Below, one piece after another: positions 1 through 64,000 of a stretch of 64,000 nt of DNA (within the stretch, counting starts at the first letter, position 1; every line of letters begins with the position of its first letter). Made by a program: the position numbers and the translations under genes. The DNA lies in assembly GCF_017815135.1 (NCBI RefSeq), contig NZ_JAGJCF010000017.1, positions 62,001-126,000 of the forward strand, given 5' to 3'. This DNA comes from Jiella mangrovi. GTDB taxonomy: Bacteria; Pseudomonadota; Alphaproteobacteria; Rhizobiales; Rhizobiaceae. Under the pieces are notes generated by a model. The model made no database searches and had not been told where the DNA came from. It saw nothing but the letters and a program-made list of their open reading frames with translations.

Positions 1-1164
1 CTTGCCGGCCCGAACCTCCTCGTTGCTGCCGATAACGCGATCGGCGCCCAGAGTTCGGTTGCGGCTCATCTCGGCTCGCATGGTTATAGCCTTGCGGCGG
101 CGGCCTTCGCGCTCTGGGCCTTCGTCGCCGCTCTGTCCACGATCGACAGCTTCTATTGCGCGGCGCGCTGGTACGTGCCGCGGCTTCTGTCGAACAGCCT
201 TCATCCGGCGCTCGCCTTCGTGTCCCCAGCGGCCCTGGCGTCGCCGCTGTGGATCCTCGGGGCCGCCGTCATCGTCGCCATCTCGATGAATGCTCTCGGC
301 CTGTCCCAGAGCGCCTACATGATGCCCTATGCGACCCTCCTCGTCGGTGCGACGATTGCCCTGATCGCCACCTATCTCAACAAATTTACCGACTTCGATC
401 CGGCGCAGAGCTATCTGTCCGGCATCGCGGCGGCGCTGGTGTTCTTCATCGGCTATCGCGAAGACATCGCCATCCTCATCCCGGTCTCCACGGTGATCGC
501 TCTCATCGGGGCTGCCGGCTCCATTCGCGCCATCTTCTTCGAGGGCGGTGGACGGGTGGACGATCGTCCCGCGTCGCCGCTCGCCAAGCCGGCGGTCGAT
601 GCTCGGACGCAGGCAGACGAAATCGAACCGGTGCCTTCGTCCGAACCTGCCGCAGAGCCGATGGCGCCGCTGCAGGCCGAAAACACCAATCTGTCATCTG
701 CCCATGGCTTCGACGGGCAATGGTTCGTCATGAGGGTCACCCCGACCTATGACGACACCAATTCGGTCGGCAACGTCTACTTCGCCAATTATGTGCGGTG
801 GGTCGGCAAGGCGCGCGAGCTGTTCTTCAACGCCTGCATGCCCAATTTCGATCTCGAAACCACACGCTACTATGTCCTGACGCGCTCCTTTCAGCACGAC
901 TTCCGTCGTGAGATCGCCGAGTTCGAACCGGTGACGACGCGAATTCGCATCGTCAGTCACAACCGGAAATTCGTCACCCTCGGCCACGAGATCATCAGTG
1001 ATCGTCATGGCCTGCTGGGGCGCGGCGAGCAGTCGCTAATGTTCGTCGATCGCGAAAGCTTCAAGCCGCTGGACATCCCCGTCGACATCGTCCGAGGCTT
1101 CCTGCCTTACTGGCCTTCCAACCGGCCCGATGCTGGCCTCGAGACGGCGCGGCAGCGGGGGTAG
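1..1164 (+). CDS. Multi-pass membrane protein with C-terminal hotdog thioesterase-like domain (5' partial)
   Basis: The reading frame is open from the first base, so the start lies upstream of the window and the visible 387 codons are the C-terminal part. The first ~185 residues are hydrophobic, with about five likely membrane spans. A polar linker of ~50 residues follows. The last ~150 residues look like a 4-hydroxybenzoyl-CoA/acyl-ACP thioesterase hotdog domain: TPTYDDTNSVGNVYFANYV followed by a WVGKARELFF helix is the family's typical N-terminal signature. Membrane anchoring would place an acyl-thioester hydrolase at the inner membrane. I do not recognise the membrane half, and the joining of the two parts is unusual. 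The next gene is on the opposite strand, so no operon partner is visible. Confidence 0.7.
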   Translation, partial: LAGPNLLVAADNAIGAQSSVAAHLGSHGYSLAAAAFALWAFVAALSTIDSFYCAARWYVPRLLSNSLHPALAFVSPAALASPLWILGAAVIVAISMNALGLSQSAYMMPYATLLVGATIALIATYLNKFTDFDPAQSYLSGIAAALVFFIGYREDIAILIPVSTVIALIGAAGSIRAIFFEGGGRVDDRPASPLAKPAVDARTQADEIEPVPSSEPAAEPMAPLQAENTNLSSAHGFDGQWFVMRVTPTYDDTNSVGNVYFANYVRWVGKARELFFNACMPNFDLETTRYYVLTRSFQHDFRREIAEFEPVTTRIRIVSHNRKFVTLGHEIISDRHGLLGRGEQSLMFVDRESFKPLDIPVDIVRGFLPYWPSNRPDAGLETARQRG

Positions 1165-1335
1165 AGCAACCTGCGCCCTGTCGGGTGCAGACAGTGCCGG
1201 CTTCGCCTCGGGATCTTCAAGACTCACTTTGCGAGGACCGACTGCGCTTGTCGGGCCGATGCTGCGGGGCCTGCCCTTGCAGCAAGCGGTTTGCGCAAAC
1301 CCCGATTCCATTGGAGCTGCTCGATCGTGCCTCAC

Positions 1336-3687
1336 TCAGACGATGGCAGACGAACCCTGCCTGGAAGCCTTTTCCAGCAGGTCCAGCGTTTGCGCCGCGC
1401 TGGCCGGTCGCCCGAACAGATAACCCTGGAATTCCTCGCAGCCGATCCGGCGTAGGCAATCGCCCTGGGCGGGGCTTTCCACGCCTTCGGCGATCGTCGT
1501 CATGCCGAGGTGCCGGCCGAGTTCGACGATCGTCCTGACAATGCTGACATCCGTCTGGCTGCCAGGAAGATCGGCGGTGAAACTTCGATCGATCTTGAGT
1601 TTGTCTAGCGGAAACTGGCGCAGATAGCTGAGGCTCGAATAACCGGTTCCAAAGTCATCGAGCACAAGACGGACGCCCAGTTCCACCAGCTTGTCGAGAA
1701 CCTCCCGGCTTTCGCAGGTGGCGGCGAGGAATGCCGTCTCGGTGATTTCAAGTTCCAGCCTGGAGACTTCGAGGCCGGATTCGGCAAGGGCCTGCTTGAC
1801 CACTTCGACGAGGTTCGAGTGCCTGATCTGGACCGTGGAAACATTGACCGCGATCGACAGGGATCGGTCCGGCCATGTCGCAGCGAAACGGCAGGCGGTT
1901 CTCAAGCCCCATTCACCCAGCGCGACGATCGTCCCCGTCTCTTCGGCAAGAGCAATGAATTCGGATGGCGGAACATTGCCATGAACCGGATGCGTCCAGC
2001 GCATCAACGCCTCGAAGCCGACGATCGCGCCGGATGCCGCGGAGACAAACGGCTGGTAGTCCAGCCGGAATTCCTCGCGCTCAAGGCCCCCGCGCAGGTC
2101 TCCCATCAGGGCCGCCCGCTCGGCCTTCCGCTCATCCATCGACGGGTCGTACAGAATATAACCCGCGCCGCCGGTTTCCTTCATCCGGTAAAGCGCCGCA
2201 TCGGCCTTGCGCAAAACCTCGCCGAAGGTTCCGCCATCACTGGAAAGAGCAATGCCGATGCTCGTGCCGACCTCAATGTCCAGACAGTCGAGGTGAAACG
2301 GCTCTTCCAGGATTGCCACCACGCGTTTTGCGAGATCAATATGTTTCTGAAGATCGGCCGCGCGATGGAAAATGGCGAATTCGTCACCCGAAAAACGCGA
2401 AACGACGACGTCCGGGCCGGACAGGGCAAGGAGACGCGTTCCGATCTCCTGCAGCAATTCGTCACCGACGCCATGGCCGAAGGTGTCGTTGACCTGCTTG
2501 AAGCGATCGAGATCCAGGCACATGACCGCATAGTCCGCGCCCGGCTTCGTTTCGCCGTTCACCGTTGCGTCAGACAGGATCGTCGTCTCGAATCCTCGAC
2601 GGTTCAGGAGGTTCGTCAGGACGTCGTGGTTGGCAAGGTAGTCGAGGCGAGCGATGTATTCATGTTCGAGGGTGACGTCGGAACCGACCCCGCGAAAGCC
2701 GGCGAAGACGCCGTCATCGTTGTAGATCGGCTTGCCGGTCAGGCACCACCATCGTTTTTCGGCGGCAATTCGAACCGGGACACGCAGCCGGTGAAACGGG
2801 CGGCGAGCGGCCAGGGCGGCGAACAGCCGATCCATCTGCGGCGAGGATTCCTCGTCGGTCCGGGCGAGCAGCACGGTTAGCGGCAGCTTGTCGAGGTAGC
2901 ATCGTGATTTCTGGGCGACGTCGACGAACCGGTTCGAGGGATGTTGGATCCTGCCAGCCGCATCGGTCTCCCAAAGCCAGTCACTCGCGTTTTTCTCGAA
3001 ATCGTTGAGGAGAAGGTCGCTCACTTCGCGCTGGCGGTCGAGATCGATCTGCACCCGCGTCCGCAGCCCGACCAGCCGACCTACCTTGACGATCGTCGCA
3101 ATGATGAAGGCCGAATAGATCGCGAGAAGCAGCGCGACGAATATGTAGAAACTCTCCCCGGTCATCGCGAGCGCGATGAACGAACCGATCATGATCGGAA
3201 CCGAATAGGCAAGACCTGCCGCCGGCACGAAGCCGATCGATATGCCGATCGCGATCAGCCCCGCACAGGTGCAGGCGATCAGCAGGCGGCCATCGGCATC
3301 GGCGCCGGCGAAAAGCGCGACCGGAATCGAAGCCAGGATGACGCCAGCCATCGCGGCAAGGCAGATCAAGCGCGCGCGGACGGCTCGAACCGGGATCGGG
3401 CGCGACTGTTTTCGCGCGCGCCTCCACACGAGCCAACCCGACGAGGTGAGCAGCAGGAGGCCGATATCGATCGCCTGCAAACCGGCCAGGTAAACCACAT
3501 TCGCCCAGTCCCAGAAGAAGATGGAGACGATGAGGGCGACGGATGAGCCCGTCAGAATCGTGAACGGCGCCAGACTGAGGACGAGATCCAGCTGATCGAG
3601 CCAGACCCTCTCGTCGTCCTTACCGCTCTGCCCTGGTCGGGTGCCTGCCGTAAAGGATGGGGCAACGGGTTTCAAGATCTGAGACAC
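1336..3687 (-). CDS. Membrane GGDEF-EAL cyclic-di-GMP protein with PAS domain
   Basis: The 783-residue protein starts at GTG; no ATG lies in frame nearby. Residues ~30-215 hold about six membrane spans that form a sensor region, and a PAS-like segment lies around 230-340. A GGDEF domain follows with SRFSGDEF at the active site, a conservative SGDEF variant that is often active. The C-terminal EAL domain shows GFEALMRW, NVS, ITE, DDFGTGYSSLSYL and EGVE, so most metal- and substrate-binding residues are kept. The protein could both make and degrade cyclic-di-GMP at the membrane; which activity dominates cannot be read here. It is monocistronic and convergent with the hotdog gene. Confidence 0.9.
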   Translation of the reverse strand: MSQILKPVAPSFTAGTRPGQSGKDDERVWLDQLDLVLSLAPFTILTGSSVALIVSIFFWDWANVVYLAGLQAIDIGLLLLTSSGWLVWRRARKQSRPIPVRAVRARLICLAAMAGVILASIPVALFAGADADGRLLIACTCAGLIAIGISIGFVPAAGLAYSVPIMIGSFIALAMTGESFYIFVALLLAIYSAFIIATIVKVGRLVGLRTRVQIDLDRQREVSDLLLNDFEKNASDWLWETDAAGRIQHPSNRFVDVAQKSRCYLDKLPLTVLLARTDEESSPQMDRLFAALAARRPFHRLRVPVRIAAEKRWWCLTGKPIYNDDGVFAGFRGVGSDVTLEHEYIARLDYLANHDVLTNLLNRRGFETTILSDATVNGETKPGADYAVMCLDLDRFKQVNDTFGHGVGDELLQEIGTRLLALSGPDVVVSRFSGDEFAIFHRAADLQKHIDLAKRVVAILEEPFHLDCLDIEVGTSIGIALSSDGGTFGEVLRKADAALYRMKETGGAGYILYDPSMDERKAERAALMGDLRGGLEREEFRLDYQPFVSAASGAIVGFEALMRWTHPVHGNVPPSEFIALAEETGTIVALGEWGLRTACRFAATWPDRSLSIAVNVSTVQIRHSNLVEVVKQALAESGLEVSRLELEITETAFLAATCESREVLDKLVELGVRLVLDDFGTGYSSLSYLRQFPLDKLKIDRSFTADLPGSQTDVSIVRTIVELGRHLGMTTIAEGVESPAQGDCLRRIGCEEFQGYLFGRPASAAQTLDLLEKASRQGSSAIV

Positions 3688-4378
3688 ACCATGGTCAGCG
3701 AGACAGCCATATCTAGCGTCTCTTCGTTAAACGCTTGATAATAAGAAGGATATACTTTTCCAGGTAAATTGCAAAGTCGCGCCATCACGAGTAATTCATA
3801 GACTTATTATCGGTCTGTACTCAACCTGCCGCGGATATTACAACTCCTGATATAATATTACTCCCGAACCATGGCGAGAATCACGAAATATCAGCGGCCA
3901 ACACCCGACGCGGCTTCGAAGGGTTCAACTTGCAGTGATCGAGATGCGGTGTAAAATGCAGAGCGCTCATACAAGTGAGCATGGCAGGATATATCAGCGA
4001 AAAATGTGTCGGCCGAATAGGTCCGTTCAACGGATAATCGCGATTCTTACGGTGATTGACCGATGCGCGAACTGATCAGCATCACCTCGTTTCCGAAAGA
4101 TTTCAGGCGAAACGGCAGAGATAGTTTGCCAGGAAATATTTAGGATCGATCAGGCCGAGTGACGGCTCTTGTTTCCCAACTCAACAGTCTTGATTGCGGC
4201 CCACCGCACTCATGCGTCGACCCTCATCCGATCTTCGGCGAATTTGGTGCGGCGCATCGGACCCTGGAAAACGTTGCCAGCCTTCCCTGGGATTACGCCG
4301 CCCGACCGGGGCAATCGCCTGACTGAGCCGGGGAAGCCGGCGGCATGGCACGCTCCACGCACCACGCCTCTCGGGCGA
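3688..4378. other. Gene-free interval, AT-richer than its flanks
   Basis: About 690 bases lie between the GTG of the GGDEF-EAL gene and the stop of eda, both on the minus strand. The first 250 bases or so are clearly AT-richer than the surrounding genes and probably carry the promoter of the GGDEF-EAL gene. I see no convincing reading frame, RNA gene or strong hairpin. Confidence 0.5.
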
Positions 4379-5023
4379 TCACGGCTGTTGCTGCAACCCT
4401 GCCGCCTCTTGCGCGAGAGCGGTGATGGCGGCCCAGTCACCGGACGCGACCTTGTCCTTCGGCGCGAGCCAGGAACCGCCGACACAAAGAACGTTGGGAA
4501 GCCCGAGATAGTCGCTGACATTCTTCATCGAAACACCGCCGGTCGGACAGAACTTCAATTGCGGGATGACGGGAGCGATGGACTTCAAGAAAGCGGCACC
4601 GCCGATCTGCTCGGCCGGAAAGAACTTGAGGACCTCGTAGCCCTCCTGCAGCATCGCCATCATCTCGCTCGGCGTCGCCGATCCCGGCAGCAATGGCACA
4701 TCGCTGCCGCGGGCGGCGTCGAGGACCTCCACCGTCGCCCCGGGAGAGACGATGAACTGCGCCCCGGCCTTCTCCGCCGCCTCGAACTGCTTCGGCGTCA
4801 GGATCGTGCCGGCGCCGCAAACCATATCGGGCACTTCCGCGACGATTGCGCGAATGGCCTCGATCGCTGCGGGCGTGCGCAACGTGACTTCGATGGATCG
4901 AATCCCGCCGGCGGCGAGCGCGCGGGCAAGCTCGACGCCGACCTTGGCATCGTCCACCGCGACCACCGGAACGACCGGCTGGGCGGTGAGAATTTCGAGA
5001 AGGCGTTTGGAATCCTGGCTCAT
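4379..5023 (-). CDS. eda: 2-dehydro-3-deoxy-phosphogluconate (KDPG) aldolase
   Basis: Class I aldolase that cleaves KDPG to pyruvate and glyceraldehyde-3-phosphate in the Entner-Doudoroff pathway; cytoplasmic. The protein is 214 residues, the usual size. It keeps IEVTLRT with the catalytic Glu, the GAGTI turn, SPG and the Schiff-base lysine in VLKFFPAE, followed by the PTGGV phosphate-binding loop. I chose the ATG at 5023 because a GGAG lies about 12 bases upstream, whereas the ATG at 5047 and the TTG at 5050 have no visible ribosome site. No other Entner-Doudoroff gene is adjacent. Confidence 0.95.
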   Translation of the reverse strand: MSQDSKRLLEILTAQPVVPVVAVDDAKVGVELARALAAGGIRSIEVTLRTPAAIEAIRAIVAEVPDMVCGAGTILTPKQFEAAEKAGAQFIVSPGATVEVLDAARGSDVPLLPGSATPSEMMAMLQEGYEVLKFFPAEQIGGAAFLKSIAPVIPQLKFCPTGGVSMKNVSDYLGLPNVLCVGGSWLAPKDKVASGDWAAITALAQEAAGLQQQP

Positions 5024-5101
5024 GACGACGACGCGCTCCAAATACATCAATCGCGCGCAGGCTTAGACCATCGCATGTCATGGTGGGAAGCGGCCCGGCG
5101 G

Positions 5102-5144
5102 AAAAAACCAAGGGCCGGCCGTCAGCCAGAGCGACGACCGGCCC
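5102..5144 (-). terminator. Rho-independent terminator of the SleB-type hydrolase gene
   Basis: Read on the minus strand, a 12-base arm at 5144-5133 pairs with 5123-5112 with a single mismatch around a 9-base loop. It is followed two to four bases later by TTGGTTTTTT. It starts 34 bases past the stop of the hydrolase gene and is the clearest intrinsic terminator in the window. Confidence 0.8.
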
Positions 5145-5177
5145 CAATGGCCATGCGGATCGACGGTGAGGATCGCC

Positions 5178-6368
5178 TCACCAGCCGCCGTTATAGGTCC
5201 GGTAGAAGATGTGGCGGCCGATCTTGTCGACGCGCTGCATTGCGCGCGCCCAGCGAGGCTTCACATAGGTGGCGTGGTAATGCGTCGCCGAGCCAACGTC
5301 GGCGATCCAGATCTTGCCGGTGGTGACCTTTTCGGCGATGTCCTCGGCCTCGGCGTAGGAGCTGCCGTCACGGATACGATCCTTGTGCCCGTCGCAGGCG
5401 AAGGAAAACTGGCAGCGGTTGCGCCAGTTCTTGTTCTGGTAGACGACGCCGCAGATGGTATTCGGGTAGGCCGGGTTACGCACCCGGTTGAGAATGACCT
5501 GGGCGACTGCTGCCTGACCCTGAGAGGACTCGCCGCGAGCCTCGAAATAGATGCCGTTGGCAAGACAGGTCTGTTCGGATTTGCTGTAGGCAGCCTTCGG
5601 TAGCGGCGTTGCGGCCCAGGCGTGATCCTTGTCGTCGATCGGCGGAATGAAGGCCTCCGGCTGGTCCTTCAGGACCCGCTCGAACAGGGAGGAGGCCCGG
5701 CTGCTGGCGCCGCCGTCCGCCGGAGCATAGCCAAGAGCACCCGTGTCCTCGGATGGCCGCAAGGACGCGAGGAGCACCTTGCTGTCGCCGCCCTTCGCGC
5801 CGTCCTTCGACTTTTCAAATTTCGGCGGCCCCATGAGCTGGAAGCGGGTGGCGAGCGCCACGGCGTCACGGGTCGTCGGATTCAGTTTCGCAAAAGCGGT
5901 CCGGATCCCGGCTTTATCGGAGGCGCCGGCAGACGCCAGAAACGCCTTGCCCTCGAAGACCGAACCTGCCGCAAGGCCAAAGCGCGAACGGTCACCGACG
6001 GCACCGGCGACGCGGCCGGTCTTGCCGGCCCGCCGGATGCGCGGCTCGTCACCTTCGGCCACCAGCGCCATGCGCCGCGCCATCTTTGCCGCGGCCTCAC
6101 GCGCCGCCGTCATCCGGGCGCCCTCTTCGGGCGAGTAGGCAAGGTCGACCGCCGACATCTGCCCGAATGCGTTCGGCACCAGAAAGGCGTGCGTCCGCTT
6201 GGCGACATCCGCGCCGGCGACCAGCCGCGTCATGTCCTGATGATCGATTTTGGTGGCGCCCATCCCCACGAGCAACACCCCTGTCACGACGATGTACGCC
6301 GCTCGCCGTGCCGTTTGATAGCCGCGACGTTGCTTGCGGCCATGCGCCGCTCGCCCCTCAGCCCCCAT
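5178..6368 (-). CDS. SleB-family cell wall hydrolase
   Basis: The protein has 396 residues and starts at ATG 6368. One N-terminal membrane span (around residues 20-40) anchors it, followed by a ~230-residue variable linker rich in Ala, Gly and Lys. The C-terminal ~130 residues are a Hydrolase_2/SleB domain with the NGIYFEARGE active-site stretch, AVAQVILNR and the conserved CQFSFACDG motif. The family hydrolyses peptidoglycan; in Gram-negatives it is thought to act in wall turnover from the periplasm. It stands alone, with its own terminator downstream and a short inverted repeat (6425-6445) between it and der. Confidence 0.88.
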   Translation of the reverse strand: MGAEGRAAHGRKQRRGYQTARRAAYIVVTGVLLVGMGATKIDHQDMTRLVAGADVAKRTHAFLVPNAFGQMSAVDLAYSPEEGARMTAAREAAAKMARRMALVAEGDEPRIRRAGKTGRVAGAVGDRSRFGLAAGSVFEGKAFLASAGASDKAGIRTAFAKLNPTTRDAVALATRFQLMGPPKFEKSKDGAKGGDSKVLLASLRPSEDTGALGYAPADGGASSRASSLFERVLKDQPEAFIPPIDDKDHAWAATPLPKAAYSKSEQTCLANGIYFEARGESSQGQAAVAQVILNRVRNPAYPNTICGVVYQNKNWRNRCQFSFACDGHKDRIRDGSSYAEAEDIAEKVTTGKIWIADVGSATHYHATYVKPRWARAMQRVDKIGRHIFYRTYNGGW

Positions 6369-6460
6369 CAAGCCCCCGCTTGCGTGTTAAAAATTTCCTA
6401 CAGATGCACTCGATACATCCCCCATTAACCTTGTCTAATGGTTAACGAAATTTGGTCATT

Positions 6461-7912
6461 TCAAGACGAGCGTTTCTTTTTCCCAGCGTAAGGGTTCTGT
6501 GCCTTGCGCATGGCAAGCCTTATGGGAACCCCGAAAAACCCGAACTGCTCGCGGATTCCGTTGACGAGATAGCGGGTATAGGAGGCGTTCAGCGCCTCCG
6601 GACGGGCGGTCGACAGAACGAAGGTCGGCGGCCGCGATTTGATCTGCGTCATATACTTGATGTTAATCCGTCTTCCGGCCACGGCCGGCGGCGGATGCTT
6701 TGCGACGGCGCGCTCAAGCCATTGATTGAGCTTGGCCGTGCTGATTCGCCGGTTCCAGACCTCGTGCGTCTCCGTGACGGCTTTCATCAGCCGGTCGATC
6801 CCCTCGCCCGTCTCGCCGGAAACCGTGACCGCCTTGACACCGCGCAGCTGCGGCAGAAGCCGACCGGTCTTCTCGCGCAGGTCGGCGAGAAGTTCCTGCC
6901 GGTCCTCGATGAGATCCCATTTGTTGAACGCGATCACCGGCGCCCGACCCTCGCGCTCGATGAGGTCGACGATCGACAGATCCTGCCGCTCGAAGGGGAT
7001 GGTCGCGTCGAAGACGATGATCACGACCTCGGCGAAACGGATGGCGCGCAACCCATCGGCGACCGAAAGCTTTTCGAGCTTTTCCTGAACGCGCGCCTTG
7101 CGGCGCATGCCGGCGGTGTCGAAGACCTTGATCTTTCGGCCGCGCCACTCCCATTCGACCGAGATCGAGTCCCGCGTGATGCCGGCCTCCGGCCCCGTCA
7201 AGAGACGGTCCTCGCCGAGAAAGCGATTGATCAGGGTGGACTTGCCAGCATTGGGACGGCCGACGATCGCCAGCCGAAGCGGCTTGGTCGCGTCATATGC
7301 CTCGATTTCCTCGTCGTCGCCCGCAAGATCGCCGGGCACGTCGATGGTCGCCACCTGCGCCGGCTCGTCGTCGTCCTCCCGAGGCCGGCGGCTTGATGTT
7401 TTTTCGGGACGGAACGCACCTCTTCCAAGCGCCCCGACCATCGCGTCACGCAGGTCGCCCATCCCCTCGCCATGCTCGGCGGAGATCGCGACCGGCTCGC
7501 CGAGGCCGACCGAATAGGCATCGAGGAACCCCGCGTCGGAGCCCCGCGCCTCGGCCTTGTTGGCGATTAGGATCACCTTGCGGGCCGACCGCCGTAGGAG
7601 CTCGGCGAAGTCGAGGTCCTGGGGCGTCAGGCCGGCTTTCACGTCGATCATGAACAGGCAGACATCGGCGGCGGCTATCGCGGCCTCGGTCTGGGCCCGC
7701 ATGCGACCTTCGAGCGTTTCGGCGGCAGCGACCTCGAGACCCGCCGTATCGACGACATCGAAGGTGAGATCCATCAATCGGGCCTCGCCCACACGCCGGT
7801 CGCGCGTGACGCCCGGCCGATCGTCGACGAGCGCCAGCCGACGGCCGACGAGGCGGTTGAACAGGGTCGACTTTCCGACATTCGGTCGACCGATGATGGC
7901 GATGGTGACCAT
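6461..7912 (-). CDS. der: Ribosome-associated GTPase Der (EngA)
   Basis: Essential GTPase of 50S ribosome assembly. The 483-residue protein has two G domains in tandem. The first begins [12 protein letters not shown] at residues 8-19 with DTAG and the NKAE base-recognition motif. The second begins [12 protein letters not shown] near residue 220 with DTAG and NKWD. The C-terminal KH-like domain carries KRPPTFVLS-like residues and ends in a short basic tail. It lies 39 bases downstream of the TPR gene on the same strand, so the two are probably co-transcribed. An acidic insert separates the two G domains, as is normal. Confidence 0.97.
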
Positions 7913-7951
7913 GTCGGGAGTGATCCTTTCCGTTGTGGCGAGCTCTCCGGC

Positions 7952-9226
7952 TCAGTTGCCGGTCGTGGTGGCGTTGCCGCTCTCGCTGTCCCCGGAGGGG
8001 GAAGCCGGCACGATCGCGGTCGCCGGAGCGTCTGCGTTGGCAGACGGCGTCGTCGTGGAGCTCTCCGCCGCTGCCGGCGCCGCTGTCGACGTTTGGGAAG
8101 CGGCATCGGACGCTGCGCCATCCGCCGCCGGCTGCCGCGTTTCGGCATCGTCACCGCCGGAGGTCGCAGGCGTTTGATCCGAAGGCATAGCAGAGCCGGC
8201 GTCATTTTGCGTCTGCGGTGCGTCGGCCGCGCCCGAAGGAGCAGCGCCGGCCGGAGCATCTGCCGCGGAAGGCGCAGTGTCGTTGGCGCCCGAGGCGGCC
8301 GGTGAGGCCGCTCCGCCGGCGCTCTCGGCCGCAGCATCGCCGGTCGCCGAATTGTCAGGCGCGCCCGCACCCGAGGCGTCCGAACCCGACGAAGCGCCGA
8401 GATCCGTGGTCGGCATGGCCGCTCCGCCTGCCGATCCTTCGGTGCTGGCGTCGCCCGTCCCGTCGAGCAGGCCGGGCAGGTTGACGGAACCAAGCCCATC
8501 GTCGGCGCTGGCGGCGGGCGCCGAAGCGGCGTTTTCGCCAGCCTTGGCAGGCGGCAGGGCATCGGGGCCGGTGGCGCCGGAATTGATCAGGTCGAGCAGG
8601 ATGCGCGCACGGCCGGAGATGTCGCGCGGTGTCCCGGAATCGGTCACCAGCTGTTCGAGAAGCGGCTTGGCGGTGTCGGCATCGCCGGCCTTCCAGGCCG
8701 CGAGCGCGATCGCCTCTCTTGCGGGAAAGCGCAAGGGCTCACTGTCGCCGGACAGCCGCTCGACCCGCTCGCGCACCTCGTCGAGAGTTCCCGAATCGAC
8801 CAGGACATAAGCGGCGCGGATCGCCGCCATGTCGCGCAGCCCCGTCGGCGCGCCGGAGTCGTTTGCGACGGAATCATAGGCCGCGACCGCCTCTTTCGGC
8901 TTGCCCGCCTTCGCTTCGATGCCGGCGATGGAAAGCCGTGCCAGCGCCGGATAGGAACCGACGCCTTCCTGAACGATGCCGTTCAGCGCCTTGATGGCCG
9001 CGTCCGTTTCGCCGTCGGCCGCCAGCTTGATGGCCGCGGCAAACTGATCTCCGGCGGCGTTCGCCTGGTTCGTCTGGTAATGCTCATAGGCGACGAAGCC
9101 CGCCGTCACGGCAACTACGGCGATCGCTCCGCCCAGAAGCCAGGCGCCGAATCGTGTCCAGACCGCCTTGACCTTGTCGTGGCGGATCTCCTCGTCGACT
9201 TCCCTGAAAAAACTGTCGTCGCTCAT
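7952..9226 (-). CDS. YfgM/TPR-like membrane-anchored protein with a long low-complexity tail
   Basis: The protein has 424 residues from the ATG at 9226, which has a strong GGAGGA about 10 bases upstream; an earlier in-frame codon at 9250 lacks this. Order: short acidic cytosolic segment, one membrane span (~25-47), periplasmic TPR-like helices (~50-235), then about 190 residues almost entirely Ala, Ser, Gly, Asp, Thr and Pro. The helical part matches the YfgM family, which in E. coli associates with the SecYEG translocon and periplasmic chaperones. The tail is probably disordered. In many relatives a bamB gene separates this gene from der; here it is absent between them. Confidence 0.82.
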   Translation of the reverse strand: MSDDSFFREVDEEIRHDKVKAVWTRFGAWLLGGAIAVVAVTAGFVAYEHYQTNQANAAGDQFAAAIKLAADGETDAAIKALNGIVQEGVGSYPALARLSIAGIEAKAGKPKEAVAAYDSVANDSGAPTGLRDMAAIRAAYVLVDSGTLDEVRERVERLSGDSEPLRFPAREAIALAAWKAGDADTAKPLLEQLVTDSGTPRDISGRARILLDLINSGATGPDALPPAKAGENAASAPAASADDGLGSVNLPGLLDGTGDASTEGSAGGAAMPTTDLGASSGSDASGAGAPDNSATGDAAAESAGGAASPAASGANDTAPSAADAPAGAAPSGAADAPQTQNDAGSAMPSDQTPATSGGDDAETRQPAADGAASDAASQTSTAAPAAAESSTTTPSANADAPATAIVPASPSGDSESGNATTTGN

Positions 9227-9340
9227 ACGCTCGCTTTCCTCCTTTTCCACCGCGGCGACCGAAAAACGGCCGGAGCGATGGAAATCAAAGCGTCTTCTAA
9301 CGATTTTTTGCGGCGACGAAAGAGCGGGCTGGCGTTGCGA

Positions 9341-9913
9341 TCAGGCGAGCGGCGATACGCCGAAGAGCCAGAGATGCAGCCCGCCGACAAAGATGGCGCT
9401 GAGAACGAGCCCGATGGCGATCGCCGCCACATCGCCGACGACGCGCGGCGGCTCGCTGAGAACGGGCGCGTTTCGTCCGAGCGAATTGAGATAGTCGAGC
9501 ACCGCCCAGACGAAGAAGGCGGCGAACAGGATCACGTCCGCCATGCCACCATTGGAAAGGAGATGGCCGAGCGCCCAGAGCGCGGTGCCGAGCACCATGG
9601 GGTGGCGGACCGCCTTCTTGATATGGCCCGCCGGCGCATAGGCGGCGGCGACGAGGACGAAGGCGGCGGGCACCAGGATGAGTGCCAGATGGCGGAGCCC
9701 CGGCACGGGTTCGTAGAGGGCGGCCTGTCCCTCCCGCCCCCAGCCATAGCCGTAGACGACAAGGACGAGACCGATGATCGAAAGCAGCGAATAGGCGCCC
9801 TTGAACCGCGCCTCTCCGAGCCGCCTCTGCGTGTTCGCTCGCCCCGTTTCGGAGACGATGCGGAACGAGTGAATGCCAAGAAAAATGCAAAGCCCGATAA
9901 TGAGAGTGATCAT
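9341..9913 (-). CDS. NnrU family membrane protein
   Basis: The protein has 190 residues from the ATG at 9913, supported by AGGGG seven bases upstream; a GTG at 9919 is less likely. It has about six membrane spans and the family's typical PVPGLRHLAL segment, GHIKKAVRHPMVLGTALWALGHLLSNG and a C-terminal helix pair. NnrU proteins are linked to nitrogen-oxide metabolism in denitrifiers and are related to isoprenylcysteine methyltransferase-like membrane enzymes; the reaction is unknown. No denitrification gene is nearby, so the role here is open. Confidence 0.88.
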   Translation of the reverse strand: MITLIIGLCIFLGIHSFRIVSETGRANTQRRLGEARFKGAYSLLSIIGLVLVVYGYGWGREGQAALYEPVPGLRHLALILVPAAFVLVAAAYAPAGHIKKAVRHPMVLGTALWALGHLLSNGGMADVILFAAFFVWAVLDYLNSLGRNAPVLSEPPRVVGDVAAIAIGLVLSAIFVGGLHLWLFGVSPLA

Positions 9914-10083
9914 CTGCACGCCCCTTCGACAACGCTGAACGGCAAGATCGCCGCCCCGTCGGTGGCGATGACGATACGCTCGGTCCGTTCCACCCGGACT
10001 TGCTTCGTCATGCCCTCTTCATCTGATACTACGTTGGCGGCGCGCGGAGCGATGCGTCCCGACGCAAAGAAGGATGAATTTGA

Positions 10084-10494
10084 ATGAATACTTTGGGAAT
10101 CGCCGCCGTTGCCATCTATGCGGGCCTGAATGGCGCGATCCTGATCTGGTTGGCAGTGCAGACCGGTCTGATCCGCAATCAGGAAAAGGTGTTCATGGGC
10201 GACGGCGGCAATGCGCGGATGATCCGGGTGATGCGCGGCCATGCCAACGCGATCGAGTTCATCCCGATCACGCTGATCTGCATGACCCTTGCGGCGCTTC
10301 TCGGCACCTCGGCGGTGATCCTCCATGCCCTCGGCATCATGCTGACTGTCGGCCGCTTCATCCACGCCTTGCACTTCACCGCAGCCGACGCGCCCATGTG
10401 GCAGCGCATGGCCGGCACGGGGCTGTCCTTTCTGGCGATGGGCGGTGCGGCGGTGATGGCGCTCGGGTCGGGCGTGATGGTGCTTGCAGCCTGA
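10084..10494 (+). CDS. MAPEG family membrane protein
   Basis: The 136-residue protein has four predicted membrane helices, matching the MAPEG fold (membrane-associated proteins in eicosanoid and glutathione metabolism). The motif VMRGHANAIEFIPITL carries the Arg and Glu positions conserved in the family, which bind glutathione in characterised members. AAGGA lies nine bases before the ATG. It is divergent from NnrU across ~170 bases, and convergent with the molybdopterin gene, whose stop is 34 bases away. Bacterial members are mostly uncharacterised. Confidence 0.88.
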   Translation: MNTLGIAAVAIYAGLNGAILIWLAVQTGLIRNQEKVFMGDGGNARMIRVMRGHANAIEFIPITLICMTLAALLGTSAVILHALGIMLTVGRFIHALHFTAADAPMWQRMAGTGLSFLAMGGAAVMALGSGVMVLAA

Positions 10495-10528
10495 GACGAG
10501 ACCTCCGCTCCCGGCCGGCGCTCCTGCC

Positions 10529-12634
10529 CTAGCCCCGCAGCCAGACCCGATTGTCATGAAACGCCGCCCCACCGAAAGGCGCGACCGGGTCGGCGCCGGT
10601 GAGGGTGTTGATCCCCTCGCTGTCGAGGAAATCGTCGTTGGCCCATAGCCCTTCATGAATGACGACGCCGGGTTTGACCGTATAGCTGACTTGGAGCTTC
10701 ACCCGAACCTCGCCGCGTTCATTGCCGATGGTCACGACAGCCCCGTCCCGAAAGCCCTCGCGCGCCGCATCGTCTGGATGGATCATCAGCGCCGGCTCGC
10801 CCTCTCTCTGCCTTGAACCGCCGGTTTCAGCGAAGGTCGAGTTCAGGAATTGCCGCGCGGGCGAAGTCGCCAACCGGTAGGGATGCAGCTCGTCCGTCGT
10901 CTCGATCAATTCCACATGGTCGGGAAATTCCGGCAATGCGCCGTGCGGTCCCTGCAGCCCGAGGCTTTCGGGCGGCCGGTTCGGTGCCATCGAGCCCTGC
11001 CAGTTCGGCTTGAACCGGAACTTGCCGTCTGGCCAGTCGAAACCTTTGAGGAAATGCGCCGTCGCGAAATCCGGCTGCTTGTCGATCCAGCGGCCGGCTT
11101 TGAGCGCCTCGTATCCGCCCGGCTCGCCGCTCAGTTCGAGCAGGCCGTCGATCAGCTCGCGCTCGCTCTTGCCGAAGCCCGGCCGGTCGGCGACCCCAAG
11201 ACGCTTGGCGAGTTCCTCGACGACGAAATGGTTCGTGCGCACTGTCTGCGGCGGCTCAACGAGTTTGGGGCCGAGGACGATGTGGTTCTGGCCGCCGCCG
11301 CGATAGATGTCGTCATGTTCGAGGAACATCGTCGCGGGGATGACCAGATCGGCGAGCTTGGCCGTGTCGGTCATGAACTGTTCGTGCACGGCGACGAAGA
11401 GGTCGTCGCGTGCAAGGCCCCGGCGCACCAGCCGCTGCTCCGGGCAGACATTGGCCGGATTGGTGTTCTGGATCAGCATCGCCGTCACCGGCGGTCCGCC
11501 GGACAGGGCCTCGCGGTCACCCGTCAGGACCGCGCCGATGCGCGACTGGTCGAGATGGCGGATCGACGGATCGCGATAGGCAGCGCCCATGATTTCCGAC
11601 TTGTCGAGGCCGAAGATGTCGGAATTGGAATGAAACGCCCCGCCGCCCTCGTGCCGCCAGTGGCCGTAGACCGCCGGCACGCTCATCGCGGCATGCATGG
11701 CGACGACGCCGTTCCTCTGCCGGGTGAAGCCGTAGCCGAGACGGAAGAACGTGCGCGGCGTCTTGCCGATCAGCGCGGCGAAGGCCTCGATCTCTTCCAC
11801 CGAAAGGCCGGTGATCGCCGCTGCCCATTCCGGCGTGCGCGTCTGAAGATGCGCCTCGAGCCCTTGGGGATCGTCGGTATAGCGGGAAAGATAGTCTCGG
11901 TCCGCCGTGCCGTCGCGAAAGCCGACATGCATCAGCGCGCAGGCGAGCGCGGCATCGGTGCCGGGCCGAAGCTTCAGCTTGAGATCGGCCTGCTTCATCG
12001 TCGCATTGTCGTAGATGTCGATGACGACGATCTTCGCCCCGCGGTCCTTCCTCGCCTTGGCCGCATGGGTCATGACGTTGACCTGCGTCGCCACCGCATT
12101 GGTGCCCCAGATCACCACGCAGTCGGATTTTGCGATCTCGCGCGGGTCCGATCCGCGCATGGCCCCGGCGCCGGCGAACCAGCCGGACCAGGCCATGTTG
12201 GTGCAGATGGAATCGAACTGGCCCGAATAGCGCTTGGCATGGCGCAGCCGGTGGATGCCGTCGCGCTGCACGAGGCCCATGGTCCCGGCATATTGATAGG
12301 GCCAGACGGCCTCGGAGCCGTCTTTCTGCTCGGCCGCGACGAAGCGCTCGGCGATCAGGTCGAGCGCGTCGTCCCAGCTGATCTCGCGCCACTCGCTACC
12401 GCCCTTTTCGCCAACGCGTTGAAGCGGTTTCAGCAATCTCTTCGCGTGATGGATGCGCTCGGCATAGCGCGCCACCTTGGCGCAGATCACCCCCGCCGTG
12501 TAGTCGTTCTGCGCCGCCCCGCGCAGCCGCCCGATCTGGCCGTTCTCCAGAATTTCCACGTCGAGCGCGCAGGTCGACGGGCAGTCATGGGGACAGGCGC
12601 TGTGGCCAATGGCGATGGGAAGCGGCTTGTTCAT
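10529..12634 (-). CDS. Molybdopterin-dependent oxidoreductase with N-terminal 4Fe-4S site
   Basis: The 701-residue protein starts with CPHDCPSTCALDVE and VICAK, the four cysteines of a [4Fe-4S] domain as in the DMSO reductase family. The molybdopterin domain follows (GSDPREIAKSDCVVIWGTN is the typical dinucleotide-binding region) and the C-terminal molydopterin-binding domain contains TFAETGGSRQREGEPALMIH. There is no Tat signal and no membrane segment, so it is likely cytoplasmic. The substrate cannot be predicted; formate dehydrogenase-like and biotin sulfoxide reductase-like members share this layout. No partner subunit is adjacent. Confidence 0.92.
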   Translation of the reverse strand: MNKPLPIAIGHSACPHDCPSTCALDVEILENGQIGRLRGAAQNDYTAGVICAKVARYAERIHHAKRLLKPLQRVGEKGGSEWREISWDDALDLIAERFVAAEQKDGSEAVWPYQYAGTMGLVQRDGIHRLRHAKRYSGQFDSICTNMAWSGWFAGAGAMRGSDPREIAKSDCVVIWGTNAVATQVNVMTHAAKARKDRGAKIVVIDIYDNATMKQADLKLKLRPGTDAALACALMHVGFRDGTADRDYLSRYTDDPQGLEAHLQTRTPEWAAAITGLSVEEIEAFAALIGKTPRTFFRLGYGFTRQRNGVVAMHAAMSVPAVYGHWRHEGGGAFHSNSDIFGLDKSEIMGAAYRDPSIRHLDQSRIGAVLTGDREALSGGPPVTAMLIQNTNPANVCPEQRLVRRGLARDDLFVAVHEQFMTDTAKLADLVIPATMFLEHDDIYRGGGQNHIVLGPKLVEPPQTVRTNHFVVEELAKRLGVADRPGFGKSERELIDGLLELSGEPGGYEALKAGRWIDKQPDFATAHFLKGFDWPDGKFRFKPNWQGSMAPNRPPESLGLQGPHGALPEFPDHVELIETTDELHPYRLATSPARQFLNSTFAETGGSRQREGEPALMIHPDDAAREGFRDGAVVTIGNERGEVRVKLQVSYTVKPGVVIHEGLWANDDFLDSEGINTLTGADPVAPFGGAAFHDNRVWLRG

Positions 12635-12708
12635 GGGACGAGCTTTAGCATGACGGGTCTACCGGGAAGAAACCCGGAATGAGGGATGATCTGATTGCCT
12701 GGAAATTT

Positions 12709-13008
12709 TCAATCGTCAGGGAAAAGAATGGCTTCATAGTCCCGGGCAGCGTGGATGATGTGAAGGATCTCGATCCGCTCGCCGTTGATCCGGTAGAAAA
12801 TCAAATAGTTTCCGTGAGATCGCCGTCTCACCTCAAAATCTCGATACCGCAAGAGCCGAGGATATGCCTGAGGCGTAGCAGCCAGATCGATGCAGATCTT
12901 TCTGAGATCTGAGACGAAGCTCAAAGCTCGCTTGGGATTATCAGACGCAATGTAGTCTGCGATTGCCTCCAGGTCGGTCTCCGCTTCGGCCGTGTAGACG
13001 ACCCTCAT
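12709..13008 (-). CDS. parE: ParE-type toxin
   Basis: The 99-residue protein matches the RelE/ParE fold: YTAEAETDLEAIADYIA at the N-terminus, then RLLRYRDFEVRRRSHGNYLIFYR, and HIIHAARDYE near the C-terminus. ParE toxins target DNA gyrase; RelE-type relatives cleave mRNA, and sequence alone leaves some doubt, though the ParD partner favours ParE. Its ATG overlaps the antitoxin stop by four bases, so the two are translationally coupled. Confidence 0.9.
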   Translation of the reverse strand: MRVVYTAEAETDLEAIADYIASDNPKRALSFVSDLRKICIDLAATPQAYPRLLRYRDFEVRRRSHGNYLIFYRINGERIEILHIIHAARDYEAILFPDD

Positions 13009-13268
13009 CTTTTGCCATTGTCGGCCATGGCACGGTATTTTGCCGCAAGTCGTTCAGTGACCTCTTCGATCGGCTTGACCCGACCCGCATCGGCATCCGC
13101 AATACCCCTGGCAAGCGCCGCGTCGAGCGCAGCGAGACGTTTTTCGCGCTCCTCGACGAGGCGAACGCCTTCGCGCAGGACCTCGCTGCGGGAATTGTAG
13201 CGTCCGCTTTTGACGAGGCTGGTGACGTAGTCTTCCAAGGACTGACCGAGATTGGCGCTGCTCGCCAT
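13005..13268 (-). CDS. parD: ParD-type ribbon-helix-helix antitoxin
   Basis: The protein has 87 residues from the ATG at 13268, which has GAGG five bases upstream; an earlier in-frame start at 13289 is less likely. The N-terminus reads as a ribbon-helix-helix domain with LEDYVTSLVKSGRYNSRSEV, which binds its own operator as a dimer. The charged C-terminal helix should bind and neutralise ParE. It is first in the two-gene operon, so autorepression is expected. Confidence 0.9.
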   Translation of the reverse strand: MASSANLGQSLEDYVTSLVKSGRYNSRSEVLREGVRLVEEREKRLAALDAALARGIADADAGRVKPIEEVTERLAAKYRAMADNGKR

Positions 13269-13565
13269 CGCACCCTCTTTCGCTTCCACGATCGATAATA
13301 GTTATCACAGGGGCTGATACCATCCCATAGGACGGCCGACTTTCGCGTGCCTTGGCGACGGCGCAGCTCCTCCATCGACATGGCGGCAGCTTGCCTTTGC
13401 ACGATTGGCCATCCTTATGTCGCCTCGACACAATTTCGTGTTGCCGGGCCACCATCGCCGAGAAGCCTTGAGACTCACGGGCTTGCCATCCGGGCACCGT
13501 GCAAAGTGGCATTCCGGCGCAAGGTCCGCGCCATGCGACCGCTTGACTCAGGGGCGGAAATTATA

Positions 13566-13580
13566 GAACAAAATAGGAAC
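13566..13580. promoter_or_regulatory. LexA (SOS) box of the imuA-imuB-dnaE2 operon
   Basis: The sequence GAACAAAATAGGAAC is an exact GAAC-N7-GAAC direct repeat, the LexA box known from Rhizobiales and other alphaproteobacteria. It lies 28 bases upstream of the imuA start, a good position to block transcription until DNA damage. The rest of 13,290-13,608 contains the parD promoter side and no gene that I can support. Confidence 0.85.
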
Positions 13581-13608
13581 AATTGTTTCTCTCAAGGCCT
13601 GCCAGAGC

Positions 13609-14379
13609 GTGTCGTCCCTATCCGCCCCCATCGCTGACATCGCGTCCCTGCGCGCCCGGATCGACACGATCGGGAGCGGCAGGAAACGCGCGAAATCGGC
13701 GCTCGCCTTCGGCGTCGAAGCGCTGGACGAGCGGCTGCCGGAGGGCGGCCTTGCTCGCGGCGTCCTGCATGAGATCGCCGGCGGCGGGCGCAATGGCGGC
13801 GACGGCCCGGCCGCCTCGCTCTTTGCCGCGGGCATCGCCGCGCGCACCAAGGGCAAGGTGCTGTGGTGCCTGTCGCGGCCGGACCTCTTCGCCCCCGCCC
13901 TTGCCCAGGTCGGCCTTGCGCCGGACCGGGTGATCTATGTCGAGGGCCGCGACGACAAGACCGTCCTTGCCTGCATGGAGGAAGGGCTTGCCCATGGCGG
14001 GCCGGCGGTGGTCGTCGGCGAGACGGCGCGGCTGTCGATGACCGCCTCGCGGCGGCTGAACCTTGCAGCCGAGAAGACCGGCTCGCTCGCCATCCTCGTC
14101 CGCCGCTGGTCGCGGCCGCAAGAGGCCGAGGATTTCGGCCGACCGACCGCCGCCGCCACCCGTTGGCGCATCTCCGCTCTGCCCGCCGCGCCCTTGCCGG
14201 TTCAAGGTGTCGGGCGGTCGCGCTGGCGGGTCGAACTCATCCGCTCTCGTGGCGGGCAAACCGTCGATCTCGAACTGGAGGCCTGCGATGAAACGGGTCG
14301 TCTCGCTTTTCTTGCCGACCTTTCCGACCGATCGGCTGCGCCGCCTGTGGAACGGCAAAAACGCCGGGCCAGTGCATGA
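13609..14379 (+). CDS. imuA: ImuA, RecA-like mutasome protein
   Basis: The 256-residue protein starts at GTG just behind the LexA box. It resembles a RecA/SulA-type core: GVEALDERLPEGGLARGVLHEI near the N-terminus, then a strand with GKVLWCLSRPDLFAPAL and VVVGETARLS. It has no consensus Walker A motif. With ImuB and DnaE2 it forms the damage-induced mutasome for error-prone bypass. It overlaps imuB by 92 bases in another frame, a larger overlap than usual. Confidence 0.9.
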   Translation: MSSLSAPIADIASLRARIDTIGSGRKRAKSALAFGVEALDERLPEGGLARGVLHEIAGGGRNGGDGPAASLFAAGIAARTKGKVLWCLSRPDLFAPALAQVGLAPDRVIYVEGRDDKTVLACMEEGLAHGGPAVVVGETARLSMTASRRLNLAAEKTGSLAILVRRWSRPQEAEDFGRPTAAATRWRISALPAAPLPVQGVGRSRWRVELIRSRGGQTVDLELEACDETGRLAFLADLSDRSAAPPVERQKRRASA

Positions 14380-15844
14380 CGGGGCGCACAGCCAGGGTCC
14401 CGTCGACCTGCCGCTGGTGCTGATCGGCCGCGAGAAGAACCGCCGCGTGGTGATGGCGGCCGACGCCGCCGCCCGGGCCGGCGGCCTTCGCGTCGGCACG
14501 GCGGCAGCGACGGCAACGGCGATGGTCGCCGATATCGAGACCGAGGAGCACGATCCGGCCGCCGATGCCAAGGCACTGGAGCGCCTGGCGCTTTGGGCGC
14601 TCGAACGGTTTTCGCCGATCGTCGCCGTCGACGGGACGGACGGCATCGTCATCGATTCCACCGGCGCCGATCACCTTCATGGCGGCGAAGCGGCGATGCT
14701 GAAGACGCTCGTCGGTCGCCTTGCGAGCGCCGGAATCACCGCCCACGCCGCCGTCGCCGACAGTTGGGGCGCCGCCCATGCTTTGGCCCGCCATGGCGCC
14801 GAGCCCGTCCTCGTCGCGCCGCGAAAGCACGGGACGGCGATCCTCGAGCCCTTGCCGGTCGAGGCCCTGCGTCTTTCTTCCAGCACGGCCGAAGCCCTGC
14901 GCGATCTCGGCTTTTCGACCATCGGCGATCTTTTCGCCACGCCCCGCGCGCCGCTGGCCCTGCGCTTCGGCGAAGACCTCACCCGCCGGCTCGATCAAGC
15001 GGCCGGGCGGCGCTGCGAGCCGATCGAGCCGTTGCGCGCACCCGAAACCGTTGTGGCGCAACGCAATTTCGCCGAGCCGATCGGCGCCGCCGAAACCATC
15101 GCCCGCTATGTCGGCAAGCTGGTGGTGACGCTTTGCGACGAGTTGGAGGAAAAGGGTCTCGGCGTTCGCCGGCTCGATCTCCTCTGCCGCCGGGTGGACG
15201 ACAGGATCGAGGCCGTACGCGTTTCGACCGCGCGGCCGGTGCGCGAGGTTAGCCGGCTCACGCGTCTTCTCTGCGACAAGATCGAAACGATCGCGCCGGG
15301 CTACGGCATCGAGGCGATGACCCTCGTCGCAACTTCGGCCGAGCCGCTTGCCCCCCATCAAAAGCTCGCCGCCCTCACCGAGGAGATCCTGCCCGACGTC
15401 TCCAGCCTGATCGACGTCATCGCCAACCGCGTCGGCGAGGACCGGCTCTATCGCCTTGCCCCCGTCGAAAGCGACGTCCCGGAACGCTCGGTGAGGCGCA
15501 TCGCGCCGCTCGCACCGGAGACCGGCCAGAGCTGGCGGCTCGACTGGCCGCGCCCATCCCGCCTGCTGAAGCGACCCGAACCCATCGAAACGCTCGCCCT
15601 TCTGCCCGATCATCCGCCCGCCTCCTTCACCTGGCGCGGCGTCCGGCGCCGGGTGCGCGCCGCCGACGGGCCGGAGCGGATCTTCGGCGAATGGTGGAAG
15701 CGCGACGCCGAGCTTGCCGCCGTGCGCGACTATTTCAAGATCGAGGCGGAGGATGGCGAGCGCTTCTGGATCTTTCGCGCCGGCAATGGCGAGGATCAGG
15801 CGACGGGCTCCCAGCGCTGGTTCCTGCACGGGCTGTTCGGATGA
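14288..15844 (+). CDS. imuB: ImuB, Y-family polymerase-like protein
   Basis: The 518-residue protein starts at ATG 14288 with [17 protein letters not shown], the canonical ImuB N-terminus. It has the Y-family palm/fingers layout but lacks the catalytic acidic pattern of active polymerases, as in other ImuB proteins. It serves as an adaptor that links DnaE2 to the beta clamp. The C-terminal [20 protein letters not shown] region and final RWFLHGLFG are typical of the family. The stop overlaps the dnaE2 start (ATGA). Confidence 0.92.
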
Positions 15845-18800
15845 GCGGCGCGGCCCGCATGCGCCGCCAGGAAAGACCCGGCCCGGCCTATGCCGAGCTG
15901 CAGGTCACCACCCATTTCAGCTTCCTGCGCGGGGCCTCCTCGCCGGAGGAACTCTTCGCGACCGCCGCCGTGATGGGGATCGAGGCGCTCGCCGTCACCG
16001 ATCGCAATTCCCTCGCCGGCATGGTCCGCGCCCATGAGGCGGCGAAGGCGACCGGCGTCAGGCTCGTCGTCGGTTGCCGGCTCGACCTTGCCCACCACCT
16101 GCCCGTGCTCGTTTATCCGACGACGCTTTCCGCCTATTCCCGCCTCTGCCGCCTGCTCTCGCTCGGCAAGAAACGCGCCGGCAAGGGCGGCTGCCATCTC
16201 GAATGGGCCGATCTCGCCGAGCATCAGGCCGGGCTGATCGCCATTCTCCTGGCCCAATCTGCCGACGAGGATTGCCGGCGTCAGGCCGAACGGCTCGCGG
16301 AAACCTTCGGCGACCGGGCCTATCTCGCCCTCACCCTCTTGCGCCGTCCCGGCGACCGGCTTCGGCTCAACGCGCTTTGCGATCTGGCGGCTGAGGCGGG
16401 CCTCGCCCCGGTCGTCACCAACGACGTGCTCTTTCACGAACCGGATCGACGCATCCTCCAGGACGTCGTCACCGCGATCCGCCACAACGTCACGATCGAC
16501 GAGCTGGGCTTTCGCCGGGAGCGCCATGCCGACCGGCATCTGAAGCTGCCCGACGAGATGCACCGGCTGTTCTCCCGCCACCCGGACGCGCTGGCCCGGA
16601 CCATCGACATCGTTGAGCGCTGCCGCTTCTCAATGGACGAGATCGCCTATCAATACCCGGAAGAGCGCGACGATCCGGCCCTCACCGCCCAAGAGACGCT
16701 GGAAAAGCTGACATGGGAAGGCGCGGAAAGCCGCTACCCTGACGGTGTGCCGGAGACGGTCAGGAAGAACCTCGACCACGAGCTGTCGCTGATCAAACGG
16801 CTCGACTACGCCCCCTATTTCCTGACGGTGAACTCCATCGTCCGCTTCGCCCGCTCGAAGGATATCCTCTGCCAGGGCCGTGGCTCGGCGGCCAATTCCG
16901 CCGTCTGCTACGTCCTCGGCATCACCGCCATCGACCCGGCCCGATGCGACCTCCTGTTCGAGCGCTTCGTCTCGGAGGAGCGCCGAGAGCCGCCGGACAT
17001 CGACGTCGACTTCGAGCACGAGCGGCGCGAGATCGTCATCCAGTGGATCTACGAGACCTATGGCCGCGAGCGGGCTGCGCTCTGCTCGACCGTCATCCGC
17101 TACCGAACCAAGGGCGCGCTGCGCGACGTCGGCAAGGCGCTCGGCCTGCCGGAGGATCTGATTTCCTTGATCTCCCGCCAGGTCTGGGGCTGGTCCGAAG
17201 GTCCGGTCGACGAGAACCATCTGAAGGAGCTGAACCTTAACCTCGCCGACCGGCGGCTGCGGATGACGCTGGAGCTTGCCGGGCAATTGCGGGGATTTCC
17301 GCGCCATCTTTCCCAGCATCCGGGCGGCTTCGTCCTGACCCGGGACCGGCTCGACGATCTCGTGCCGATCGAGCCGGCGGCGATGGACGACCGGCAGGTG
17401 ATCGAATGGGACAAGGACGACATTGACTCTTTGAAGTTCATGAAGGTCGACGTGCTGGCGCTGGGCATGCTCTCCTGCATGAAGCGCGGGCTCGATTTCC
17501 TGAAGGAACACAAGGGCCTCGACCTCGATCTTGCGACGATCCCGGCCGAGGATCCGAAGACCTATGCGATGATCCGCAAGGCGGACACGCTCGGCACCTT
17601 CCAGATCGAGTCGCGGGCCCAGATGTCGATGCTGCCGCGCCTCAAGCCGGCCACCTATTACGATCTCGTCGTGCAGGTGGCGATCGTACGGCCGGGGCCG
17701 ATCCAGGGCGACATGGTGCATCCGTATCTCCGCCGCCGCGAGGGCAAGGAGCAGGTCGACTATCCCAAGCCCGAACTGGAGAAAGTGCTCGGCAAGACCC
17801 TCGGCGTGCCACTGTTCCAGGAGCAGGCGATGCGCGTCGCCATCGAATGCGCCGGCTTCACGCCGGGCGAGGCGGACCAGCTGCGCAAGTCGATGGCGAC
17901 CTTCAAGTTCACCGGCGGTGTCTCGGCCTTCCGCGACAAGCTCATCGCCGGCATGGTCGCCAACGGCTACGAGAAGGACTTCGCCGAGCGCACCTTCCGC
18001 CAACTCGAGGGTTTCGGTTCCTATGGCTTTCCCGAAAGCCACGCCGCCTCCTTCGCCCTCGTCGCCTATGCCTCGTCCTGGCTGAAATGCTGGCACCCGG
18101 ACGTCTTCTGCGCGGCGCTTCTGAACGCCCAGCCGATGGGCTTTTACGCGCCCGCCCAGATCGTCCGCGACGCCCGCGAGCACGGCGTCGAAATCCGCCC
18201 CGTCTCGGTCGCCCATTCGCGCTGGGACTGCACCCTAGAACCGATCGACGCCCAAAAGGCGGCGAGCGGCCATCTCGCGGTCCGGCTCGGCCTTCGCATG
18301 GTCAAGGGGCTGGCCAACAGGGACGCGGCCGCGATCGTCGCCGCCCGGGCGGCGGATCCGTTCGCCTCGGTGGAAGACCTCTGGCGCCGGGCCGGCGTGC
18401 CGGTCGCCGCCCTCACCCGGCTCGCCGAGGCGGACGCCTTCAAGGACGATCTCGGGCTGTCCCGGCGCGAGGCGCTGTGGGCGATCAGGGCGCTGCGCGA
18501 CGAGCCGCTGCCGCTGTTTGCCGCGGCCAGCGAAGCGGCCGCGAAACAAGCGGCGGACACCGAAGCTGCCGACTCATCCGGAACGGCGCGGCCTCGCTCG
18601 GCGACGCCCGAACTGATCGAGCCGAAGGTGGAGCTGCGCAAGCTGGCGGCGGGTGGCGAGGTAGTCGGCGACTATCGTCATGTCGGCCTGTCGCTGCGCG
18701 CCCATCCGGTCTCCTTCCTCAGGCCGGATTTGGCAAAGCGCCGCATCGTTTCTTGCCGCCATGCAATGGAAAGCCGCGACGGGCGCTGGCTGGAGGCGGC

Positions 18801-19212
18801 CGGGCTCGTCCTGGTGCGCCAGCGGCCGGGCAGCGCCAAGGGCGTCATGTTCATCACCATGGAGGACGAGAGCGGCATCGCCAATCTCGTCGTCTGGCCG
18901 AAGATGTTCGAAAAATTCCGCCGCATCGTCCTGACGGCGTCGATGATCTCGGCCCATGGCCGCATCCAACGCGAGGGCGAGGTCGTGCATCTCGTCGTCC
19001 ACAGGCTCACCGATCTGTCCGGGGCCCTTGCCGGGATCGGCGAGCGCGAAGCGGCCTTCCCGCTTCCGCACGGGCGCGGCGACGAATTCCATCACGGCCC
19101 GCCCTCGCCCGATCCGCGCGACGCTCCGCCGCGGGCGATGCGCACGCGCGACATCTACATTCCGGACCTCCATCTCGACACGATCAAGGTCAAGGCGAGG
19201 AATTTTCGATGA
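15841..19212 (+). CDS. dnaE2: Error-prone DNA polymerase DnaE2 (ImuC)
   Basis: The 1123-residue C-family polymerase is the catalytic subunit of the ImuA-ImuB-DnaE2 mutasome. It has the N-terminal PHP domain ([16 protein letters not shown], residues ~20-290), and the polymerase core with [19 protein letters not shown] and [14 protein letters not shown] carrying the metal-binding aspartates. A helix-hairpin-helix segment follows, then an OB domain ([18 protein letters not shown]). The C-terminus [19 protein letters not shown] is typical of DnaE2. It is last in the SOS operon and is convergent with the cyclase gene. Confidence 0.96.
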
Positions 19213-19283
19213 CGGAGCGGTCGCTTCTTCTTCGTCGCCGCGAACGTGTCACGCCCGCCTTGTGGCCTCGTCTCAGGCCTTCC

Positions 19284-21155
19284 TCAGCGCCAGAGACCGA
19301 CCGTCATCTCCTCTTCGCGGCCGCGGATCGCCACGACCTCCCAGACGTCCGGCTCCTGAAGGCCGGCGACGTCCGCCGCATCCCAAAGCGCCTTGGAGAT
19401 CGCGATGCTGGCATCGAAGGATTTGGCGACCTCCATCAGCCGGCTCGCGACATTGACGCTGTCGCCGGTCGCGGTGATGTGCTGTTCCTCGTCATGGCCG
19501 AGGCGCGACATGATCACCGGGCCGTAATGGGCGCCGAGCCGCACGCCGCCGAGCTTCGTCTCAGCCCCCTTCTCGGCGATCCAGCGGCGCACCGTGCCGA
19601 TCACCGCAAGGCTCGCAACGACGGCGTTCGTGGCATCGTCGCTGCCGCCTTCGGGCAGGCCGAACACCACCATCGCCCCGTCCCCCATGAAGTTCAGCAC
19701 CACGCCGCCGCGCGGCACCAGCTCCTCGACGACGAGAGTGTGGAATTCTTTCAAGACGTCGCGGGTGCGCGCGGCGCCGAGCCGCTCGCTCATGCCGGTG
19801 AAACCGGCGAGATCGACGAAAAGGACGGGCAGATCCCGCTTTTCCGGCACCATCAGATAGTCCGGATTTTCGGCGATGTGGACGGCGAGCGCCCGCGGCT
19901 GGAAGCGGCGAAGCGCCGCCTCGGCCACCACCACCATGCGGGCGAGCCGGCGATCGCGGTAGAGCCGCACGGACGCCGCGAGCCCCGCTGGCGGCAGAAC
20001 AGCGGCGAGCGGCAGGACCGAGGCGAGCCAGAAGCCTTGCGATACGGCGAAAACCGTCACACCCAGCCAGGCCAGCAGCCCCACGCCCACCAGCGACAGC
20101 GCGACCGGCAGCGGCACGAAAGCGATCAGCGCGACTGCCACGCCAGCGAGGACGACCGCGGCCGCCGCGTCGATCCGGCGCACCGCGCCATCGCGGATCA
20201 ATGCCGTTCCCTCGATCAGGTTGGCTGCGCCCGTCGCCAGCACCTCGACGCCCGGCATCTGCGGATCGAAGGGCGTATTGAAATTGTCGCCGATCGCCGT
20301 TGCCGTCACGCCGAGAAAAACCAGCCGGCCTTTCAGTCGCGCGTCGGTTTCGCCTTTCAGAAGCCGCGCCACGCTGATCGTTTCGATCGTCGTCGACGGG
20401 CCGTAGAAGCGTAACGGCAGATACCAGCCGATGTCGAGCGGGCGCCGCGTTTCGCCAAGCCGCACGGCATCTCCCGAGAGGGCTGCCTTGCGCCCCGTCC
20501 CGAGGCCCGCCGCCGAAAGCAGGATGGACGGCATCGGCCCCTCAGGGGTGACGACGAGCATCGGCATCAGCCGCGGCGTTCCGCCTGCATCCGCCGAGAC
20601 GTTGACGAGCCCGACCTTGGCGGATTTTTTGAAGACCTCGGCGGGAGACAGAACACTTTCGGCAATCGGAACGGCGCTGGAGATGGTCTTGTCGAAGGTC
20701 GCGGCCGCCGCGATCACCGAAGGCAGCGTTGCGAGCGCCCTCGACAGCGCCGCGTTGCCGGCATCCTTTTCGCTTCCCCCGGCAAAGAGGATGTCGATCG
20801 CGATCGCCTTCGCGCCGCTCCGGCCGATCGTATCGACCAGTTGTGCCACCCTTTCGCGGGGCAGCGGATAGCCGCCTGCGTCCGTTACGGCCGCGTCGTC
20901 GATGGCGACGACGGCAACCGTTTTCGGGGCGGACAAAGGCCCTACCGCAAGGAGCCGCCAATCGAGCGTTGCGACTTCGAGCCGATCGAGCAGGCTTCCT
21001 TCTCCAGCGATCTGCTTCCTTGCAAGCCAGCCGGCCCACAGGAGCGCTGCGACGAGGAGTGCAACCGTCAGCAGCCAAGGCAGCCTGGCAGACCACCGCC
21101 GACTTTCCGGCGCAAGGTGCCGGCTCGAACGGGAAACGCCCGATGCTAACGCCAT
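19284..21155 (-). CDS. CHASE2-domain class III adenylate/guanylate cyclase
   Basis: The protein has 623 residues. Order: one N-terminal membrane span (~25-47), an extracytoplasmic CHASE2 sensor (~60-310), three membrane spans (~325-400), and a class III nucleotide cyclase domain (~435-610). Metal-binding aspartates are in LFVDLAGFTG and GDGAMVVFG, and GDSVNVASRL has the transition-state Asn and Arg. The usual substrate-selecting Lys four residues before the second Asp is Asn here (VLNFMGDG), so cAMP versus cGMP is uncertain. It lies 51 bases downstream of the FecR gene on the same strand; the two very likely form one sensing unit. Confidence 0.93.
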   Translation of the reverse strand: MALASGVSRSSRHLAPESRRWSARLPWLLTVALLVAALLWAGWLARKQIAGEGSLLDRLEVATLDWRLLAVGPLSAPKTVAVVAIDDAAVTDAGGYPLPRERVAQLVDTIGRSGAKAIAIDILFAGGSEKDAGNAALSRALATLPSVIAAAATFDKTISSAVPIAESVLSPAEVFKKSAKVGLVNVSADAGGTPRLMPMLVVTPEGPMPSILLSAAGLGTGRKAALSGDAVRLGETRRPLDIGWYLPLRFYGPSTTIETISVARLLKGETDARLKGRLVFLGVTATAIGDNFNTPFDPQMPGVEVLATGAANLIEGTALIRDGAVRRIDAAAAVVLAGVAVALIAFVPLPVALSLVGVGLLAWLGVTVFAVSQGFWLASVLPLAAVLPPAGLAASVRLYRDRRLARMVVVAEAALRRFQPRALAVHIAENPDYLMVPEKRDLPVLFVDLAGFTGMSERLGAARTRDVLKEFHTLVVEELVPRGGVVLNFMGDGAMVVFGLPEGGSDDATNAVVASLAVIGTVRRWIAEKGAETKLGGVRLGAHYGPVIMSRLGHDEEQHITATGDSVNVASRLMEVAKSFDASIAISKALWDAADVAGLQEPDVWEVVAIRGREEEMTVGLWR

Positions 21156-21206
21156 TTTTCTGAAGGTCCCAGAGCGCTTGAAGGCGGATCGTCTGCCATG
21201 TCCGCG

Positions 21207-21773
21207 CTACCGCCCGAAGCGCGCCAACAGGGCATCGACCCTGGGCTGCGGCCAATTGCGCACGGTGAGCGGCTCGCCCGGCCGCACATCGACCCCTTCT
21301 CCGGGCCCGAGCAGCACGGCGCTCGAGCCGTCGCGTCTGGAAACCTCGACCTTGCCGTCGACGACGAAGACCGAGCTTGTTCCGCTCTCGACATCGACGG
21401 CAAAGACCGTTCCGCGCACCGTCGCGATGGCATGGGGTGTCAGGACCTGGAATGAATCGCGCGGCGAGACCTCGATGAGAATGGCGCGGTCATCGAGATC
21501 GAGCGACCGCTGGGGCGCCTGGCTGGCGAGCGCAGCTGCTGCCTCCTTGTCGATGATCAGCCCGTTGCCGCAATCAAGGACCTCCCGGACGGGATCCTGA
21601 AGGGTGGTGGCCTTGCAGCCGGGCAGCGTTTGCGCCCACCCCTCGGCGGGCTGGAAGGCGAGCGCCATGAACACAAAGCCGGCGGCGAGCAAGGCCGCGG
21701 TCCGTCCCTGCCGCGTCGAGCTGCCCTTTCCAGGGTGCCCACGACGTTTTTCTGTGGTGCAAAGCCGGGTCAT
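21207..21773 (-). CDS. Secreted FecR-domain protein
   Basis: The protein has 188 residues from the ATG at 21773 (AGGA five bases upstream). A basic N-terminus is followed by a hydrophobic signal segment ending near WAQ, so it is exported. The FecR domain includes VLTPHAIATVRGTVFAV and VEVSRRDGS. It lacks the anti-sigma N-terminal part of classical FecR and no ECF sigma gene is near. Pairing with a CHASE2 cyclase is seen in other alphaproteobacteria, which suggests it presents a periplasmic signal to CHASE2; this is inference. Confidence 0.85.
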   Translation of the reverse strand: MTRLCTTEKRRGHPGKGSSTRQGRTAALLAAGFVFMALAFQPAEGWAQTLPGCKATTLQDPVREVLDCGNGLIIDKEAAAALASQAPQRSLDLDDRAILIEVSPRDSFQVLTPHAIATVRGTVFAVDVESGTSSVFVVDGKVEVSRRDGSSAVLLGPGEGVDVRPGEPLTVRNWPQPRVDALLARFGR

Positions 21774-22087
21774 GATAATCCTGTCAAACATCGCAAGTCA
21801 CTCTGGTTCGAAGGCTTGGCCGCCTCGATACGGTCGAGGCTCGATCGCATCTTTTTCGAACGCCACCCTGTGACAGCCGACACACCCGGCGCGATCCCAT
21901 GAGGAACTTCGTCTGTGACCCGACTACGGGCAAGTGAAATCATATGGCACCCGACGCAACGCTTTCTTAGCGGCTTGCCACGATAATGTGGCCGGGCTGG
22001 TCTCGTCCTTTTAGCCTTGGTCGAAGAGGTCCGTGACCATGGCCCCGAAGATCCAGCCACAACGACATCAGATTCGGCGCGCGGCAG
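21774..22087. other. Intergenic region between divergent fecR-like and sugar transferase genes
   Basis: About 310 bases separate two divergent starts, so it should contain both promoters. I see no gene, RNA or strong hairpin. The stretch is GC-moderate with no clear operator. Confidence 0.5.
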
Positions 22088-23626
22088 ATGAATGAGCAAA
22101 ACTCGCCACGGCCCATCGTGCAGGAACCCATGGTCAAGCCGGAAGCCTCGCAGGCACCCTCTCGCGATCCGGTCAAGCTCAACGAGCAGGCGGAGCAGGC
22201 GCTCGCCCATCTCGACAATGATTTCATCAGCCCGCGAATGCTCTGCAGCCTGTGGCGGATCGGCGAGACGGCCATGGTCTTCGCTGCCGGAGCCTTCTCC
22301 TGGGAATGGCGGCAGGGACTGAGCGAAACCGGCCCATGGCTGCCGCTTTCGTCAGCTCTGGCGGGCTCGCTGATCGCAGCGGCGATCATCACTTCCGCCC
22401 ATGCCTACGAACTGGCCTTCCTGCGCGCGGCGCACCGCCGGATCTGGCGTGTCGTCGCCGGGCTCGGCCTCGCCATCGGTTTCGTTGCGGCCGCGCTCGG
22501 GTTTCTGGCGCCGGGAACGCTGGCGGTCTTTCCCTTCGCCACCTGGTTTTTCTTAAGTCTGGCGGTCATCGTGCCGGCCCGGTTGATCCTCGGCCTCAAC
22601 CTTCGCCGCTGGGCGCGCAATGGCCGGATGGAGCGACGGGCACTGATCGTCGGCGGCGGCAAGAACGCCGAGACGCTGATCCGCAGGCTCGAAATGCAGC
22701 CGGGCAACGATATCCGCATCTGCGGCATCTTCGACGACCGGGACGATCGCCGCTCGCCGCCTCTCGTCGCCGGCTACCCCAAGCTCGGCACGATTGCCGA
22801 ACTGGTGGAGTTTGCCCGCCGGACCCGGATCGACATGCTCATCGTCACCCTGCCGCTTTCGGCCGAGGAGCGGCTGCTCGTTCTGATGAAGCAGCTCTGG
22901 GTGCTTCCACTGGACATTCGCCTCGCGGCCCATGCCGGCGAGATGAAGTTCAGACCGCGCACCTATTCCTATATCGGCAGTGTGCCGATGATCGACGTCG
23001 TCGACCGGCCACTCGCCGATTGGGACGCCATCGCCAAGCGCGCGCTCGACATCACCGCTGCCTCGCTGGCGATCCTGGTGCTTTCACCGGTGATGGCTCT
23101 AGCGGCCCTCGCCGTGAAGCTCGATTCCCCCGGCCCCGTCATCTTCCGGCAGAAGCGCCACGGCTTCAACAACCAGCCCGTCGAGATCTTCAAGTTCCGC
23201 TCGCTCCATCACGCCATGAGCGACCCCGAGGCCAAGCAGATCGTAACGAAGGGGGACGCGCGCGTCACCCGCGTCGGCGCGTTCATCCGCCGGACGTCGA
23301 TCGACGAGCTGCCGCAGCTCTTCAACGTCCTGCGCGGCGATCTTTCGCTGGTCGGTCCGCGCCCCCACGCGATCCATGCAAAATCCAGCCGCGACGAGAC
23401 CTTCACCGAGATCGTCGATGGCTATTTCGGCCGCCACAAGGTCAAGCCCGGCATCACCGGCTGGGCGCAGATCCATGGCTGGCGCGGCGAGATCGACGAT
23501 CCGGAAAAACTCGTCAGGCGCTTCGAATTCGATCTGTTCTACATCGAGAACTGGTCGCTGCTTCTCGACATGTACATCCTCGCCATGACGCCGATCAGCC
23601 TGTTCCGGTCGAAATCCGCCTACTGA
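22088..23626 (+). CDS. Undecaprenyl-phosphate glucose phosphotransferase-like sugar transferase
   Basis: The 512-residue protein belongs to the polyprenyl glycosylphosphotransferase family (WcaJ/ExoY-like), which transfers sugar-1-phosphate from a UDP-sugar to undecaprenyl phosphate to start exopolysaccharide synthesis. Four N-terminal membrane spans (~60-180) are followed by a Rossmann-like domain (ALIVGGGKNAETLIRRLE) and a fifth span. The catalytic domain has SPGPVIFRQKRHG, RRTSIDELPQLFNVLRGDLS, VGPRP and the C-terminal KPGITGWAQ motif. No other polysaccharide genes are adjacent, so the chain would be assembled elsewhere. Confidence 0.93.
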   Translation: MNEQNSPRPIVQEPMVKPEASQAPSRDPVKLNEQAEQALAHLDNDFISPRMLCSLWRIGETAMVFAAGAFSWEWRQGLSETGPWLPLSSALAGSLIAAAIITSAHAYELAFLRAAHRRIWRVVAGLGLAIGFVAAALGFLAPGTLAVFPFATWFFLSLAVIVPARLILGLNLRRWARNGRMERRALIVGGGKNAETLIRRLEMQPGNDIRICGIFDDRDDRRSPPLVAGYPKLGTIAELVEFARRTRIDMLIVTLPLSAEERLLVLMKQLWVLPLDIRLAAHAGEMKFRPRTYSYIGSVPMIDVVDRPLADWDAIAKRALDITAASLAILVLSPVMALAALAVKLDSPGPVIFRQKRHGFNNQPVEIFKFRSLHHAMSDPEAKQIVTKGDARVTRVGAFIRRTSIDELPQLFNVLRGDLSLVGPRPHAIHAKSSRDETFTEIVDGYFGRHKVKPGITGWAQIHGWRGEIDDPEKLVRRFEFDLFYIENWSLLLDMYILAMTPISLFRSKSAY

Positions 23627-23652
23627 CGGCGGCCCATCATGCGCCGCCCGTC
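23625..23652. terminator. Candidate bidirectional terminator hairpin
   Basis: GACGGCGGC at 23625-23633 pairs with GCCGCCCGTC at 23643-23652 with one bulge, between the convergent stops of the sugar transferase and dusA. There is no T-run on either side, so termination is plausible but not certain. Confidence 0.45.
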
Positions 23653-24786
23653 TCAGGCGGCCGCGCTGGCAGGCTCGAGGCGCACCAAGCGAAATGCCTC
23701 GCGGATGAGATCGGGAGACGCGCCCGGCCGCGTCGTTCCCTCCGAAAGAAGCTGGCGCCAGCGCCGCGCGCCCGGACGGCCGGAGAACAGACCGGTCATG
23801 TGGCGCGTCACGTGATTGAGCTTGCCGCCGGCGGCGACATGCCCCGCCGCATACTCCACCATCGTCTCGATCAGGCGGTCATAGTCGAACGAGGAATGCG
23901 GCTCGCCATAAAAGGCCGCGTCGACGCCGGTCAGGAGATCCGGCGTCTGATAGGCGGCCCGGCCGAGCATCACGCCGTCGAGCGCTCCCTCGGCGCCGTT
24001 AGCCATGACGGCGCTTGCGTGATCGAGTGTCTTCAACCCGCCGTTCACACCGACGAACGGCGCGCCGAGCCGCGCCTTCAGCCGGCGCACGCGCTCATGG
24101 TCGAGCGGCGGAATCTCGCGGTTTTCGCGCGGGCTGAGGCCCTGAAGCCAGGCTTTGCGGGCGTGGACCCAGATCCCCGAGACGCCGGCGGCGATCGCTT
24201 CGTCGGCCAATGCGTCGAGCGCCGGCCCGGGGTCCTGCTCGTCGACGCCAAGCCGACACTTCACCGTCACCGGCACGCCGTTGGCGGCATCGACCATGGC
24301 CGACAGGCAAGCGCCGACCAGCGCCGGATCGCGCATCAGGCAGGCGCCGAAGGTCCCGGACTGCACCCGATCCGACGGACAGCCGACATTGAGGTTGATC
24401 TCGTCATAGCCGAAGTCCAGCGCGATCGTCGTCGCGCGGTGAAGCTTTTCCGGGTCCGATCCTCCGAGCTGCAGCGCGACAGGATGCTCGGCGTCATCGA
24501 AGCCGAGCAGGCGCTCGAGGTCGCCGTGGAGGACAGCCTCATCGACGATCATCTCGGTGAAGAGCTTCGCGCGCGACGTGAGCTGGCGGTGGAAATAGCG
24601 GCAGTGACGATCGGTCCAGTCGATCATCGGCGCGACGGCGAAACGCGAGGACAGGGCGAAGGACTGCCGCGCCGGCCCGTCGACAGCCTCGTTCGGCGAG
24701 ACCGAAGCCGCCTGCCCCGAACCAATCGCCCGACCATCGGCGGGCGGCACCATACGCGTCTCGATGTGCTTGTTCTCAAGGGTCAT
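23653..24786 (-). CDS. dusA: tRNA-dihydrouridine(20/20a) synthase DusA
   Basis: FMN-dependent reductase that makes dihydrouridine in the tRNA D-loop. The 377-residue protein has a ~45-residue N-terminal extension, then FAVAPMIDWTDRHCRYF, LQLGG and EINLNVGCPSDRVQSGTFGACLM, where the Cys is the catalytic acid and the longer loop is DusA-specific. VKCRLGVDE and VNGGLKTL form the FMN and phosphate sites, and VMLGRAAYQTP is also typical. It is convergent with the sugar transferase and lies ~320 bases from the tRNA gene that faces the other way. Confidence 0.95.
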   Translation of the reverse strand: MTLENKHIETRMVPPADGRAIGSGQAASVSPNEAVDGPARQSFALSSRFAVAPMIDWTDRHCRYFHRQLTSRAKLFTEMIVDEAVLHGDLERLLGFDDAEHPVALQLGGSDPEKLHRATTIALDFGYDEINLNVGCPSDRVQSGTFGACLMRDPALVGACLSAMVDAANGVPVTVKCRLGVDEQDPGPALDALADEAIAAGVSGIWVHARKAWLQGLSPRENREIPPLDHERVRRLKARLGAPFVGVNGGLKTLDHASAVMANGAEGALDGVMLGRAAYQTPDLLTGVDAAFYGEPHSSFDYDRLIETMVEYAAGHVAAGGKLNHVTRHMTGLFSGRPGARRWRQLLSEGTTRPGASPDLIREAFRLVRLEPASAAA

Positions 24787-25108
24787 GCGCCAAACTCTTG
24801 CCAGTCGAGATGTTCGTGATCGTCTATTGAGAGGACGCAGCTGAAAGCTGGCCAGTCGGGTGACCCACTCAAAAGCGGCTCCGAAGCGTCCCGTTCTAGC
24901 GCACGCGCGGGCAGTGGAGCCACCAAGCCTTCGAAAAAGGCCCCGCCGACAATCGCGCTGCCCGCGGTTCCTTCGCCGCCAGCGCAGCGCCAGCTTTACT
25001 CTGGAATTTTCGCTCAGGAACGGCTATCGGTTCCCGGTCCACAGTTCAAGGTCACGGCCCTTTTCCCGCCCTTGCGGCAACACCGTGGCCCCTGGCTGAA
25101 CCTGTGAC
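24787..25108. other. Gene-free interval before the tRNA gene
   Basis: About 320 bases lie between the dusA start (minus strand) and the tRNA (plus strand). It should hold both promoters. I see no gene or other structure that I can support. Confidence 0.5.
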
Positions 25109-25184
25109 GGGCCTGTAGCTCAATGGTTAGAGCCGGCGGCTCATAACCGCTTGGTTGGGGGTTCGAGTCCCTCCGGGCCTACCA
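25109..25184 (+). tRNA. tRNA with anticodon CAT, best fit tRNA-Ile2 (lysidine-modified)
   Basis: The 76-base cloverleaf closes fully: acceptor arm 25109-25115 with 25174-25180, D arm GCTC/GAGC, anticodon stem GGCGG/CCGCT with loop CTCATAA, T arm GGGGG/CCCTC with TTCGAGT, discriminator A and encoded CCA. The anticodon CAT is shared by initiator Met, elongator Met and Ile2. The AGCTCAATGGTTAGAGC and CTTGGTT segments match tRNA-Ile2 of other bacteria better than elongator Met. TilS would convert C34 to lysidine. An integrase begins 85 bases downstream, so the 3' end is a likely attachment site. Confidence 0.93.
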
Positions 25185-25269
25185 CTTTTCGTGCAAAGCA
25201 CTGAAAACGCTAAACGTTGTCGCCTTTTCGGACTGGACACAGGCCGAACTGCATAACATTGTGCATAAC

Positions 25270-27018
25270 ATGGACGACGAATTGGTGTCTCTGCCTGCCT
25301 ATGTAACCCAGCGAAACGGGGTCTATCAGTATGTCCGACGGGTCCCCGAGGACCTTGTCGGTCTGTTTGCCGGAACACGGATACAGCGATCACTACGGAC
25401 CCGCCTTCCCGGCGAGGCCCGGCATCGGGCCGCTGCCGTCGATCTACAAATTGAACAGGAGTTCGATGCGGCACGTCGGCGGGCCGGCCTGGAGGCAGCA
25501 CTTCTGCCGACCGTAGATTGGACCTGGTCCGAGTGGCAGAAGGTGATCGACTATCTGAAGGCGCGGTGGCTTCGCGATGACCTGAAAGAGCGTCTCGGCA
25601 ATGCGACGGGTGAGCATTTCTCGCAGGAGGCACGAGGACGGCCGCTTTGGCTTGATGACAGGAGGCTTCGCAGCGCGATTGATCGTCACCGGAAGCTTAA
25701 GGGGATGACCGTTACGCAATATGATGCCGAAGGAGCGCCTTCACTGCGACGTACGCTCTCCGTGATCAGAGTACCCCTCCCAATAGCAAACCCCTATCGC
25801 GAAGAGTTTATGGCCGCAGCTCTGCGAGTGGAGGTCGAAGCATTGGAATTAATCTTCAAAAGGGAGTCGGGCGAAACCATTGAATATCCGCACCCCGACA
25901 TGATTGAGGGTCCGTGGAAATGCAATCGAGTTCTGCCCGGAGCATCCGCAGCGTCGTGGGAGATGCCGACTGAAAAAATGCCAGCATCGGGCAAAGCGCT
26001 TTCCCTGTCCAATCCACCGAGAACGCTATCTGACTGCATCGCGGAGTGGAAAAGGGAGCGGGTACGGCTTAGGAAGAAGATTGATCCCCATCTCGTCAAT
26101 GATATGCAGAAAACGGTTGCGCGGTTTGCAAGCCACTCTGGCGTCGCTCAAATCCGTCAGATTGAGCGCCACCACATTGTCCGCTTTCGCGACAGTCTCT
26201 TCGACGAAGGGCGCTATAAGGTTGCGACCATCAACAAAAAAGTGGGCTTCGTCACAACGCTAATTTCGTTGGCGGCCACCAAGGGTTGGATCGAGAAGGA
26301 CATCGACGGCGGTATCTACATCGAGGTCCCTGAAGACGAGGACAAGCGCGAATCCTACACGACTGAGGAGATCAATACCCTCTTCGCGCATCCGGTCTTC
26401 ACAGCTGGCGCTCGCTCAAAGGCAGTGAAGGCAGGAGGTGAATTGCAGTTTTGGCTGCCGCTCATCTCATGCTGCCATGGGCTCATCTCATCGGAAATTT
26501 TGCAACTTGGTCCCGACACGATCGTCCAACACCCAGGCACCGAAGTCTGGTGTTTTCGCGTGACAACGGCGGGCAGCCGCAGCATTAAAGCCTACTCCCG
26601 CGAACGATTTGTGCCAATCAGAAATGAGCTGCTAGATCTTGGCCTTCTTGATCTAGTGACCTTCGCACGATCCAGCTCCCTGAGTACCCTCTGGGCTTCG
26701 ATCGGTCCCTCCAGGGACAATGTATCGATGGTATCGAACTATTTCTCCGCGCACTGGACATCCTTCGCTCGCAAGCAGTTGAAAGAACCTTCTGAAAGGA
26801 CGTCTCTTTACTCTTTTCGTCATGCCTTTAAGGACGAGATGGATCGCAGGGAAGTACCTCTAGAGGTGAAACGAGCGCTTCTTGGGCATGCTGACGGAGG
26901 AACAACCGGGCGATATGGTACGAAGAAGTCTCCCCGTCCGGTCGACATCGGACGCCTGAAAGCTGCAATCGACACATTGGAATGGGAGTTTATGGCAAAG
27001 CTGATGAAGCCGCGATAG
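25270..27018 (+). CDS. Tyrosine recombinase (integrase) beside tRNA, altered catalytic residues
   Basis: The protein has 582 residues from ATG 25270; a GTG at 25261 is also possible. The N-terminus RNGVYQYVRRVPEDLVGLF is the DUF6538-type arm domain of many rhizobial integrases, followed by a core-binding region (~255-340) and the catalytic domain. Box II reads YSFRH instead of HxxR, and LLGH plus the tyrosine in TTGRYGT (~residue 549) are present. In box I, where G-x-R-x-x-E-I is expected, the sequence is GLISSEILQL (~402-411), so the first catalytic Arg appears to be lost. The gene's position after a tRNA indicates an integrated element; it may no longer excise. Confidence 0.88.
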   Translation: MDDELVSLPAYVTQRNGVYQYVRRVPEDLVGLFAGTRIQRSLRTRLPGEARHRAAAVDLQIEQEFDAARRRAGLEAALLPTVDWTWSEWQKVIDYLKARWLRDDLKERLGNATGEHFSQEARGRPLWLDDRRLRSAIDRHRKLKGMTVTQYDAEGAPSLRRTLSVIRVPLPIANPYREEFMAAALRVEVEALELIFKRESGETIEYPHPDMIEGPWKCNRVLPGASAASWEMPTEKMPASGKALSLSNPPRTLSDCIAEWKRERVRLRKKIDPHLVNDMQKTVARFASHSGVAQIRQIERHHIVRFRDSLFDEGRYKVATINKKVGFVTTLISLAATKGWIEKDIDGGIYIEVPEDEDKRESYTTEEINTLFAHPVFTAGARSKAVKAGGELQFWLPLISCCHGLISSEILQLGPDTIVQHPGTEVWCFRVTTAGSRSIKAYSRERFVPIRNELLDLGLLDLVTFARSSSLSTLWASIGPSRDNVSMVSNYFSAHWTSFARKQLKEPSERTSLYSFRHAFKDEMDRREVPLEVKRALLGHADGGTTGRYGTKKSPRPVDIGRLKAAIDTLEWEFMAKLMKPR

Positions 27019-28021
27019 AAGGCATTTGTCATTCGGCTCGGCATGTTTGCACGACGGATCACAGGCAATTTGGGGAAGCTTGTCGCAAACTTTAACCACG
27101 CATCTTTCCGGAACCCGTCGGTGAGCTTTTTGGCTTTCAAATGACGGAGGGTCTTTCGAAGATCTTGACGCGCTCGCGGAAAGGCAGACGGGGTGCGGCT
27201 AACAGGTTCGGATCGCGCTGAAGTCCGTCGGCTGTGTCTCAGTCCGATGCCTACGTTTTCTGCAGCAACCGGGCATTGCGAGCGACCAAAATTCAGCTGA
27301 CCGGAACGAGTGTTGAGTTCAATCGACAAAATCGTGTCAGTCGGGAAACCTGGATTCCCAGCCCACTTTACAACCGCCTGAATCCTTTGCGCTTCTTCAG
27401 ACAATTTTGTCACATGTGGACCAGCACGGTGGACCCGTCAAGACTGGCCTACCCGATTGTGAGGACCTTGTTGGGAGAGCAGCCCTTGGTGACTTGGTCG
27501 GCATGGCCGGCGAGGCCTTTCCATCAAACCGATTGCAGCACCCAACTATGGCCCCGGTGGCCGATAGTCCGGCAAAGGAACTGGTCGCTTTCAGGTGTGA
27601 ACGCGGCACGAAGTTTCGGCCGCGAACTCAGCTTCGGCAAGCGCACTGCCGCACCGCAGTACCCATGATACCGGACCGGTTTCAGACGGAAGACGTGTAG
27701 GAACGCCGCGCTGGTACGGGGACGTCGTCTGTGCCGATCATACTCTCATTCCTTATCCGGCGGCTGCGACCTTTCATAGTCTGACTGGTCGCCACCTAAA
27801 TCATCGCAAGGTCGAAAGAGGATCGCTGCGTCATGGGCGAACCGAGGCCCGATAGTCCCGGCAGTGAGCTGCTGGCGAAGGATGCGTCTGCGTGGCGCCA
27901 GAACACCTCAAGCAAACCTAAGGATGAATTTTCGCAAGCGTCGACTATGGCACGATGGCGCGAGAGAGGGGCTGGCGAGAGGCCAAGCAGAGACTGAGAT
28001 GCTGATGGACACCGCGAGGCC
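27019..28021. other. One-kilobase interval without a recognisable gene
   Basis: Between the integrase stop and the chimeric gene I find only short overlapping frames with no family signature and no good ribosome site. Their composition and broken frames suggest decayed sequence left by insertions and deletions. I found no copy of the tRNA 3' end here. Confidence 0.5.
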
Positions 28022-29647
28022 ATGAACGGGCCGCAGGCGATCTACGCCTTCAAGGTGGCGCTGGCGACGGTGCTCGCCCTCGCCTTTTCCTTCATGCTCG
28101 ACCTGCCGAACACCTACTGGGCGCTGATGACCATCCCGCTCGTCGCCCGGCCCGATGCCGGCTCCATGGTCTGGCGCAGTGCGGCGCGGCTCGCCGGGAC
28201 ACTGATGGGCGCGCTCGTCGGGTTAATGCTGATCGCCAACTTCGCCCAGACGGCGGGGCAAATGATTGCAGCGCTGGCACCGTGGATCTTCGCCACGAGC
28301 TATCTCGCCCGGCTGATGAGCGGCACGGATGCCTATGCCTACAGCGTCGCCGGCCTCACCGCACTCGTCATCGTGCTCGACACCGGCTCGAACGCTCCCG
28401 CGGCCTACGGCTATGCCCTCGCCCGGACGACCGAGACCGCAGTCGCCATCGTCGCGAGCTTCGTTGTCCTCCTTGTCGTTTTCCCGGTTTCCGTCGAGAA
28501 CCAGGTGAAGGGCCAGATCGCCAGCGCCAGAAGCCGGATGCTCAATCTTGCCAGGGCCGATCTTTCCGATGAAGCCACCGTCGCGATTGGTGAGCGGAAG
28601 GCCGTCTTCTCTGAGCTTCTCGCAATCCATACCACGTTAAGGGCCCAGGCCTTCGAGCGCTCGCGACGGAACTGGCGGCTGCCGCGGATGACAGAGGTCG
28701 CGGTGCTTCTCAACCGCACCCTCGTCGCGGCGGATGCCGCGGCCTTCGCGCTCGGCAAATTTTCTCCGGCCGAGCGCCAGGGCCGTGTCGAAGAGGAGCG
28801 GGCGACCCTTTGCCGGATGCTTGCCGACTATCCGCCACAGCGGACGAGCGTCGAAGAGACACGAGCCGATGTCGGGGCGATTGAGCGATTCATTGCCTCC
28901 CTCGATCCCTATACGCTGGTTCACCATCTGACCCGTACGCCGGGCCTGATCGACGAGTCCCTGCCTCGCCGTGTCGCGGCGCTCTACCGGCTCCGCCTCT
29001 TCGCCGAGAGCCTGCGCGATCTTCTTGTTGCCGAAGCGGCTCTTCTCGATCCGGACACGCCGACGCCGAGGGCCGAACCCATCAGCGCCCGCTACTACAA
29101 CCTTGAAGCCGCCTATCAGTTCGGCTCCTTCGGATCTTCCGACATCGGTGCCTGGACGACATCCGCCGACATCGGCTACACCCTCGACGCGCTGCCCTTC
29201 TCGCCCCGTCTCGGGCTGAAAGCCGACGCAATTTCGGGCGGCGGCGATCTCAACGATAACCGCCTCGGGACATTCAACCCGCTGTTTCCCAAGCTCCCCT
29301 ATTTCTCGGAAGCCAATCTCGCCGCCCCGGCCAATCTTCTCGATATCCAGCCCGGAATTTCGATTTCACCACGCGACGATCTGAAAATGGAGTTCAGCTG
29401 GAATCCGTTGTGGAAGCAGTCGAAGGAAGATGCGTTCTACGGCCCGCCACTCACGGCAGTCAAAGGCACAGCCGGCGGCAACAGCCGCTTCATCGGCCAG
29501 CAATTCATCGCATCCGGCGACTGGTCTGTCACCGAGCGGCTGTCGGTCTCCGGCACTTATGTGCGTTTTGAGCCCGGCGCTCGTTTGAAAGAAATCGATG
29601 CATCGTCGGGCGATTATTTCGCGCTCTCGACCCAGTGGCGTTTCTAG
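28022..29647 (+). CDS. Chimera of FUSC inner-membrane exporter half and alginate-export outer-membrane half
   Basis: The 541-codon frame joins two unrelated parts. Residues 1-~340 match the N-terminal half of FUSC/aromatic-acid exporter proteins: KVALATVLALAFSFMLDLPN, TYWALMTIPLV, six membrane helices to ~160 and a helical cytosolic region. From about residue 360 (YYNLEAAYQFGSFGSSDIG) the rest matches the C-terminal beta strands of alginate-export outer-membrane proteins, ending in STQWRF, a typical terminal strand. The two halves belong in different membranes, so a deletion fusing two genes is the simplest reading and a working protein is unlikely. I annotate the open frame, but a pseudogene is probable. 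Confidence 0.75.
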   Translation: MNGPQAIYAFKVALATVLALAFSFMLDLPNTYWALMTIPLVARPDAGSMVWRSAARLAGTLMGALVGLMLIANFAQTAGQMIAALAPWIFATSYLARLMSGTDAYAYSVAGLTALVIVLDTGSNAPAAYGYALARTTETAVAIVASFVVLLVVFPVSVENQVKGQIASARSRMLNLARADLSDEATVAIGERKAVFSELLAIHTTLRAQAFERSRRNWRLPRMTEVAVLLNRTLVAADAAAFALGKFSPAERQGRVEEERATLCRMLADYPPQRTSVEETRADVGAIERFIASLDPYTLVHHLTRTPGLIDESLPRRVAALYRLRLFAESLRDLLVAEAALLDPDTPTPRAEPISARYYNLEAAYQFGSFGSSDIGAWTTSADIGYTLDALPFSPRLGLKADAISGGGDLNDNRLGTFNPLFPKLPYFSEANLAAPANLLDIQPGISISPRDDLKMEFSWNPLWKQSKEDAFYGPPLTAVKGTAGGNSRFIGQQFIASGDWSVTERLSVSGTYVRFEPGARLKEIDASSGDYFALSTQWRF

Positions 29648-29730
29648 ATCGCCTCGACCGATCGGCAGCGTTGAGACTGTCGCTTGAATGGCCGCGACGT
29701 AACAGAACTCTGTCAACGCGAGGTCAGCGG

Positions 29731-29866
29731 CGGCATCGCGGCATCGCGGCATCGCGGCATCGCGGCATCGCGGCATCGCGGCATCGCGGCATCGCGGCAT
29801 CGCGGCATCGCGGCATCGCGGCATCGCGGCATCGCGGCATCGCGGCATCGCGGCATCGCGGCATCG
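29731..29866. repeat. Perfect tandem repeat, 17 copies of CGGCATCG
   Basis: The 136 bases are seventeen uninterrupted copies of an 8-base unit, starting 84 bases past the stop of the chimeric gene. No frame across it has a plausible start or product, and there are no spacers. Such an array is prone to slippage, so copy number probably varies between isolates or is miscounted by short reads. The interval 29,867-30,002 shows no other feature. Confidence 0.97.
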
Positions 29867-30002
29867 AATGGATGTCTTGGACGCCCGTCCTTGTCAAATG
29901 GCGCTTGGTCTAGCTGCCGGTCATATAATCAGGAGTCATATTTCGAACGCACCGTAGAACGCGCGAGATCAACGGGTCCCACGCCGGCAGCGCGGCATCA
30001 GC

Positions 30003-30022
30003 ATCCGCCGATTCAGGCGGAT
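30003..30022 (-). terminator. Candidate terminator hairpin after the parA/RHH operon
   Basis: ATCCGCC and GGCGGAT form a perfect 7-base stem with a 6-base loop, 10 bases beyond the RHH gene stop. No clear T-run follows on the minus strand, so the call is tentative. Confidence 0.45.
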
Positions 30023-30031
30023 TTGGACCAT

Positions 30032-30310
30032 TTAGCGGCGTCGCCGCTTGGCTTTCAAAAACGTCGCGAAGTCCGAGTCGATTTCAACGATGCCCTCCCC
30101 TGTACGCGAGCGCAGGCATTCGTCGAGAAGGAGGACAATCAATTCGTTACGGCTCAGTCCTTCAGCTCTAGCCTCCGCGTCAACTCTGTCGAGGACCTTC
30201 TGTGAGACCCTGATCGTCGTTGCCCCGGGGGATTTGCCAGTCGACGCATCCTCGCCAGACGCGGTCTCTGTCTTGTGGTTTCCCAGCAGTTCCATACGCA
30301 GTTTTTTCAT
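30032..30310 (-). CDS. Ribbon-helix-helix protein, candidate ParA partner
   Basis: The 92-residue protein has a disordered N-terminal ~28 residues, then a likely ribbon-helix-helix domain: TTIRVSQKVLDRVDAEARAE, turn GLSRNELIVLLLDECL, and a basic KAKRRRR end. This is the layout of small centromere-binding partners of ParA (ParG/ParB-type, CopG-like). Its start overlaps the parA stop by four bases, so the pair is coupled. It could bind the partition site and repress the operon. A toxin-antitoxin role is less likely given the ParA partner. Confidence 0.75.
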   Translation of the reverse strand: MKKLRMELLGNHKTETASGEDASTGKSPGATTIRVSQKVLDRVDAEARAEGLSRNELIVLLLDECLRSRTGEGIVEIDSDFATFLKAKRRRR

Positions 30311-31011
30311 ATTGTTTCCGTAATTCGAATAATCGTCGCGATCTCTTCAAAGAGAGATTCAAACTCGTTCCTAGAGCGAAGCGTAAACCGCTGCGTGAAT
30401 GCAGTGCCTCCGACGTCCATGGCGTCGCGTAGCGGTACACGCCGCGTGATCACGGTTTTCATGAAAAATCGGCTCAGAACGGCATTGTCGAGATAGCCCC
30501 GGATGGCGCTGGATACCTCTGCTTGACTACCGTCAAGCCGATCCTCCGTGGCAGACGGATCGACCAGCGAAAGGACAAAACGGAGGGGGCGTCCGCGCGC
30601 AGTCGCTTTCTTAAATGTCCTCAACGCCGGCCCACGGTCTCGCGCGGATGTAGAAAGCGGAATCAGCACGAGATCCGCACAATCGATAGCGGCAATGTGC
30701 GCTGCGAGAACCGCGCCGCACGTGTCGATAACGACAACATCGACGGTCGTGAGGCGCTGCAAAGCCCCTAAAACATCAGCCGGGTCGACTTTGATTACGT
30801 CGATCCTCCCGCCTGCCTGTCGCCATTCGACACAGGAATGTTGATCGGTATCCGTGTCGAGAATCGCGACCGTGTATCCCGCTGCGGCGGCAGCGGCCGC
30901 TAAATTGATGACGAGACCGGACTTCCCGACGCCACCCTTCCCGCTCGCAATGGTGATCCGCGCTTGTTTGCGTTTACCGTGACCATCAACCTGTACATCT
31001 CTGACTGGCAT
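30307..31011 (-). CDS. ParA-family ATPase
   Basis: The protein has 234 residues from the ATG at 31011, where GAGG sits six bases upstream; another in-frame ATG at 31023 has no ribosome site. The deviant Walker A ASGKGGVGKSGLVINLA is complete, followed by LDTDTDQHSCVEW (A' Asp) and VVIDTCGAV (Walker B). It is the short ParA type, without an N-terminal HTH, typical of plasmid and integrative-element partition. It is coupled to the RHH gene. It suggests that this block is, or was, part of an element that can exist as a free circle. Confidence 0.9.
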   Translation of the reverse strand: MPVRDVQVDGHGKRKQARITIASGKGGVGKSGLVINLAAAAAAAGYTVAILDTDTDQHSCVEWRQAGGRIDVIKVDPADVLGALQRLTTVDVVVIDTCGAVLAAHIAAIDCADLVLIPLSTSARDRGPALRTFKKATARGRPLRFVLSLVDPSATEDRLDGSQAEVSSAIRGYLDNAVLSRFFMKTVITRRVPLRDAMDVGGTAFTQRFTLRSRNEFESLFEEIATIIRITETI

Positions 31012-31031
31012 GACTTGCCTCATCGAATCAG

Positions 31032-31044
31032 CATCGATCCGATG
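31032..31044. promoter_or_regulatory. Small inverted repeat upstream of parA, possible operator
   Basis: CATCG-ATC-CGATG is a perfect 5-base inverted repeat 9 bases before the first possible parA ATG. The whole interval 31,012-31,428 lies between divergent operons; it also has an AT-rich part at 31,215-31,290 and would be the expected place for promoters and a partition site. No longer repeat family is visible in it. Confidence 0.35.
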
Positions 31045-31428
31045 ATCTCGCTCTCACGACCGAAATCGGCATGCTAACTTGTTGAATAGCCCCCCAAGCG
31101 ACTGCGTGAGGGTTATGAGTTGCAATCTCGCAACAGCGCATTGATGCCAACTCAGGCCTAAATGCAGCGGTCGCGCAGCGGAACAAATCTCGCCCAACGC
31201 GTAATGTTTGAAAGGATAAAACTTTATGTAATTTCGATATATTAACCCCGAACGAATTGGGGCGAATGTCACTATTTACATTGTGGAATTTGGTCTTATC
31301 TTCCCCGCATCGGCATCATTTCGACTGCCGACCATAGATCAGGAAGCAGGCGACCGCATGGGGCGGCCGCCGGGGGAGCGCCAACTCCGCCCAGCGACCT
31401 GACCAACTGTCTCGATAGGAGAGAACAG

Positions 31429-32106
31429 ATGGCTGACGCTTTCATTGCGCGCACAGCGACGACGTGCAAGACCACTCCCGATTTTTCTGACGAAGATAGT
31501 CATCCCGATGTCGCTGGCCTTCAGGGCTGGGCCATGTCGGACGAGGACGGGACCTGCCTCGCACACTTCATCTCGCGCCCGATCGGCTCGCGGGAGATCT
31601 GTGGTATCCCATACATCACCGGCTTGGGGCCGATCATGCGGATCACCGAGATCCCCGATCTGCCGGACGAGTTCAAGACGCAGATGATTGAGGCGGCACA
31701 GTCCGCAAGGCGCCAGTCCTACCTGAACAGGGAGTACGGCGAAGTCGACGACGTCGGCCGCCTCAGTGTGGGCGAGCGCGCTTCTGTCGAAGCTTCCGAT
31801 CCCACTCTGATCTGCGACCACGACAGCATGAAGTCTGACACGCCGGCACCGAACAGGACGGGTCCCGTCTTTTCTGGACGGGAGGTGGCGACCGCTCGCC
31901 GAATCCTCGCGGCGATCGCACAGGTCGGCGAATATGTTGCCGATCTCGACCAGGGCCACGCGGCATGCGCCAACGCTCTGTTGCACACGCACGTCGTTAC
32001 CGAAGACCTTTGCTTGAAGCTCGTCGGCCTCGACCTCGTCACGGCGACGCGCACCGCAAACGGTTTCGTTCTTCGCTCTCCGACGGACAATCCGCAAGTC
32101 GGCTGA
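31429..32106 (+). CDS. Hypothetical protein, first gene of the accessory row
   Basis: The protein has 225 residues; ATG follows AGGAG by seven bases, a strong translation signal. No family is recognised. It has an acidic N-terminus, a central stretch with GIPYITGLGPIMRITEIPDL, and a helical C-terminal third with ATARRILAAIAQVGEYVADL followed by two strands (LVGLDLVTATRTANGFVLRS). It has no signal peptide and no membrane span, so it is probably cytoplasmic. It opens a plus-strand row with four other genes and is divergent from the ParA operon. Confidence 0.65.
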   Translation: MADAFIARTATTCKTTPDFSDEDSHPDVAGLQGWAMSDEDGTCLAHFISRPIGSREICGIPYITGLGPIMRITEIPDLPDEFKTQMIEAAQSARRQSYLNREYGEVDDVGRLSVGERASVEASDPTLICDHDSMKSDTPAPNRTGPVFSGREVATARRILAAIAQVGEYVADLDQGHAACANALLHTHVVTEDLCLKLVGLDLVTATRTANGFVLRSPTDNPQVG

Positions 32107-32232
32107 CGTCATTCGCGACACCGCGTGGCTTCAGAAGCGGCCAACTCGTCGCGGTAGTCTGACGCCCCCTGCTTTTCGGTCCGCTTGCCATTCGTGGCCG
32201 GCGGCGGTCCCCTTCCCTTCCGCTCATCATGA

Positions 32233-32250
32233 CCTGACGACCTCGTCAGG
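32233..32250. repeat. Perfect 18-base inverted repeat directly before a ribosome site
   Basis: CCTGACGA-CC-TCGTCAGG is fully palindromic and ends one base before the AGGAGGA ribosome site of the next gene. It could be an operator, a terminator for the upstream gene, or an mRNA stem that tunes translation. It has no T-run, which argues against a simple terminator. Confidence 0.7.
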
Positions 32251-32263
32251 CAGGAGGAATCCT

Positions 32264-33265
32264 ATGTCCAATCGTGATCGTAAACCTTTTGGCCACGCCA
32301 TCCCCCGGCTGTCCCGCCGGGTCCTTTCCGGACGTCCACCGCGCAATCCCGGAGCGGAATCGGCGGCATCGAAGGCGGAAGATCCCGTCTGTGGTACCAT
32401 CGATGCCATTGCCCGTTCGATTGTTGACGATGCTCTCGTCAGCGCGGAGGCGCTGGAAGCCGATCCGATGCTTGGCGAATATTCTACCATCGCCAGTCTA
32501 TTTCGGTCGATCGTGACGCGATCCGGGCAGGCGATCCCCGACGTGATTGCTGTCGCCCTTCGCGAGAATCCGCACTACCTCGTTCTCAGGGAACATCCGT
32601 TGCCCCTGACACGGACGGCCGACGAGATCGTTCGAAACAATAATCAGCGCACGCTCGACGTTGAAGTGCGAGCGGATACGCAGGTTCTCGGCTTCTTCGC
32701 AACGGATCTGGTCGTTATCGATCTAACGACGCGGCACGCGACTCTGATCGAATGCATCCGCGGCAGCGTTCCGCTTTCCGGTCCTCGAACAAAGTCCCTT
32801 GTCCGAACCGTTCGGACGGCAGCTATGAGCGCACGTAGCGCTCTCGAAGCCGAGGGCCATCGCGTCAACGGCGTCGGTTGCGCGGTTTTCGATCGCTATG
32901 GCCGAGCAGGGCACGACGAAGCGATGACAATTCGCGCCGGTGAGATCGACAGGTTTCTTGATGCTCCGATCATACGCCTTCTCGATCGTCTCGACCAAAG
33001 GATTCGGGACAGGCTGGCCACGATTATCGAGCCGGAGCCCGACGCGTCTGGCACTTCTAGCGAGGATGCCACGCGAGAAAGCCGCTTGATCGATCATGGC
33101 GATAATGTTGCTCATTTGTCGGATGATGAGGTCAAGCCGTCCAAGGACCGGGCCACGCCGCCCCCTCGCGTGATCGACCTGAGCCGCTCGATCGGCCCTG
33201 CCGAATTGCGGCGAATGATGAGCGGTATCGAACAGGCCGATCGTCATCCCGAGCCGTCTCACTGA
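32264..33265 (+). CDS. Hypothetical protein of the accessory row
   Basis: The 333-residue protein starts at ATG with a strong GGAGGA. I do not recognise it. The N-terminal ~35 residues are basic and probably disordered. The centre (~85-225) is a folded alpha/beta region with TLDVEVRADTQVLGFFATDL, VVIDLTTRHATLIECIRG and GVGCAVFDRYGR; the spacing of acidic residues recalls a PD-(D/E)XK nuclease core, but the expected Lys is not in place, so I do not call it one. The C-terminal ~80 residues are charged and low in hydrophobics. It lies 157 bases after the previous gene. Confidence 0.65.
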   Translation: MSNRDRKPFGHAIPRLSRRVLSGRPPRNPGAESAASKAEDPVCGTIDAIARSIVDDALVSAEALEADPMLGEYSTIASLFRSIVTRSGQAIPDVIAVALRENPHYLVLREHPLPLTRTADEIVRNNNQRTLDVEVRADTQVLGFFATDLVVIDLTTRHATLIECIRGSVPLSGPRTKSLVRTVRTAAMSARSALEAEGHRVNGVGCAVFDRYGRAGHDEAMTIRAGEIDRFLDAPIIRLLDRLDQRIRDRLATIIEPEPDASGTSSEDATRESRLIDHGDNVAHLSDDEVKPSKDRATPPPRVIDLSRSIGPAELRRMMSGIEQADRHPEPSH

Positions 33266-33364
33266 CCGCCTGACCCGTCTGATTTGTCTCAACTAGGCCT
33301 ACAGTCTGTTCCCGCATCAGCTAGGCATCCAGATTCGCGCTACTGATCGGGTACATTCGGCCGC

Positions 33365-33643
33365 ATGCCCGAAGGTCTCACACCAATGCCGCCCGCAACG
33401 ACCAGATCGACAGCCATCGTTGAGCAGTCGCTTGATGAGGCTGCGACGCCGCGCCTCCTCCACCTCGACTCCGCCTTTTACGTCGCGGCCGCGCTACGCC
33501 TCGGACGTCGCTCGATCCCGCGATGGGAACGCAACCTATTGATCGTCAGCCTCGATCGGCTCACGGCCTGCGGCGATGCAACTGCCCCGCTGGTTCGTGA
33601 GTGGCTCGTCCGCCAACAGCCTGACAAGCATAGGAGCAACTGA
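33365..33643 (+). CDS. Small hypothetical protein
   Basis: The protein has 92 residues (85 if the ATG at 33386 is used; neither start has a strong ribosome site). It is mainly helical, with FYVAAALRLGRRSIPRWERN and LLIVSLDRLTACGDATAPLV, and looks soluble. Its stop is one base from the next ATG's ribosome region, which supports a row of co-translated genes. No function can be assigned. Confidence 0.55.
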   Translation: MPEGLTPMPPATTRSTAIVEQSLDEAATPRLLHLDSAFYVAAALRLGRRSIPRWERNLLIVSLDRLTACGDATAPLVREWLVRQQPDKHRSN

Positions 33644-33644
33644 G

Positions 33645-33980
33645 ATGCCCAACTTTCCTTACAGCGCTCCCGGGATTCCGATCGGCAGTGAATGGATGGA
33701 CATCGAGGCGCTCGAGCGCCTCGCCGCCGACCTGCGTCGTTATGGAGCCGCAGGCGCACCGACCGAAGCCGAACTGGCGGCCGCCCCGGTTATTTGCACA
33801 CCACGCATCATTCCCGATCTCTCGGCTTTTCGGCTTGCCGGACAAGTCGTCGGTCATCCGCTCGTCGGTCCCGGACTCTCGATGACGTCCCGCATCTACG
33901 CCCTCGATCGCGCAGGCGGATGGGCGCGGAGCTATTCGCGGCTCTGGCGCATTGGTCGAGACCCGGGAGAGCTGCAATGA
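33645..33980 (+). CDS. Small protein, resembles the DUF6634 family
   Basis: The protein has 111 residues from ATG 33645 with AGGAG eight bases upstream. LERLAADLRRYGAAGAPTEAEL, the proline-rich centre, and the C-terminal GWARSYSRLWRIGRD recall DUF6634 proteins of alphaproteobacterial accessory DNA; that match is from memory and is tentative. It is soluble and of unknown function. It overlaps the start of the FtsH-like gene by four bases (ATGA), so the two are translationally coupled. Confidence 0.65.
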   Translation: MPNFPYSAPGIPIGSEWMDIEALERLAADLRRYGAAGAPTEAELAAAPVICTPRIIPDLSAFRLAGQVVGHPLVGPGLSMTSRIYALDRAGGWARSYSRLWRIGRDPGELQ

Positions 33981-35899
33981 AGAAGCTGAGTAAGCTGGGC
34001 AAGGTTAGCCCCGTCCCCTCCCCCAATGTCTTGCTTGTCGGTGATTTCGATGTGCAAGATCCGGACGACAAAACATTCGATGAGAACAGCGCTTTTGGCT
34101 TCATCGGCACGCAGATCCGCTCTTACGTAGCTGACCTCGATGCCAAGACCAGAATTGTTCGTCTGGTCGCCGGGACGAATGTTATCGATTTCGTCCGATC
34201 GGTGTTTCCTGAAGCGATCTCCCGCACGGAGGGCCGCTTGCAGGACTTCGGCGCTATAGCCCGTCCAGAAGATATCTTGGGATCGTCTGCAATTGGTCGC
34301 GCATTTGTCCTTTGCAGTCCGGAGGAATTCCCACCGGTCCTCGAGGCGACGATCGAGATCGGCTGGAGCAACGATGACCTCATCAGGATCGCAGGCCGCC
34401 GTTTTGGCCAAGCGCCAAAGCCCATGGCCCGCGAAATCTATGCAGGCTCGGCGGACCTCATCCTCAGAACCGCAAGGTCCATCGAACAGTTTAATGATCT
34501 CGCGTCTCAATATGTACGATTCTGGGATAATGCCGACAACAACGGAGAGGAAGACCAGCAGAAGTTATCGAGGCGCGGTACAACAACCGCGGATCGTGCG
34601 GCCTTTTCTGGCCAGCATGTCGAACTCCATCGGCCCACAGGGCCACTTGTCTCACAGCTCCATGGATATGGCGAAGCCGCCTGCTGGGCACTCGATCTTT
34701 CGGCTGACATCGAGGCTTACAGGACCGGGAAAATCCAGTGGTCGGAGGTGGATCGCGGTTGCGTTCTTTATGGCCCTCCCGGCACTGGCAAATCGCAATT
34801 TGCCACGGCGCTGGCGGCGGAGTGCGCTGTTCCGGTGATCTACACCTCGTATGCCGCGTGGTCATCTGTCGGCGAAGGTCACCTGAGCTACGTTACGAAA
34901 GCGATCCGCGCCACTTTTACTGTTGCCGCCGAGAATGCGCCCTGCATCATCTTCATCGACGAGTTGGATACGATCGTTGGCCGCGGAAAGGGGCACAGCC
35001 AACGTGATGACTGGTGGACGACCATTACCACGACGCTGCTCGAACAGACGGACGGCGCGCTACGTACGGAAGGAGTCGTCGTCGTGGGAGCGACAAATCA
35101 TATTGACTCGGTCGATACCGCAATGCTGCGGTCAGGGCGCCTCGACCGGTCTTTTCAGATTGGCCTGCCAGATGAGATGGCCCTTCTCGGCATCCTGCAA
35201 ATGCATTTTGCGGAAGAGGCCATCGCTGCCGACGAAATTCAACTCGTCGCCACGGCTCTTGCCGGAACTGTCAGTGGCGCCGACGTAGCTCGACTGGCCC
35301 GAGAATGTCGCAGGATTGCTCGCAAAAACGCTCGGCCGGTTGATGCCGCGCTTGTTATTTCGCAGGCACTCCCGGCCGAGACACGATCACCTGGAATAGT
35401 TCGACGTATTGCCATTCATGAGGCGGGTCACGCAGTGCTCGGGTGGCTCGCCGGAGATACGGTTCATGCCGCATCGATCGTTTCGCAATCCGGCGTCGGA
35501 GGTTACGTCCGCCGCGAGGCCGCAGAGTTCGACCAGACTGCCGCTGGTCTGGACAAGCTCGTCATTCCTCTTCTCGGCGGTCGCGCTGCGGAACTCGTTA
35601 TCCTTGGCGATAGCAGCACGGGCGCCGCATCCGATCTTGCCAGCGCTTCCCGAGTCATCGCGTCCGGGGAAAGCGGGGGATTGGGTTCGTGGCTTTCGTC
35701 TGGCGACGTCGACCGTCACGTCATCGAAAGGCGTCTGCGGCGACTCGAAGCAGAGGCCACGCTCCTTGTGACCAGACATAGGCGAGTGATCGAGGCGCTC
35801 GCAGATCGACTTATCGCAAAACGGGTGCTTTCGCGTGCGGCGATTGAAGACCTTCTCGCGAAGGTGCAACCCTCGAAGTCGCGCGATTTGGAACAGTGA
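33977..35899 (+). CDS. Soluble FtsH-like AAA+ zinc metalloprotease
   Basis: The protein has 640 residues from ATG 33977. Residues 1-~230 are an unrecognised N-terminal region; then an AAA+ module with GPPGTGKSQFATALA (Walker A), CIIFIDELDTIVG (Walker B), VVVGATNHIDSVD and RSGRLDRSF (second region of homology). The C-terminal protease has HEAGHAVLG (zinc site) and GAASDLASASR, which supplies the third ligand as in FtsH. Unlike housekeeping FtsH it has no membrane span, so it should act on cytosolic substrates. All catalytic motifs are intact. It is the last of five plus-strand genes and probably depends on the coupled small protein as an adaptor, which is inference. Confidence 0.9.
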   Translation: MKKLSKLGKVSPVPSPNVLLVGDFDVQDPDDKTFDENSAFGFIGTQIRSYVADLDAKTRIVRLVAGTNVIDFVRSVFPEAISRTEGRLQDFGAIARPEDILGSSAIGRAFVLCSPEEFPPVLEATIEIGWSNDDLIRIAGRRFGQAPKPMAREIYAGSADLILRTARSIEQFNDLASQYVRFWDNADNNGEEDQQKLSRRGTTTADRAAFSGQHVELHRPTGPLVSQLHGYGEAACWALDLSADIEAYRTGKIQWSEVDRGCVLYGPPGTGKSQFATALAAECAVPVIYTSYAAWSSVGEGHLSYVTKAIRATFTVAAENAPCIIFIDELDTIVGRGKGHSQRDDWWTTITTTLLEQTDGALRTEGVVVVGATNHIDSVDTAMLRSGRLDRSFQIGLPDEMALLGILQMHFAEEAIAADEIQLVATALAGTVSGADVARLARECRRIARKNARPVDAALVISQALPAETRSPGIVRRIAIHEAGHAVLGWLAGDTVHAASIVSQSGVGGYVRREAAEFDQTAAGLDKLVIPLLGGRAAELVILGDSSTGAASDLASASRVIASGESGGLGSWLSSGDVDRHVIERRLRRLEAEATLLVTRHRRVIEALADRLIAKRVLSRAAIEDLLAKVQPSKSRDLEQ

Positions 35900-35909
35900 G
35901 TCCTCGTTT

Positions 35910-37019
35910 TTAGGGAGAGAATGGGCTCCAATCTCGTATGTTTTGATCGGCCTCTTCGAGTCCCGATGCGTCATTCCGATGCCGAGGCCGAAAGTGAACC
36001 AACTCTCCCTCGCAACGCAGAGATCGCGTCTCCCGAACCAGACGACCGTCTGACAATCTCGCCGTCCGCAAGGGTTGCCGAACCAAGTCGAGCAGAGCAG
36101 CATGGGGAACCGCGACCGCCATGCTCGAACTCAATCCCGTTCGGCTATGCGCATAATGCCACTGCGCCGTCCGATCTGACGCATGACCGGCGAGTGCCGC
36201 TACCTCTACCGACGACATGGTCTGCTTCGCGGTCGCTAGTCCAACGTGCCTTGCAGTGTAAAGTGCTATCCGGGGAATTCCGAGCAGTCTGCACGCGCGG
36301 GCGATACGCGAAGCCAGCCTTGACCAGAGCCTGGACCAACTCCCGGCATGCCCCAGTGCGTCATGCAGACCGACAATTAGCCGGTCGACGCTGTCTAGAA
36401 AGTAGGGGCACTGATTGAGGATCGGCCCTAGATCGACGTCTCGTGTCGAGTCAATGCCGCGCCCGTTTGTAAATTTGGCACATTCAACTGAGAGTGAGCT
36501 GCCATATCGAGTTGCGGTTTCCCATTCGACGGGACGCAGTGCGATCCGGACATTGCATTTAAGATAGAGTCCCGCGATGCGGTCCAGAACCGTGCCACTT
36601 TCCAAGAAGTCGATGACTGCCTCCAGTTCTGTGAGGAGGACGCTCTGTCGCTTTCGCGCTGATGTCCGGGGCTTCGCCCATGCACGCCTCGCTTTTATGG
36701 CTTTAGGCGGAGCATCGAGTTTCTCAAACGCCGCCGCCATTCCCGAAATCGAAAGACAATAAGTGTCGACGGCACGCTCGACGGCGACCCGGAGCGCTGC
36801 TTGATACTGTCGTATCGTACTCTTCGACCAGCGGTCATCCTGGCCGCAAAACCACGAAATGGCGTCGCCAAGTCGAAACTCGGAGAGGTCAGGCGCCACG
36901 TCCCTTCTAGCCTGCCATGTCTCCTTGAACGCTTGCAGACGGAGTTGTTCCGCCCGCTTCAAATACGCTGTCTCCGTCTTTGCCGTTCGGGTCGGCGGTG
37001 GAATGTTCTCTCTGATCAT
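35910..37019 (-). CDS. Tyrosine recombinase
   Basis: The protein has 369 residues from the ATG at 37019, with GAGGAG seven bases upstream; 30 further in-frame codons upstream are unlikely. Catalytic residues are box I Arg in NVRIALRPVEW, box II YTARH (Tyr for His is common in this group), and GHASDRTAQWHYAHSR with the final His and the nucleophile Tyr. It is convergent with the FtsH-like gene, 10 bases away. It probably moved or resolved the ParA/FtsH block. Confidence 0.85.
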   Translation of the reverse strand: MIRENIPPPTRTAKTETAYLKRAEQLRLQAFKETWQARRDVAPDLSEFRLGDAISWFCGQDDRWSKSTIRQYQAALRVAVERAVDTYCLSISGMAAAFEKLDAPPKAIKARRAWAKPRTSARKRQSVLLTELEAVIDFLESGTVLDRIAGLYLKCNVRIALRPVEWETATRYGSSLSVECAKFTNGRGIDSTRDVDLGPILNQCPYFLDSVDRLIVGLHDALGHAGSWSRLWSRLASRIARACRLLGIPRIALYTARHVGLATAKQTMSSVEVAALAGHASDRTAQWHYAHSRTGLSSSMAVAVPHAALLDLVRQPLRTARLSDGRLVRETRSLRCEGELVHFRPRHRNDASGLEEADQNIRDWSPFSP

Positions 37020-37302
37020 CGGCGAACTCCTCGTTACACGACGAGGAAAAACCGATTCCTTGAAAGTCAAAAGCGTTTCGGAGTTCCTATCGATGATTCC
37101 GAGCCGCAAAATTCCGTTAGAGCTCTATCTGGGTTTTTGGACGCAGTTTTCTGCGGATCAAAGCCATCGGTTCCGCTACGAGCCGGGTCGGACCTATTTC
37201 GATGGGGAGCCCATTCGGGAAATCGGATCGGCAGCTACGCGCCCATGCCGGTCATCCGAGCACTCGACTTTCAATGCCAATAGCGGACATTCTGATCCTG
37301 AC

Positions 37303-37374
37303 TTCTGACACCTTTGAAGTTCCGGAGAACCGTGTGTTCGCGAGCCGTGTCAAAATCGTCCGGTTCTGACACCT
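37303..37374. repeat. Clustered TTCTGACACCT repeats upstream of the recombinase
   Basis: The 11-base TTCTGACACCT occurs at 37303-37313 and 37364-37374, and its core appears inverted as GTGTCA at 37347-37352. The cluster lies ~300 bases upstream of the recombinase start, within the gene-free interval 37,020-37,506, and could be recombinase arm sites or an attachment-site scar. Otherwise the interval has no recognisable gene. Confidence 0.5.
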
Positions 37375-37506
37375 CATATGGCCGGCCTTTGGGACGACGT
37401 CCTCTTGGCTTCATCGTGACCGGCGGCGAGGCCTCAGACTACAAAATCGCTACCGATCTCCTGTCCACACTGGTCGGCAAACAGCTGCTAATGCTGGCTG
37501 TCAAAA

Positions 37507-40038
37507 CTACGACGGCGAAGCCGTCCGAACCGACCTGTTCTTGTCCGCGGCATCCTCTGCCGATATCGGAAGGATTGATCGCTCCGCAGACAAGCGAAGG
37601 CCAACATCGATAATCAATCTTGCCAACTCCTCTTCCGGTTCCGGCCGGCTAAAGTAATATCCCTGCATTTCAGAGCAGCCCTCGTCCTGGAGGCGATGGC
37701 ACTGTTCTAGCGTTTCTACTCCTTCTGCTATGACCGCGATATCCATCGCACGGCTCAGCCCGATGACGGCACGGATGATAGCCAGATTTTCTCGCGCCTC
37801 GATGCTCCGGACGAACGACTGATCAATTTTGATCTTATCGAAGGGAAACCGGCTGAGATAGCCGAGTGACGAATAGCCCGTCCCAAAATCATCCATCGAA
37901 ATTGCGATGCCCAGATCGCGCAAAGCTTTGAGCGTTCGCAGAACAATTTCAGTTTCCTGAAGCAGTAAGGATTCTGTCACCTCAAGCTGGAGACGGCGCG
38001 GATCAAGTCCGGTCTTATTCAGAACGTCGCGGACGTCGGCAGCTAAGGTCCGGCTGCGAAACTGTACTGGGGACAGATTGACGGAGATCTTGAGGTCAGC
38101 CGGCCAATTCACCGCCTGCCGGCACGCGGTTTCCAACACCCAGAGCCCCATCCTGGCCATCAGACCACTTTCCTCGGCAACAGGAATGAATTCGCCGGGC
38201 GAGACAAGACCTCTTTCCGGGTGACGCCATCGCAGCAGGGCCTCAAAGCCGGAAACGACACGTCGAACTGTATCGACAAAGGGCTGATAAAACAGCTCGA
38301 GTTCATCGTTTTCAATTGCCGCGCGGAGATCGAGTTCCAGTGCGCGCCGAGCCTGCAGCCTTGCATCCATTTCCGCTTCAAAGAATCGATAGGTGCCGCG
38401 CCCCTCAACTTTGGCACGGTAGAGGGCAAGATCAGCGTTCTTGATCAGACCGTCGACATTGCTTTGCGCAGCCCCTTTTTCCAGCCGGCCAGGCAACATG
38501 ATGCCGATACTGACGCCGACAGAAACCTGATGGGGTCCAATGGCGAAGGGCTCGTTCAGCGCGTTTATAATTCGTCGAGCCGTGCGTTCGGCCGCCTCTG
38601 CGGGATTAGCAGCTCGGAGAACGATAGAGAACTCATCACCCCCGACGCGTGCCACGAGGTCACCGTGATCAACTGAGGCCACAAGCCTCTCTGCCGTTGC
38701 TCGCAGAAGGGCGTCCCCGACAGGATGCCCCAGCGTGTCATTCACCGATTTGAAGCCATCCAGATCGAGGCAGAGAATTGCAGTCTGAGCGACAAGAGGA
38801 CACTTCTGAAGAGTAGCCTCGAGCATCTCCCGGAGTTGTACACGATTGGGAAGATCCGTGAGCGTATCGTGCAACGCCATATGAGTGAGCTTTTGCTCGG
38901 CGCGATGACGCTCTGTCACATCTTCGAATGTATCGACCCAACCACCTCCTAGGACAGGTTGACGGGTCAGACAGATTATCCGGCCGTCGGATAATTCATG
39001 CATGAGCGCCGTATCCACGCTCCGAGAAAGCAGGTGCTGAATGTCGGGATCGTCAAAGGCCTCTCCTGCTGATCGTCCAATCTCCAAGTTCCCAAACATG
39101 TCGACAAGTTGCTTGTTATAGACGACAAGCCTTTCGTTCTCATCGAACATGCAAAGCCCCTGAGACATGTTGTTCAGGGCGGCTTCGAATCTGGCGCCCT
39201 GCAGTGCAATTTTCCCATCGTACCGGTTTGCCTGCGATTTCATCAGATCCCCGATATGCGCAATCTTCTCCGCGATACTTTCCTGCATGGTAGCAAGGGC
39301 AGACAAAAGGATTGCGGTTTCGTCCTTGCCGTGAGGCACTATCAAATTATCAAGCTTCCCTCCTGCGATTGAGCGGGCAACTCCCACAGCCCTGTTCAGC
39401 GGCGGCACGATCGCATGCGCAAGGGAGAGCGAGATAAGGATGGCAGTGGCAACCGCGAAAACCAGCATCACCCGGACACGAAGGACGGAACTGTCGATCA
39501 GGTTGCCAATGTCTTTACGGAAGCGAAACCCGTCACCGGCAAATATCTCGACGGCGACATCGAACGACGCATCGAGTTCACTCAATTCGCGAAGAAACGT
39601 CAGCCGCGGCAATGCATCGACGCGCTTCTCAAGATTCTCAAGTTTGAAACGTATCTCGGCCGTCTTCCGCTTTCCGGACTCGGAGAGAGCACGTGCCCAG
39701 GCTACATCGACGTCTGCAAGAATATCGGATAGCGCATTCGTCGCGCTCTGTGACAGACCTTCTGGCGCATTCGACTGAGTGGCGGAAGCGAGAGCGACAT
39801 CCTTTTCCAAAGTCACGAGCGAGTTCTGCGCCGAACGTAGATAGCTCATCGATAGAAGCGCTTCATCGTAGATTAGCGCTGCCAAGGTTCCGACCTGGCG
39901 TTGAGAATATTGAGAAAAAGTGCCAAGCGCGATTGTTACGAGTGTTAATCCGAGACAGCCGGCAAATAGCTTAAACCTAAGCGACAAGATGGTTGCCTTT
40001 ACGCAACTGAACACCGGGCGAATTCTATTTTTCAACAC
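37507..40038 (-). CDS. HAMP-PAS-GGDEF-EAL cyclic-di-GMP protein
   Basis: The 843-residue protein has two membrane spans (~20-42 and ~188-208) around a periplasmic four-helix-type sensor, a HAMP segment, a PAS domain (~285-380), a GGDEF domain with RVGGDEF intact and an EAL domain with GFEALLRW, ITE-type TES, DDFGTGYSSLGYL and EGVE. Both catalytic sites look functional. It is the last gene of a three-gene operon with a cupredoxin and a catalase-related peroxidase, overlapping the cupredoxin gene by 14 bases. The context implies that peroxide or copper status feeds into cyclic-di-GMP. Confidence 0.93.
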   Translation of the reverse strand: MLKNRIRPVFSCVKATILSLRFKLFAGCLGLTLVTIALGTFSQYSQRQVGTLAALIYDEALLSMSYLRSAQNSLVTLEKDVALASATQSNAPEGLSQSATNALSDILADVDVAWARALSESGKRKTAEIRFKLENLEKRVDALPRLTFLRELSELDASFDVAVEIFAGDGFRFRKDIGNLIDSSVLRVRVMLVFAVATAILISLSLAHAIVPPLNRAVGVARSIAGGKLDNLIVPHGKDETAILLSALATMQESIAEKIAHIGDLMKSQANRYDGKIALQGARFEAALNNMSQGLCMFDENERLVVYNKQLVDMFGNLEIGRSAGEAFDDPDIQHLLSRSVDTALMHELSDGRIICLTRQPVLGGGWVDTFEDVTERHRAEQKLTHMALHDTLTDLPNRVQLREMLEATLQKCPLVAQTAILCLDLDGFKSVNDTLGHPVGDALLRATAERLVASVDHGDLVARVGGDEFSIVLRAANPAEAAERTARRIINALNEPFAIGPHQVSVGVSIGIMLPGRLEKGAAQSNVDGLIKNADLALYRAKVEGRGTYRFFEAEMDARLQARRALELDLRAAIENDELELFYQPFVDTVRRVVSGFEALLRWRHPERGLVSPGEFIPVAEESGLMARMGLWVLETACRQAVNWPADLKISVNLSPVQFRSRTLAADVRDVLNKTGLDPRRLQLEVTESLLLQETEIVLRTLKALRDLGIAISMDDFGTGYSSLGYLSRFPFDKIKIDQSFVRSIEARENLAIIRAVIGLSRAMDIAVIAEGVETLEQCHRLQDEGCSEMQGYYFSRPEPEEELARLIIDVGLRLSAERSILPISAEDAADKNRSVRTASPS

Positions 40039-40360
40039 TTACGTCGAGACCCATGCGGGGATGAATTCCGCACCTTACGGTGAAGTGTCCGGGAACCGGG
40101 AATTCTACATCAAGCTCCTCACCGGGGCCTTTCTCGTCTGAGTCAAAACTAAAGTCTTTGGACTCGACATAGATCTGGTGCAGAAATTCATCCTCGTTGG
40201 TAAAGCGGATTATCTCACCTACGTTTAAAGAGACTTCCGAGCGATCAAAGTTTCGCTTGATCTGACGAACGACAACATGTGACGTTCCGTGAGCAGCGAG
40301 GGCCAGCTGGACGCCAAATCCACAACAGAAGGCGGCGATCACGATATGGAAAGGAGCCAC
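40025..40360 (-). CDS. Periplasmic cupredoxin (plastocyanin-like)
   Basis: The 111-residue protein has a signal peptide ending near LALA. The cupredoxin fold shows FTNEDEFLHQIYVES (first His ligand) and FTVRCGIHPRMGLDV, with Cys, His and Met in C-x-x-H-x-x-M spacing, so a type 1 copper site is likely. It is of the type annotated as methylamine-utilisation-like. It lies 7 bases after the peroxidase stop and overlaps the GGDEF-EAL gene, so it is translated in the same operon and could donate or accept electrons for the peroxidase (inference). Confidence 0.87.
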   Translation of the reverse strand: MAPFHIVIAAFCCGFGVQLALAAHGTSHVVVRQIKRNFDRSEVSLNVGEIIRFTNEDEFLHQIYVESKDFSFDSDEKGPGEELDVEFPVPGHFTVRCGIHPRMGLDVSVEK

Positions 40361-40367
40361 TATACAC

Positions 40368-41420
40368 CTACTGGGAGGCGAGGTGCGCCGCCTGATCGCC
40401 GCTTCGCCGGCGATGAGACACCCGGTAGGCGCGGGTACGGGAGATCAGCATGGGGTCATCTGACGGAGCGATACCGCCGACTAAACTGAGCGGCGTAAAA
40501 AGGATGTCACGCTGGCGCTGCTTCTGATTGGCCCCGACAGCCGTCAGCTCCAGAATACCTAATTGAACAAATCTACGGCTCCTGGGCCAGGGAAAGGAGC
40601 CATCCGTTAAAGAGTCTCCGGCCTCAGCCAATTGCACCCTCAGCGCGAAGCGGATGGGACCGTTCCGCAAGCGTGCCTGCACCTCCGAAAACAGATAATC
40701 AGGCTTCTCGGCCGCGGCTTGTGCATCCGTCAAATGCGCTTCTCCCGCAAGAGGTGCGAAGTAATATTTCCCGAAATGCGAGACTCCCTCGGCATTCTTG
40801 AAGTTGAAAGCATTGACTCCGAAATAACTTTCCGACGCAAAGCTCAAAGGTGCCGGCTTCGGCGCATCGACGAACAGCCTGGCTGCAGGATGACTTGCGA
40901 CATGCGTCGCAAATTGTTCCGGACCACTGCCAAGAGCAGTGAGAAACGCCAGAAACTCTTCGGGTGTTGCGGCAGGAAAGCCGTTGTACGAATGGGCAAC
41001 AATGTCAGTCGACCCCCCGTCAGACAGCATGAACTTCACAGCCATTCCCTTGGGATTGGCTTCGGGTGCGTTGTCTGCGATTGTGGGAACCCCTGCAAAA
41101 TCGGAGAAACGCACCACGATCGGCACGGACGCGCCTTGAAGGTGAATAGCGCGGCTTAACTGGGCAGCATGGGGGTCAGGCACGAACCGGCCTTCGAGAA
41201 GGATGCCTTTGGCATGCACCGATCGAAAGCTTGGGTGGGGGCCGCCGAAGAGCCTATCGAACGCGTCGACAATCGCCTTTGCAACGACAGTCGGACTGGA
41301 CACGGACCCCGCCAAAGCGCTGCGCGGCGAACTTACTGTAAGTCCGAACACCAGCAGCGAGAATGCGCAAGCACCGTAGGCTGCTTTTCGTACATGTTGA
41401 GACCATAGGACGGGTGACAT
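40368..41420 (-). CDS. Catalase-related heme peroxidase (SrpA-like), periplasmic
   Basis: The protein has 350 residues. A signal peptide (~1-37, ending SALA) directs it to the periplasm. The catalase-like core has SVHAKGILLEGRF with the distal His, VRFSDFAG, EANPKGMAVKF with the Asn, and VNAFNF. It is shorter than true catalases and lacks their C-terminal part, as do SrpA-type catalase-related peroxidases. It is first in the operon with a cupredoxin and a GGDEF-EAL protein; the same arrangement is, to my knowledge, found in other proteobacteria. Confidence 0.9.
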   Translation of the reverse strand: MSPVLWSQHVRKAAYGACAFSLLVFGLTVSSPRSALAGSVSSPTVVAKAIVDAFDRLFGGPHPSFRSVHAKGILLEGRFVPDPHAAQLSRAIHLQGASVPIVVRFSDFAGVPTIADNAPEANPKGMAVKFMLSDGGSTDIVAHSYNGFPAATPEEFLAFLTALGSGPEQFATHVASHPAARLFVDAPKPAPLSFASESYFGVNAFNFKNAEGVSHFGKYYFAPLAGEAHLTDAQAAAEKPDYLFSEVQARLRNGPIRFALRVQLAEAGDSLTDGSFPWPRSRRFVQLGILELTAVGANQKQRQRDILFTPLSLVGGIAPSDDPMLISRTRAYRVSHRRRSGDQAAHLASQ

Positions 41421-41773
41421 GGACGTTTCCGAAATACAATGTCAGTTATCGGAATACTCGCATGGTGGCCTTAACGTTGTGTAACGGATAGAACTTCCCG
41501 CGACCCCAGATTGTTAGCTGTACCCCGTGTCACGAAGTCGCACACCAACTGAGCCGTAGCGAGCGTAGCATTATGCCGAAGGCAGGGCGTTGCCGTTGTT
41601 GTTCGTCCTGACTTCCGTTTGAGCCCACTCTCGTAGTGGAAGGGTGCTCTACCTCTACTCGTCTGTGGAACCCGCGACGTTTCGGCCGTCGCAAGTAAAA
41701 CCATATTTGGTTCTGAGGTAATCAGTCGGATAGGCTGTGCAGCATCTTGGCTGCCTAGCCAACAGATCAATCC
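41421..41773. other. Intergenic region between the peroxidase operon and the TonB receptor
   Basis: About 350 bases. It should hold the promoter of the peroxidase operon and the end of the receptor transcript. A perfect 6-base stem GCGACG/CGTCGC with a 7-base loop occurs at 41,674-41,692 but lacks a T-run. No gene that I can support. Confidence 0.45.
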
Positions 41774-43918
41774 TTAGAACTGCGCCTTGACCGACAGCAT
41801 GGCGTTGCGTTCTTCGCCGTAGAAATTGAAGACCGACGTACTCCCGACGCGGGCGTAGTATTTCTCGTCGAACAGGTTATTGATCTGCAATTTTGCAGAG
41901 AGATTCTCGTTGAATTCGTAGCCGAGTTTCAGATCGACCACTTCGTAGCCAGGCGCCTCGATGGTGGTCAAGCCGCTGACGGCTGAGAAGTCGCTATAGA
42001 TCTTGACGCCGCCACCGATCGACAGCCCATCCCACCAAGCGTCGGCATCGCGGAACGTGTAGTCGGTCCAGATTTGCACCTGATGTTCGGGAGTGTAGGG
42101 ACTGAATACCGAGCCGGCGCTGCTGCCGTTGAGATATTTGGTCTCGGTGTAGGTGTAGCCGGCCTGAACCTGCCAGTCCGGCAGGAGTTCGCCCGAAACT
42201 TCGAATTCGACTCCCTTGGACTCGACCTCCCCGAGCGCCTCGTAGATGCCTGCGGTGTTCTGCAGGGCCCGGTTCTCTTCGCGAAAATTGAAGTAGGCGA
42301 GCGTCCCGTTGAGCGCTCCGTCAAAGAACTCGCCTTTGAAGCCAAGTTCGTATTGATCACCTTGACGCGGGTCGAGCAGATCGCCGTTGGCGTCGAAATA
42401 GGTCTGGGGTTGGAAGATCTCCGTATAGCTTGCATAGGTGGAGATCTGATCAGTAAGATCGACCACGGCGCCGAGGTAAGGCGTGAAATGGTTGTCGATC
42501 TTGATCTCGTCGTCAGTTCCGCCGCTTAGGAGATTCTCTGTCGACGAATCGTACCAGCTCACGCGGCCGCCACCGATCAGCGTGAGGCGCTCGATCGGCT
42601 TGATGCGCAACTGACCGTAGATGCCCGTCTGCTCTTGGTCGCTATCGGTCTGACTAGTGTAATCAACCGTCGGCTCGGCGATCGCCGAAGCGTTCCAGTC
42701 GTAGAGATTGTAGGTGCCAGAGCTTACTCCCGAAGCGGCAAGAAGCGTCGTGTCGATCTTGCGGTAGTCGGCGCCGATGAGGACATTGTGCTCCTGGCCG
42801 AACAGCATGAACGGCTTGGAGACGAAGGCGTCGAGCGCGAGCGACGTTTCGTCGAAGTCTCTGGCGATATAGCGGATGCCGTTGACATTGCCGTTCTGGT
42901 CGGCTGAGCTTCCTGCCCAACCATAGAGGAAATCGGCATCGCGATCCGAATAGCGTAGCGCAACCCGGGCATGACCGCCGTCGTCGAACTTGTGCTCCAC
43001 CTCGGCGATGTAGTCGTCAACGGAGTTGTCGAAGCGGTTCCAATCCGCACCTGTGTAGGTCGAGCGGTCGAGATCAATCAGCGTGCCGTCGGAATAGGTC
43101 GGCAGACCGTTATATGGCGTGATGTCCCGCTCCAGGTGGCTGACGGAGAAGGTCGCGGTGGTCTGTTCCGTTACGTCGATCGAGACCGTCCCGTATGCGA
43201 CACCGTTCTCGTTGTCGACGACGTCGACCATATTGTTGCCGGTCTGATAGGCACCGACAATACGCCCGCGGATCGTTCCCGCCTCGTTGAGCGGACCGCC
43301 AGCGTCGAGTTCGGCCCGCTTGGTGTCCCAGGAGCCGTACTGTGTCTCGACATAGCCCCGCCAGACGTCGGGCGCCTTCTTCAGCGCCATGTTGATCGCT
43401 CCAGCGGGCTCGCCGGATCCTCCGAACAGGCCGGAAGGCCCCCTCAGGATCTCGATGTGGTCGACAATGGCAAGGTCGGGCTGAGTGCCGTAGACACTCG
43501 AAAGCGGAGCGGGCAGTCCGTCGAAGTATAAGGAATCGAACTCGTAGCCTCTGGAGAAGATGCTGGAGCGTCCATTGTCGTTATTGAGGACGACAATGCC
43601 CGGTGTCTCGCGCATCGCAGTGTCAAGCGAGGTGTAGCCGCTGTCCTCGATCCGCGCCCGGGTAAGGACCGTTGTCGTCTGTGGGATCTCTCGCGGTGAG
43701 CGGGCTTCCTTCTCGCCGACACTGATAAGGTCTGTCGTGTAGCTTTCGGTTCCCTCAGTTGTGTAGCTTGAGCCTTGGACCGTGACGGTGTCGAGCTCAA
43801 TCGTCGGATCAGCTTCCTGCGCGGCGCTTGCGCCGATCCAGCTCCCACTCGCGATGCTCGTTGTGACGAGCAATCCCAAAATTCTCTGGCGGTCAGGCCG
43901 CTGTTTGAAGTCGGTCAT
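41774..43918 (-). CDS. TonB-dependent siderophore receptor
   Basis: Outer-membrane receptor of 714 residues. A long signal peptide ends near ASAAQ, followed by the plug domain (RSPREIPQTTTVLTRARIEDSG, DTAMRETPGIVV, IEILRGPSGLFGGSGEPAG) and a beta barrel ending in MLSVKAQF with a terminal Phe. It is of the ferric-hydroxamate/catecholate type (FhuA/FecA-like), but the ligand cannot be read from the sequence. It is divergent from the AraC regulator (277 bases), which likely activates it when the siderophore is present. Confidence 0.93.
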   Translation of the reverse strand: MTDFKQRPDRQRILGLLVTTSIASGSWIGASAAQEADPTIELDTVTVQGSSYTTEGTESYTTDLISVGEKEARSPREIPQTTTVLTRARIEDSGYTSLDTAMRETPGIVVLNNDNGRSSIFSRGYEFDSLYFDGLPAPLSSVYGTQPDLAIVDHIEILRGPSGLFGGSGEPAGAINMALKKAPDVWRGYVETQYGSWDTKRAELDAGGPLNEAGTIRGRIVGAYQTGNNMVDVVDNENGVAYGTVSIDVTEQTTATFSVSHLERDITPYNGLPTYSDGTLIDLDRSTYTGADWNRFDNSVDDYIAEVEHKFDDGGHARVALRYSDRDADFLYGWAGSSADQNGNVNGIRYIARDFDETSLALDAFVSKPFMLFGQEHNVLIGADYRKIDTTLLAASGVSSGTYNLYDWNASAIAEPTVDYTSQTDSDQEQTGIYGQLRIKPIERLTLIGGGRVSWYDSSTENLLSGGTDDEIKIDNHFTPYLGAVVDLTDQISTYASYTEIFQPQTYFDANGDLLDPRQGDQYELGFKGEFFDGALNGTLAYFNFREENRALQNTAGIYEALGEVESKGVEFEVSGELLPDWQVQAGYTYTETKYLNGSSAGSVFSPYTPEHQVQIWTDYTFRDADAWWDGLSIGGGVKIYSDFSAVSGLTTIEAPGYEVVDLKLGYEFNENLSAKLQINNLFDEKYYARVGSTSVFNFYGEERNAMLSVKAQF

Positions 43919-44195
43919 TTTATATCCCCTCGCACTCTAAGACGGTTCGGACCGGATGGGGGCCTTGCACCGTCTCACTAAAACCTGTCATTTGAAGTCA
44001 TGTTTTACGAGAAAGCCGATGGCGGGACGAGCGTGGGTCGTTTGCGGACGTGTCAAAGAGTTTTGAAGTTGGTGCAACGGCATCGCTGCGGCGAACATGG
44101 CGTGATTGTGTTGCTTTGATGACACGGCCAAGCTCCATGAATAAACCAGCCCGTCGATTGCAGTTCGGATTCACCATGAGACAGTGTCTAGGACG

Positions 44196-45185
44196 ATGAT
44201 GGGTATGGCCTTCGATCTCGACGATGAAACCATTGCGGCCAGTCGCCTCGCCGATGCGTCCACCCTCGTCGGGAATGGGTTTGCCTGGCGGCGTAGCGGC
44301 GAAGCAGGCGACGGAGCCGCTCTGAAGGGGCACTACCAGTTGACCGAACTGCGGCCAGGTCTCGTGCTGCATGCCTCCGATACGACCGAACTCGTCGATC
44401 TTGAGACGTGCATCGAGCAACGGCCCGGCGTTACCTTCTATCTTTTTCTGCAAGGGGCGGTCGACGCGGCGATCGACGACTGTCCGATCATGCCGGCCAG
44501 CGAAGGTGATGGCGGATGCATGCGGGCCGCCGTGATGGCGCGCACCGGACCGACGCGGTTCAGACGGCATTCGCGCCGAGGCGAGCATCTGCGTAAGGTC
44601 AACGTGACGATATCCCATGAATGGCTGGCCGATTGCGGCCTTGCGGACTCCTCGCACGCGCCGCGCATCGCCGGATTCTGCAAGACCCATCTCGCACGAC
44701 ACGGCTGGCGTCCAAGCAACAGCATGATCGCGATCGGCGAACAGATTTTGCGGCCTCCATCATACGAACCCGCATTGCAACGGCTGTATCTGGAGAGCCG
44801 TGCGTTGGAACTCATCTCAGAGGGTTTCGGCCAGCTCGACGCCAGGCGTGCCTGCTGGGCGACCGGCCACGTCGGCTCCCGTGACCTGCACCGGATGCGA
44901 CGGATCGAGGAGTATTTGCGCGAACTCTCCAATCCGACCCTCGACGAAATCGCCGCCGCCACCGGAACCAGCGTCAGCACGCTGCAGAGGCTGTTCCAGT
45001 CCGTTCATGGCATGAGCGCCTTCGACTATATCCGGCGACGCAATCTGAACCGCGCTCGCCGCGCCATCGAGCACGAGGGGCTGAGCGTCGCGGAAGCCGC
45101 GCATGTCGCAGGCTACCGGAGCGCCGCCAATTTTTCGACGGCGTTCAAGCGACATTTCGGCATGTCCCCGAAGAGCGTGCGATAG
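44196..45185 (+). CDS. AraC-family regulator, likely of siderophore uptake
   Basis: The protein has 329 residues if the ATG at 44196 is used; ATG 44199 (AGGA five bases upstream) and GTG 44184 are close alternatives. The N-terminal ~230 residues have no clear cupin motif, as in the PchR/FecI-linked regulator group. The C-terminal double HTH is complete: LDEIAAATGTSVSTLQRLFQ and LSVAEAAHVAGYRSAANFST, then FKRHFGMSPKSVR. Its position divergent from a TonB receptor and beside siderophore genes indicates a PchR-type role that senses internalised ferri-siderophore. Confidence 0.9.
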   Translation: MMGMAFDLDDETIAASRLADASTLVGNGFAWRRSGEAGDGAALKGHYQLTELRPGLVLHASDTTELVDLETCIEQRPGVTFYLFLQGAVDAAIDDCPIMPASEGDGGCMRAAVMARTGPTRFRRHSRRGEHLRKVNVTISHEWLADCGLADSSHAPRIAGFCKTHLARHGWRPSNSMIAIGEQILRPPSYEPALQRLYLESRALELISEGFGQLDARRACWATGHVGSRDLHRMRRIEEYLRELSNPTLDEIAAATGTSVSTLQRLFQSVHGMSAFDYIRRRNLNRARRAIEHEGLSVAEAAHVAGYRSAANFSTAFKRHFGMSPKSVR

Positions 45186-45262
45186 GCGAGCAGGCTGTCG
45201 CAGCCGTGACAGCGCGGCGACGGCCCTATCCACTGCGTTATCAAAGCCCAAACCATCGAGAA

Positions 45263-46030
45263 TCAGTCCTCGAACTTCTCCGTCGTATTTGCCTTGCCGC
45301 GGACCCAGTAGCCAGACGCTTTGAACCAGCCTTTCGGGTGACCTCGCTCTTGGAGAATGACCTGGCGGAGCGCACGCACAACGGACGCCTCGGCAGCGAT
45401 CCAGACGAAGCAATCCGGTTCGATCTCGATGTCGCGTAGCGCGTCAAGCAGCAATTCGGGATTGTCGGCGCGCTCGAGCGGACGGTGGATCCAGTGCGCA
45501 TCAAGATCGGCAGACGTCTCGAAGCTCTGCTCGTCGGCACGTTCCGGCACCGTGACGAGGCTGACGATCGAAACGTCCGGTCCGGCCTCTTCAATACGCC
45601 GGCCGATCGCCGGCAGTGCAGTCTCGTCTCCAATCAGCAGGAAGCGCCTGACGCTCTCTTCGACCACAAGCGAGCTCCGGGGACCGGCGATCATCAGCTC
45701 GTCGCCAACCTTCGCCGACAACGCCCAGGCAGTAGCCGGGCCGGCCTCGTGAACGGCGAAATCAAGGGTTAGCTCGTTGCGCGCGTGGTCGTAGCGTCGC
45801 GGAGTGTAGTCCCGTCGCTCCCCTTCCGCTCCGTCTTTGTCCGCAACGAAAAGCTTTACATGATCGTCTGCCCCAGCGCTTGTGAAGCCGCGAAGCTCGT
45901 CGCCGTTAAGGACGATCCTCAGCATCGCTGGGCTCAGCCGCTCGGAGGAAACGACCGACAGCCGGCGGCGGTGCAACTCGTGGCGCAGACGCCGGGTCGG
46001 AGAAACCGCTGCTGACTCGTGCAGATTCAT
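45263..46030 (-). CDS. Siderophore-interacting protein (ferric-siderophore reductase, SIP family)
   Basis: The protein has 255 residues. FAD-binding motif RDYTPRRYD, then the domain with HEAGPATAWALSAKVGDELMIAGPRSS, and a C-terminal NAD(P)H-like domain with FVWIAAEASVVRALRQ and the typical end YWVRGKANTTEKFED. The family reduces Fe(III)-siderophore in the cytosol to release iron. It is divergent from the esterase (67 bases) and convergent with the AraC gene; a short 6-base stem (45,194-45,213) lies in the gap to the AraC stop. Confidence 0.93.
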   Translation of the reverse strand: MNLHESAAVSPTRRLRHELHRRRLSVVSSERLSPAMLRIVLNGDELRGFTSAGADDHVKLFVADKDGAEGERRDYTPRRYDHARNELTLDFAVHEAGPATAWALSAKVGDELMIAGPRSSLVVEESVRRFLLIGDETALPAIGRRIEEAGPDVSIVSLVTVPERADEQSFETSADLDAHWIHRPLERADNPELLLDALRDIEIEPDCFVWIAAEASVVRALRQVILQERGHPKGWFKASGYWVRGKANTTEKFED

Positions 46031-46097
46031 GTCCTAATGTCCTTTTTGGATACTTTCCGATCGGCCTCAGTTTCGCAATTGCGATACCTCCCGACAT

Positions 46098-46955
46098 ATG
46101 CTGAGCGCAAGGATCAACATATATCGGGCCCGATGGCCGAGGCTTGGGATGCGCCAGGAAACCGAACTGAGCTTTACCGGGCGCTCCTATCGCGTCATGC
46201 TTCGCCGGATCGGGACATGGCGGCCTCTCGGACCGGCCAGCTTCATCCTCGATGCCGATCAGTTCTTCGACACGGCGGAAGAGATCGCATTGACAGAGGG
46301 CTCCCCCAGGCTTCTGGTCGGCATTGGTCTGCCGGAGTTCGAACGGCAGGCCCGTATCCTGCGTCGATATTTCGAACTCACCGATACGGCCGGGACCGAG
46401 ACGTTTTCACTTCGGCAAGGTCTCCCTGTTCCGCAGACAGGAGGCGAACGCCTGTTCGCAGGCTTTCTGCAGAATCGGCTGATGCCGTTTCTTGCCGATC
46501 AGGCTCCGGTAGCAGCGGAATCAAGTGCAATATTCGGCCACTCTCTGGCTGGCCTCTTCGTGCTGCGGGCCTTTCTACGTCGAGACCTGCCCATTGCCAA
46601 ATACTTCGCCGCTGATCCCGCCGTCTGGTGGAACCGCCACCGGTTGATGCAGGAACTCAACGAGACCCTGGCGCAATTCCCCGACAGTCCTGCCATCGAT
46701 ACGCGGCGCCTGACGATACTCGCGGCCGGTCGCAGGCACCCGCGCGCCGAACTTCCTACGACAGAGCGGAACAAACTTGAAGCGGTCCGCGCAGGGCCGA
46801 ACGGGATCGACTTCGGAACACGGCTTGCCGATGCGGGCCATCGCTATGTCGCCACGTTCCTTCTCCCCGAGGAAACACATGGCTCAATGGTAAGGCCCGC
46901 GCTCCGCCGGTTCTTCGCAAGGCCGGCCAGGCACGACGAGAACGATAGACCCTAG
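46098..46955 (+). CDS. Alpha/beta-hydrolase, IroE/Fes-like siderophore esterase
   Basis: The 285-residue protein (or 268 from ATG 46149) has the nucleophile elbow FGHSLAGLFVLRAFL (GxSxG) and the late His in ETHGSMV. It belongs to the putative esterase family that includes enterobactin esterases IroE and BesA. Without a signal peptide it should act in the cytosol, hydrolysing imported ester-linked siderophore. The context of reductase and ABC transporter supports this. It has its own promoter region shared with the divergent SIP gene. Confidence 0.85.
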   Translation: MLSARINIYRARWPRLGMRQETELSFTGRSYRVMLRRIGTWRPLGPASFILDADQFFDTAEEIALTEGSPRLLVGIGLPEFERQARILRRYFELTDTAGTETFSLRQGLPVPQTGGERLFAGFLQNRLMPFLADQAPVAAESSAIFGHSLAGLFVLRAFLRRDLPIAKYFAADPAVWWNRHRLMQELNETLAQFPDSPAIDTRRLTILAAGRRHPRAELPTTERNKLEAVRAGPNGIDFGTRLADAGHRYVATFLLPEETHGSMVRPALRRFFARPARHDENDRP

Positions 46956-47094
46956 TAAGAGTTGCAGGCACCGCTCTACGCTTCCTGGTCTTGCTACCGG
47001 TCGGTTTGGCAGATCGGCCTGCCTGCCCAGCGTTGTGTATCGCGTGAAACACGATCCCTTGCGCATCCAACGAACGGCGAATGGTTTGTTGCCG

Positions 47095-47124
47095 AGCCGA
47101 CCCGGTCTAAACGGTGGGTCGGCT
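47095..47124 (+). terminator. Hairpin between esterase and siderophore transport operon
   Basis: AGCCGACCC and GGGTCGGCT form a perfect 9-base stem with a 12-base loop, 139 bases after the esterase stop and just before the promoter-like TTGACA of the transport operon. No T-run follows, so it may be a rho-dependent or partial terminator. Confidence 0.55.
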
Positions 47125-47145
47125 TGAGATGCGTAGCCAAAATAT

Positions 47146-47160
47146 TGACACTTTTTATCA
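47146..47160. promoter_or_regulatory. Candidate RirA iron box (TGA-N9-TCA) over a -35-like element
   Basis: TGACACTTTTTATCA fits the IRO-box pattern TGA-N9-TCA described for RirA in Rhizobium, and it overlaps TTGACA at 47145-47150, which could be the -35 of the transport operon 54 bases before the start codon. The short consensus occurs by chance, so position is the main support. Confidence 0.5.
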
Positions 47161-47213
47161 AGTATTGCGATGACCGCCCCCACGAGAACTGTTTTCCGCG
47201 AATAGGACTGACC

Positions 47214-48188
47214 ATGCTTCCGACCATTCTTCGCACTGATGTAAGAAAGGCCTCGGCGTTGATGCGCAAAGCGTCTCGCTGGCTCGCTGCTGCGAGCTTG
47301 GTCGGGCTTCTCGCTAGCCCACCGGCCTATGCGCAGGACAATGCTAGTGGAACGGTCAAAGTCGAGACCGCGACCGGCGAACAAAGCGTTCCCCACGCGC
47401 CGAAGACGGTCGTCGCCTACGATCTGGCCACGCTTGATACGCTCGATGCGCTCGGCATCGACGTCGCGGGCGCACCGACGGCTCCTTATCCGGAGTACCT
47501 GTCGAAATATTCCGGCGACGACGTCGACAAGGTCGGATCGCTGTTCGAGGCGGATCTCGAAATCGTTGCAGCGTTGCAGCCGGACCTTGTCATCACCGGC
47601 GGGCGTTCGAGCAGCCAGACCGAGGCGCTTTCTCAGATCGCGCCGACCATCGACATGTCGGTCGACCAGACCGACTTCCTGAACTCCGCTCTGGCGCGGG
47701 CCCGCGCGCTCGGCGTGATCTTCGACGAAACGTCGGAAGTCGAATTGCGAATCGCGAAGCTCGAGAGCTCGATCGCGACCTTGAAGGACAGGGCGAAGAA
47801 CCAAGGCAAGGGCCTGATCGTGCTCACCACCGGCAACCGGATGAGCGCCTTCGGGCCGGGTTCGCGATTCGGCCTCCTCCACGGCGCGTTCGGGGTTGAG
47901 CCGGCTGACAACAATCTGGACGTCTCCAACCATGGCGAGGCGATCTCCTTCGAATATATCGCCAAGAACAACCCCGACTGGCTTTTCGTCATCGATCGCG
48001 ACGCGGCGATCGGCCGGGGTGCTGCCGCCACTATGCTCGAAAACGAACTCGTCGAGAACACCACTGCCTGGAAGAGTGGTCACGTTGTCTATCTCGACCC
48101 CGCCACCTGGTATCTTTCCAGCGCCGGCCTTACAGCCCTGCAGCGCAATGTCGACCAGCTGTCCACGCTTTTCGCAAAGGCCGAGTGA
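47214..48188 (+). CDS. Siderophore ABC transporter substrate-binding protein
   Basis: The protein has 324 residues from ATG 47214, with AGGA six bases upstream. The signal peptide ends near PAYAQ. The type III binding fold shows HAPKTVVAYDLATLDTLDAL, a long central helix and FGPGSRFGLLHGAFG, and resembles the FatB/YclQ petrobactin- and catecholate-binding group. It starts the transport operon, followed by two permeases and an ATPase. Confidence 0.92.
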   Translation: MLPTILRTDVRKASALMRKASRWLAAASLVGLLASPPAYAQDNASGTVKVETATGEQSVPHAPKTVVAYDLATLDTLDALGIDVAGAPTAPYPEYLSKYSGDDVDKVGSLFEADLEIVAALQPDLVITGGRSSSQTEALSQIAPTIDMSVDQTDFLNSALARARALGVIFDETSEVELRIAKLESSIATLKDRAKNQGKGLIVLTTGNRMSAFGPGSRFGLLHGAFGVEPADNNLDVSNHGEAISFEYIAKNNPDWLFVIDRDAAIGRGAAATMLENELVENTTAWKSGHVVYLDPATWYLSSAGLTALQRNVDQLSTLFAKAE

Positions 48189-48220
48189 GCATGGCATAAG
48201 CCACGCCGAATGAACCCGCC

Positions 48221-48246
48221 GCCGGGGCTGGCAACTGCTGCCCGGC
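48221..48246 (+). other. Intra-operon hairpin between binding protein and permease
   Basis: GCCGGG and CCCGGC form a perfect 6-base stem in the 92-base gap between the binding protein and the first permease. Such stems often stop part of the transcripts or stabilise the upstream mRNA, giving excess binding protein. Confidence 0.45.
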
Positions 48247-48280
48247 GCCTGCGGCAAACGCTTCGCAGACCGAGCCGACC

Positions 48281-49252
48281 ATGTCAGATCGCCACATTCT
48301 GAGCCTTGGCTGCCTGGGCCTCGTCCTGCTCTTCGTCGCGAGTCTCTTCATCGGCGCCGGCGATCTCTCCTTCCGGACGATCGCGAACGGGGAAATGGAC
48401 GGCGAAGCATTGCGTCTTCTTCTCGTCAGTCGCCTGCCCCGAACCGTCGCGGCGATGCTTGCCGGTGCCAGCCTCGCCGTTGCAGGGCTTCTGATGCAGA
48501 TGCTGTCGTCGAACCGTTTCGTCGAACCCTCGACGATCGGCACGACCGAGGCCGCCGGGCTTGGCATGGTGGTGGTCACGCTGCTCGCGCCGGGGGCACT
48601 CATCTTCGTCAAGGCGCTAGTTGCAGCCGGTTTCGCAATTGCCGGCACGGCGGTCTTTCTTATCCTCATTCGCCGGCTGCGGCTGAAGAGCGGCCTGCTC
48701 GTCCCGCTGGTCGGACTGGTTCTCGCCGGCATCATTCAGGCGGCCGCCCATTTCGTCGCCTATCGGGCCGATCTCCTGCAATCGCTCGGTGCCTGGAGCA
48801 GCGGCGACTTCTCGATGGTTCTGCAGGGCCGTTACGAGCTTCTGTGGATCGGCGCCATGCTCGGTTCGGTCGCGCTGATCGCCGCCGATCGCTTTACCCT
48901 CGCCGGTCTCGGGCGAGACGTCAGCGTCAATCTCGGCCTCGCCTATGAGCGCGTGGTCGCCCTCGGTCTCGTCATTGTCTCGGCAATTGCCGCAGTGACC
49001 GTCGCGACCATCGGATCGATCCCCTTCGTCGGCCTCGTAGTACCCAATCTCGTCACCATGACAATGGGCGACAACGGTCGCCGTATCGTCCCGTTCGTCG
49101 CCCTGTGGGGCGCTATCCTCGTCCTCGGTTGCGACGTCCTCGGCCGTCTCCTGCGCTACCCTTACGAGATACCGGTGAGCGTCATCATGGGCGTCGCAGG
49201 TTCGGCGCTGTTCCTGATGCTCTTGGCAAGGCGGAGAACGGCCCATGGCTGA
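48281..49252 (+). CDS. Iron-siderophore ABC transporter permease 1 (FecCD family)
   Basis: The 323-residue protein has about nine to ten membrane helices. It shows the family sequence RLPRTVAAMLAGASLAVAGLLMQ, NRFVEPSTIGTTEAAGLG, and the coupling segment IPFVGLVVPNLV near residue 250. It pairs with the second permease, with which it overlaps by eight bases. Confidence 0.93.
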   Translation: MSDRHILSLGCLGLVLLFVASLFIGAGDLSFRTIANGEMDGEALRLLLVSRLPRTVAAMLAGASLAVAGLLMQMLSSNRFVEPSTIGTTEAAGLGMVVVTLLAPGALIFVKALVAAGFAIAGTAVFLILIRRLRLKSGLLVPLVGLVLAGIIQAAAHFVAYRADLLQSLGAWSSGDFSMVLQGRYELLWIGAMLGSVALIAADRFTLAGLGRDVSVNLGLAYERVVALGLVIVSAIAAVTVATIGSIPFVGLVVPNLVTMTMGDNGRRIVPFVALWGAILVLGCDVLGRLLRYPYEIPVSVIMGVAGSALFLMLLARRRTAHG

Positions 49253-50228
49253 CGTCGCCGCATCGCAGCGGCGCGGCGAATTAGGAACGGCGCGACCGCT
49301 TATTCTCCTCGCGCTCCTCGCGCTTTCGTGCTGCGCGATATTCTTGACAATCGGCGCGCAGGGCAACTGGTCCTTCGTGCTGCCCATCCGCGCTCCGAAG
49401 CTCGTGGCGATGATCCTCGTCGGCCATGCCATTGCCTTCTCGACGGTCGTCTTTCAGACGCTGTCGGGCAACCGGATCCTCACCCCCTCGATCATGGGCG
49501 TCGACGCGCTGTACGGCCTAATCCAGACCCTCACCGTATTCTTCGCCGGAATGCTCTTTGCGGCCAACAGCAATTCGATGACGCTGTTCCTTGTCCAGAC
49601 GATGGCGATGATCGGCTTTGCTCTCGCGCTTTATGGTACGCTGCTCGGCCGCGGTGCGCGAGATCTCTACAAGCTGCTGTTGATCGGCGTCATCGTAGGA
49701 GTGCTTTTCCGCTCGCTTTCTGGTTTCCTGCAGAGACTAATCGATCCGAACGCTTTCGTCGTCCTACAGGACAGGCTCTATGCGAGCTTCAACACGGTCG
49801 AGACCGAGCTTTTGACCGTGGCTGCAATCTTAATCGGCCTCGTCACGCTGGCCTTTTGGCGCCTGTTGCCGCAACTCGACGTGCTCGCTCTCGGCCGCGA
49901 TACCGCAACATCGCTCGGGGTCGATCCGGTGGCTCTAATGCGGCTCAGCCTCGGCCTGATCGCCGTCCTCGTTTCGGTCTCGACCGCGCTCGTCGGTCCG
50001 GTCACGTTCTTCGGCCTGCTCGTGGCGAGCCTCGCGGTCTCTCTCGTCGGATCGAGACGGCACGCGGAAACTCTTCTCGCCGCTTCGCTGATCGCGGTGA
50101 TCTGTCTCGTCGGGGGGCAGACGCTTCTCGAACGCCTGCTTCACTTCGATACGGCGCTCGGCATCGTCATCGAGTTTGTCGGAGGGCTCGTCTTCCTTGC
50201 CATTGTTCTGAAAAGGGGAATCCGGTGA
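49245..50228 (+). CDS. Iron-siderophore ABC transporter permease 2 (FecCD family)
   Basis: The 327-residue multi-spanning protein has RAPKLVAMILVGHAIAFSTVVFQ, NRILTPSIMGVDALYGL and GPVTFFGLLVASLAVSLVG, the second FecCD half of a heterodimeric channel. Its end overlaps the ATPase start by four bases (GTGA), so the operon is tightly coupled. Confidence 0.93.
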   Translation: MADVAASQRRGELGTARPLILLALLALSCCAIFLTIGAQGNWSFVLPIRAPKLVAMILVGHAIAFSTVVFQTLSGNRILTPSIMGVDALYGLIQTLTVFFAGMLFAANSNSMTLFLVQTMAMIGFALALYGTLLGRGARDLYKLLLIGVIVGVLFRSLSGFLQRLIDPNAFVVLQDRLYASFNTVETELLTVAAILIGLVTLAFWRLLPQLDVLALGRDTATSLGVDPVALMRLSLGLIAVLVSVSTALVGPVTFFGLLVASLAVSLVGSRRHAETLLAASLIAVICLVGGQTLLERLLHFDTALGIVIEFVGGLVFLAIVLKRGIR

Positions 50229-50983
50229 TCGAAGCTTCGGCTCTGACCAAGCTCTATGGCGACAGCCGGGTCGTCGACCGGGTCTCGCTGACGCTCGACC
50301 AGCCGGGCGTGACCGCGATTATCGGGCCAAACGGGGCCGGTAAATCGACGCTGCTCTCGATGATCGCGAGGTTGTTGCCGATCGACAAGGGAAGGGCATT
50401 CATCGACGGGCTGGACGTCACGCGGACGAAAGGGTCCGAGCTGGCGCGACGCATCGCCGTTTTAAAGCAGGAGAACGGCTTGCTCGCGCGGTTGACGGTG
50501 CGCGACCTGATCGGGTTCGGACGTTTCCCCCATTCGCGCGGCCGCCTGACCGCAGCCGACCGCGCAAAGGTCGACGAGGCCATTTCCTTCCTCGACCTTA
50601 CGCCGCTGTCCGACCGCTTTCTCGACGAACTCTCGGGCGGACAAAGGCAGCGCGCCTTCGTCGCCATGGTGCTTGCGCAGGACACCCCGGCGATCCTGCT
50701 CGACGAACCCTTGAACAATCTCGACATCCGCCACGCTGTGGCGATGATGCGTCTCGTGCGAAAGGCGGCCGACGATCTGGGCAAGATCATCGTCGTCGTC
50801 CTGCACGACATCAATTTCGCCAGCTGTTACGCCGACCGCATCATCGCCATGCAAGAAGGCCGCATCGTTGTCGACGGACCCGCGGCCGCTGTGGTGACGG
50901 AAGAGACTGTCGAGGCCGTGTTCGGGCTGCCCGTAATGGTGCGTGAGATAGAGGGGCAAAGGACCTGCCTGTTTCGGCGGTAA
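50225..50983 (+). CDS. Iron-siderophore ABC transporter ATP-binding protein
   Basis: The protein has 252 residues from a GTG start that overlaps the previous stop. It has Walker A GPNGAGKST, signature LSGGQRQRAF, Walker B AILLDEPLNNLD and the switch His in VVLHDINFA. It energises uptake through the two permeases. It is the last transport gene; accessory DNA begins directly after it. Confidence 0.95.
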   Translation: MIEASALTKLYGDSRVVDRVSLTLDQPGVTAIIGPNGAGKSTLLSMIARLLPIDKGRAFIDGLDVTRTKGSELARRIAVLKQENGLLARLTVRDLIGFGRFPHSRGRLTAADRAKVDEAISFLDLTPLSDRFLDELSGGQRQRAFVAMVLAQDTPAILLDEPLNNLDIRHAVAMMRLVRKAADDLGKIIVVVLHDINFASCYADRIIAMQEGRIVVDGPAAAVVTEETVEAVFGLPVMVREIEGQRTCLFRR

Positions 50984-51120
50984 CCCGCAAACGCGAACAC
51001 AGCATACGGGTTGGGCTTTCCCACGCGGCTGCGGTCCAACAAATGCTCGAACGCCCGAACGAATAAACGTCTTACGCTGTAGCAGTTCTCCCGAGGCATG
51101 GTGTCTGAGCTATTGAGACA

Positions 51121-51429
51121 GTGCCGCAGAAGGGGGACGGGCGCATCGTCACTGGCGTGAAAATCAATTCAGGGCTGAACGTTGACCGCCGTTACGTCCG
51201 CGACATCCGCGCGAAGCTCAGCTCGATAGAGCGACATGGGCTCGAAGCCTCGCAAGTAACATATGCTTCAAAAGGTGGCAAAGGTGATATCGGCTCTCAC
51301 ATTCGCGGAAAGACTGCATACGTCGGCCATTTGAAGGGGTTGGCGGACCCATTCGCTAGGTCCTTGGCTTTGCGATACAATCGGAGCTTCGCAGATTCAT
51401 CCCGTGAAGATCACACCGACTGCCAGTGA
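51121..51429 (+). pseudogene. C-terminal remnant of a retron-type reverse transcriptase
   Basis: The 102-codon frame (formal GTG start) carries the last part of a bacterial reverse transcriptase: RIVTGVKINSGLNVDRRYVRDI, the helical thumb, and the typical end TAYVGHLKGLADPFARSLA. Homology seems to start at about 51,107, right after an in-frame TGA at 51,106. The palm with the YxDD motif and everything upstream is gone; the siderophore ATPase ends only 137 bases before. A deletion with a breakpoint near 51,100 is the simplest explanation. It overlaps the protease gene by 26 bases, as a coupled pair would. Confidence 0.75.
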
Positions 51430-51979
51430 GCAGCGGGATAGGTCGGTTTGGATCGTCGAGCATTCCGGGAATGGAGGTGAGCAGGGTACCGCCTTTTTCC
51501 TGAGTGGTGTTGGCCTCGTTACGGCTGCTCATTGCGTGGAGGATCCGGAGGATCTGCTCGTCTATCATCAAAGCACCCCCTCGAACCAAGCCAAGGTTTC
51601 GGTTCGCAAGCGATGCGAGCATCACGATTTGGCAATTCTCGATCACGCGATTAGTTCGAATGAGTTCTTCGAACTTGAAGCGGCGACGGCAGCGGTAGCG
51701 GTTGGTGATGACGTCATCGCCTACGGTTATCCGGGATATGGGCCTGGTGATCGTCTGAACATTCGAGAAGGAAAGGTTACGTCCCTCCCTCGCAAGCACG
51801 CGATCGATCGATCGATCGATCGAGTAGAGGTGTTGCAAGAACTCAGTCAAGGCATGTCTGGAGGTCCCGTACTGGATGCCCGGGGCAAGGTTGTCGGCGT
51901 CATTCACAAGGGTGGGCCGAACGAGGGGCGCCAGATCGCAACCGCGATCCACGAGTTGAAGAAGTGGGCGGCAAGCTAG
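51404..51979 (+). CDS. Trypsin-like serine protease
   Basis: The 191-residue protein starts at GTG inside the end of the RT remnant. The catalytic triad is complete: VTAAHCVED (His), HHDLAILD (Asp) and QGMSGGPVLD (Ser). There is no signal peptide or PDZ domain, so it is probably a cytosolic effector-type protease, not a DegP relative. Trypsin-like domains occur fused or beside some bacterial defence proteins, including reverse transcriptases; the overlap here points to that kind of system. A CGAT repeat lies before the catalytic Ser codon. Confidence 0.85.
   Translation: MKITPTASEQRDRSVWIVEHSGNGGEQGTAFFLSGVGLVTAAHCVEDPEDLLVYHQSTPSNQAKVSVRKRCEHHDLAILDHAISSNEFFELEAATAAVAVGDDVIAYGYPGYGPGDRLNIREGKVTSLPRKHAIDRSIDRVEVLQELSQGMSGGPVLDARGKVVGVIHKGGPNEGRQIATAIHELKKWAAS
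51801..51823. repeat. Tetranucleotide repeat (CGAT, 5.75 copies) inside the protease gene
   Basis: 23 bases of uninterrupted CGAT in the coding region for AIDRSIDRV, ahead of the catalytic Ser. Gain or loss of one unit would shift the frame. Confidence 0.9.
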
Positions 51980-53208
51980 AGGGCGCCCTTTCTTGCAGCC
52001 CATGTCGAAACCAGAAATGTTGCCATCGTGCCGGACAGATTGACGGCGAGCTGAGCATGTCGGGCCGCAGGCTTTACCTTTTTTGGCCCCGGGCTGTGAG
52101 CGTCACTGATCTTGTTGCGCAGCGATCCCAACGACTCGACGACCGACTGGCAGCTTCCTAGAATCTGCTTGAAAACAGGTTCCGTGTGGCCGTCCGGAGC
52201 CAGATTCAGAATTTTCGCTAATTTCCGATAGAGGACTGGCAGGTCATCCTTCTCCTCATACGTCTCGCCGGCTTCGATGATGATCCACTTGCACACATCC
52301 TCAAGCAGCGTCCTGGCCAGTGTGATCGCCCCTGCGGGATCGGTATCCCGACGGTCTAGCGCCTGAGTCCATCTGGCGTGCACCGTGTCCGGGTCGAAGT
52401 CGGCGAGCGCCTGCGAGATCGCGTCATCCGAGGGACTGCCGATGGCTGCTGGCTGCACCTCGTAAACGGGACTGCCTGAAAGTCGCCGGACAATGATCAG
52501 CCGATAGCCGTCATGGCGCAGGTGCTCATTGATAGCCGCCGCGAGATCGGTTTGAACCTCACGTGATTGCGTGAGAGGGCTGGTTACTTCCTCCAGAAAG
52601 CGGAAGAATTGCTTTTGCGAGCTCGTCAGATAGCCCACGGCTTCCAACGTCTCCCGGTTATTCCAGTCGTTGTTCCGGACGATGGCGTTGAGGAGATCGT
52701 CATCCAACGTCGCTTCAGAACGGTTGTTGGAGAATGAAGAGACGACCGATGGCATATTGGTTGTCGGCCAAACGCGGCGGATGAAGTCAATATCTTCGAA
52801 CTCGGTGCTGTACGGCCGCTTATCGAAAAGCGCCATGATGCGGCGACGAGTGAGCTCGGAGACTGCGGCCTTCCCCGCTTCTTGCAGCTTGGCTAAGGCC
52901 TCGGCCACCTCGAAGGAGTCGACCTCTTCAAGAAGGCGTTGAGCGATGGGGATTAGCTCCGCTGCCGATTTCTCGATCAGTCGCCGCTCTGCATACTTGA
53001 ATTTGCTCTTGAATGATTCATCGCGATCCCCGTCTCGCAGTTGAAGACGTCTGCAGAGGGACGGCACCTCGTTGGCGCTGAAATCGGATATCGCACCAGC
53101 CAATGCATTTCTAACCTGCTTGACTGCCACGGTCGGATACTGCTGCGCTGCTTGCTGTTTCAAACCCCGGTACCCTTTCCCCCCTAATTTACACGCAATC
53201 TCGGCCAT
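51976..53208 (-). CDS. Abortive infection family protein (Abi_C domain)
   Basis: The protein has 410 residues from the ATG at 53208; a GTG at 53226 is possible. The C-terminal ~140 residues are an Abi_C domain: GAITLARTLLEDVCKWII, DLPVLYRKLAKILNLAPDGH, VFKQILGSCQSVVESLG and LRNKISDAHSP. The middle with FDKRPYSTEFEDIDFIRRVW and NNDWNNRETLEAVGYLTSSQ is common in Abi proteins; the N-terminal helical part is not recognised. The family is linked to phage defence by arrest of infected cells. It is convergent with the protease, overlapping by four bases. Confidence 0.88.
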   Translation of the reverse strand: MAEIACKLGGKGYRGLKQQAAQQYPTVAVKQVRNALAGAISDFSANEVPSLCRRLQLRDGDRDESFKSKFKYAERRLIEKSAAELIPIAQRLLEEVDSFEVAEALAKLQEAGKAAVSELTRRRIMALFDKRPYSTEFEDIDFIRRVWPTTNMPSVVSSFSNNRSEATLDDDLLNAIVRNNDWNNRETLEAVGYLTSSQKQFFRFLEEVTSPLTQSREVQTDLAAAINEHLRHDGYRLIIVRRLSGSPVYEVQPAAIGSPSDDAISQALADFDPDTVHARWTQALDRRDTDPAGAITLARTLLEDVCKWIIIEAGETYEEKDDLPVLYRKLAKILNLAPDGHTEPVFKQILGSCQSVVESLGSLRNKISDAHSPGPKKVKPAARHAQLAVNLSGTMATFLVSTWAARKGAL

Positions 53209-53542
53209 CGTGCCAGTGAGGAGCACTCCAAATACTCTATTCCTTTGTTCTATTTTTGTTCTACACCCGCGTTCGTACCGGCTCTCGCAAGCAAGCCTGC
53301 ATAAGCCGATGCAATCTCCGTAATTCGGTAGCGGCCATGACGCCGTCTGGTTGCGCCCTCAAGCAGCAACGGCAGCTTTCGGAAGATCGCTGGTAATCTC
53401 GAACGACCGCACCGGCGCGGTTTCCGAATGGCAGCTCTCCGCGAATCTCTTCCGGAAGCCGACGGTCAGCTTTCGGCCCTTCGATCGTTGGGCAAAACTC
53501 TCGATCTTTTCTTTCGGCCATTCCGGCCGATGGAGAAGGACG
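53209..53542. other. Intergenic region between divergent Abi and recombinase genes
   Basis: About 330 bases. The part next to the Abi start is AT-rich with a probable promoter (53,230-53,260). The remainder reads open in the frame of the recombinase, but the known family members start near 53,543. No other feature is seen. Confidence 0.45.
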
Positions 53543-54175
53543 ATGGGATATTCGGAGTATGATCCGGCGGGTAAAGCTCGTCGAGCATGGAAGGCAGGCC
53601 GAACAGTTGGCGCGAAACGACCCCTGAAGCCGCAGCAGGTGTGGGGGATCCGCTTTTGGCTCGATCGCGAAGGACGGATTCGAGACCGAGCGCTGTTCGA
53701 TCTCGCGATCGACAGCAAACTTCGAGGCTGCGATGTCGTGAAGATAAAGATCGGCGATCTGACGTCGGGTGGACGGATCCGAACGCGAGCGATCGTCGTG
53801 CAGCAGAAGACAAAACGGCCGGTCCAGTTCGAACTGCTCGAACCTGCCCGGTCGAGTCTTCTGATTTGGCTGGAACTTCGAGGCGGGACGATCGACGATT
53901 ACGCCTTTCCGAGCCGGATCGACAGAATGGACCATCTCAGCACCCGGCAGTACGCCCGTTTGGTCGACGAGTGGGTAACCGCGATCGGCCTTCGGCAGGA
54001 GGACTATGGTACGCATTCGCTTCGTCGGACGAAAGCGTCGATCATCTACAAAGCGACCGGTAATCTGCGAGCGGTTCAGATCCTTCTCGGTCATACGAAG
54101 ATCGAGAGCACCGTTCGATATCTCGGCGTCGAAGTCGAAGACGCGTTGACGCTCGCTGAAGGGACTGAGGTGTAA
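53543..54175 (+). CDS. Minimal tyrosine recombinase
   Basis: The protein has 210 residues from ATG 53543 (GGAG upstream). It belongs to a group of short recombinases very common in rhizobial accessory DNA: KPQQVWGIRFWLDREGR, ALFDLAIDSKLRGCDVVKI (box I Arg), YGTHSLRRTKAS (HxxR), and ILLGHTKIESTVRYLGVE (His and nucleophile Tyr). It has no N-terminal arm or full core-binding domain, so it may need a host partner or a simple target. All catalytic residues are present. A hairpin follows 22 bases after the stop. Confidence 0.92.
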   Translation: MGYSEYDPAGKARRAWKAGRTVGAKRPLKPQQVWGIRFWLDREGRIRDRALFDLAIDSKLRGCDVVKIKIGDLTSGGRIRTRAIVVQQKTKRPVQFELLEPARSSLLIWLELRGGTIDDYAFPSRIDRMDHLSTRQYARLVDEWVTAIGLRQEDYGTHSLRRTKASIIYKATGNLRAVQILLGHTKIESTVRYLGVEVEDALTLAEGTEV

Positions 54176-54197
54176 GACCGATCGTCATAAGGGTAGG

Positions 54198-54228
54198 ACG
54201 GCTGTTGCGGATGTATCGCAGCGGCCGT
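54198..54228 (+). terminator. Strong hairpin after the minimal recombinase
   Basis: A 12-base stem with two G-U pairs (54,198-54,209 with 54,217-54,228) and a 7-base loop, followed by a second, smaller stem CCGATC/GATCGG at 54,230-54,245. No T-run follows, so it could be a terminator or a structured recombination end. Confidence 0.55.
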
Positions 54229-54410
54229 TCCGATCGTGTGATCGGATAGTATTCTGGGTATTGTTCGCGGGCAAGGAGACGCGACCGTCTCTCTGCACAG
54301 TTCGTGCGTCGTGCCCATCGCGGACATTCCGAACGCATTGGATAAATCGTTATTCGTTATCAGGTGGCATCTGCGAAGGAAACGCTCGCCTGAGGCGTTT
54401 GGGAACCAAG

Positions 54411-56306
54411 TCATTCCTCAGGCAACGCGTAAGCCACGATCTGGTCGCCGACCTGCGGCTTCAGGATCGAGTTGCCACCCGCAACGAAGACGACCCACTC
54501 GCGACCCTTGTGTTCGAACACGGCCGGGTTCGAGACCGAGGGCGCCATCACCGGGTCGTTCCAGAGTTCCTCGCCGTTCGCCGCATCGAGCGCTCTGACG
54601 CGGGCATCGATCGAGCCGCCGATGAAGATAAGGCCGCCGCCGGTCGAGACCGGGCCGCCGATCGTCGGCGTCCCCCAGCTCGACGGCATATAGAAGCCGT
54701 AGCGTTGGACGCGGCCGAACGGCACTTCCCAGACCTTCTCGCCCTTGCCGATGTCGTAGGCGCTCATCGTGCCGAACGGCGGCTTCCAGCACGGCATGCC
54801 GGCCCAGTTCTCGAACGCCGTGAGATAGACACCGTACGGCGCGCCTTCCTGCGGATAGTAGCCGGCCTCGTTGCCCGAGCCACCCGCGATGTTCTCGTAC
54901 TCTGCGCGCGGGACAAGACGGAAGATCTGCGCGACGCGGCTGGCATTGACGTAGAAAAGACCGGTCTTCGGGTCGTAGCTGCCGCCGCCCCACTGCATGC
55001 CGCCAGACGTTCCCGGGTAGGCAAGGGTGCCCTCGGTCGAAGGCGGTGTGAACAGGCCTTCGTAGCGCAGCTCTTCGGCCCGGCGCGAGCAGCCGCCGAA
55101 CGAGACGAGGTCGGCCAGCCACCAGACGCCCGGCCAGTTCTCATGGTCGTTCGTCGGCGGTGGGGCGACTGGAAACGGCTGAGTGGACGATGCGACTTCG
55201 CCGTCCGCATCGGAGGTGGGGACGTTCTTTTCCGACCAGTCGAAGATCGGCTCGCCCGAGCGGCGGTCGAGCACGTAGAGGAAGCCCTGCTTCGTCGTCT
55301 GGACCAGCGCCGGGACCGTCTGGCCGTTCCGCTCGATGTCGATCAGCGTCGGCGCGGCGTTGGTGTCGTAGTCCCAGATGTCATGACGGACGAGCTGGCG
55401 CGACCAGGCGATGTCGCCGGTCTCGACGTCGACCGCCGTGACGGACGTTGCCATGGGGATCGGCTCGGTCCGATTTCCGCCCCAGTAATTCGGGCTCGGC
55501 GAGGAGACCGGCACGTAGACGAGGCCGAGGTCCGGATCGGCGCTCATCGCGGTCCAAACATTGGCCGTGCCGGTGCGCTGATGGACGTCTTCAGGAATGA
55601 ACTCGACCGTCCATTCCCGCTCGCCCGTCCGCGCGTCTATGCCAAAGAGGGTCCCCGGAGGCGCTTCGGCGAAGGCCCAGTCCTTGCCGGCCCAACCGAG
55701 GACCAGCGTATCGCCCACCACCGTCGGCGGCTGCAGCAGCGAGAGCGGCCAGCGGTCGTTGGTCGTGTTCCACTGGTTGACGTCGAGGATGCCGCCTTGG
55801 CCGAAGTCCGCGCATGGTTTGCCAGTATCGGCATCGACGGCGTGCAGCGTCGCCGTCATAGTGCCGAGATAGACCCGCTTCTGACAGGCCTTGCCGTCTT
55901 GTGGGTCGGACGCCTCCCAATAGGCGACACCGCGATTCTTGAGGGCTGGCTGGGTCAGCGCTTCGAGACGGGACTTCGAATCGTAGCTCCACTTCTCCGC
56001 GCCGGTCTCTGGATCGAGCGCGAGGATGCGGTAGAAGGGCGTCCCGAAATAAAGCGTCTCGTTGGCGTAGATCGGCGTCGCGGACCAGACGGTCGGCGGC
56101 AGGTCGCCCGAGCCGTCCGAGAGATCGCCGGTATGCACCTCCCACTGGCGTTCGAGATCGCCGACGTTCTCCGTCGTGATTGCTTCGGCGGGTGCGTATT
56201 TCTGCGCCGAGAGCTGCCCGTGGAAACTGTCCCATCTGTCCTGGGCTGCAAGCGGCGTTGCGACGAGTCCGGCGACACAGGTGGTGAAGGCGAGCGTGCG
56301 CATCAT
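54411..56306 (-). CDS. Periplasmic PQQ-dependent dehydrogenase (quinoprotein)
   Basis: The protein has 631 residues from ATG 56306, whose signal peptide ends near PLAAQ; an upstream GTG-started extension overlaps the preceding gene and is unlikely. The eight-bladed propeller has repeated tryptophan-docking segments such as LALDPETGAEKWSY, VDVETGDIAWSRQL and LDAANGEELWNDP, with the C-terminal WGTPTIGGPVSTGGGLIFIGG typical of membrane GDH-type quinoproteins. It should oxidise a polyol, sugar or related alcohol in the periplasm and pass electrons to ubiquinone. The usual N-terminal membrane domain is missing but encoded by the gene before it, with a four-base overlap. Confidence 0.9.
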   Translation of the reverse strand: MMRTLAFTTCVAGLVATPLAAQDRWDSFHGQLSAQKYAPAEAITTENVGDLERQWEVHTGDLSDGSGDLPPTVWSATPIYANETLYFGTPFYRILALDPETGAEKWSYDSKSRLEALTQPALKNRGVAYWEASDPQDGKACQKRVYLGTMTATLHAVDADTGKPCADFGQGGILDVNQWNTTNDRWPLSLLQPPTVVGDTLVLGWAGKDWAFAEAPPGTLFGIDARTGEREWTVEFIPEDVHQRTGTANVWTAMSADPDLGLVYVPVSSPSPNYWGGNRTEPIPMATSVTAVDVETGDIAWSRQLVRHDIWDYDTNAAPTLIDIERNGQTVPALVQTTKQGFLYVLDRRSGEPIFDWSEKNVPTSDADGEVASSTQPFPVAPPPTNDHENWPGVWWLADLVSFGGCSRRAEELRYEGLFTPPSTEGTLAYPGTSGGMQWGGGSYDPKTGLFYVNASRVAQIFRLVPRAEYENIAGGSGNEAGYYPQEGAPYGVYLTAFENWAGMPCWKPPFGTMSAYDIGKGEKVWEVPFGRVQRYGFYMPSSWGTPTIGGPVSTGGGLIFIGGSIDARVRALDAANGEELWNDPVMAPSVSNPAVFEHKGREWVVFVAGGNSILKPQVGDQIVAYALPEE

Positions 56307-56638
56307 GAACGGGTTCCCATCGATTGGCCGACGACGACCAGGATGCCGGCGATGAGCGCGGCGAGCCAGATCGCGGGTTGCAACAGCAGAACGCCTGCCA
56401 GTGCGGTCAGCAGCGCGGCGAGGACGAACAATGCGAGGATGATCCACCCGAACCAGCCGATCGTTGCTGCAACGGCGAGTGTGCCGAGAGCGATCGCGAC
56501 ATGCCCGAACGCCGCGAGCAACGGACCGGCCGTGCCGTTCACGCCGGTCGAAGGCGCGAAGAACGTGTAGATCGACCAGATGAAGCCGAAGGCCGCGACG
56601 AGAACCGCGATGCCGAAAAGTCGGTCTCTATTTGTCAT
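56303..56638 (-). CDS. Small multi-spanning membrane protein, likely anchor for the quinoprotein
   Basis: The protein has 111 residues from ATG 56638; a start at 56671 is possible. It has about four membrane helices (RLFGIAVLVAAFGFIWSIYT, then three more) and little else. Its length and helix number match the N-terminal membrane domain of membrane-bound PQQ glucose/quinate dehydrogenases. Its stop overlaps the dehydrogenase start (ATGA), so equal amounts are expected. I infer a split anchor that docks the periplasmic enzyme and links it to the quinone pool. Confidence 0.75.
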   Translation of the reverse strand: MTNRDRLFGIAVLVAAFGFIWSIYTFFAPSTGVNGTAGPLLAAFGHVAIALGTLAVAATIGWFGWIILALFVLAALLTALAGVLLLQPAIWLAALIAGILVVVGQSMGTRS

Positions 56639-56667
56639 TCGATGCCTTGCCGTATGGATAAGACCGC

Positions 56668-57861
56668 TCATTGAGCGGATCGCTTCGATGTCGCCAAAAT
56701 GACGAGCCAGATCGCGAGGCCGCCAAGCGAAAGCGCAACGCCGACATAGCCGGTCGAGGCCCAGCCGAGGCCGGCGGAAAGCGTGAAGCCGGCGAGAAGT
56801 GGCCCGAGCGCGTTTGCGGCGTTGAAGGCGGCGTGGTTCATGGCCGCCGCCATGGTCTGCGCCTCGCCGGCCACATCCATGAGGCGGGTCTGGAGCGGCA
56901 CGACGAGACCGCCGCCGACGCCGATCAGGAACAGCGCGGCGAACATGAAGGGCATCGAGCCGATCGAGGCCGCGTAGATCAGTCCGGAGATCGCAAGAAC
57001 GGCCTGGAATGCCGCCGCGGACTGAAGCACGCGTCCGCCCGTGAGCTTGCCCGCGACCCAGTTTCCGAAGACCACACCGAGGCCGTAGATCACCAGGCCG
57101 ATCGAGATCCAGTATTGCGGTTCGTCGACGGTCTGGAGGAACGCTGCGGAAAAGTAGGAGTAGATCGCGAAGGTGCCGCCATACCCGACGGCGCCCATGG
57201 CCAGCACGAGCAGCACCTGACGATTGGCGAGGGCGCGGAACTGCTTCAAAGGCCGGACGCTCGGGTCCGGGCCCTCATAGGGCGCCGTCAGCCAGATGCC
57301 GAGCGCGGTGAGCGCCGCCAGACCTGCGACGATCGCAAAACCAAGCCGCCAACCGAGCGACTGTCCGAAGGCATTGACCGCAGGGACGCCGACGACGGTC
57401 GCGACTGCGAGGCCCAGCATGATGTGGCTCGTCGCCTGTGCGCGCTTGCCCTTGCCGGCAATGTCGGCGGCAAAGAGGATCGCGATCCCGAAATAGGCAC
57501 CGTGCGGCAATCCGGCGAGGAAACGCGCAGCGTCCAGAGTGAGGATGGAGGGCGCGAATGCCGACAGGGCGTAGCCCGCCGCGACCACCAACATGAGGCC
57601 GATCAGCGTATATTTACGCGGCCAACGGGCCGCGAGGACCGCAATCAGCGGTGCGCCGATCATCACACCGACGGCATAGGCGCTGACCGCATAACCGGCG
57701 ACGCTCTCGCTGACACCGAGGCCGTCGGCGTAATACGGAAGAAGGCTCATCGCCGAAAACTCGCCGGCGCCGAGGGTGAAGCCACCGCACGCGAGGCAGA
57801 TGGTGACGAGCGCAAGACTCGCCTCGCTGCGGCTATCCGAGGTTGCGGTGGCATGGATCAT
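56668..57861 (-). CDS. MFS transporter (DHA1/AraJ-like)
   Basis: The protein has 397 residues from ATG 57861 with AGGA eight bases upstream. Twelve membrane helices, with ARWPRKYTLIGLMLVVAAGY between helices 2 and 3 and PHGAYFGIAILFAAD in helix 5, as in AraJ/YdhP-type sugar or drug efflux carriers. It lies 29 bases before the small membrane protein, so it heads the quinoprotein operon. Export of an oxidation product or uptake of the substrate are both possible. Confidence 0.88.
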   Translation of the reverse strand: MIHATATSDSRSEASLALVTICLACGGFTLGAGEFSAMSLLPYYADGLGVSESVAGYAVSAYAVGVMIGAPLIAVLAARWPRKYTLIGLMLVVAAGYALSAFAPSILTLDAARFLAGLPHGAYFGIAILFAADIAGKGKRAQATSHIMLGLAVATVVGVPAVNAFGQSLGWRLGFAIVAGLAALTALGIWLTAPYEGPDPSVRPLKQFRALANRQVLLVLAMGAVGYGGTFAIYSYFSAAFLQTVDEPQYWISIGLVIYGLGVVFGNWVAGKLTGGRVLQSAAAFQAVLAISGLIYAASIGSMPFMFAALFLIGVGGGLVVPLQTRLMDVAGEAQTMAAAMNHAAFNAANALGPLLAGFTLSAGLGWASTGYVGVALSLGGLAIWLVILATSKRSAQ

Positions 57862-58118
57862 GAGTTGTCCTGTCCTTGCGAAGATTCCTTGCGAAGATCG
57901 AAAGTTCGAAGTCGGATCGCCTCGCCAAACCTGTTGGACATCGTCTCGGGACGCTGTCCGACAGGGCGGCCATATTCTCGAAAGCATCGTCCGAGGGCGA
58001 AGGCGTTCGGGGCAGCCGTCGTGGCTGGATCGGCTGTCCGACTGCGTGGCCGACCGAGATCAGCAGACGCCGGGGCCGCCGAATACTCGACCGGCCGATC
58101 CTGGTCAGTCAGCGTTAA

Positions 58119-58838
58119 TCACTGGGCGAGATAACCGCCATCGATCGGCAGGTCTGCTCCGGTGATGAACGAGGCTTCGTCCGAGGCGAGGAACGCGATC
58201 CCGTTCGCGATCTCCTCCGGCCTGCCCATGCGGCCCATCGGATGCATGCCGACGACTTTCTTGATGCCGTCATCCGACAGCTTGTCGACCGCAGGCGTAT
58301 CGATCGTGCCCGGCGAGACTGCATTGACCCGCACGCCCTTCGGCGCGAGGTCTATTGCGAAGTGCTTGGTCAGACCCGCTGCGACGTATTTCGCGGGTCC
58401 GTAGACCGCCTGTCCGACCTGTCCGCCATAGGCCGAGATCGAGGACAGGAAGACGATCGAGCCCGAACCCTGCTTCGTCATGATCTCGGCAGCGAACTTG
58501 CCGCAAAGGAACATGCCCTTTCCGTCGACGGCAAAGGTATCGTCCCGCAGGTCGGCGGAGGCCTGTTCGATCGTTGCCTCGGGGATGACGCCTGCATTGG
58601 CGACGAGGATGTCGATTCGATCGTACGCCTTCATCGTCTCGTCGAAAAACGTCTTCACCTCGGCCTCCTCGCGCACGTCGCAGACGAAGCTTTCGACCGT
58701 TGCGCCGGAGGTCTTCAACATCTCCGACGCTTCCTTCAGCGCAGTCTCGTCATAGTCGCAGATCGAGAGCTTGGCACCCTCGCGCGCGAACTTCTGTGCG
58801 GTGGCGAAGCCGATGCCCTTCGCGGCACCGGTGATCAT
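58119..58838 (-). CDS. Short-chain dehydrogenase with a frameshifted 5' end
   Basis: The open frame (239 residues from ATG 58838) has TGAAKGIG, NAG, SSIS and YGPAK, a classic NAD(P)-dependent SDR. The true start is probably ATG 58884, which has GGAGG four bases upstream and reads MSNTTSAP, but a run of seven C (minus strand) at 58865-58859 puts it out of frame. Six C would give the standard PRLDGKIAMITGAAKG. Starting at 58838 removes most of the first beta strand, so the protein as sequenced would probably misfold. A sequencing error in the homopolymer or real slippage are both possible. Confidence 0.85.
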   Translation of the reverse strand: MITGAAKGIGFATAQKFAREGAKLSICDYDETALKEASEMLKTSGATVESFVCDVREEAEVKTFFDETMKAYDRIDILVANAGVIPEATIEQASADLRDDTFAVDGKGMFLCGKFAAEIMTKQGSGSIVFLSSISAYGGQVGQAVYGPAKYVAAGLTKHFAIDLAPKGVRVNAVSPGTIDTPAVDKLSDDGIKKVVGMHPMGRMGRPEEIANGIAFLASDEASFITGADLPIDGGYLAQ

Positions 58839-58858
58839 GGCGATCTTGCCATCGAGAC

Positions 58859-58865
58859 GGGGGGG
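58859..58865. repeat. Homopolymer tract of seven G (C on the coding strand)
   Basis: Within the codons between the likely SDR start and its Rossmann motif. Its length of seven breaks the frame; six would restore it. Confidence 0.9.
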
Positions 58866-58899
58866 CGGATGTCGTATTGCTCATGGTGCCTCCAATTAT

Positions 58900-58912
58900 T
58901 CAACTAAATTGA
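58900..58912. promoter_or_regulatory. Possible operator TCAACTAAATTGA before the SDR gene
   Basis: Half sites TCAA and TTGA flank five bases, within an AT-rich patch just upstream of the SDR ribosome site. The left part TCAACTA recurs in the IclR promoter region at 63,463. The whole gap 58,885-59,040 has no gene. Confidence 0.3.
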
Positions 58913-59040
58913 TTAATTAGGTCGGGGCGCGATCGTTCCGCTTTCGGCGTCCCGCGCAGCGCATTGCTGGTGCGGCGAGATTTCATAGGAGCCCAGTCGT
59001 TCCGGATTGCAGGGCGCAACCGGTCGAGGTCAGCGGCTGG

Positions 59041-59889
59041 TCAGAGATCGAGATCGGCCAGAGCCCGGCGCATCACCTCAGGGTTGGCCTCGATGCCGGT
59101 CCAGTATTTGAACCCGATCACTCCCTGGCCGACCAGCATGGAGAGGCCGTCCACAATGGTGCAGCCGTTGGCTTCCGCCGCCTTGAGAAACCGAGTCTTC
59201 GGTGGATTGTGAATGCCGTCGGCGACCACTTTGTCCGGCGTCAGACTGTCCGGATCGATGTCGGGCATCTGATCGACGTTCGGATAAAGCCCCTGCGATG
59301 TGGCATGAACGACGATCTCGACATCGCTCGGCACGGAGACCGTCTGGTCCCACGGATGGTATTCGGCCTTTGCCGGCGTCCTGCCCGCGATGAGGCTTGC
59401 AACGGCTTCGCCGCGATCCCGGCTGCGGTTGACGACGAGGATTTTCGCGGCTCCCGCAAGCGCCAGTTCGACGCCGACGGCACGACCGGCCCCGCCAGCA
59501 CCGAACAGCATGACGGTCTTGCCCTCTGGATCGGTGACGTCGGACAACGCCTTCACGAAGCCCTTGCCGTCGGTGTTCTCGCCGATCAGCTTGCCGTCGC
59601 GCGCGACGATCGTGTTGACCGCGCCGATGATCTCCGCGCTTTCGCCGAGGCCGTCGAGATGGTCGATGACGGCGACCTTGTGCGGGATCGAGCAGTTGAA
59701 GCCGCGCCACCTCATGGCCCGCGCACCCTTCACCGCATCGCCGAGCCCTTCGGGCGCCACCTCGCAGTTGATGTAGCGCCAGTCGAGATCGTGATGGCGG
59801 AAGGCCGCCTCGATCATCGCCACCGTGGGGTTCCCGACTGCAGGTTGGGCGAACGAGCCCGTCAGCGGCAGAAGGAAATTCTCGGCCAT
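59041..59889 (-). CDS. Shikimate/quinate dehydrogenase-like protein
   Basis: The protein has 282 residues. It belongs to the AroE family, which interconverts shikimate or quinate and the 3-dehydro form with NAD(P): GFNCSIPHKVAV holds the catalytic Lys, GENTDGKGF holds the Asp partner, FGAGGAGRAVGVELAL binds the cofactor and VNRSRDR the ribose phosphate. The stretch MLVGQGVIGFKYWTG is also typical. The variant substrate loop (CSIPHK for the usual VTxPxK) and the catabolic setting suggest a quinate- or cyclitol-type substrate, not aromatic amino acid synthesis. It starts one base after the AGE gene stop, so they are coupled. Confidence 0.88.
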   Translation of the reverse strand: MAENFLLPLTGSFAQPAVGNPTVAMIEAAFRHHDLDWRYINCEVAPEGLGDAVKGARAMRWRGFNCSIPHKVAVIDHLDGLGESAEIIGAVNTIVARDGKLIGENTDGKGFVKALSDVTDPEGKTVMLFGAGGAGRAVGVELALAGAAKILVVNRSRDRGEAVASLIAGRTPAKAEYHPWDQTVSVPSDVEIVVHATSQGLYPNVDQMPDIDPDSLTPDKVVADGIHNPPKTRFLKAAEANGCTIVDGLSMLVGQGVIGFKYWTGIEANPEVMRRALADLDL

Positions 59890-59890
59890 C

Positions 59891-61165
59891 TCAAAGATCT
59901 CCTCGAACAGGACCGATCGCCTCCGTGCGCTCCAGCATGACGGCGAGGAACGGTGCCAGCGGGAGAACGGGTGTCAGGGTCGACTGATAGGCGTGATAGA
60001 GATCGGGCTTGCCCCTATAGATTTGCTCGGACGGTGCGTTCTCGCCATCGACCTCGTTGTGCCAGGACCCACAACGCCGGTCGATCACGTGAAGATCGAG
60101 ATAGTCCCAGAGCGTACGGTACCAGCGTTCGTATTCGGTGCGGCCGGTGCGCTTCAGAAGACCGGCTGCCGCTGTGATGGCCTCGGCCTGAGCCCAGTGC
60201 GCGCGGTTTCGGACGCTCGGCCTGCCGTCCCAGCCGATCGTATAGACGAGGCCGGGATTGCCGTCCGCCTTCCAGCCGTCGCGCATACCGGCTGCAAACA
60301 GGCTCTCGGCGTGGCCCAGCATCCAGTCCGGGGCGCCTTCGCCCTGTGCCAGAAGGGCGGCTTCCAGCTTGAGTAACAGATGCGACCATTCGACGAAATG
60401 GCCGGGCGTCATCCCGTAGGGTCTCAGATCGTCGTCGCGCGTATCCTTGTTATAGTCCTTCAGGATCGTCCAGTTGCGATCGAAATGCTCGACGATGCGG
60501 AAATTCTGTTCCGCGGCGATCTCGTGGACGAAGCGCGTGACGATGCGAAGCGCCCGCTCACGCCAGACCGGCGCGTCGAGAACGTCGGCCAGCGCCATCG
60601 AAACTTCGACCGAGTGCATGTTTGCGTTTGCCCCGCGATAGTCCTCTTCGTCCGACCAGTCGGGCGCGAAGCTTTCACGCATGACGCCCTCTTCCTCGGA
60701 CCAGAACCGGGTCTCGAGGATGGTGACGATCTCCTCCAGCAGCGCTTTCGCGCCCGGCCGTCCGGCGACATGGGCCGATGCGGCCGCGAGCGCGACGAAG
60801 GCATGGGCATAGGCCTGCTTGCGCCCCGATCCATCGTCCCAGCCGCCGTTTTCATGGTCCTTCAGCGAGCCAGTCAGTGCCGTGAGGCCGTGATCGACCA
60901 AAGGCGCTGAACCCGGCAAGCCCTGGAGCGCGCCGAGCGCGTAGGAGTGCGTCATTCGGGCGGTCACGACGAGATCGGGCGTAGCATCGTCCGGCATCTG
61001 CCCGGCCGTATCGAGTGAACCGAAGCCGACCGGAAGTCTGCTCTCCTTGGAAAAGTCGAGAAGCCGTTGACCCTGTTCGCTCAGCCAGCGCCGGTGGCGA
61101 GCGCTGGTTATCCAGCTCCCGCCTTTCGGTGCGATCGGCGCGATGACATCCGCCCCCTCAGCCAT
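59891..61165 (-). CDS. AGE-family epimerase/isomerase (YihS-like)
   Basis: The 424-residue protein forms an (alpha/alpha)6 barrel of the N-acylglucosamine 2-epimerase family. RMTHSYALGALQG, NANMHSVEVSMALAD with the catalytic His, GHFVEWSHLLLKLE, NRAHWAQAEAI and GKPDLYHAYQSTLTP match aldose-ketose isomerases such as YihS and mannose isomerase. It would interconvert a free sugar or sulfo-sugar; the exact one is unknown. It overlaps the upstream SDR by eight bases. Confidence 0.9.
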   Translation of the reverse strand: MAEGADVIAPIAPKGGSWITSARHRRWLSEQGQRLLDFSKESRLPVGFGSLDTAGQMPDDATPDLVVTARMTHSYALGALQGLPGSAPLVDHGLTALTGSLKDHENGGWDDGSGRKQAYAHAFVALAAASAHVAGRPGAKALLEEIVTILETRFWSEEEGVMRESFAPDWSDEEDYRGANANMHSVEVSMALADVLDAPVWRERALRIVTRFVHEIAAEQNFRIVEHFDRNWTILKDYNKDTRDDDLRPYGMTPGHFVEWSHLLLKLEAALLAQGEGAPDWMLGHAESLFAAGMRDGWKADGNPGLVYTIGWDGRPSVRNRAHWAQAEAITAAAGLLKRTGRTEYERWYRTLWDYLDLHVIDRRCGSWHNEVDGENAPSEQIYRGKPDLYHAYQSTLTPVLPLAPFLAVMLERTEAIGPVRGDL

Positions 61166-62024
61166 TGACGATCATGCCGCCGTTCACGTGGATCGTCTGG
61201 CCGGTGACGTAGGAGCCGTCTTCGCAGGCGAGATAGACGAAGGCCGGCGCGAGCTCGCAGGGCTGACCCATGCGGCCCATCGCGGTCGAGTCGCCAAGAT
61301 GCGGCACCTCTTCGGCAGACCAACCCTGGGGCTGGATCGGCGTCCAGACCGGGCCGGGGGCCACCTCGTTGACACGAATGCCCTTGTCCGCGATCTGGAG
61401 TGCAAGGCCGCGGGTGAAGCTCGCGATCGCGCCCTTGGTCGCGGTATAGGCCGTCACCACCGGCGCACCGGCAAACGCGTTGACCGAGGTCGTGTTGATG
61501 ATCGAGGCGCCCTTCGTCATGTGCTTCAAGGCCGCGCGGGTGAGGTAGAAGGGCCCGTGGACGTTGACGGCGAAGTGCCGCTCCCAGGACTCGTCGCTCG
61601 TGTCGGTGAACTCGCGCTCGCCCTGCATATGGCCGGCATTGTTGACGAGGACGTCGATGCCGCCGAACGTCTCGACCACCGTCCCTATGGCCTCATCACA
61701 GGCTTTGCGGTCGGAGACGTCCGCGGGAATAGCGAGCGTCTTCGCGCCCTCTTTCTTCAGCAGCTGGATCGTCTCGTCCGCATCGGTCTGCTCTTCGGGA
61801 AGGTAAAGGATCGCGACGTCCGCGCCCTCGCGGGCGAAATGCAGCGCGACGGCGCGCCCGATCCCGCTGTCGCCGCCGGTGATCAAGGTGCGTTTGCCCT
61901 TCAGCTTTTCCGAGCCCTTGTAGGTCTCGCGAATATGGGTCGCGGACGGCGTGAGCTTGCTTTCGATGCCTGGAACCCTGTCCTGGCTCTGCTCGGGAAT
62001 GTCCTTGGCGAATGGGAAATTCAT
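61158..62024 (-). CDS. SDR-family oxidoreductase (YghA-like)
   Basis: The 288-residue protein carries the extended N-terminus of the YghA/YhdG group, TLITGGDSGIGRAVALHFA (cofactor motif TGGDSGIG), NNAGHMQG, a catalytic Ser in INTTSV, and YTATKGA (Tyr and Lys). The C-terminal CELAPAFVYLACEDGSYVTG is typical. It probably oxidises or reduces an alcohol or aldehyde group in the same pathway as the isomerase. It lies 107 bases downstream of the EthD gene. Confidence 0.92.
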   Translation of the reverse strand: MNFPFAKDIPEQSQDRVPGIESKLTPSATHIRETYKGSEKLKGKRTLITGGDSGIGRAVALHFAREGADVAILYLPEEQTDADETIQLLKKEGAKTLAIPADVSDRKACDEAIGTVVETFGGIDVLVNNAGHMQGEREFTDTSDESWERHFAVNVHGPFYLTRAALKHMTKGASIINTTSVNAFAGAPVVTAYTATKGAIASFTRGLALQIADKGIRVNEVAPGPVWTPIQPQGWSAEEVPHLGDSTAMGRMGQPCELAPAFVYLACEDGSYVTGQTIHVNGGMIVNG

Positions 62025-62131
62025 GGTGTGTGGTCCTTTGATTTCAGACGTGATGGTCCGCGTCGCGGCGTCTGAGCGCGGCGAATAATGGGCGGTCCGG
62101 TGTCGGTTGGTGGTGGTCCCGGCGCGGTACG

Positions 62132-62476
62132 TCAGCCGATGATGTCGGTCTGTTCGCCGACGAGGATCAGCGTGTTGCCGTGATCGAGGAAGGTCTTTTC
62201 GTCGGGAAAGACCTTCGACTTGTAGGTTTCGGAGGTCAGCACTGCCTTCATGCCATCCGGCCCATCGAACCAGATTTCGGCGGTGCCGTCATAGTCGGCC
62301 TGGGGAACGGTCCCCTCGGGCGGGTCCACCGGATGGGTCTGGATGTAGCGCTTCACGTGGGTTTCCGCCTCGGGGATCGAGCGGAACAGCGGTCCGTGAT
62401 CCTCGATGTGATGGCGAACGAATTCCTCGCGGCTGATATCGGGATGCCGCTTCAGGAACATGGTCATCTTGATCAT
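62132..62476 (-). CDS. EthD-family protein
   Basis: The 114-residue protein has the dimeric ferredoxin-like fold of the EthD family: MIKMTMFLKRHPDISREEF, HHIEDHGPLFRSIP and AEIWFDGPDGM. EthD proteins assist degradation pathways, but in most cases their chemical role is unknown; some are cyclases or decarboxylases. It lies 33 bases after the ABM-VOC gene and likely shares its transcript. Confidence 0.9.
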   Translation of the reverse strand: MIKMTMFLKRHPDISREEFVRHHIEDHGPLFRSIPEAETHVKRYIQTHPVDPPEGTVPQADYDGTAEIWFDGPDGMKAVLTSETYKSKVFPDEKTFLDHGNTLILVGEQTDIIG

Positions 62477-62509
62477 GCCTGTCTCCTTCGAATTCGGGTT
62501 GAGTGTGGG

Positions 62510-63370
62510 TTACCGGCGCGGCGTCCAGCGAGCCGCCGCTGCTTCCGCTGGATAGGAGATACCGCCGGGATAGGTCAGAAGCTCGATCAGCATGCCCCAC
62601 GGGGTGCGGCCGTAGATGCCGGCATTGCCTTCGGCGTCCTCGTTGTTGGCGAGCGGATGGGGACCCTTGAGCGGTTCGCCGCCGGCCTTGGTGAAGGCGT
62701 CGAGGGCTGCGTCGATGTCGTCCACATAGACGCCGAAATGGGTCAGGCCGCGATCCTGAAGCCGGGCCGGGTCGGCCTGATCGGCGTTCTCCATCTGGAA
62801 GAGTTCGAGACACGGACCCTTTCCGAGCCGCATCAGCCGCATATGGACGATCTTCGCGCCCTTGGAGAGACCGAGTTCGGCTTCCGGCCCTTCGCCCGCC
62901 ATCGGGTCCGCATCCTTCGGCAGAACGTCGTAGAGCGTCACCGCGCCGAAGGCGTCCGCGAAGAAACGGCTCGCTTCCTCGATGTCGGGCACGGTGAGTC
63001 CGATATGGTCGATGCCGCGAATGCCAGACTTCGACGTGCGCGGTCCTTCGAGCAGGGTCACCTCGCTTACCGATGACCCGCCGCCGGTCGCGATCTCTTC
63101 GAGCGCGGCGTTGAACTGCTTCGTGTGGGGCTGGTCGAGATGCATCTGAAACGCCGCGTCGTCGCGATATCGCTCGATCATGACAAGGGCGCCGCTTTCT
63201 TCGGCGTACACCTCGAAGCTGATATTGCCAGGCTCGGCGCGAACATTTCGGGCAAGTTCTTCGACAAGGGTCTTAAGATGGCTATTCTCGCCGGTGCGAG
63301 GGGTCGCTCGTGCGATGACGCATCGTGTCGTGTCCGGGACGGTCGCGGCGGGTGTCGATTGAAAGGTCAC
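62510..63370 (-). CDS. Fusion of ABM monooxygenase-like and VOC (glyoxalase/dioxygenase-like) domains
   Basis: The 286-residue protein has two parts. Residues ~15-110 are an antibiotic-biosynthesis-monooxygenase fold (KTLVEELARNVRAEPGNISF and YRDDAAFQMHLDQPH). Residues ~118-275 are a VOC domain with GIDHIGLTVPDIEEASRFF, THFGVYVDDIDAA and WGMLIELLTYPG, giving metal ligands His, His and Glu. The first gene of the putative catabolic operon, it is divergent from the IclR regulator. The substrate is unknown. Confidence 0.9.
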   Translation of the reverse strand: MTFQSTPAATVPDTTRCVIARATPRTGENSHLKTLVEELARNVRAEPGNISFEVYAEESGALVMIERYRDDAAFQMHLDQPHTKQFNAALEEIATGGGSSVSEVTLLEGPRTSKSGIRGIDHIGLTVPDIEEASRFFADAFGAVTLYDVLPKDADPMAGEGPEAELGLSKGAKIVHMRLMRLGKGPCLELFQMENADQADPARLQDRGLTHFGVYVDDIDAALDAFTKAGGEPLKGPHPLANNEDAEGNAGIYGRTPWGMLIELLTYPGGISYPAEAAAARWTPRR

Positions 63371-63518
63371 GATGGCCTCCTTCCGTCAGTTATGCTGCGC
63401 TGCGGCAGTCGAGAAGAAAATGGCGGCAACCCTTGCTTTGTTCCGATATTTTCAGCATCAAATCAACTAGTTTCTAAAATGGGATCGAATATCCAACAAT
63501 GATGGAAAAAGGGCTCAT
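63371..63518. promoter_or_regulatory. Divergent promoter region of the IclR regulator and the catabolic operon
   Basis: The 148-base gap should hold both promoters and the IclR operator. AACTAGTT at 63,465-63,472 is a perfect palindrome inside TCAACTAGTTTC, and its TCAACTA part recurs before the second SDR at 58,900. The match is short, so the operator is only a candidate. Confidence 0.4.
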
Positions 63519-64000
63519 ATGATCCAGTCCGTCGAGCGCGCTGCCCACATCCTTGAAGCGATCGCCCATGCTGGCGGGGCAGCGCATCTGAACGCGATCG
63601 CGGCTGCTACGAATCTGCGATCGACAACCGCCCACAACATTCTGAAGACGCTGCAGTCGCTTGGCTACGTGCGGCGACGCGCCGGCGATACGCGCTATCA
63701 TCTCGGCGACAGGATCCAGAACCTTGCACGCGTTGCCGGCGACGACGACCGCCTTCGGCGCGATCTGCGCCCGGCGCTCGAGGCGATGACGGAAGAAACT
63801 GGCGAGACGGTCTTCTTGGCGGTGCCGTCGGGCGACGAAGTCTATTTCCTCGACGCCATCGAAAGCCGTCAGACCCTGAAGGCGGGAAGCCAGGCCGGCG
63901 AACGCCTTCCCATGGCAGGCTCTGCAATCGGGCTTCTTTTCCTCGCACTGATCCCGCAGATCAGGAACCGGATGCTGCAAACCCATTCGGATCGCATCGG
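63519..64000 (+). CDS. IclR-family transcriptional regulator (3' partial)
   Basis: The gene starts at ATG 63519 behind GGAAAAAGGG and runs off the window after 160 codons. The N-terminal winged HTH has SVERAAHILEAIA, TNLRSTTAHNILKTLQSLG and YHLGDRIQNLA. The start of the ligand domain follows (ETVFLAVPSGDEVYFLDAIE, then LPMAGSAIGLLFLAL). IclR proteins sense small carbon metabolites, often repressing or activating the neighbouring divergent operon, so this is the likely regulator of the 54-63 kb cluster. Confidence 0.93.
   Translation, partial: MIQSVERAAHILEAIAHAGGAAHLNAIAAATNLRSTTAHNILKTLQSLGYVRRRAGDTRYHLGDRIQNLARVAGDDDRLRRDLRPALEAMTEETGETVFLAVPSGDEVYFLDAIESRQTLKAGSQAGERLPMAGSAIGLLFLALIPQIRNRMLQTHSDRI

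Follow-up and report, generated by a model that had tools for sequence, protein, structure and literature searches.

A DUF6634 protein as predicted partner of an AAA+ M41 protease without membrane anchor in mobile elements of Jiella mangrovi and related bacteria

In the window, the whole 64,000-nucleotide stretch of the Jiella mangrovi genome that was analysed (contig NZ_JAGJCF010000017.1, positions 62,001 to 126,000), the gene for a small DUF6634 protein is coupled to the gene for an AAA+ M41 protease which, as predicted from its sequence, possesses no membrane anchor. These two genes appear to form the core of a module, upstream of which is located the gene for the putative PD-(D/E)xK-like protein p333 or, elsewhere, that for a different, possibly TnsA-like protein. 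The DUF6634–protease pair is not a local accident, as it recurs in related bacteria, and the protease family is observed on plasmids, recombinase islands and Tn7-like elements. With a probability of roughly 40%, the module is an accessory protease module of mobile elements with DUF6634 as dedicated partner, which would serve in defence or in conflict between elements. An enzyme of a known kind, an M41 AAA+ protease, would then be part of a mobile-element module for which no description was found, with the core of the module well supported by sequence comparison. The features of the locus are the following.

25109–25184, plus strand: tRNA-Met(CAT), identified by ARAGORN, where the surrounding region may have integrated
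25261–27018, plus strand: DUF6538-type tyrosine integrase adjoining the tRNA gene (DUF6538, 1.3e-16)
30032–30310, minus strand: ribbon-helix-helix (RHH) protein, 92 aa (Pfam RHH_1, 2.2e-6), 4-base overlap with ParA
30307–31023, minus strand: ParA-type ATPase, 238 aa (CbiA, 5.8e-12)
31429–32106, plus strand: p225, unrecognised, first in the divergent row (coding-like GC by codon position, AGGAG upstream)
32264–33265, plus strand: p333, putative PD-(D/E)xK-like protein (16-sequence alignment)
33365–33643, plus strand: p92, small unrecognised open reading frame without clear ribosome-binding site
33645–33980, plus strand: p111, DUF6634 protein (PF20339, 8.1e-11, above cut-off)
33977–35899, plus strand: AAA+ M41 zinc protease, predicted to be soluble, 640 aa (Pfam AAA and Peptidase_M41)
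35910–37019, minus strand: tyrosine recombinase of plasmid/island type, convergent with the row (R162, K182, R257, H279, Y289)

Gene content and coordinates agree with those given by the sequence-only reading upon inspection of open reading frames, Pfam and NCBIfam. The ParA–RHH pair, coupled by the overlap of its genes, diverges from p225 across a gap of 405 bp, the p111 and protease genes overlap by ATGA (33977–33980) and the convergent recombinase gene ends 10 bp past the protease gene. The tRNA-Met gene and the DUF6538-type integrase (25109–27018), which matches Phage_integrase at 1.1e-4 with 22.5 bits and thus below the cut-off of 27.1, are located 5 kb upstream. The 25-nt 3' end of the tRNA gene has no second exact copy in the genome, so that the island ends were not located thereby. 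The G+C content is modestly lower at about 30–43 kb (0.54–0.62) than at 1–25 kb (0.59–0.70). An Rfam scan reported tRNA only, and neither promoter-like sites (five versus a shuffled mean of 2.4) nor terminator-like sites (six versus 6.4) were taken as evidence.

The protease matches Pfam AAA with 99 bits and Peptidase_M41 with 56.2 bits. In a 12-sequence alignment of its family, D328, E329, R385, R388, H481, E482, H485 and W295 are invariant, and K272 and D553 nearly so. By derivation from FtsH we take K272 to belong to Walker A, D328/E329 to Walker B and H481/E482/H485 to the HExxH motif, with R385/R388 as presumable arginine fingers, W295 as pore-loop aromatic and D553 as third zinc ligand. 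N-terminal of the AAA domain the 19-residue hydropathy peaks at 1.14, compared to 2.46 for L003, the FtsH of the same genome with the usual membrane span; on the basis of this value the protease is considered to be without membrane span, and its earlier description as a metalloprotease with all catalytic motifs but no membrane segment is borne out by alignment and hydropathy. In the AlphaFold2 model, built from 12 sequences with a mean pLDDT of 68, residues from approximately 214 to 631 are for the most part modelled with confidence, and the N-terminal 213 residues are not. As in FtsH/HflB (M41, TIGR01241), AAA+ and M41 halves with Walker and HExxH motifs are combined in one chain, and among solved structures the top chains to match across the two halves are those of FtsH (2ce7, query 257–561). 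The protease reaches, however, only 172.7 bits against TIGR01241 with its cut-off of 600 and, unlike FtsH, lacks the transmembrane N-terminus, is mobile and is paired with DUF6634.

The anti-phage system IetAS consists of the AAA ATPase IetA and the subtilisin-like IetS. PADLOC matches of the protease itself are restricted to ATPase domains, namely IetA with 69 bits and, more weakly, TRIP13, such that its ATPase part resembles IetA and the ATPase-plus-protease composition that of the IetAS defence pair. In contrast to IetAS, the zinc M41 domain resides in the same chain, the NCBIfam score is 74.8 bits at a cut-off of 510 and, among nine window proteins scanned, no S8 (subtilisin-like) match was found.

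The protein p111 scores 42.4 bits against DUF6634 (PF20339), above the gathering cut-off of 27, which confirms the proposed DUF6634-like protein coupled by ATGA to the protease. Helices and beta strands are predicted in its structural models (five models, pLDDT 74 for the best and 35 for the worst) without a fold match in the PDB (best E 2.1). Throughout 397 genomes of the order, DUF6634 was matched 53 times in 37 genomes, so that not all matches are independent; 51 are above cut-off, and 14 control genomes are devoid of the family. At 30 of the 53 places, the window included, an AAA-M41 protease of the soluble class, defined by a better score to the profile of this protease family than to an FtsH-like profile (from 25 proteins of loci within L097–L166, mostly of other groups), lies within 1.5 kb. 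The two genes share the strand in all 30 cases, with DUF6634 upstream of the protease in 11, as in the window, and downstream in 19. At two further places the soluble-class protease is located 3.5–4.7 kb away, and at 21 places none occurs within the fetched stretch, which argues against the preferred reading of a module with a dedicated partner; short contigs (L250, 3.5 kb; L170, 3.3 kb; L181, 5.4 kb; L171, 8.3 kb) lower such counts. Twenty control stretches of the same genome set, at chosen round offsets (18 from protease-bearing genomes and one each from G375 and G392), contain neither DUF6634 nor a soluble-class protease; what they do contain is a single match to TnsB, in L196, and a weak one to metallophosphoesterase, in L198.

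Seen from the protease, DUF6634 is near in six (L030, L033, L041, L044, L045 and the window) of 21 protease-found loci, which comprise 20 fetched places and the window from an original search that gave 24 protease places; in G315, G249 and G370 no DUF6634 match was obtained in the 1.5-kb flanks of the protease. The distances within the two families are correlated (Mantel r 0.685 for 33 pairs and 0.44 for 27 dereplicated pairs), with no equally high value among 5000 permutations of either pair set. This correlation suggests that the pair is inherited together, to which shared host descent could contribute. Adjacency and co-divergence combined support the assumption that the small coupled protein is a conserved partner of the protease. 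They also speak against the protease as ordinary accessory cargo for general quality control with DUF6634 as a mere hitch-hiker; an intact catalytic core and varied carriers would be in line with such a role, but the genome already has a membrane-type FtsH, and we regard this alternative as very unlikely. That DUF6634 has been shuffled between upstream and downstream positions and that the carriers differ rather suggests that the module has a function of its own. As DUF6634 is a Pfam family of unknown function, its link to one enzyme makes this function directly testable.

The position upstream of the core can be occupied by p333. In the 16-sequence alignment of its family, D148 and R166 are invariant and a Lys at window position 165 is nearly invariant. 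A K-R-G/S motif comes after the invariant Asp and reads Y-E-V-K-R-G in some members. The Asp with the Y-E-V-K-R-G pattern presumably represents the PD-(D/E)xK nuclease type, and p333 is classed as putative PD-(D/E)xK-like protein. The window copy has Ile for the catalytic-type Lys (ECIRG versus YEVKRG). Protease-linked copies otherwise display S-V-K-R-G or D-x-K-R-S, with E-C-I-R-G in the window, while E-x-K is found in most short relatives without protease nearby. The p333 profile obtained no weighty match in the PDB, with a ribosomal protein at the lowest E, 0.023, and the SdaI endonuclease at E 0.11. Beside the protease and consistently on the same strand, p333 occurs in eight of 68 protease loci (seven plus the window); this collection was gathered partly via DUF6634, p333 and the recombinase, of which the 53-place and 21-place counts are free. 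The order p333–DUF6634–protease is also present in L041, L185 and L229. In L187, L087 and L089 p333 precedes a split protease (Pfam check for L187), and L226 carries the protease as two genes, one for AAA and one for lid plus M41, which are separated by DUF6634. Six other class-level p333 matches, some on short contigs, have no soluble-class protease nearby, the open reading frame next to p333 in L167 matches the protease profile at 2.2e-5 only, and in Methylobacterium CBASS genes adjoin a p333 relative without protease.

In 16 of the 68 loci a different protein, TnsA_up, is encoded, always on the same strand, and in the window's own genome its gene overlaps that of a protease paralogue by four bases. 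TnsA_up may be TnsA-like; this name, also used for the TnsA-side gene, reflects only a weak overlap of the models among themselves as well as with the protein of L188 that NCBI names TnsA. The Pfam TnsA model reaches L188 and L030 below cut-off and not the others tested, and the profiles of TnsA_up and of DUF6634 retrieved nothing convincing from the PDB. A relationship between p333 and TnsA_up was rejected at a profile comparison probability of 0.5%, such that any shared slot is positional only. On a broader reading, which we consider unlikely, the module would be a DNA-triggered proteolytic weapon or transposition governor, in which a PD-(D/E)xK or TnsA-like DNA reader, often without catalytic residues, would sense an invading end or a transpososome and, via DUF6634, activate or aim the protease. 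One and the same module would then serve plasmids, recombinase islands and Tn7-like transposons.

With respect to the carriers, the mobile-element setting assumed earlier was indeed encountered. A first scan of genome contigs with the protease as single query revealed no relative. Protease matches at E 1e-40 are present on 28 plasmid records, the four plasmid loci fetched by protease match are all of the soluble class, and 31 phage records match the protease, with 30–34% identity among the 20 matches listed. A match to the TnsB model is located within 4 kb of the protease in 15 of the 68 loci, 12 times on the same strand, and TnsB is near in seven of the 21 protease-found loci compared to one of the 20 controls. 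In L154 (Rhodopseudomonas palustris JSC-3b) and in L026, on contig C36 of the genome to which the window belongs, the protease is followed by Mu-transpos_C, TniB and TniQ (Pfam), that is by the TnsB, TnsC and TniQ genes of Tn7-like (TnsA-TnsB-TnsC-TniQ) transposons. TniQ of R. palustris is followed by three repeats of TnsB-site type (1526189–1526314), and three inverted, less perfect repeats, two of them with 2–3 mismatches to the pattern, are located at 1504816–1504874 directly after a vitamin B12-dependent ribonucleotide reductase gene; no target-site duplication is claimed. The repeats span about 21.5 kb and enclose TnsA_up, DUF6634, the protease and TnsB-TnsC-TniQ, and since they flank these genes the protease is taken to be inside the R. 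palustris element; elsewhere in this genome single one-mismatch repeat matches are found at two places. A quick repeat test of L026 and L040 gave no comparable repeats, and element ends were not established in L026 and others. A gap of about 0.6–0.8 kb precedes the TnsA-side gene in L026, L028, L030, L040 and L154. The protease as insertion target of the Tn7-like element was rejected for R. palustris, as the repeats are located after TniQ and, on the other side, 21 kb away, with none in the gap.

The proximity to transposition genes favours a role similar to that of ClpX. The protease would take apart or degrade recombination complexes, either the TnsB strand-transfer complex or a tyrosine recombinase, with the PD-(D/E)xK or TnsA-like protein as a guide to DNA. 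Besides the TnsB counts, the four-base overlap of TnsA_up with the own-genome paralogue, the R. palustris end repeats and the occurrence of the protease near four of ten recombinase places agree with this role. ClpX, the product of a host housekeeping gene, acts in Mu transposition. The enzyme described here differs from ClpX in being element-borne and in having its own protease domain. As a precedent, ClpX, an AAA+ unfoldase that works together with DDE transposases, is reported to have raised the integration of a Tn7-like CAST, although with toxicity to the cells (PMC12719977). Should transposition complexes be the target of the protease, mobile elements would be equipped with a ClpX of their own, and enzymes of this type might be useful with CRISPR-associated transposases, for which ClpX proved toxic (PMC12719977). 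On the other hand, TnsB is not matched within 4 kb of the protease in 53 of the 68 loci, and neither a TnsA nor a TnsB match is present in positions 22001–45000 of the window. Because of these 53 loci, defence or conflict is ranked above the ClpX-like role, which is possible but somewhat unlikely.

Defence or conflict is favoured by the neighbourhood of the protease, in which the sampled proteins match more anti-phage families than those of the controls. When 138 of the 240 proteins encoded near the protease in 34 loci were sampled and scanned, 182 PADLOC families were matched at 1e-10, versus 18 families for 140 sampled out of 265 control proteins. The count of 182 overstates the diversity since PADLOC families are redundant (one L026 helicase matches 21), and TnsC and TniQ proteins are included in it. 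Strong neighbour matches include QatA, QatB, ZorA, SngC, SngA, HerA and MkoB among the 25 of 182 matches listed, and in Rhizobium acidisoli a CHAT protein, an S8 peptidase next to an ATPase and a KwaB-like protein surround the protease. The CBASS genes that adjoin the p333 relative of Methylobacterium point in the same direction. The redundancy of PADLOC, the strength of the best control matches, which all derive from one RtcR-like regulator (2.5e-113), and the fact that mobile elements gather defence genes as cargo anyway argue against the defence reading.

Under the preferred reading of an accessory module for defence or conflict, the protease would assemble into a ring-shaped, ATP-driven hexamer, and DUF6634, alone or together with p333, would bring or gate its substrates. 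The ring would unfold and degrade a protein that belongs to a rival element or an invading phage, so that the module would be cargo protecting element and host. To our knowledge, protease effectors of defence are serine and caspase-like ones. Were the protease to act in defence, it would differ from these as an ATP-driven zinc protease effector. Within the open-licence literature searched, DUF6634 is named nowhere, TniQ and FtsH were not found together, and the matches listed contain neither an M41 protease as Tn7-like component nor an FtsH-like, M41 or soluble FtsH module in a Tn7-like or antiphage context. The initial impression that no described system has such a combination of genes is in line with this literature.

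The sequence-only reading had proposed that the whole combination, from the ParA–RHH pair to the recombinase, forms a unit, in which the small coupled protein would be a candidate adaptor and a host, phage or partition protein the putative target of the protease. As a unit, the combination is supported for DUF6634, p333 (8/68 loci) and the recombinase (4/10 places), but not for ParA, which lies within 4 kb of the protease in three of the 68 loci including the window, nor for RHH, p225 and p92, which were found beside it in the window only, with low-sensitivity models of one sequence each. On the basis of this neighbour count, ParA, RHH, p225 and p92 were rejected as part of a conserved unit. 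The check for independent occurrence that the same reading had called for showed that ParA, p333, DUF6634 and the recombinase occur also without the protease, while the DUF6634–protease core holds. Family libraries and PHROG gave no match for p225 and p92, relatives of which are absent from the fetched loci, and p225 is without plasmid match. The overlapping ParA and RHH genes resemble ParA–RHH partition cassettes, from which they differ in that ParA scores 90.6 bits against NCBIfam ParA_partition, below the cut-off of 180; no clear or centromere-like repeat array for a partition site was seen in the 441-bp stretch viewed between ParA and p225. An integrated maintenance unit of ParA–RHH, row, protease and recombinase, with the protease acting on a partition target, would profit from the location of all genes within 7 kb and from L178, where the genes for the protease, DUF6634 and ParA directly follow one another at a distance of 1 kb from the recombinase. 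Considering the scarcity of ParA and the single RHH locus, together with the lack of a clear repeat array, this unit is the least probable of the alternatives. As part of the preferred reading, ParA–RHH and the recombinase would be neighbours rather than parts of the proteolytic core and would serve to maintain an integrated island that resembles a plasmid.

The protease could also be a regulator that removes a repressor of its own element in the control of excision, transfer or replication, with DUF6634 as delivery factor. The largely mobile settings of the loci viewed, the small coupled partner and the adjoining ParA–RHH and recombinase genes in the window agree with such a function, whereas no repressor gene was noticed to recur beside the pair in loci viewed in passing, and we hold a regulator to be decidedly unlikely.

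The recombinase (35910–37019) has no Pfam integrase match and a weak PHROG integrase match (E 0.0013). Its assignment as convergent tyrosine recombinase is nevertheless supported by R162, K182, R257, H279 and Y289, shared by all 14 family members in the alignment, the window copy among them, which we take to be the catalytic R, K, R, H, Y set; Tyr replaces the usual His of HxxR. Recombinase matches occur in ten of the 397 genomes, the own genome included, and the four places outside the window with a protease in the fetched stretch are L176, L178, L242 and L247. In L244, DUF6634, a metallophosphoesterase and p333 are located about 10 kb off the recombinase. The window ParA and that of L178 (94.1 bits, likewise below cut-off) share their best NCBIfam model. 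In Cupriavidus gilardii a relative is situated between ParA-like, ParB and StbB genes and, at the opposite flank, Dot/Icm-type conjugation genes, which fits a recombinase of the plasmid type.

A second copy of the soluble FtsH-like AAA+ M41 protease is encoded in the strain's own genome on contig C36 (in region 442-15587 of L026) and shares 45% identity with the window protease over residues 220-629. Here, the protease gene and TnsA_up, an upstream gene perhaps encoding a TnsA-like protein, share a four-base overlap, with the TnsB, TnsC and TniQ genes following after the protease. Genes for a helicase with a strong match to Shango SngC and for a TerB protein are located upstream.

The Tn7-like element of R. 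palustris JSC-3b, the end repeats of which enclose TnsA_up, the small partner protein DUF6634, the protease and TnsB-TnsC-TniQ, starts directly after the 3' end of the vitamin B12-dependent ribonucleotide reductase gene. The end of this gene, a possible attachment site, is also found near the protease in L092 and near DUF6634 in L224, two other loci.

Loci with the end of the vitamin B12-dependent ribonucleotide reductase gene
L266, 3628-4875
L092, 11356-13338
L224, 5841-6974

Among the 68 protease loci compared, genes for a metallophosphoesterase (15 loci) and for a predicted 3'-5' exonuclease (seven loci: L049, L176, L177, L230, L237, L247 and L257) recur in the same orientation as the protease gene and no more than 4 kb away from it. 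A metallophosphoesterase is also preceded by a row of five overlapping stop-to-stop open reading frames with DUF6634-like matches (L183, 7517-9204). The search of 397 genomes of the order gave two matches here, both above the cut-off; no protease was found in this fetched stretch.

The protease itself can be split over two genes (L226, 5852-9137; L187, 9295-12047), one encoding the AAA large domain and the other the AAA lid and M41 domain. L087 and L089 seem to be split in the same manner.

In the window, a perfect tandem array (29730-29866; 17.1 copies of the 8-bp unit GCGGCATC, 100% matches) lies 166 bp from the stop of the ribbon-helix-helix gene. A single open reading frame (28022-29647) combines FUSC (fusaric acid resistance) and Alginate_exp parts, which looked unusual. 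Downstream of a stretch of lower G+C content, a second integrase-like open reading frame (53351-54175) was identified by eye from its C-terminal part.
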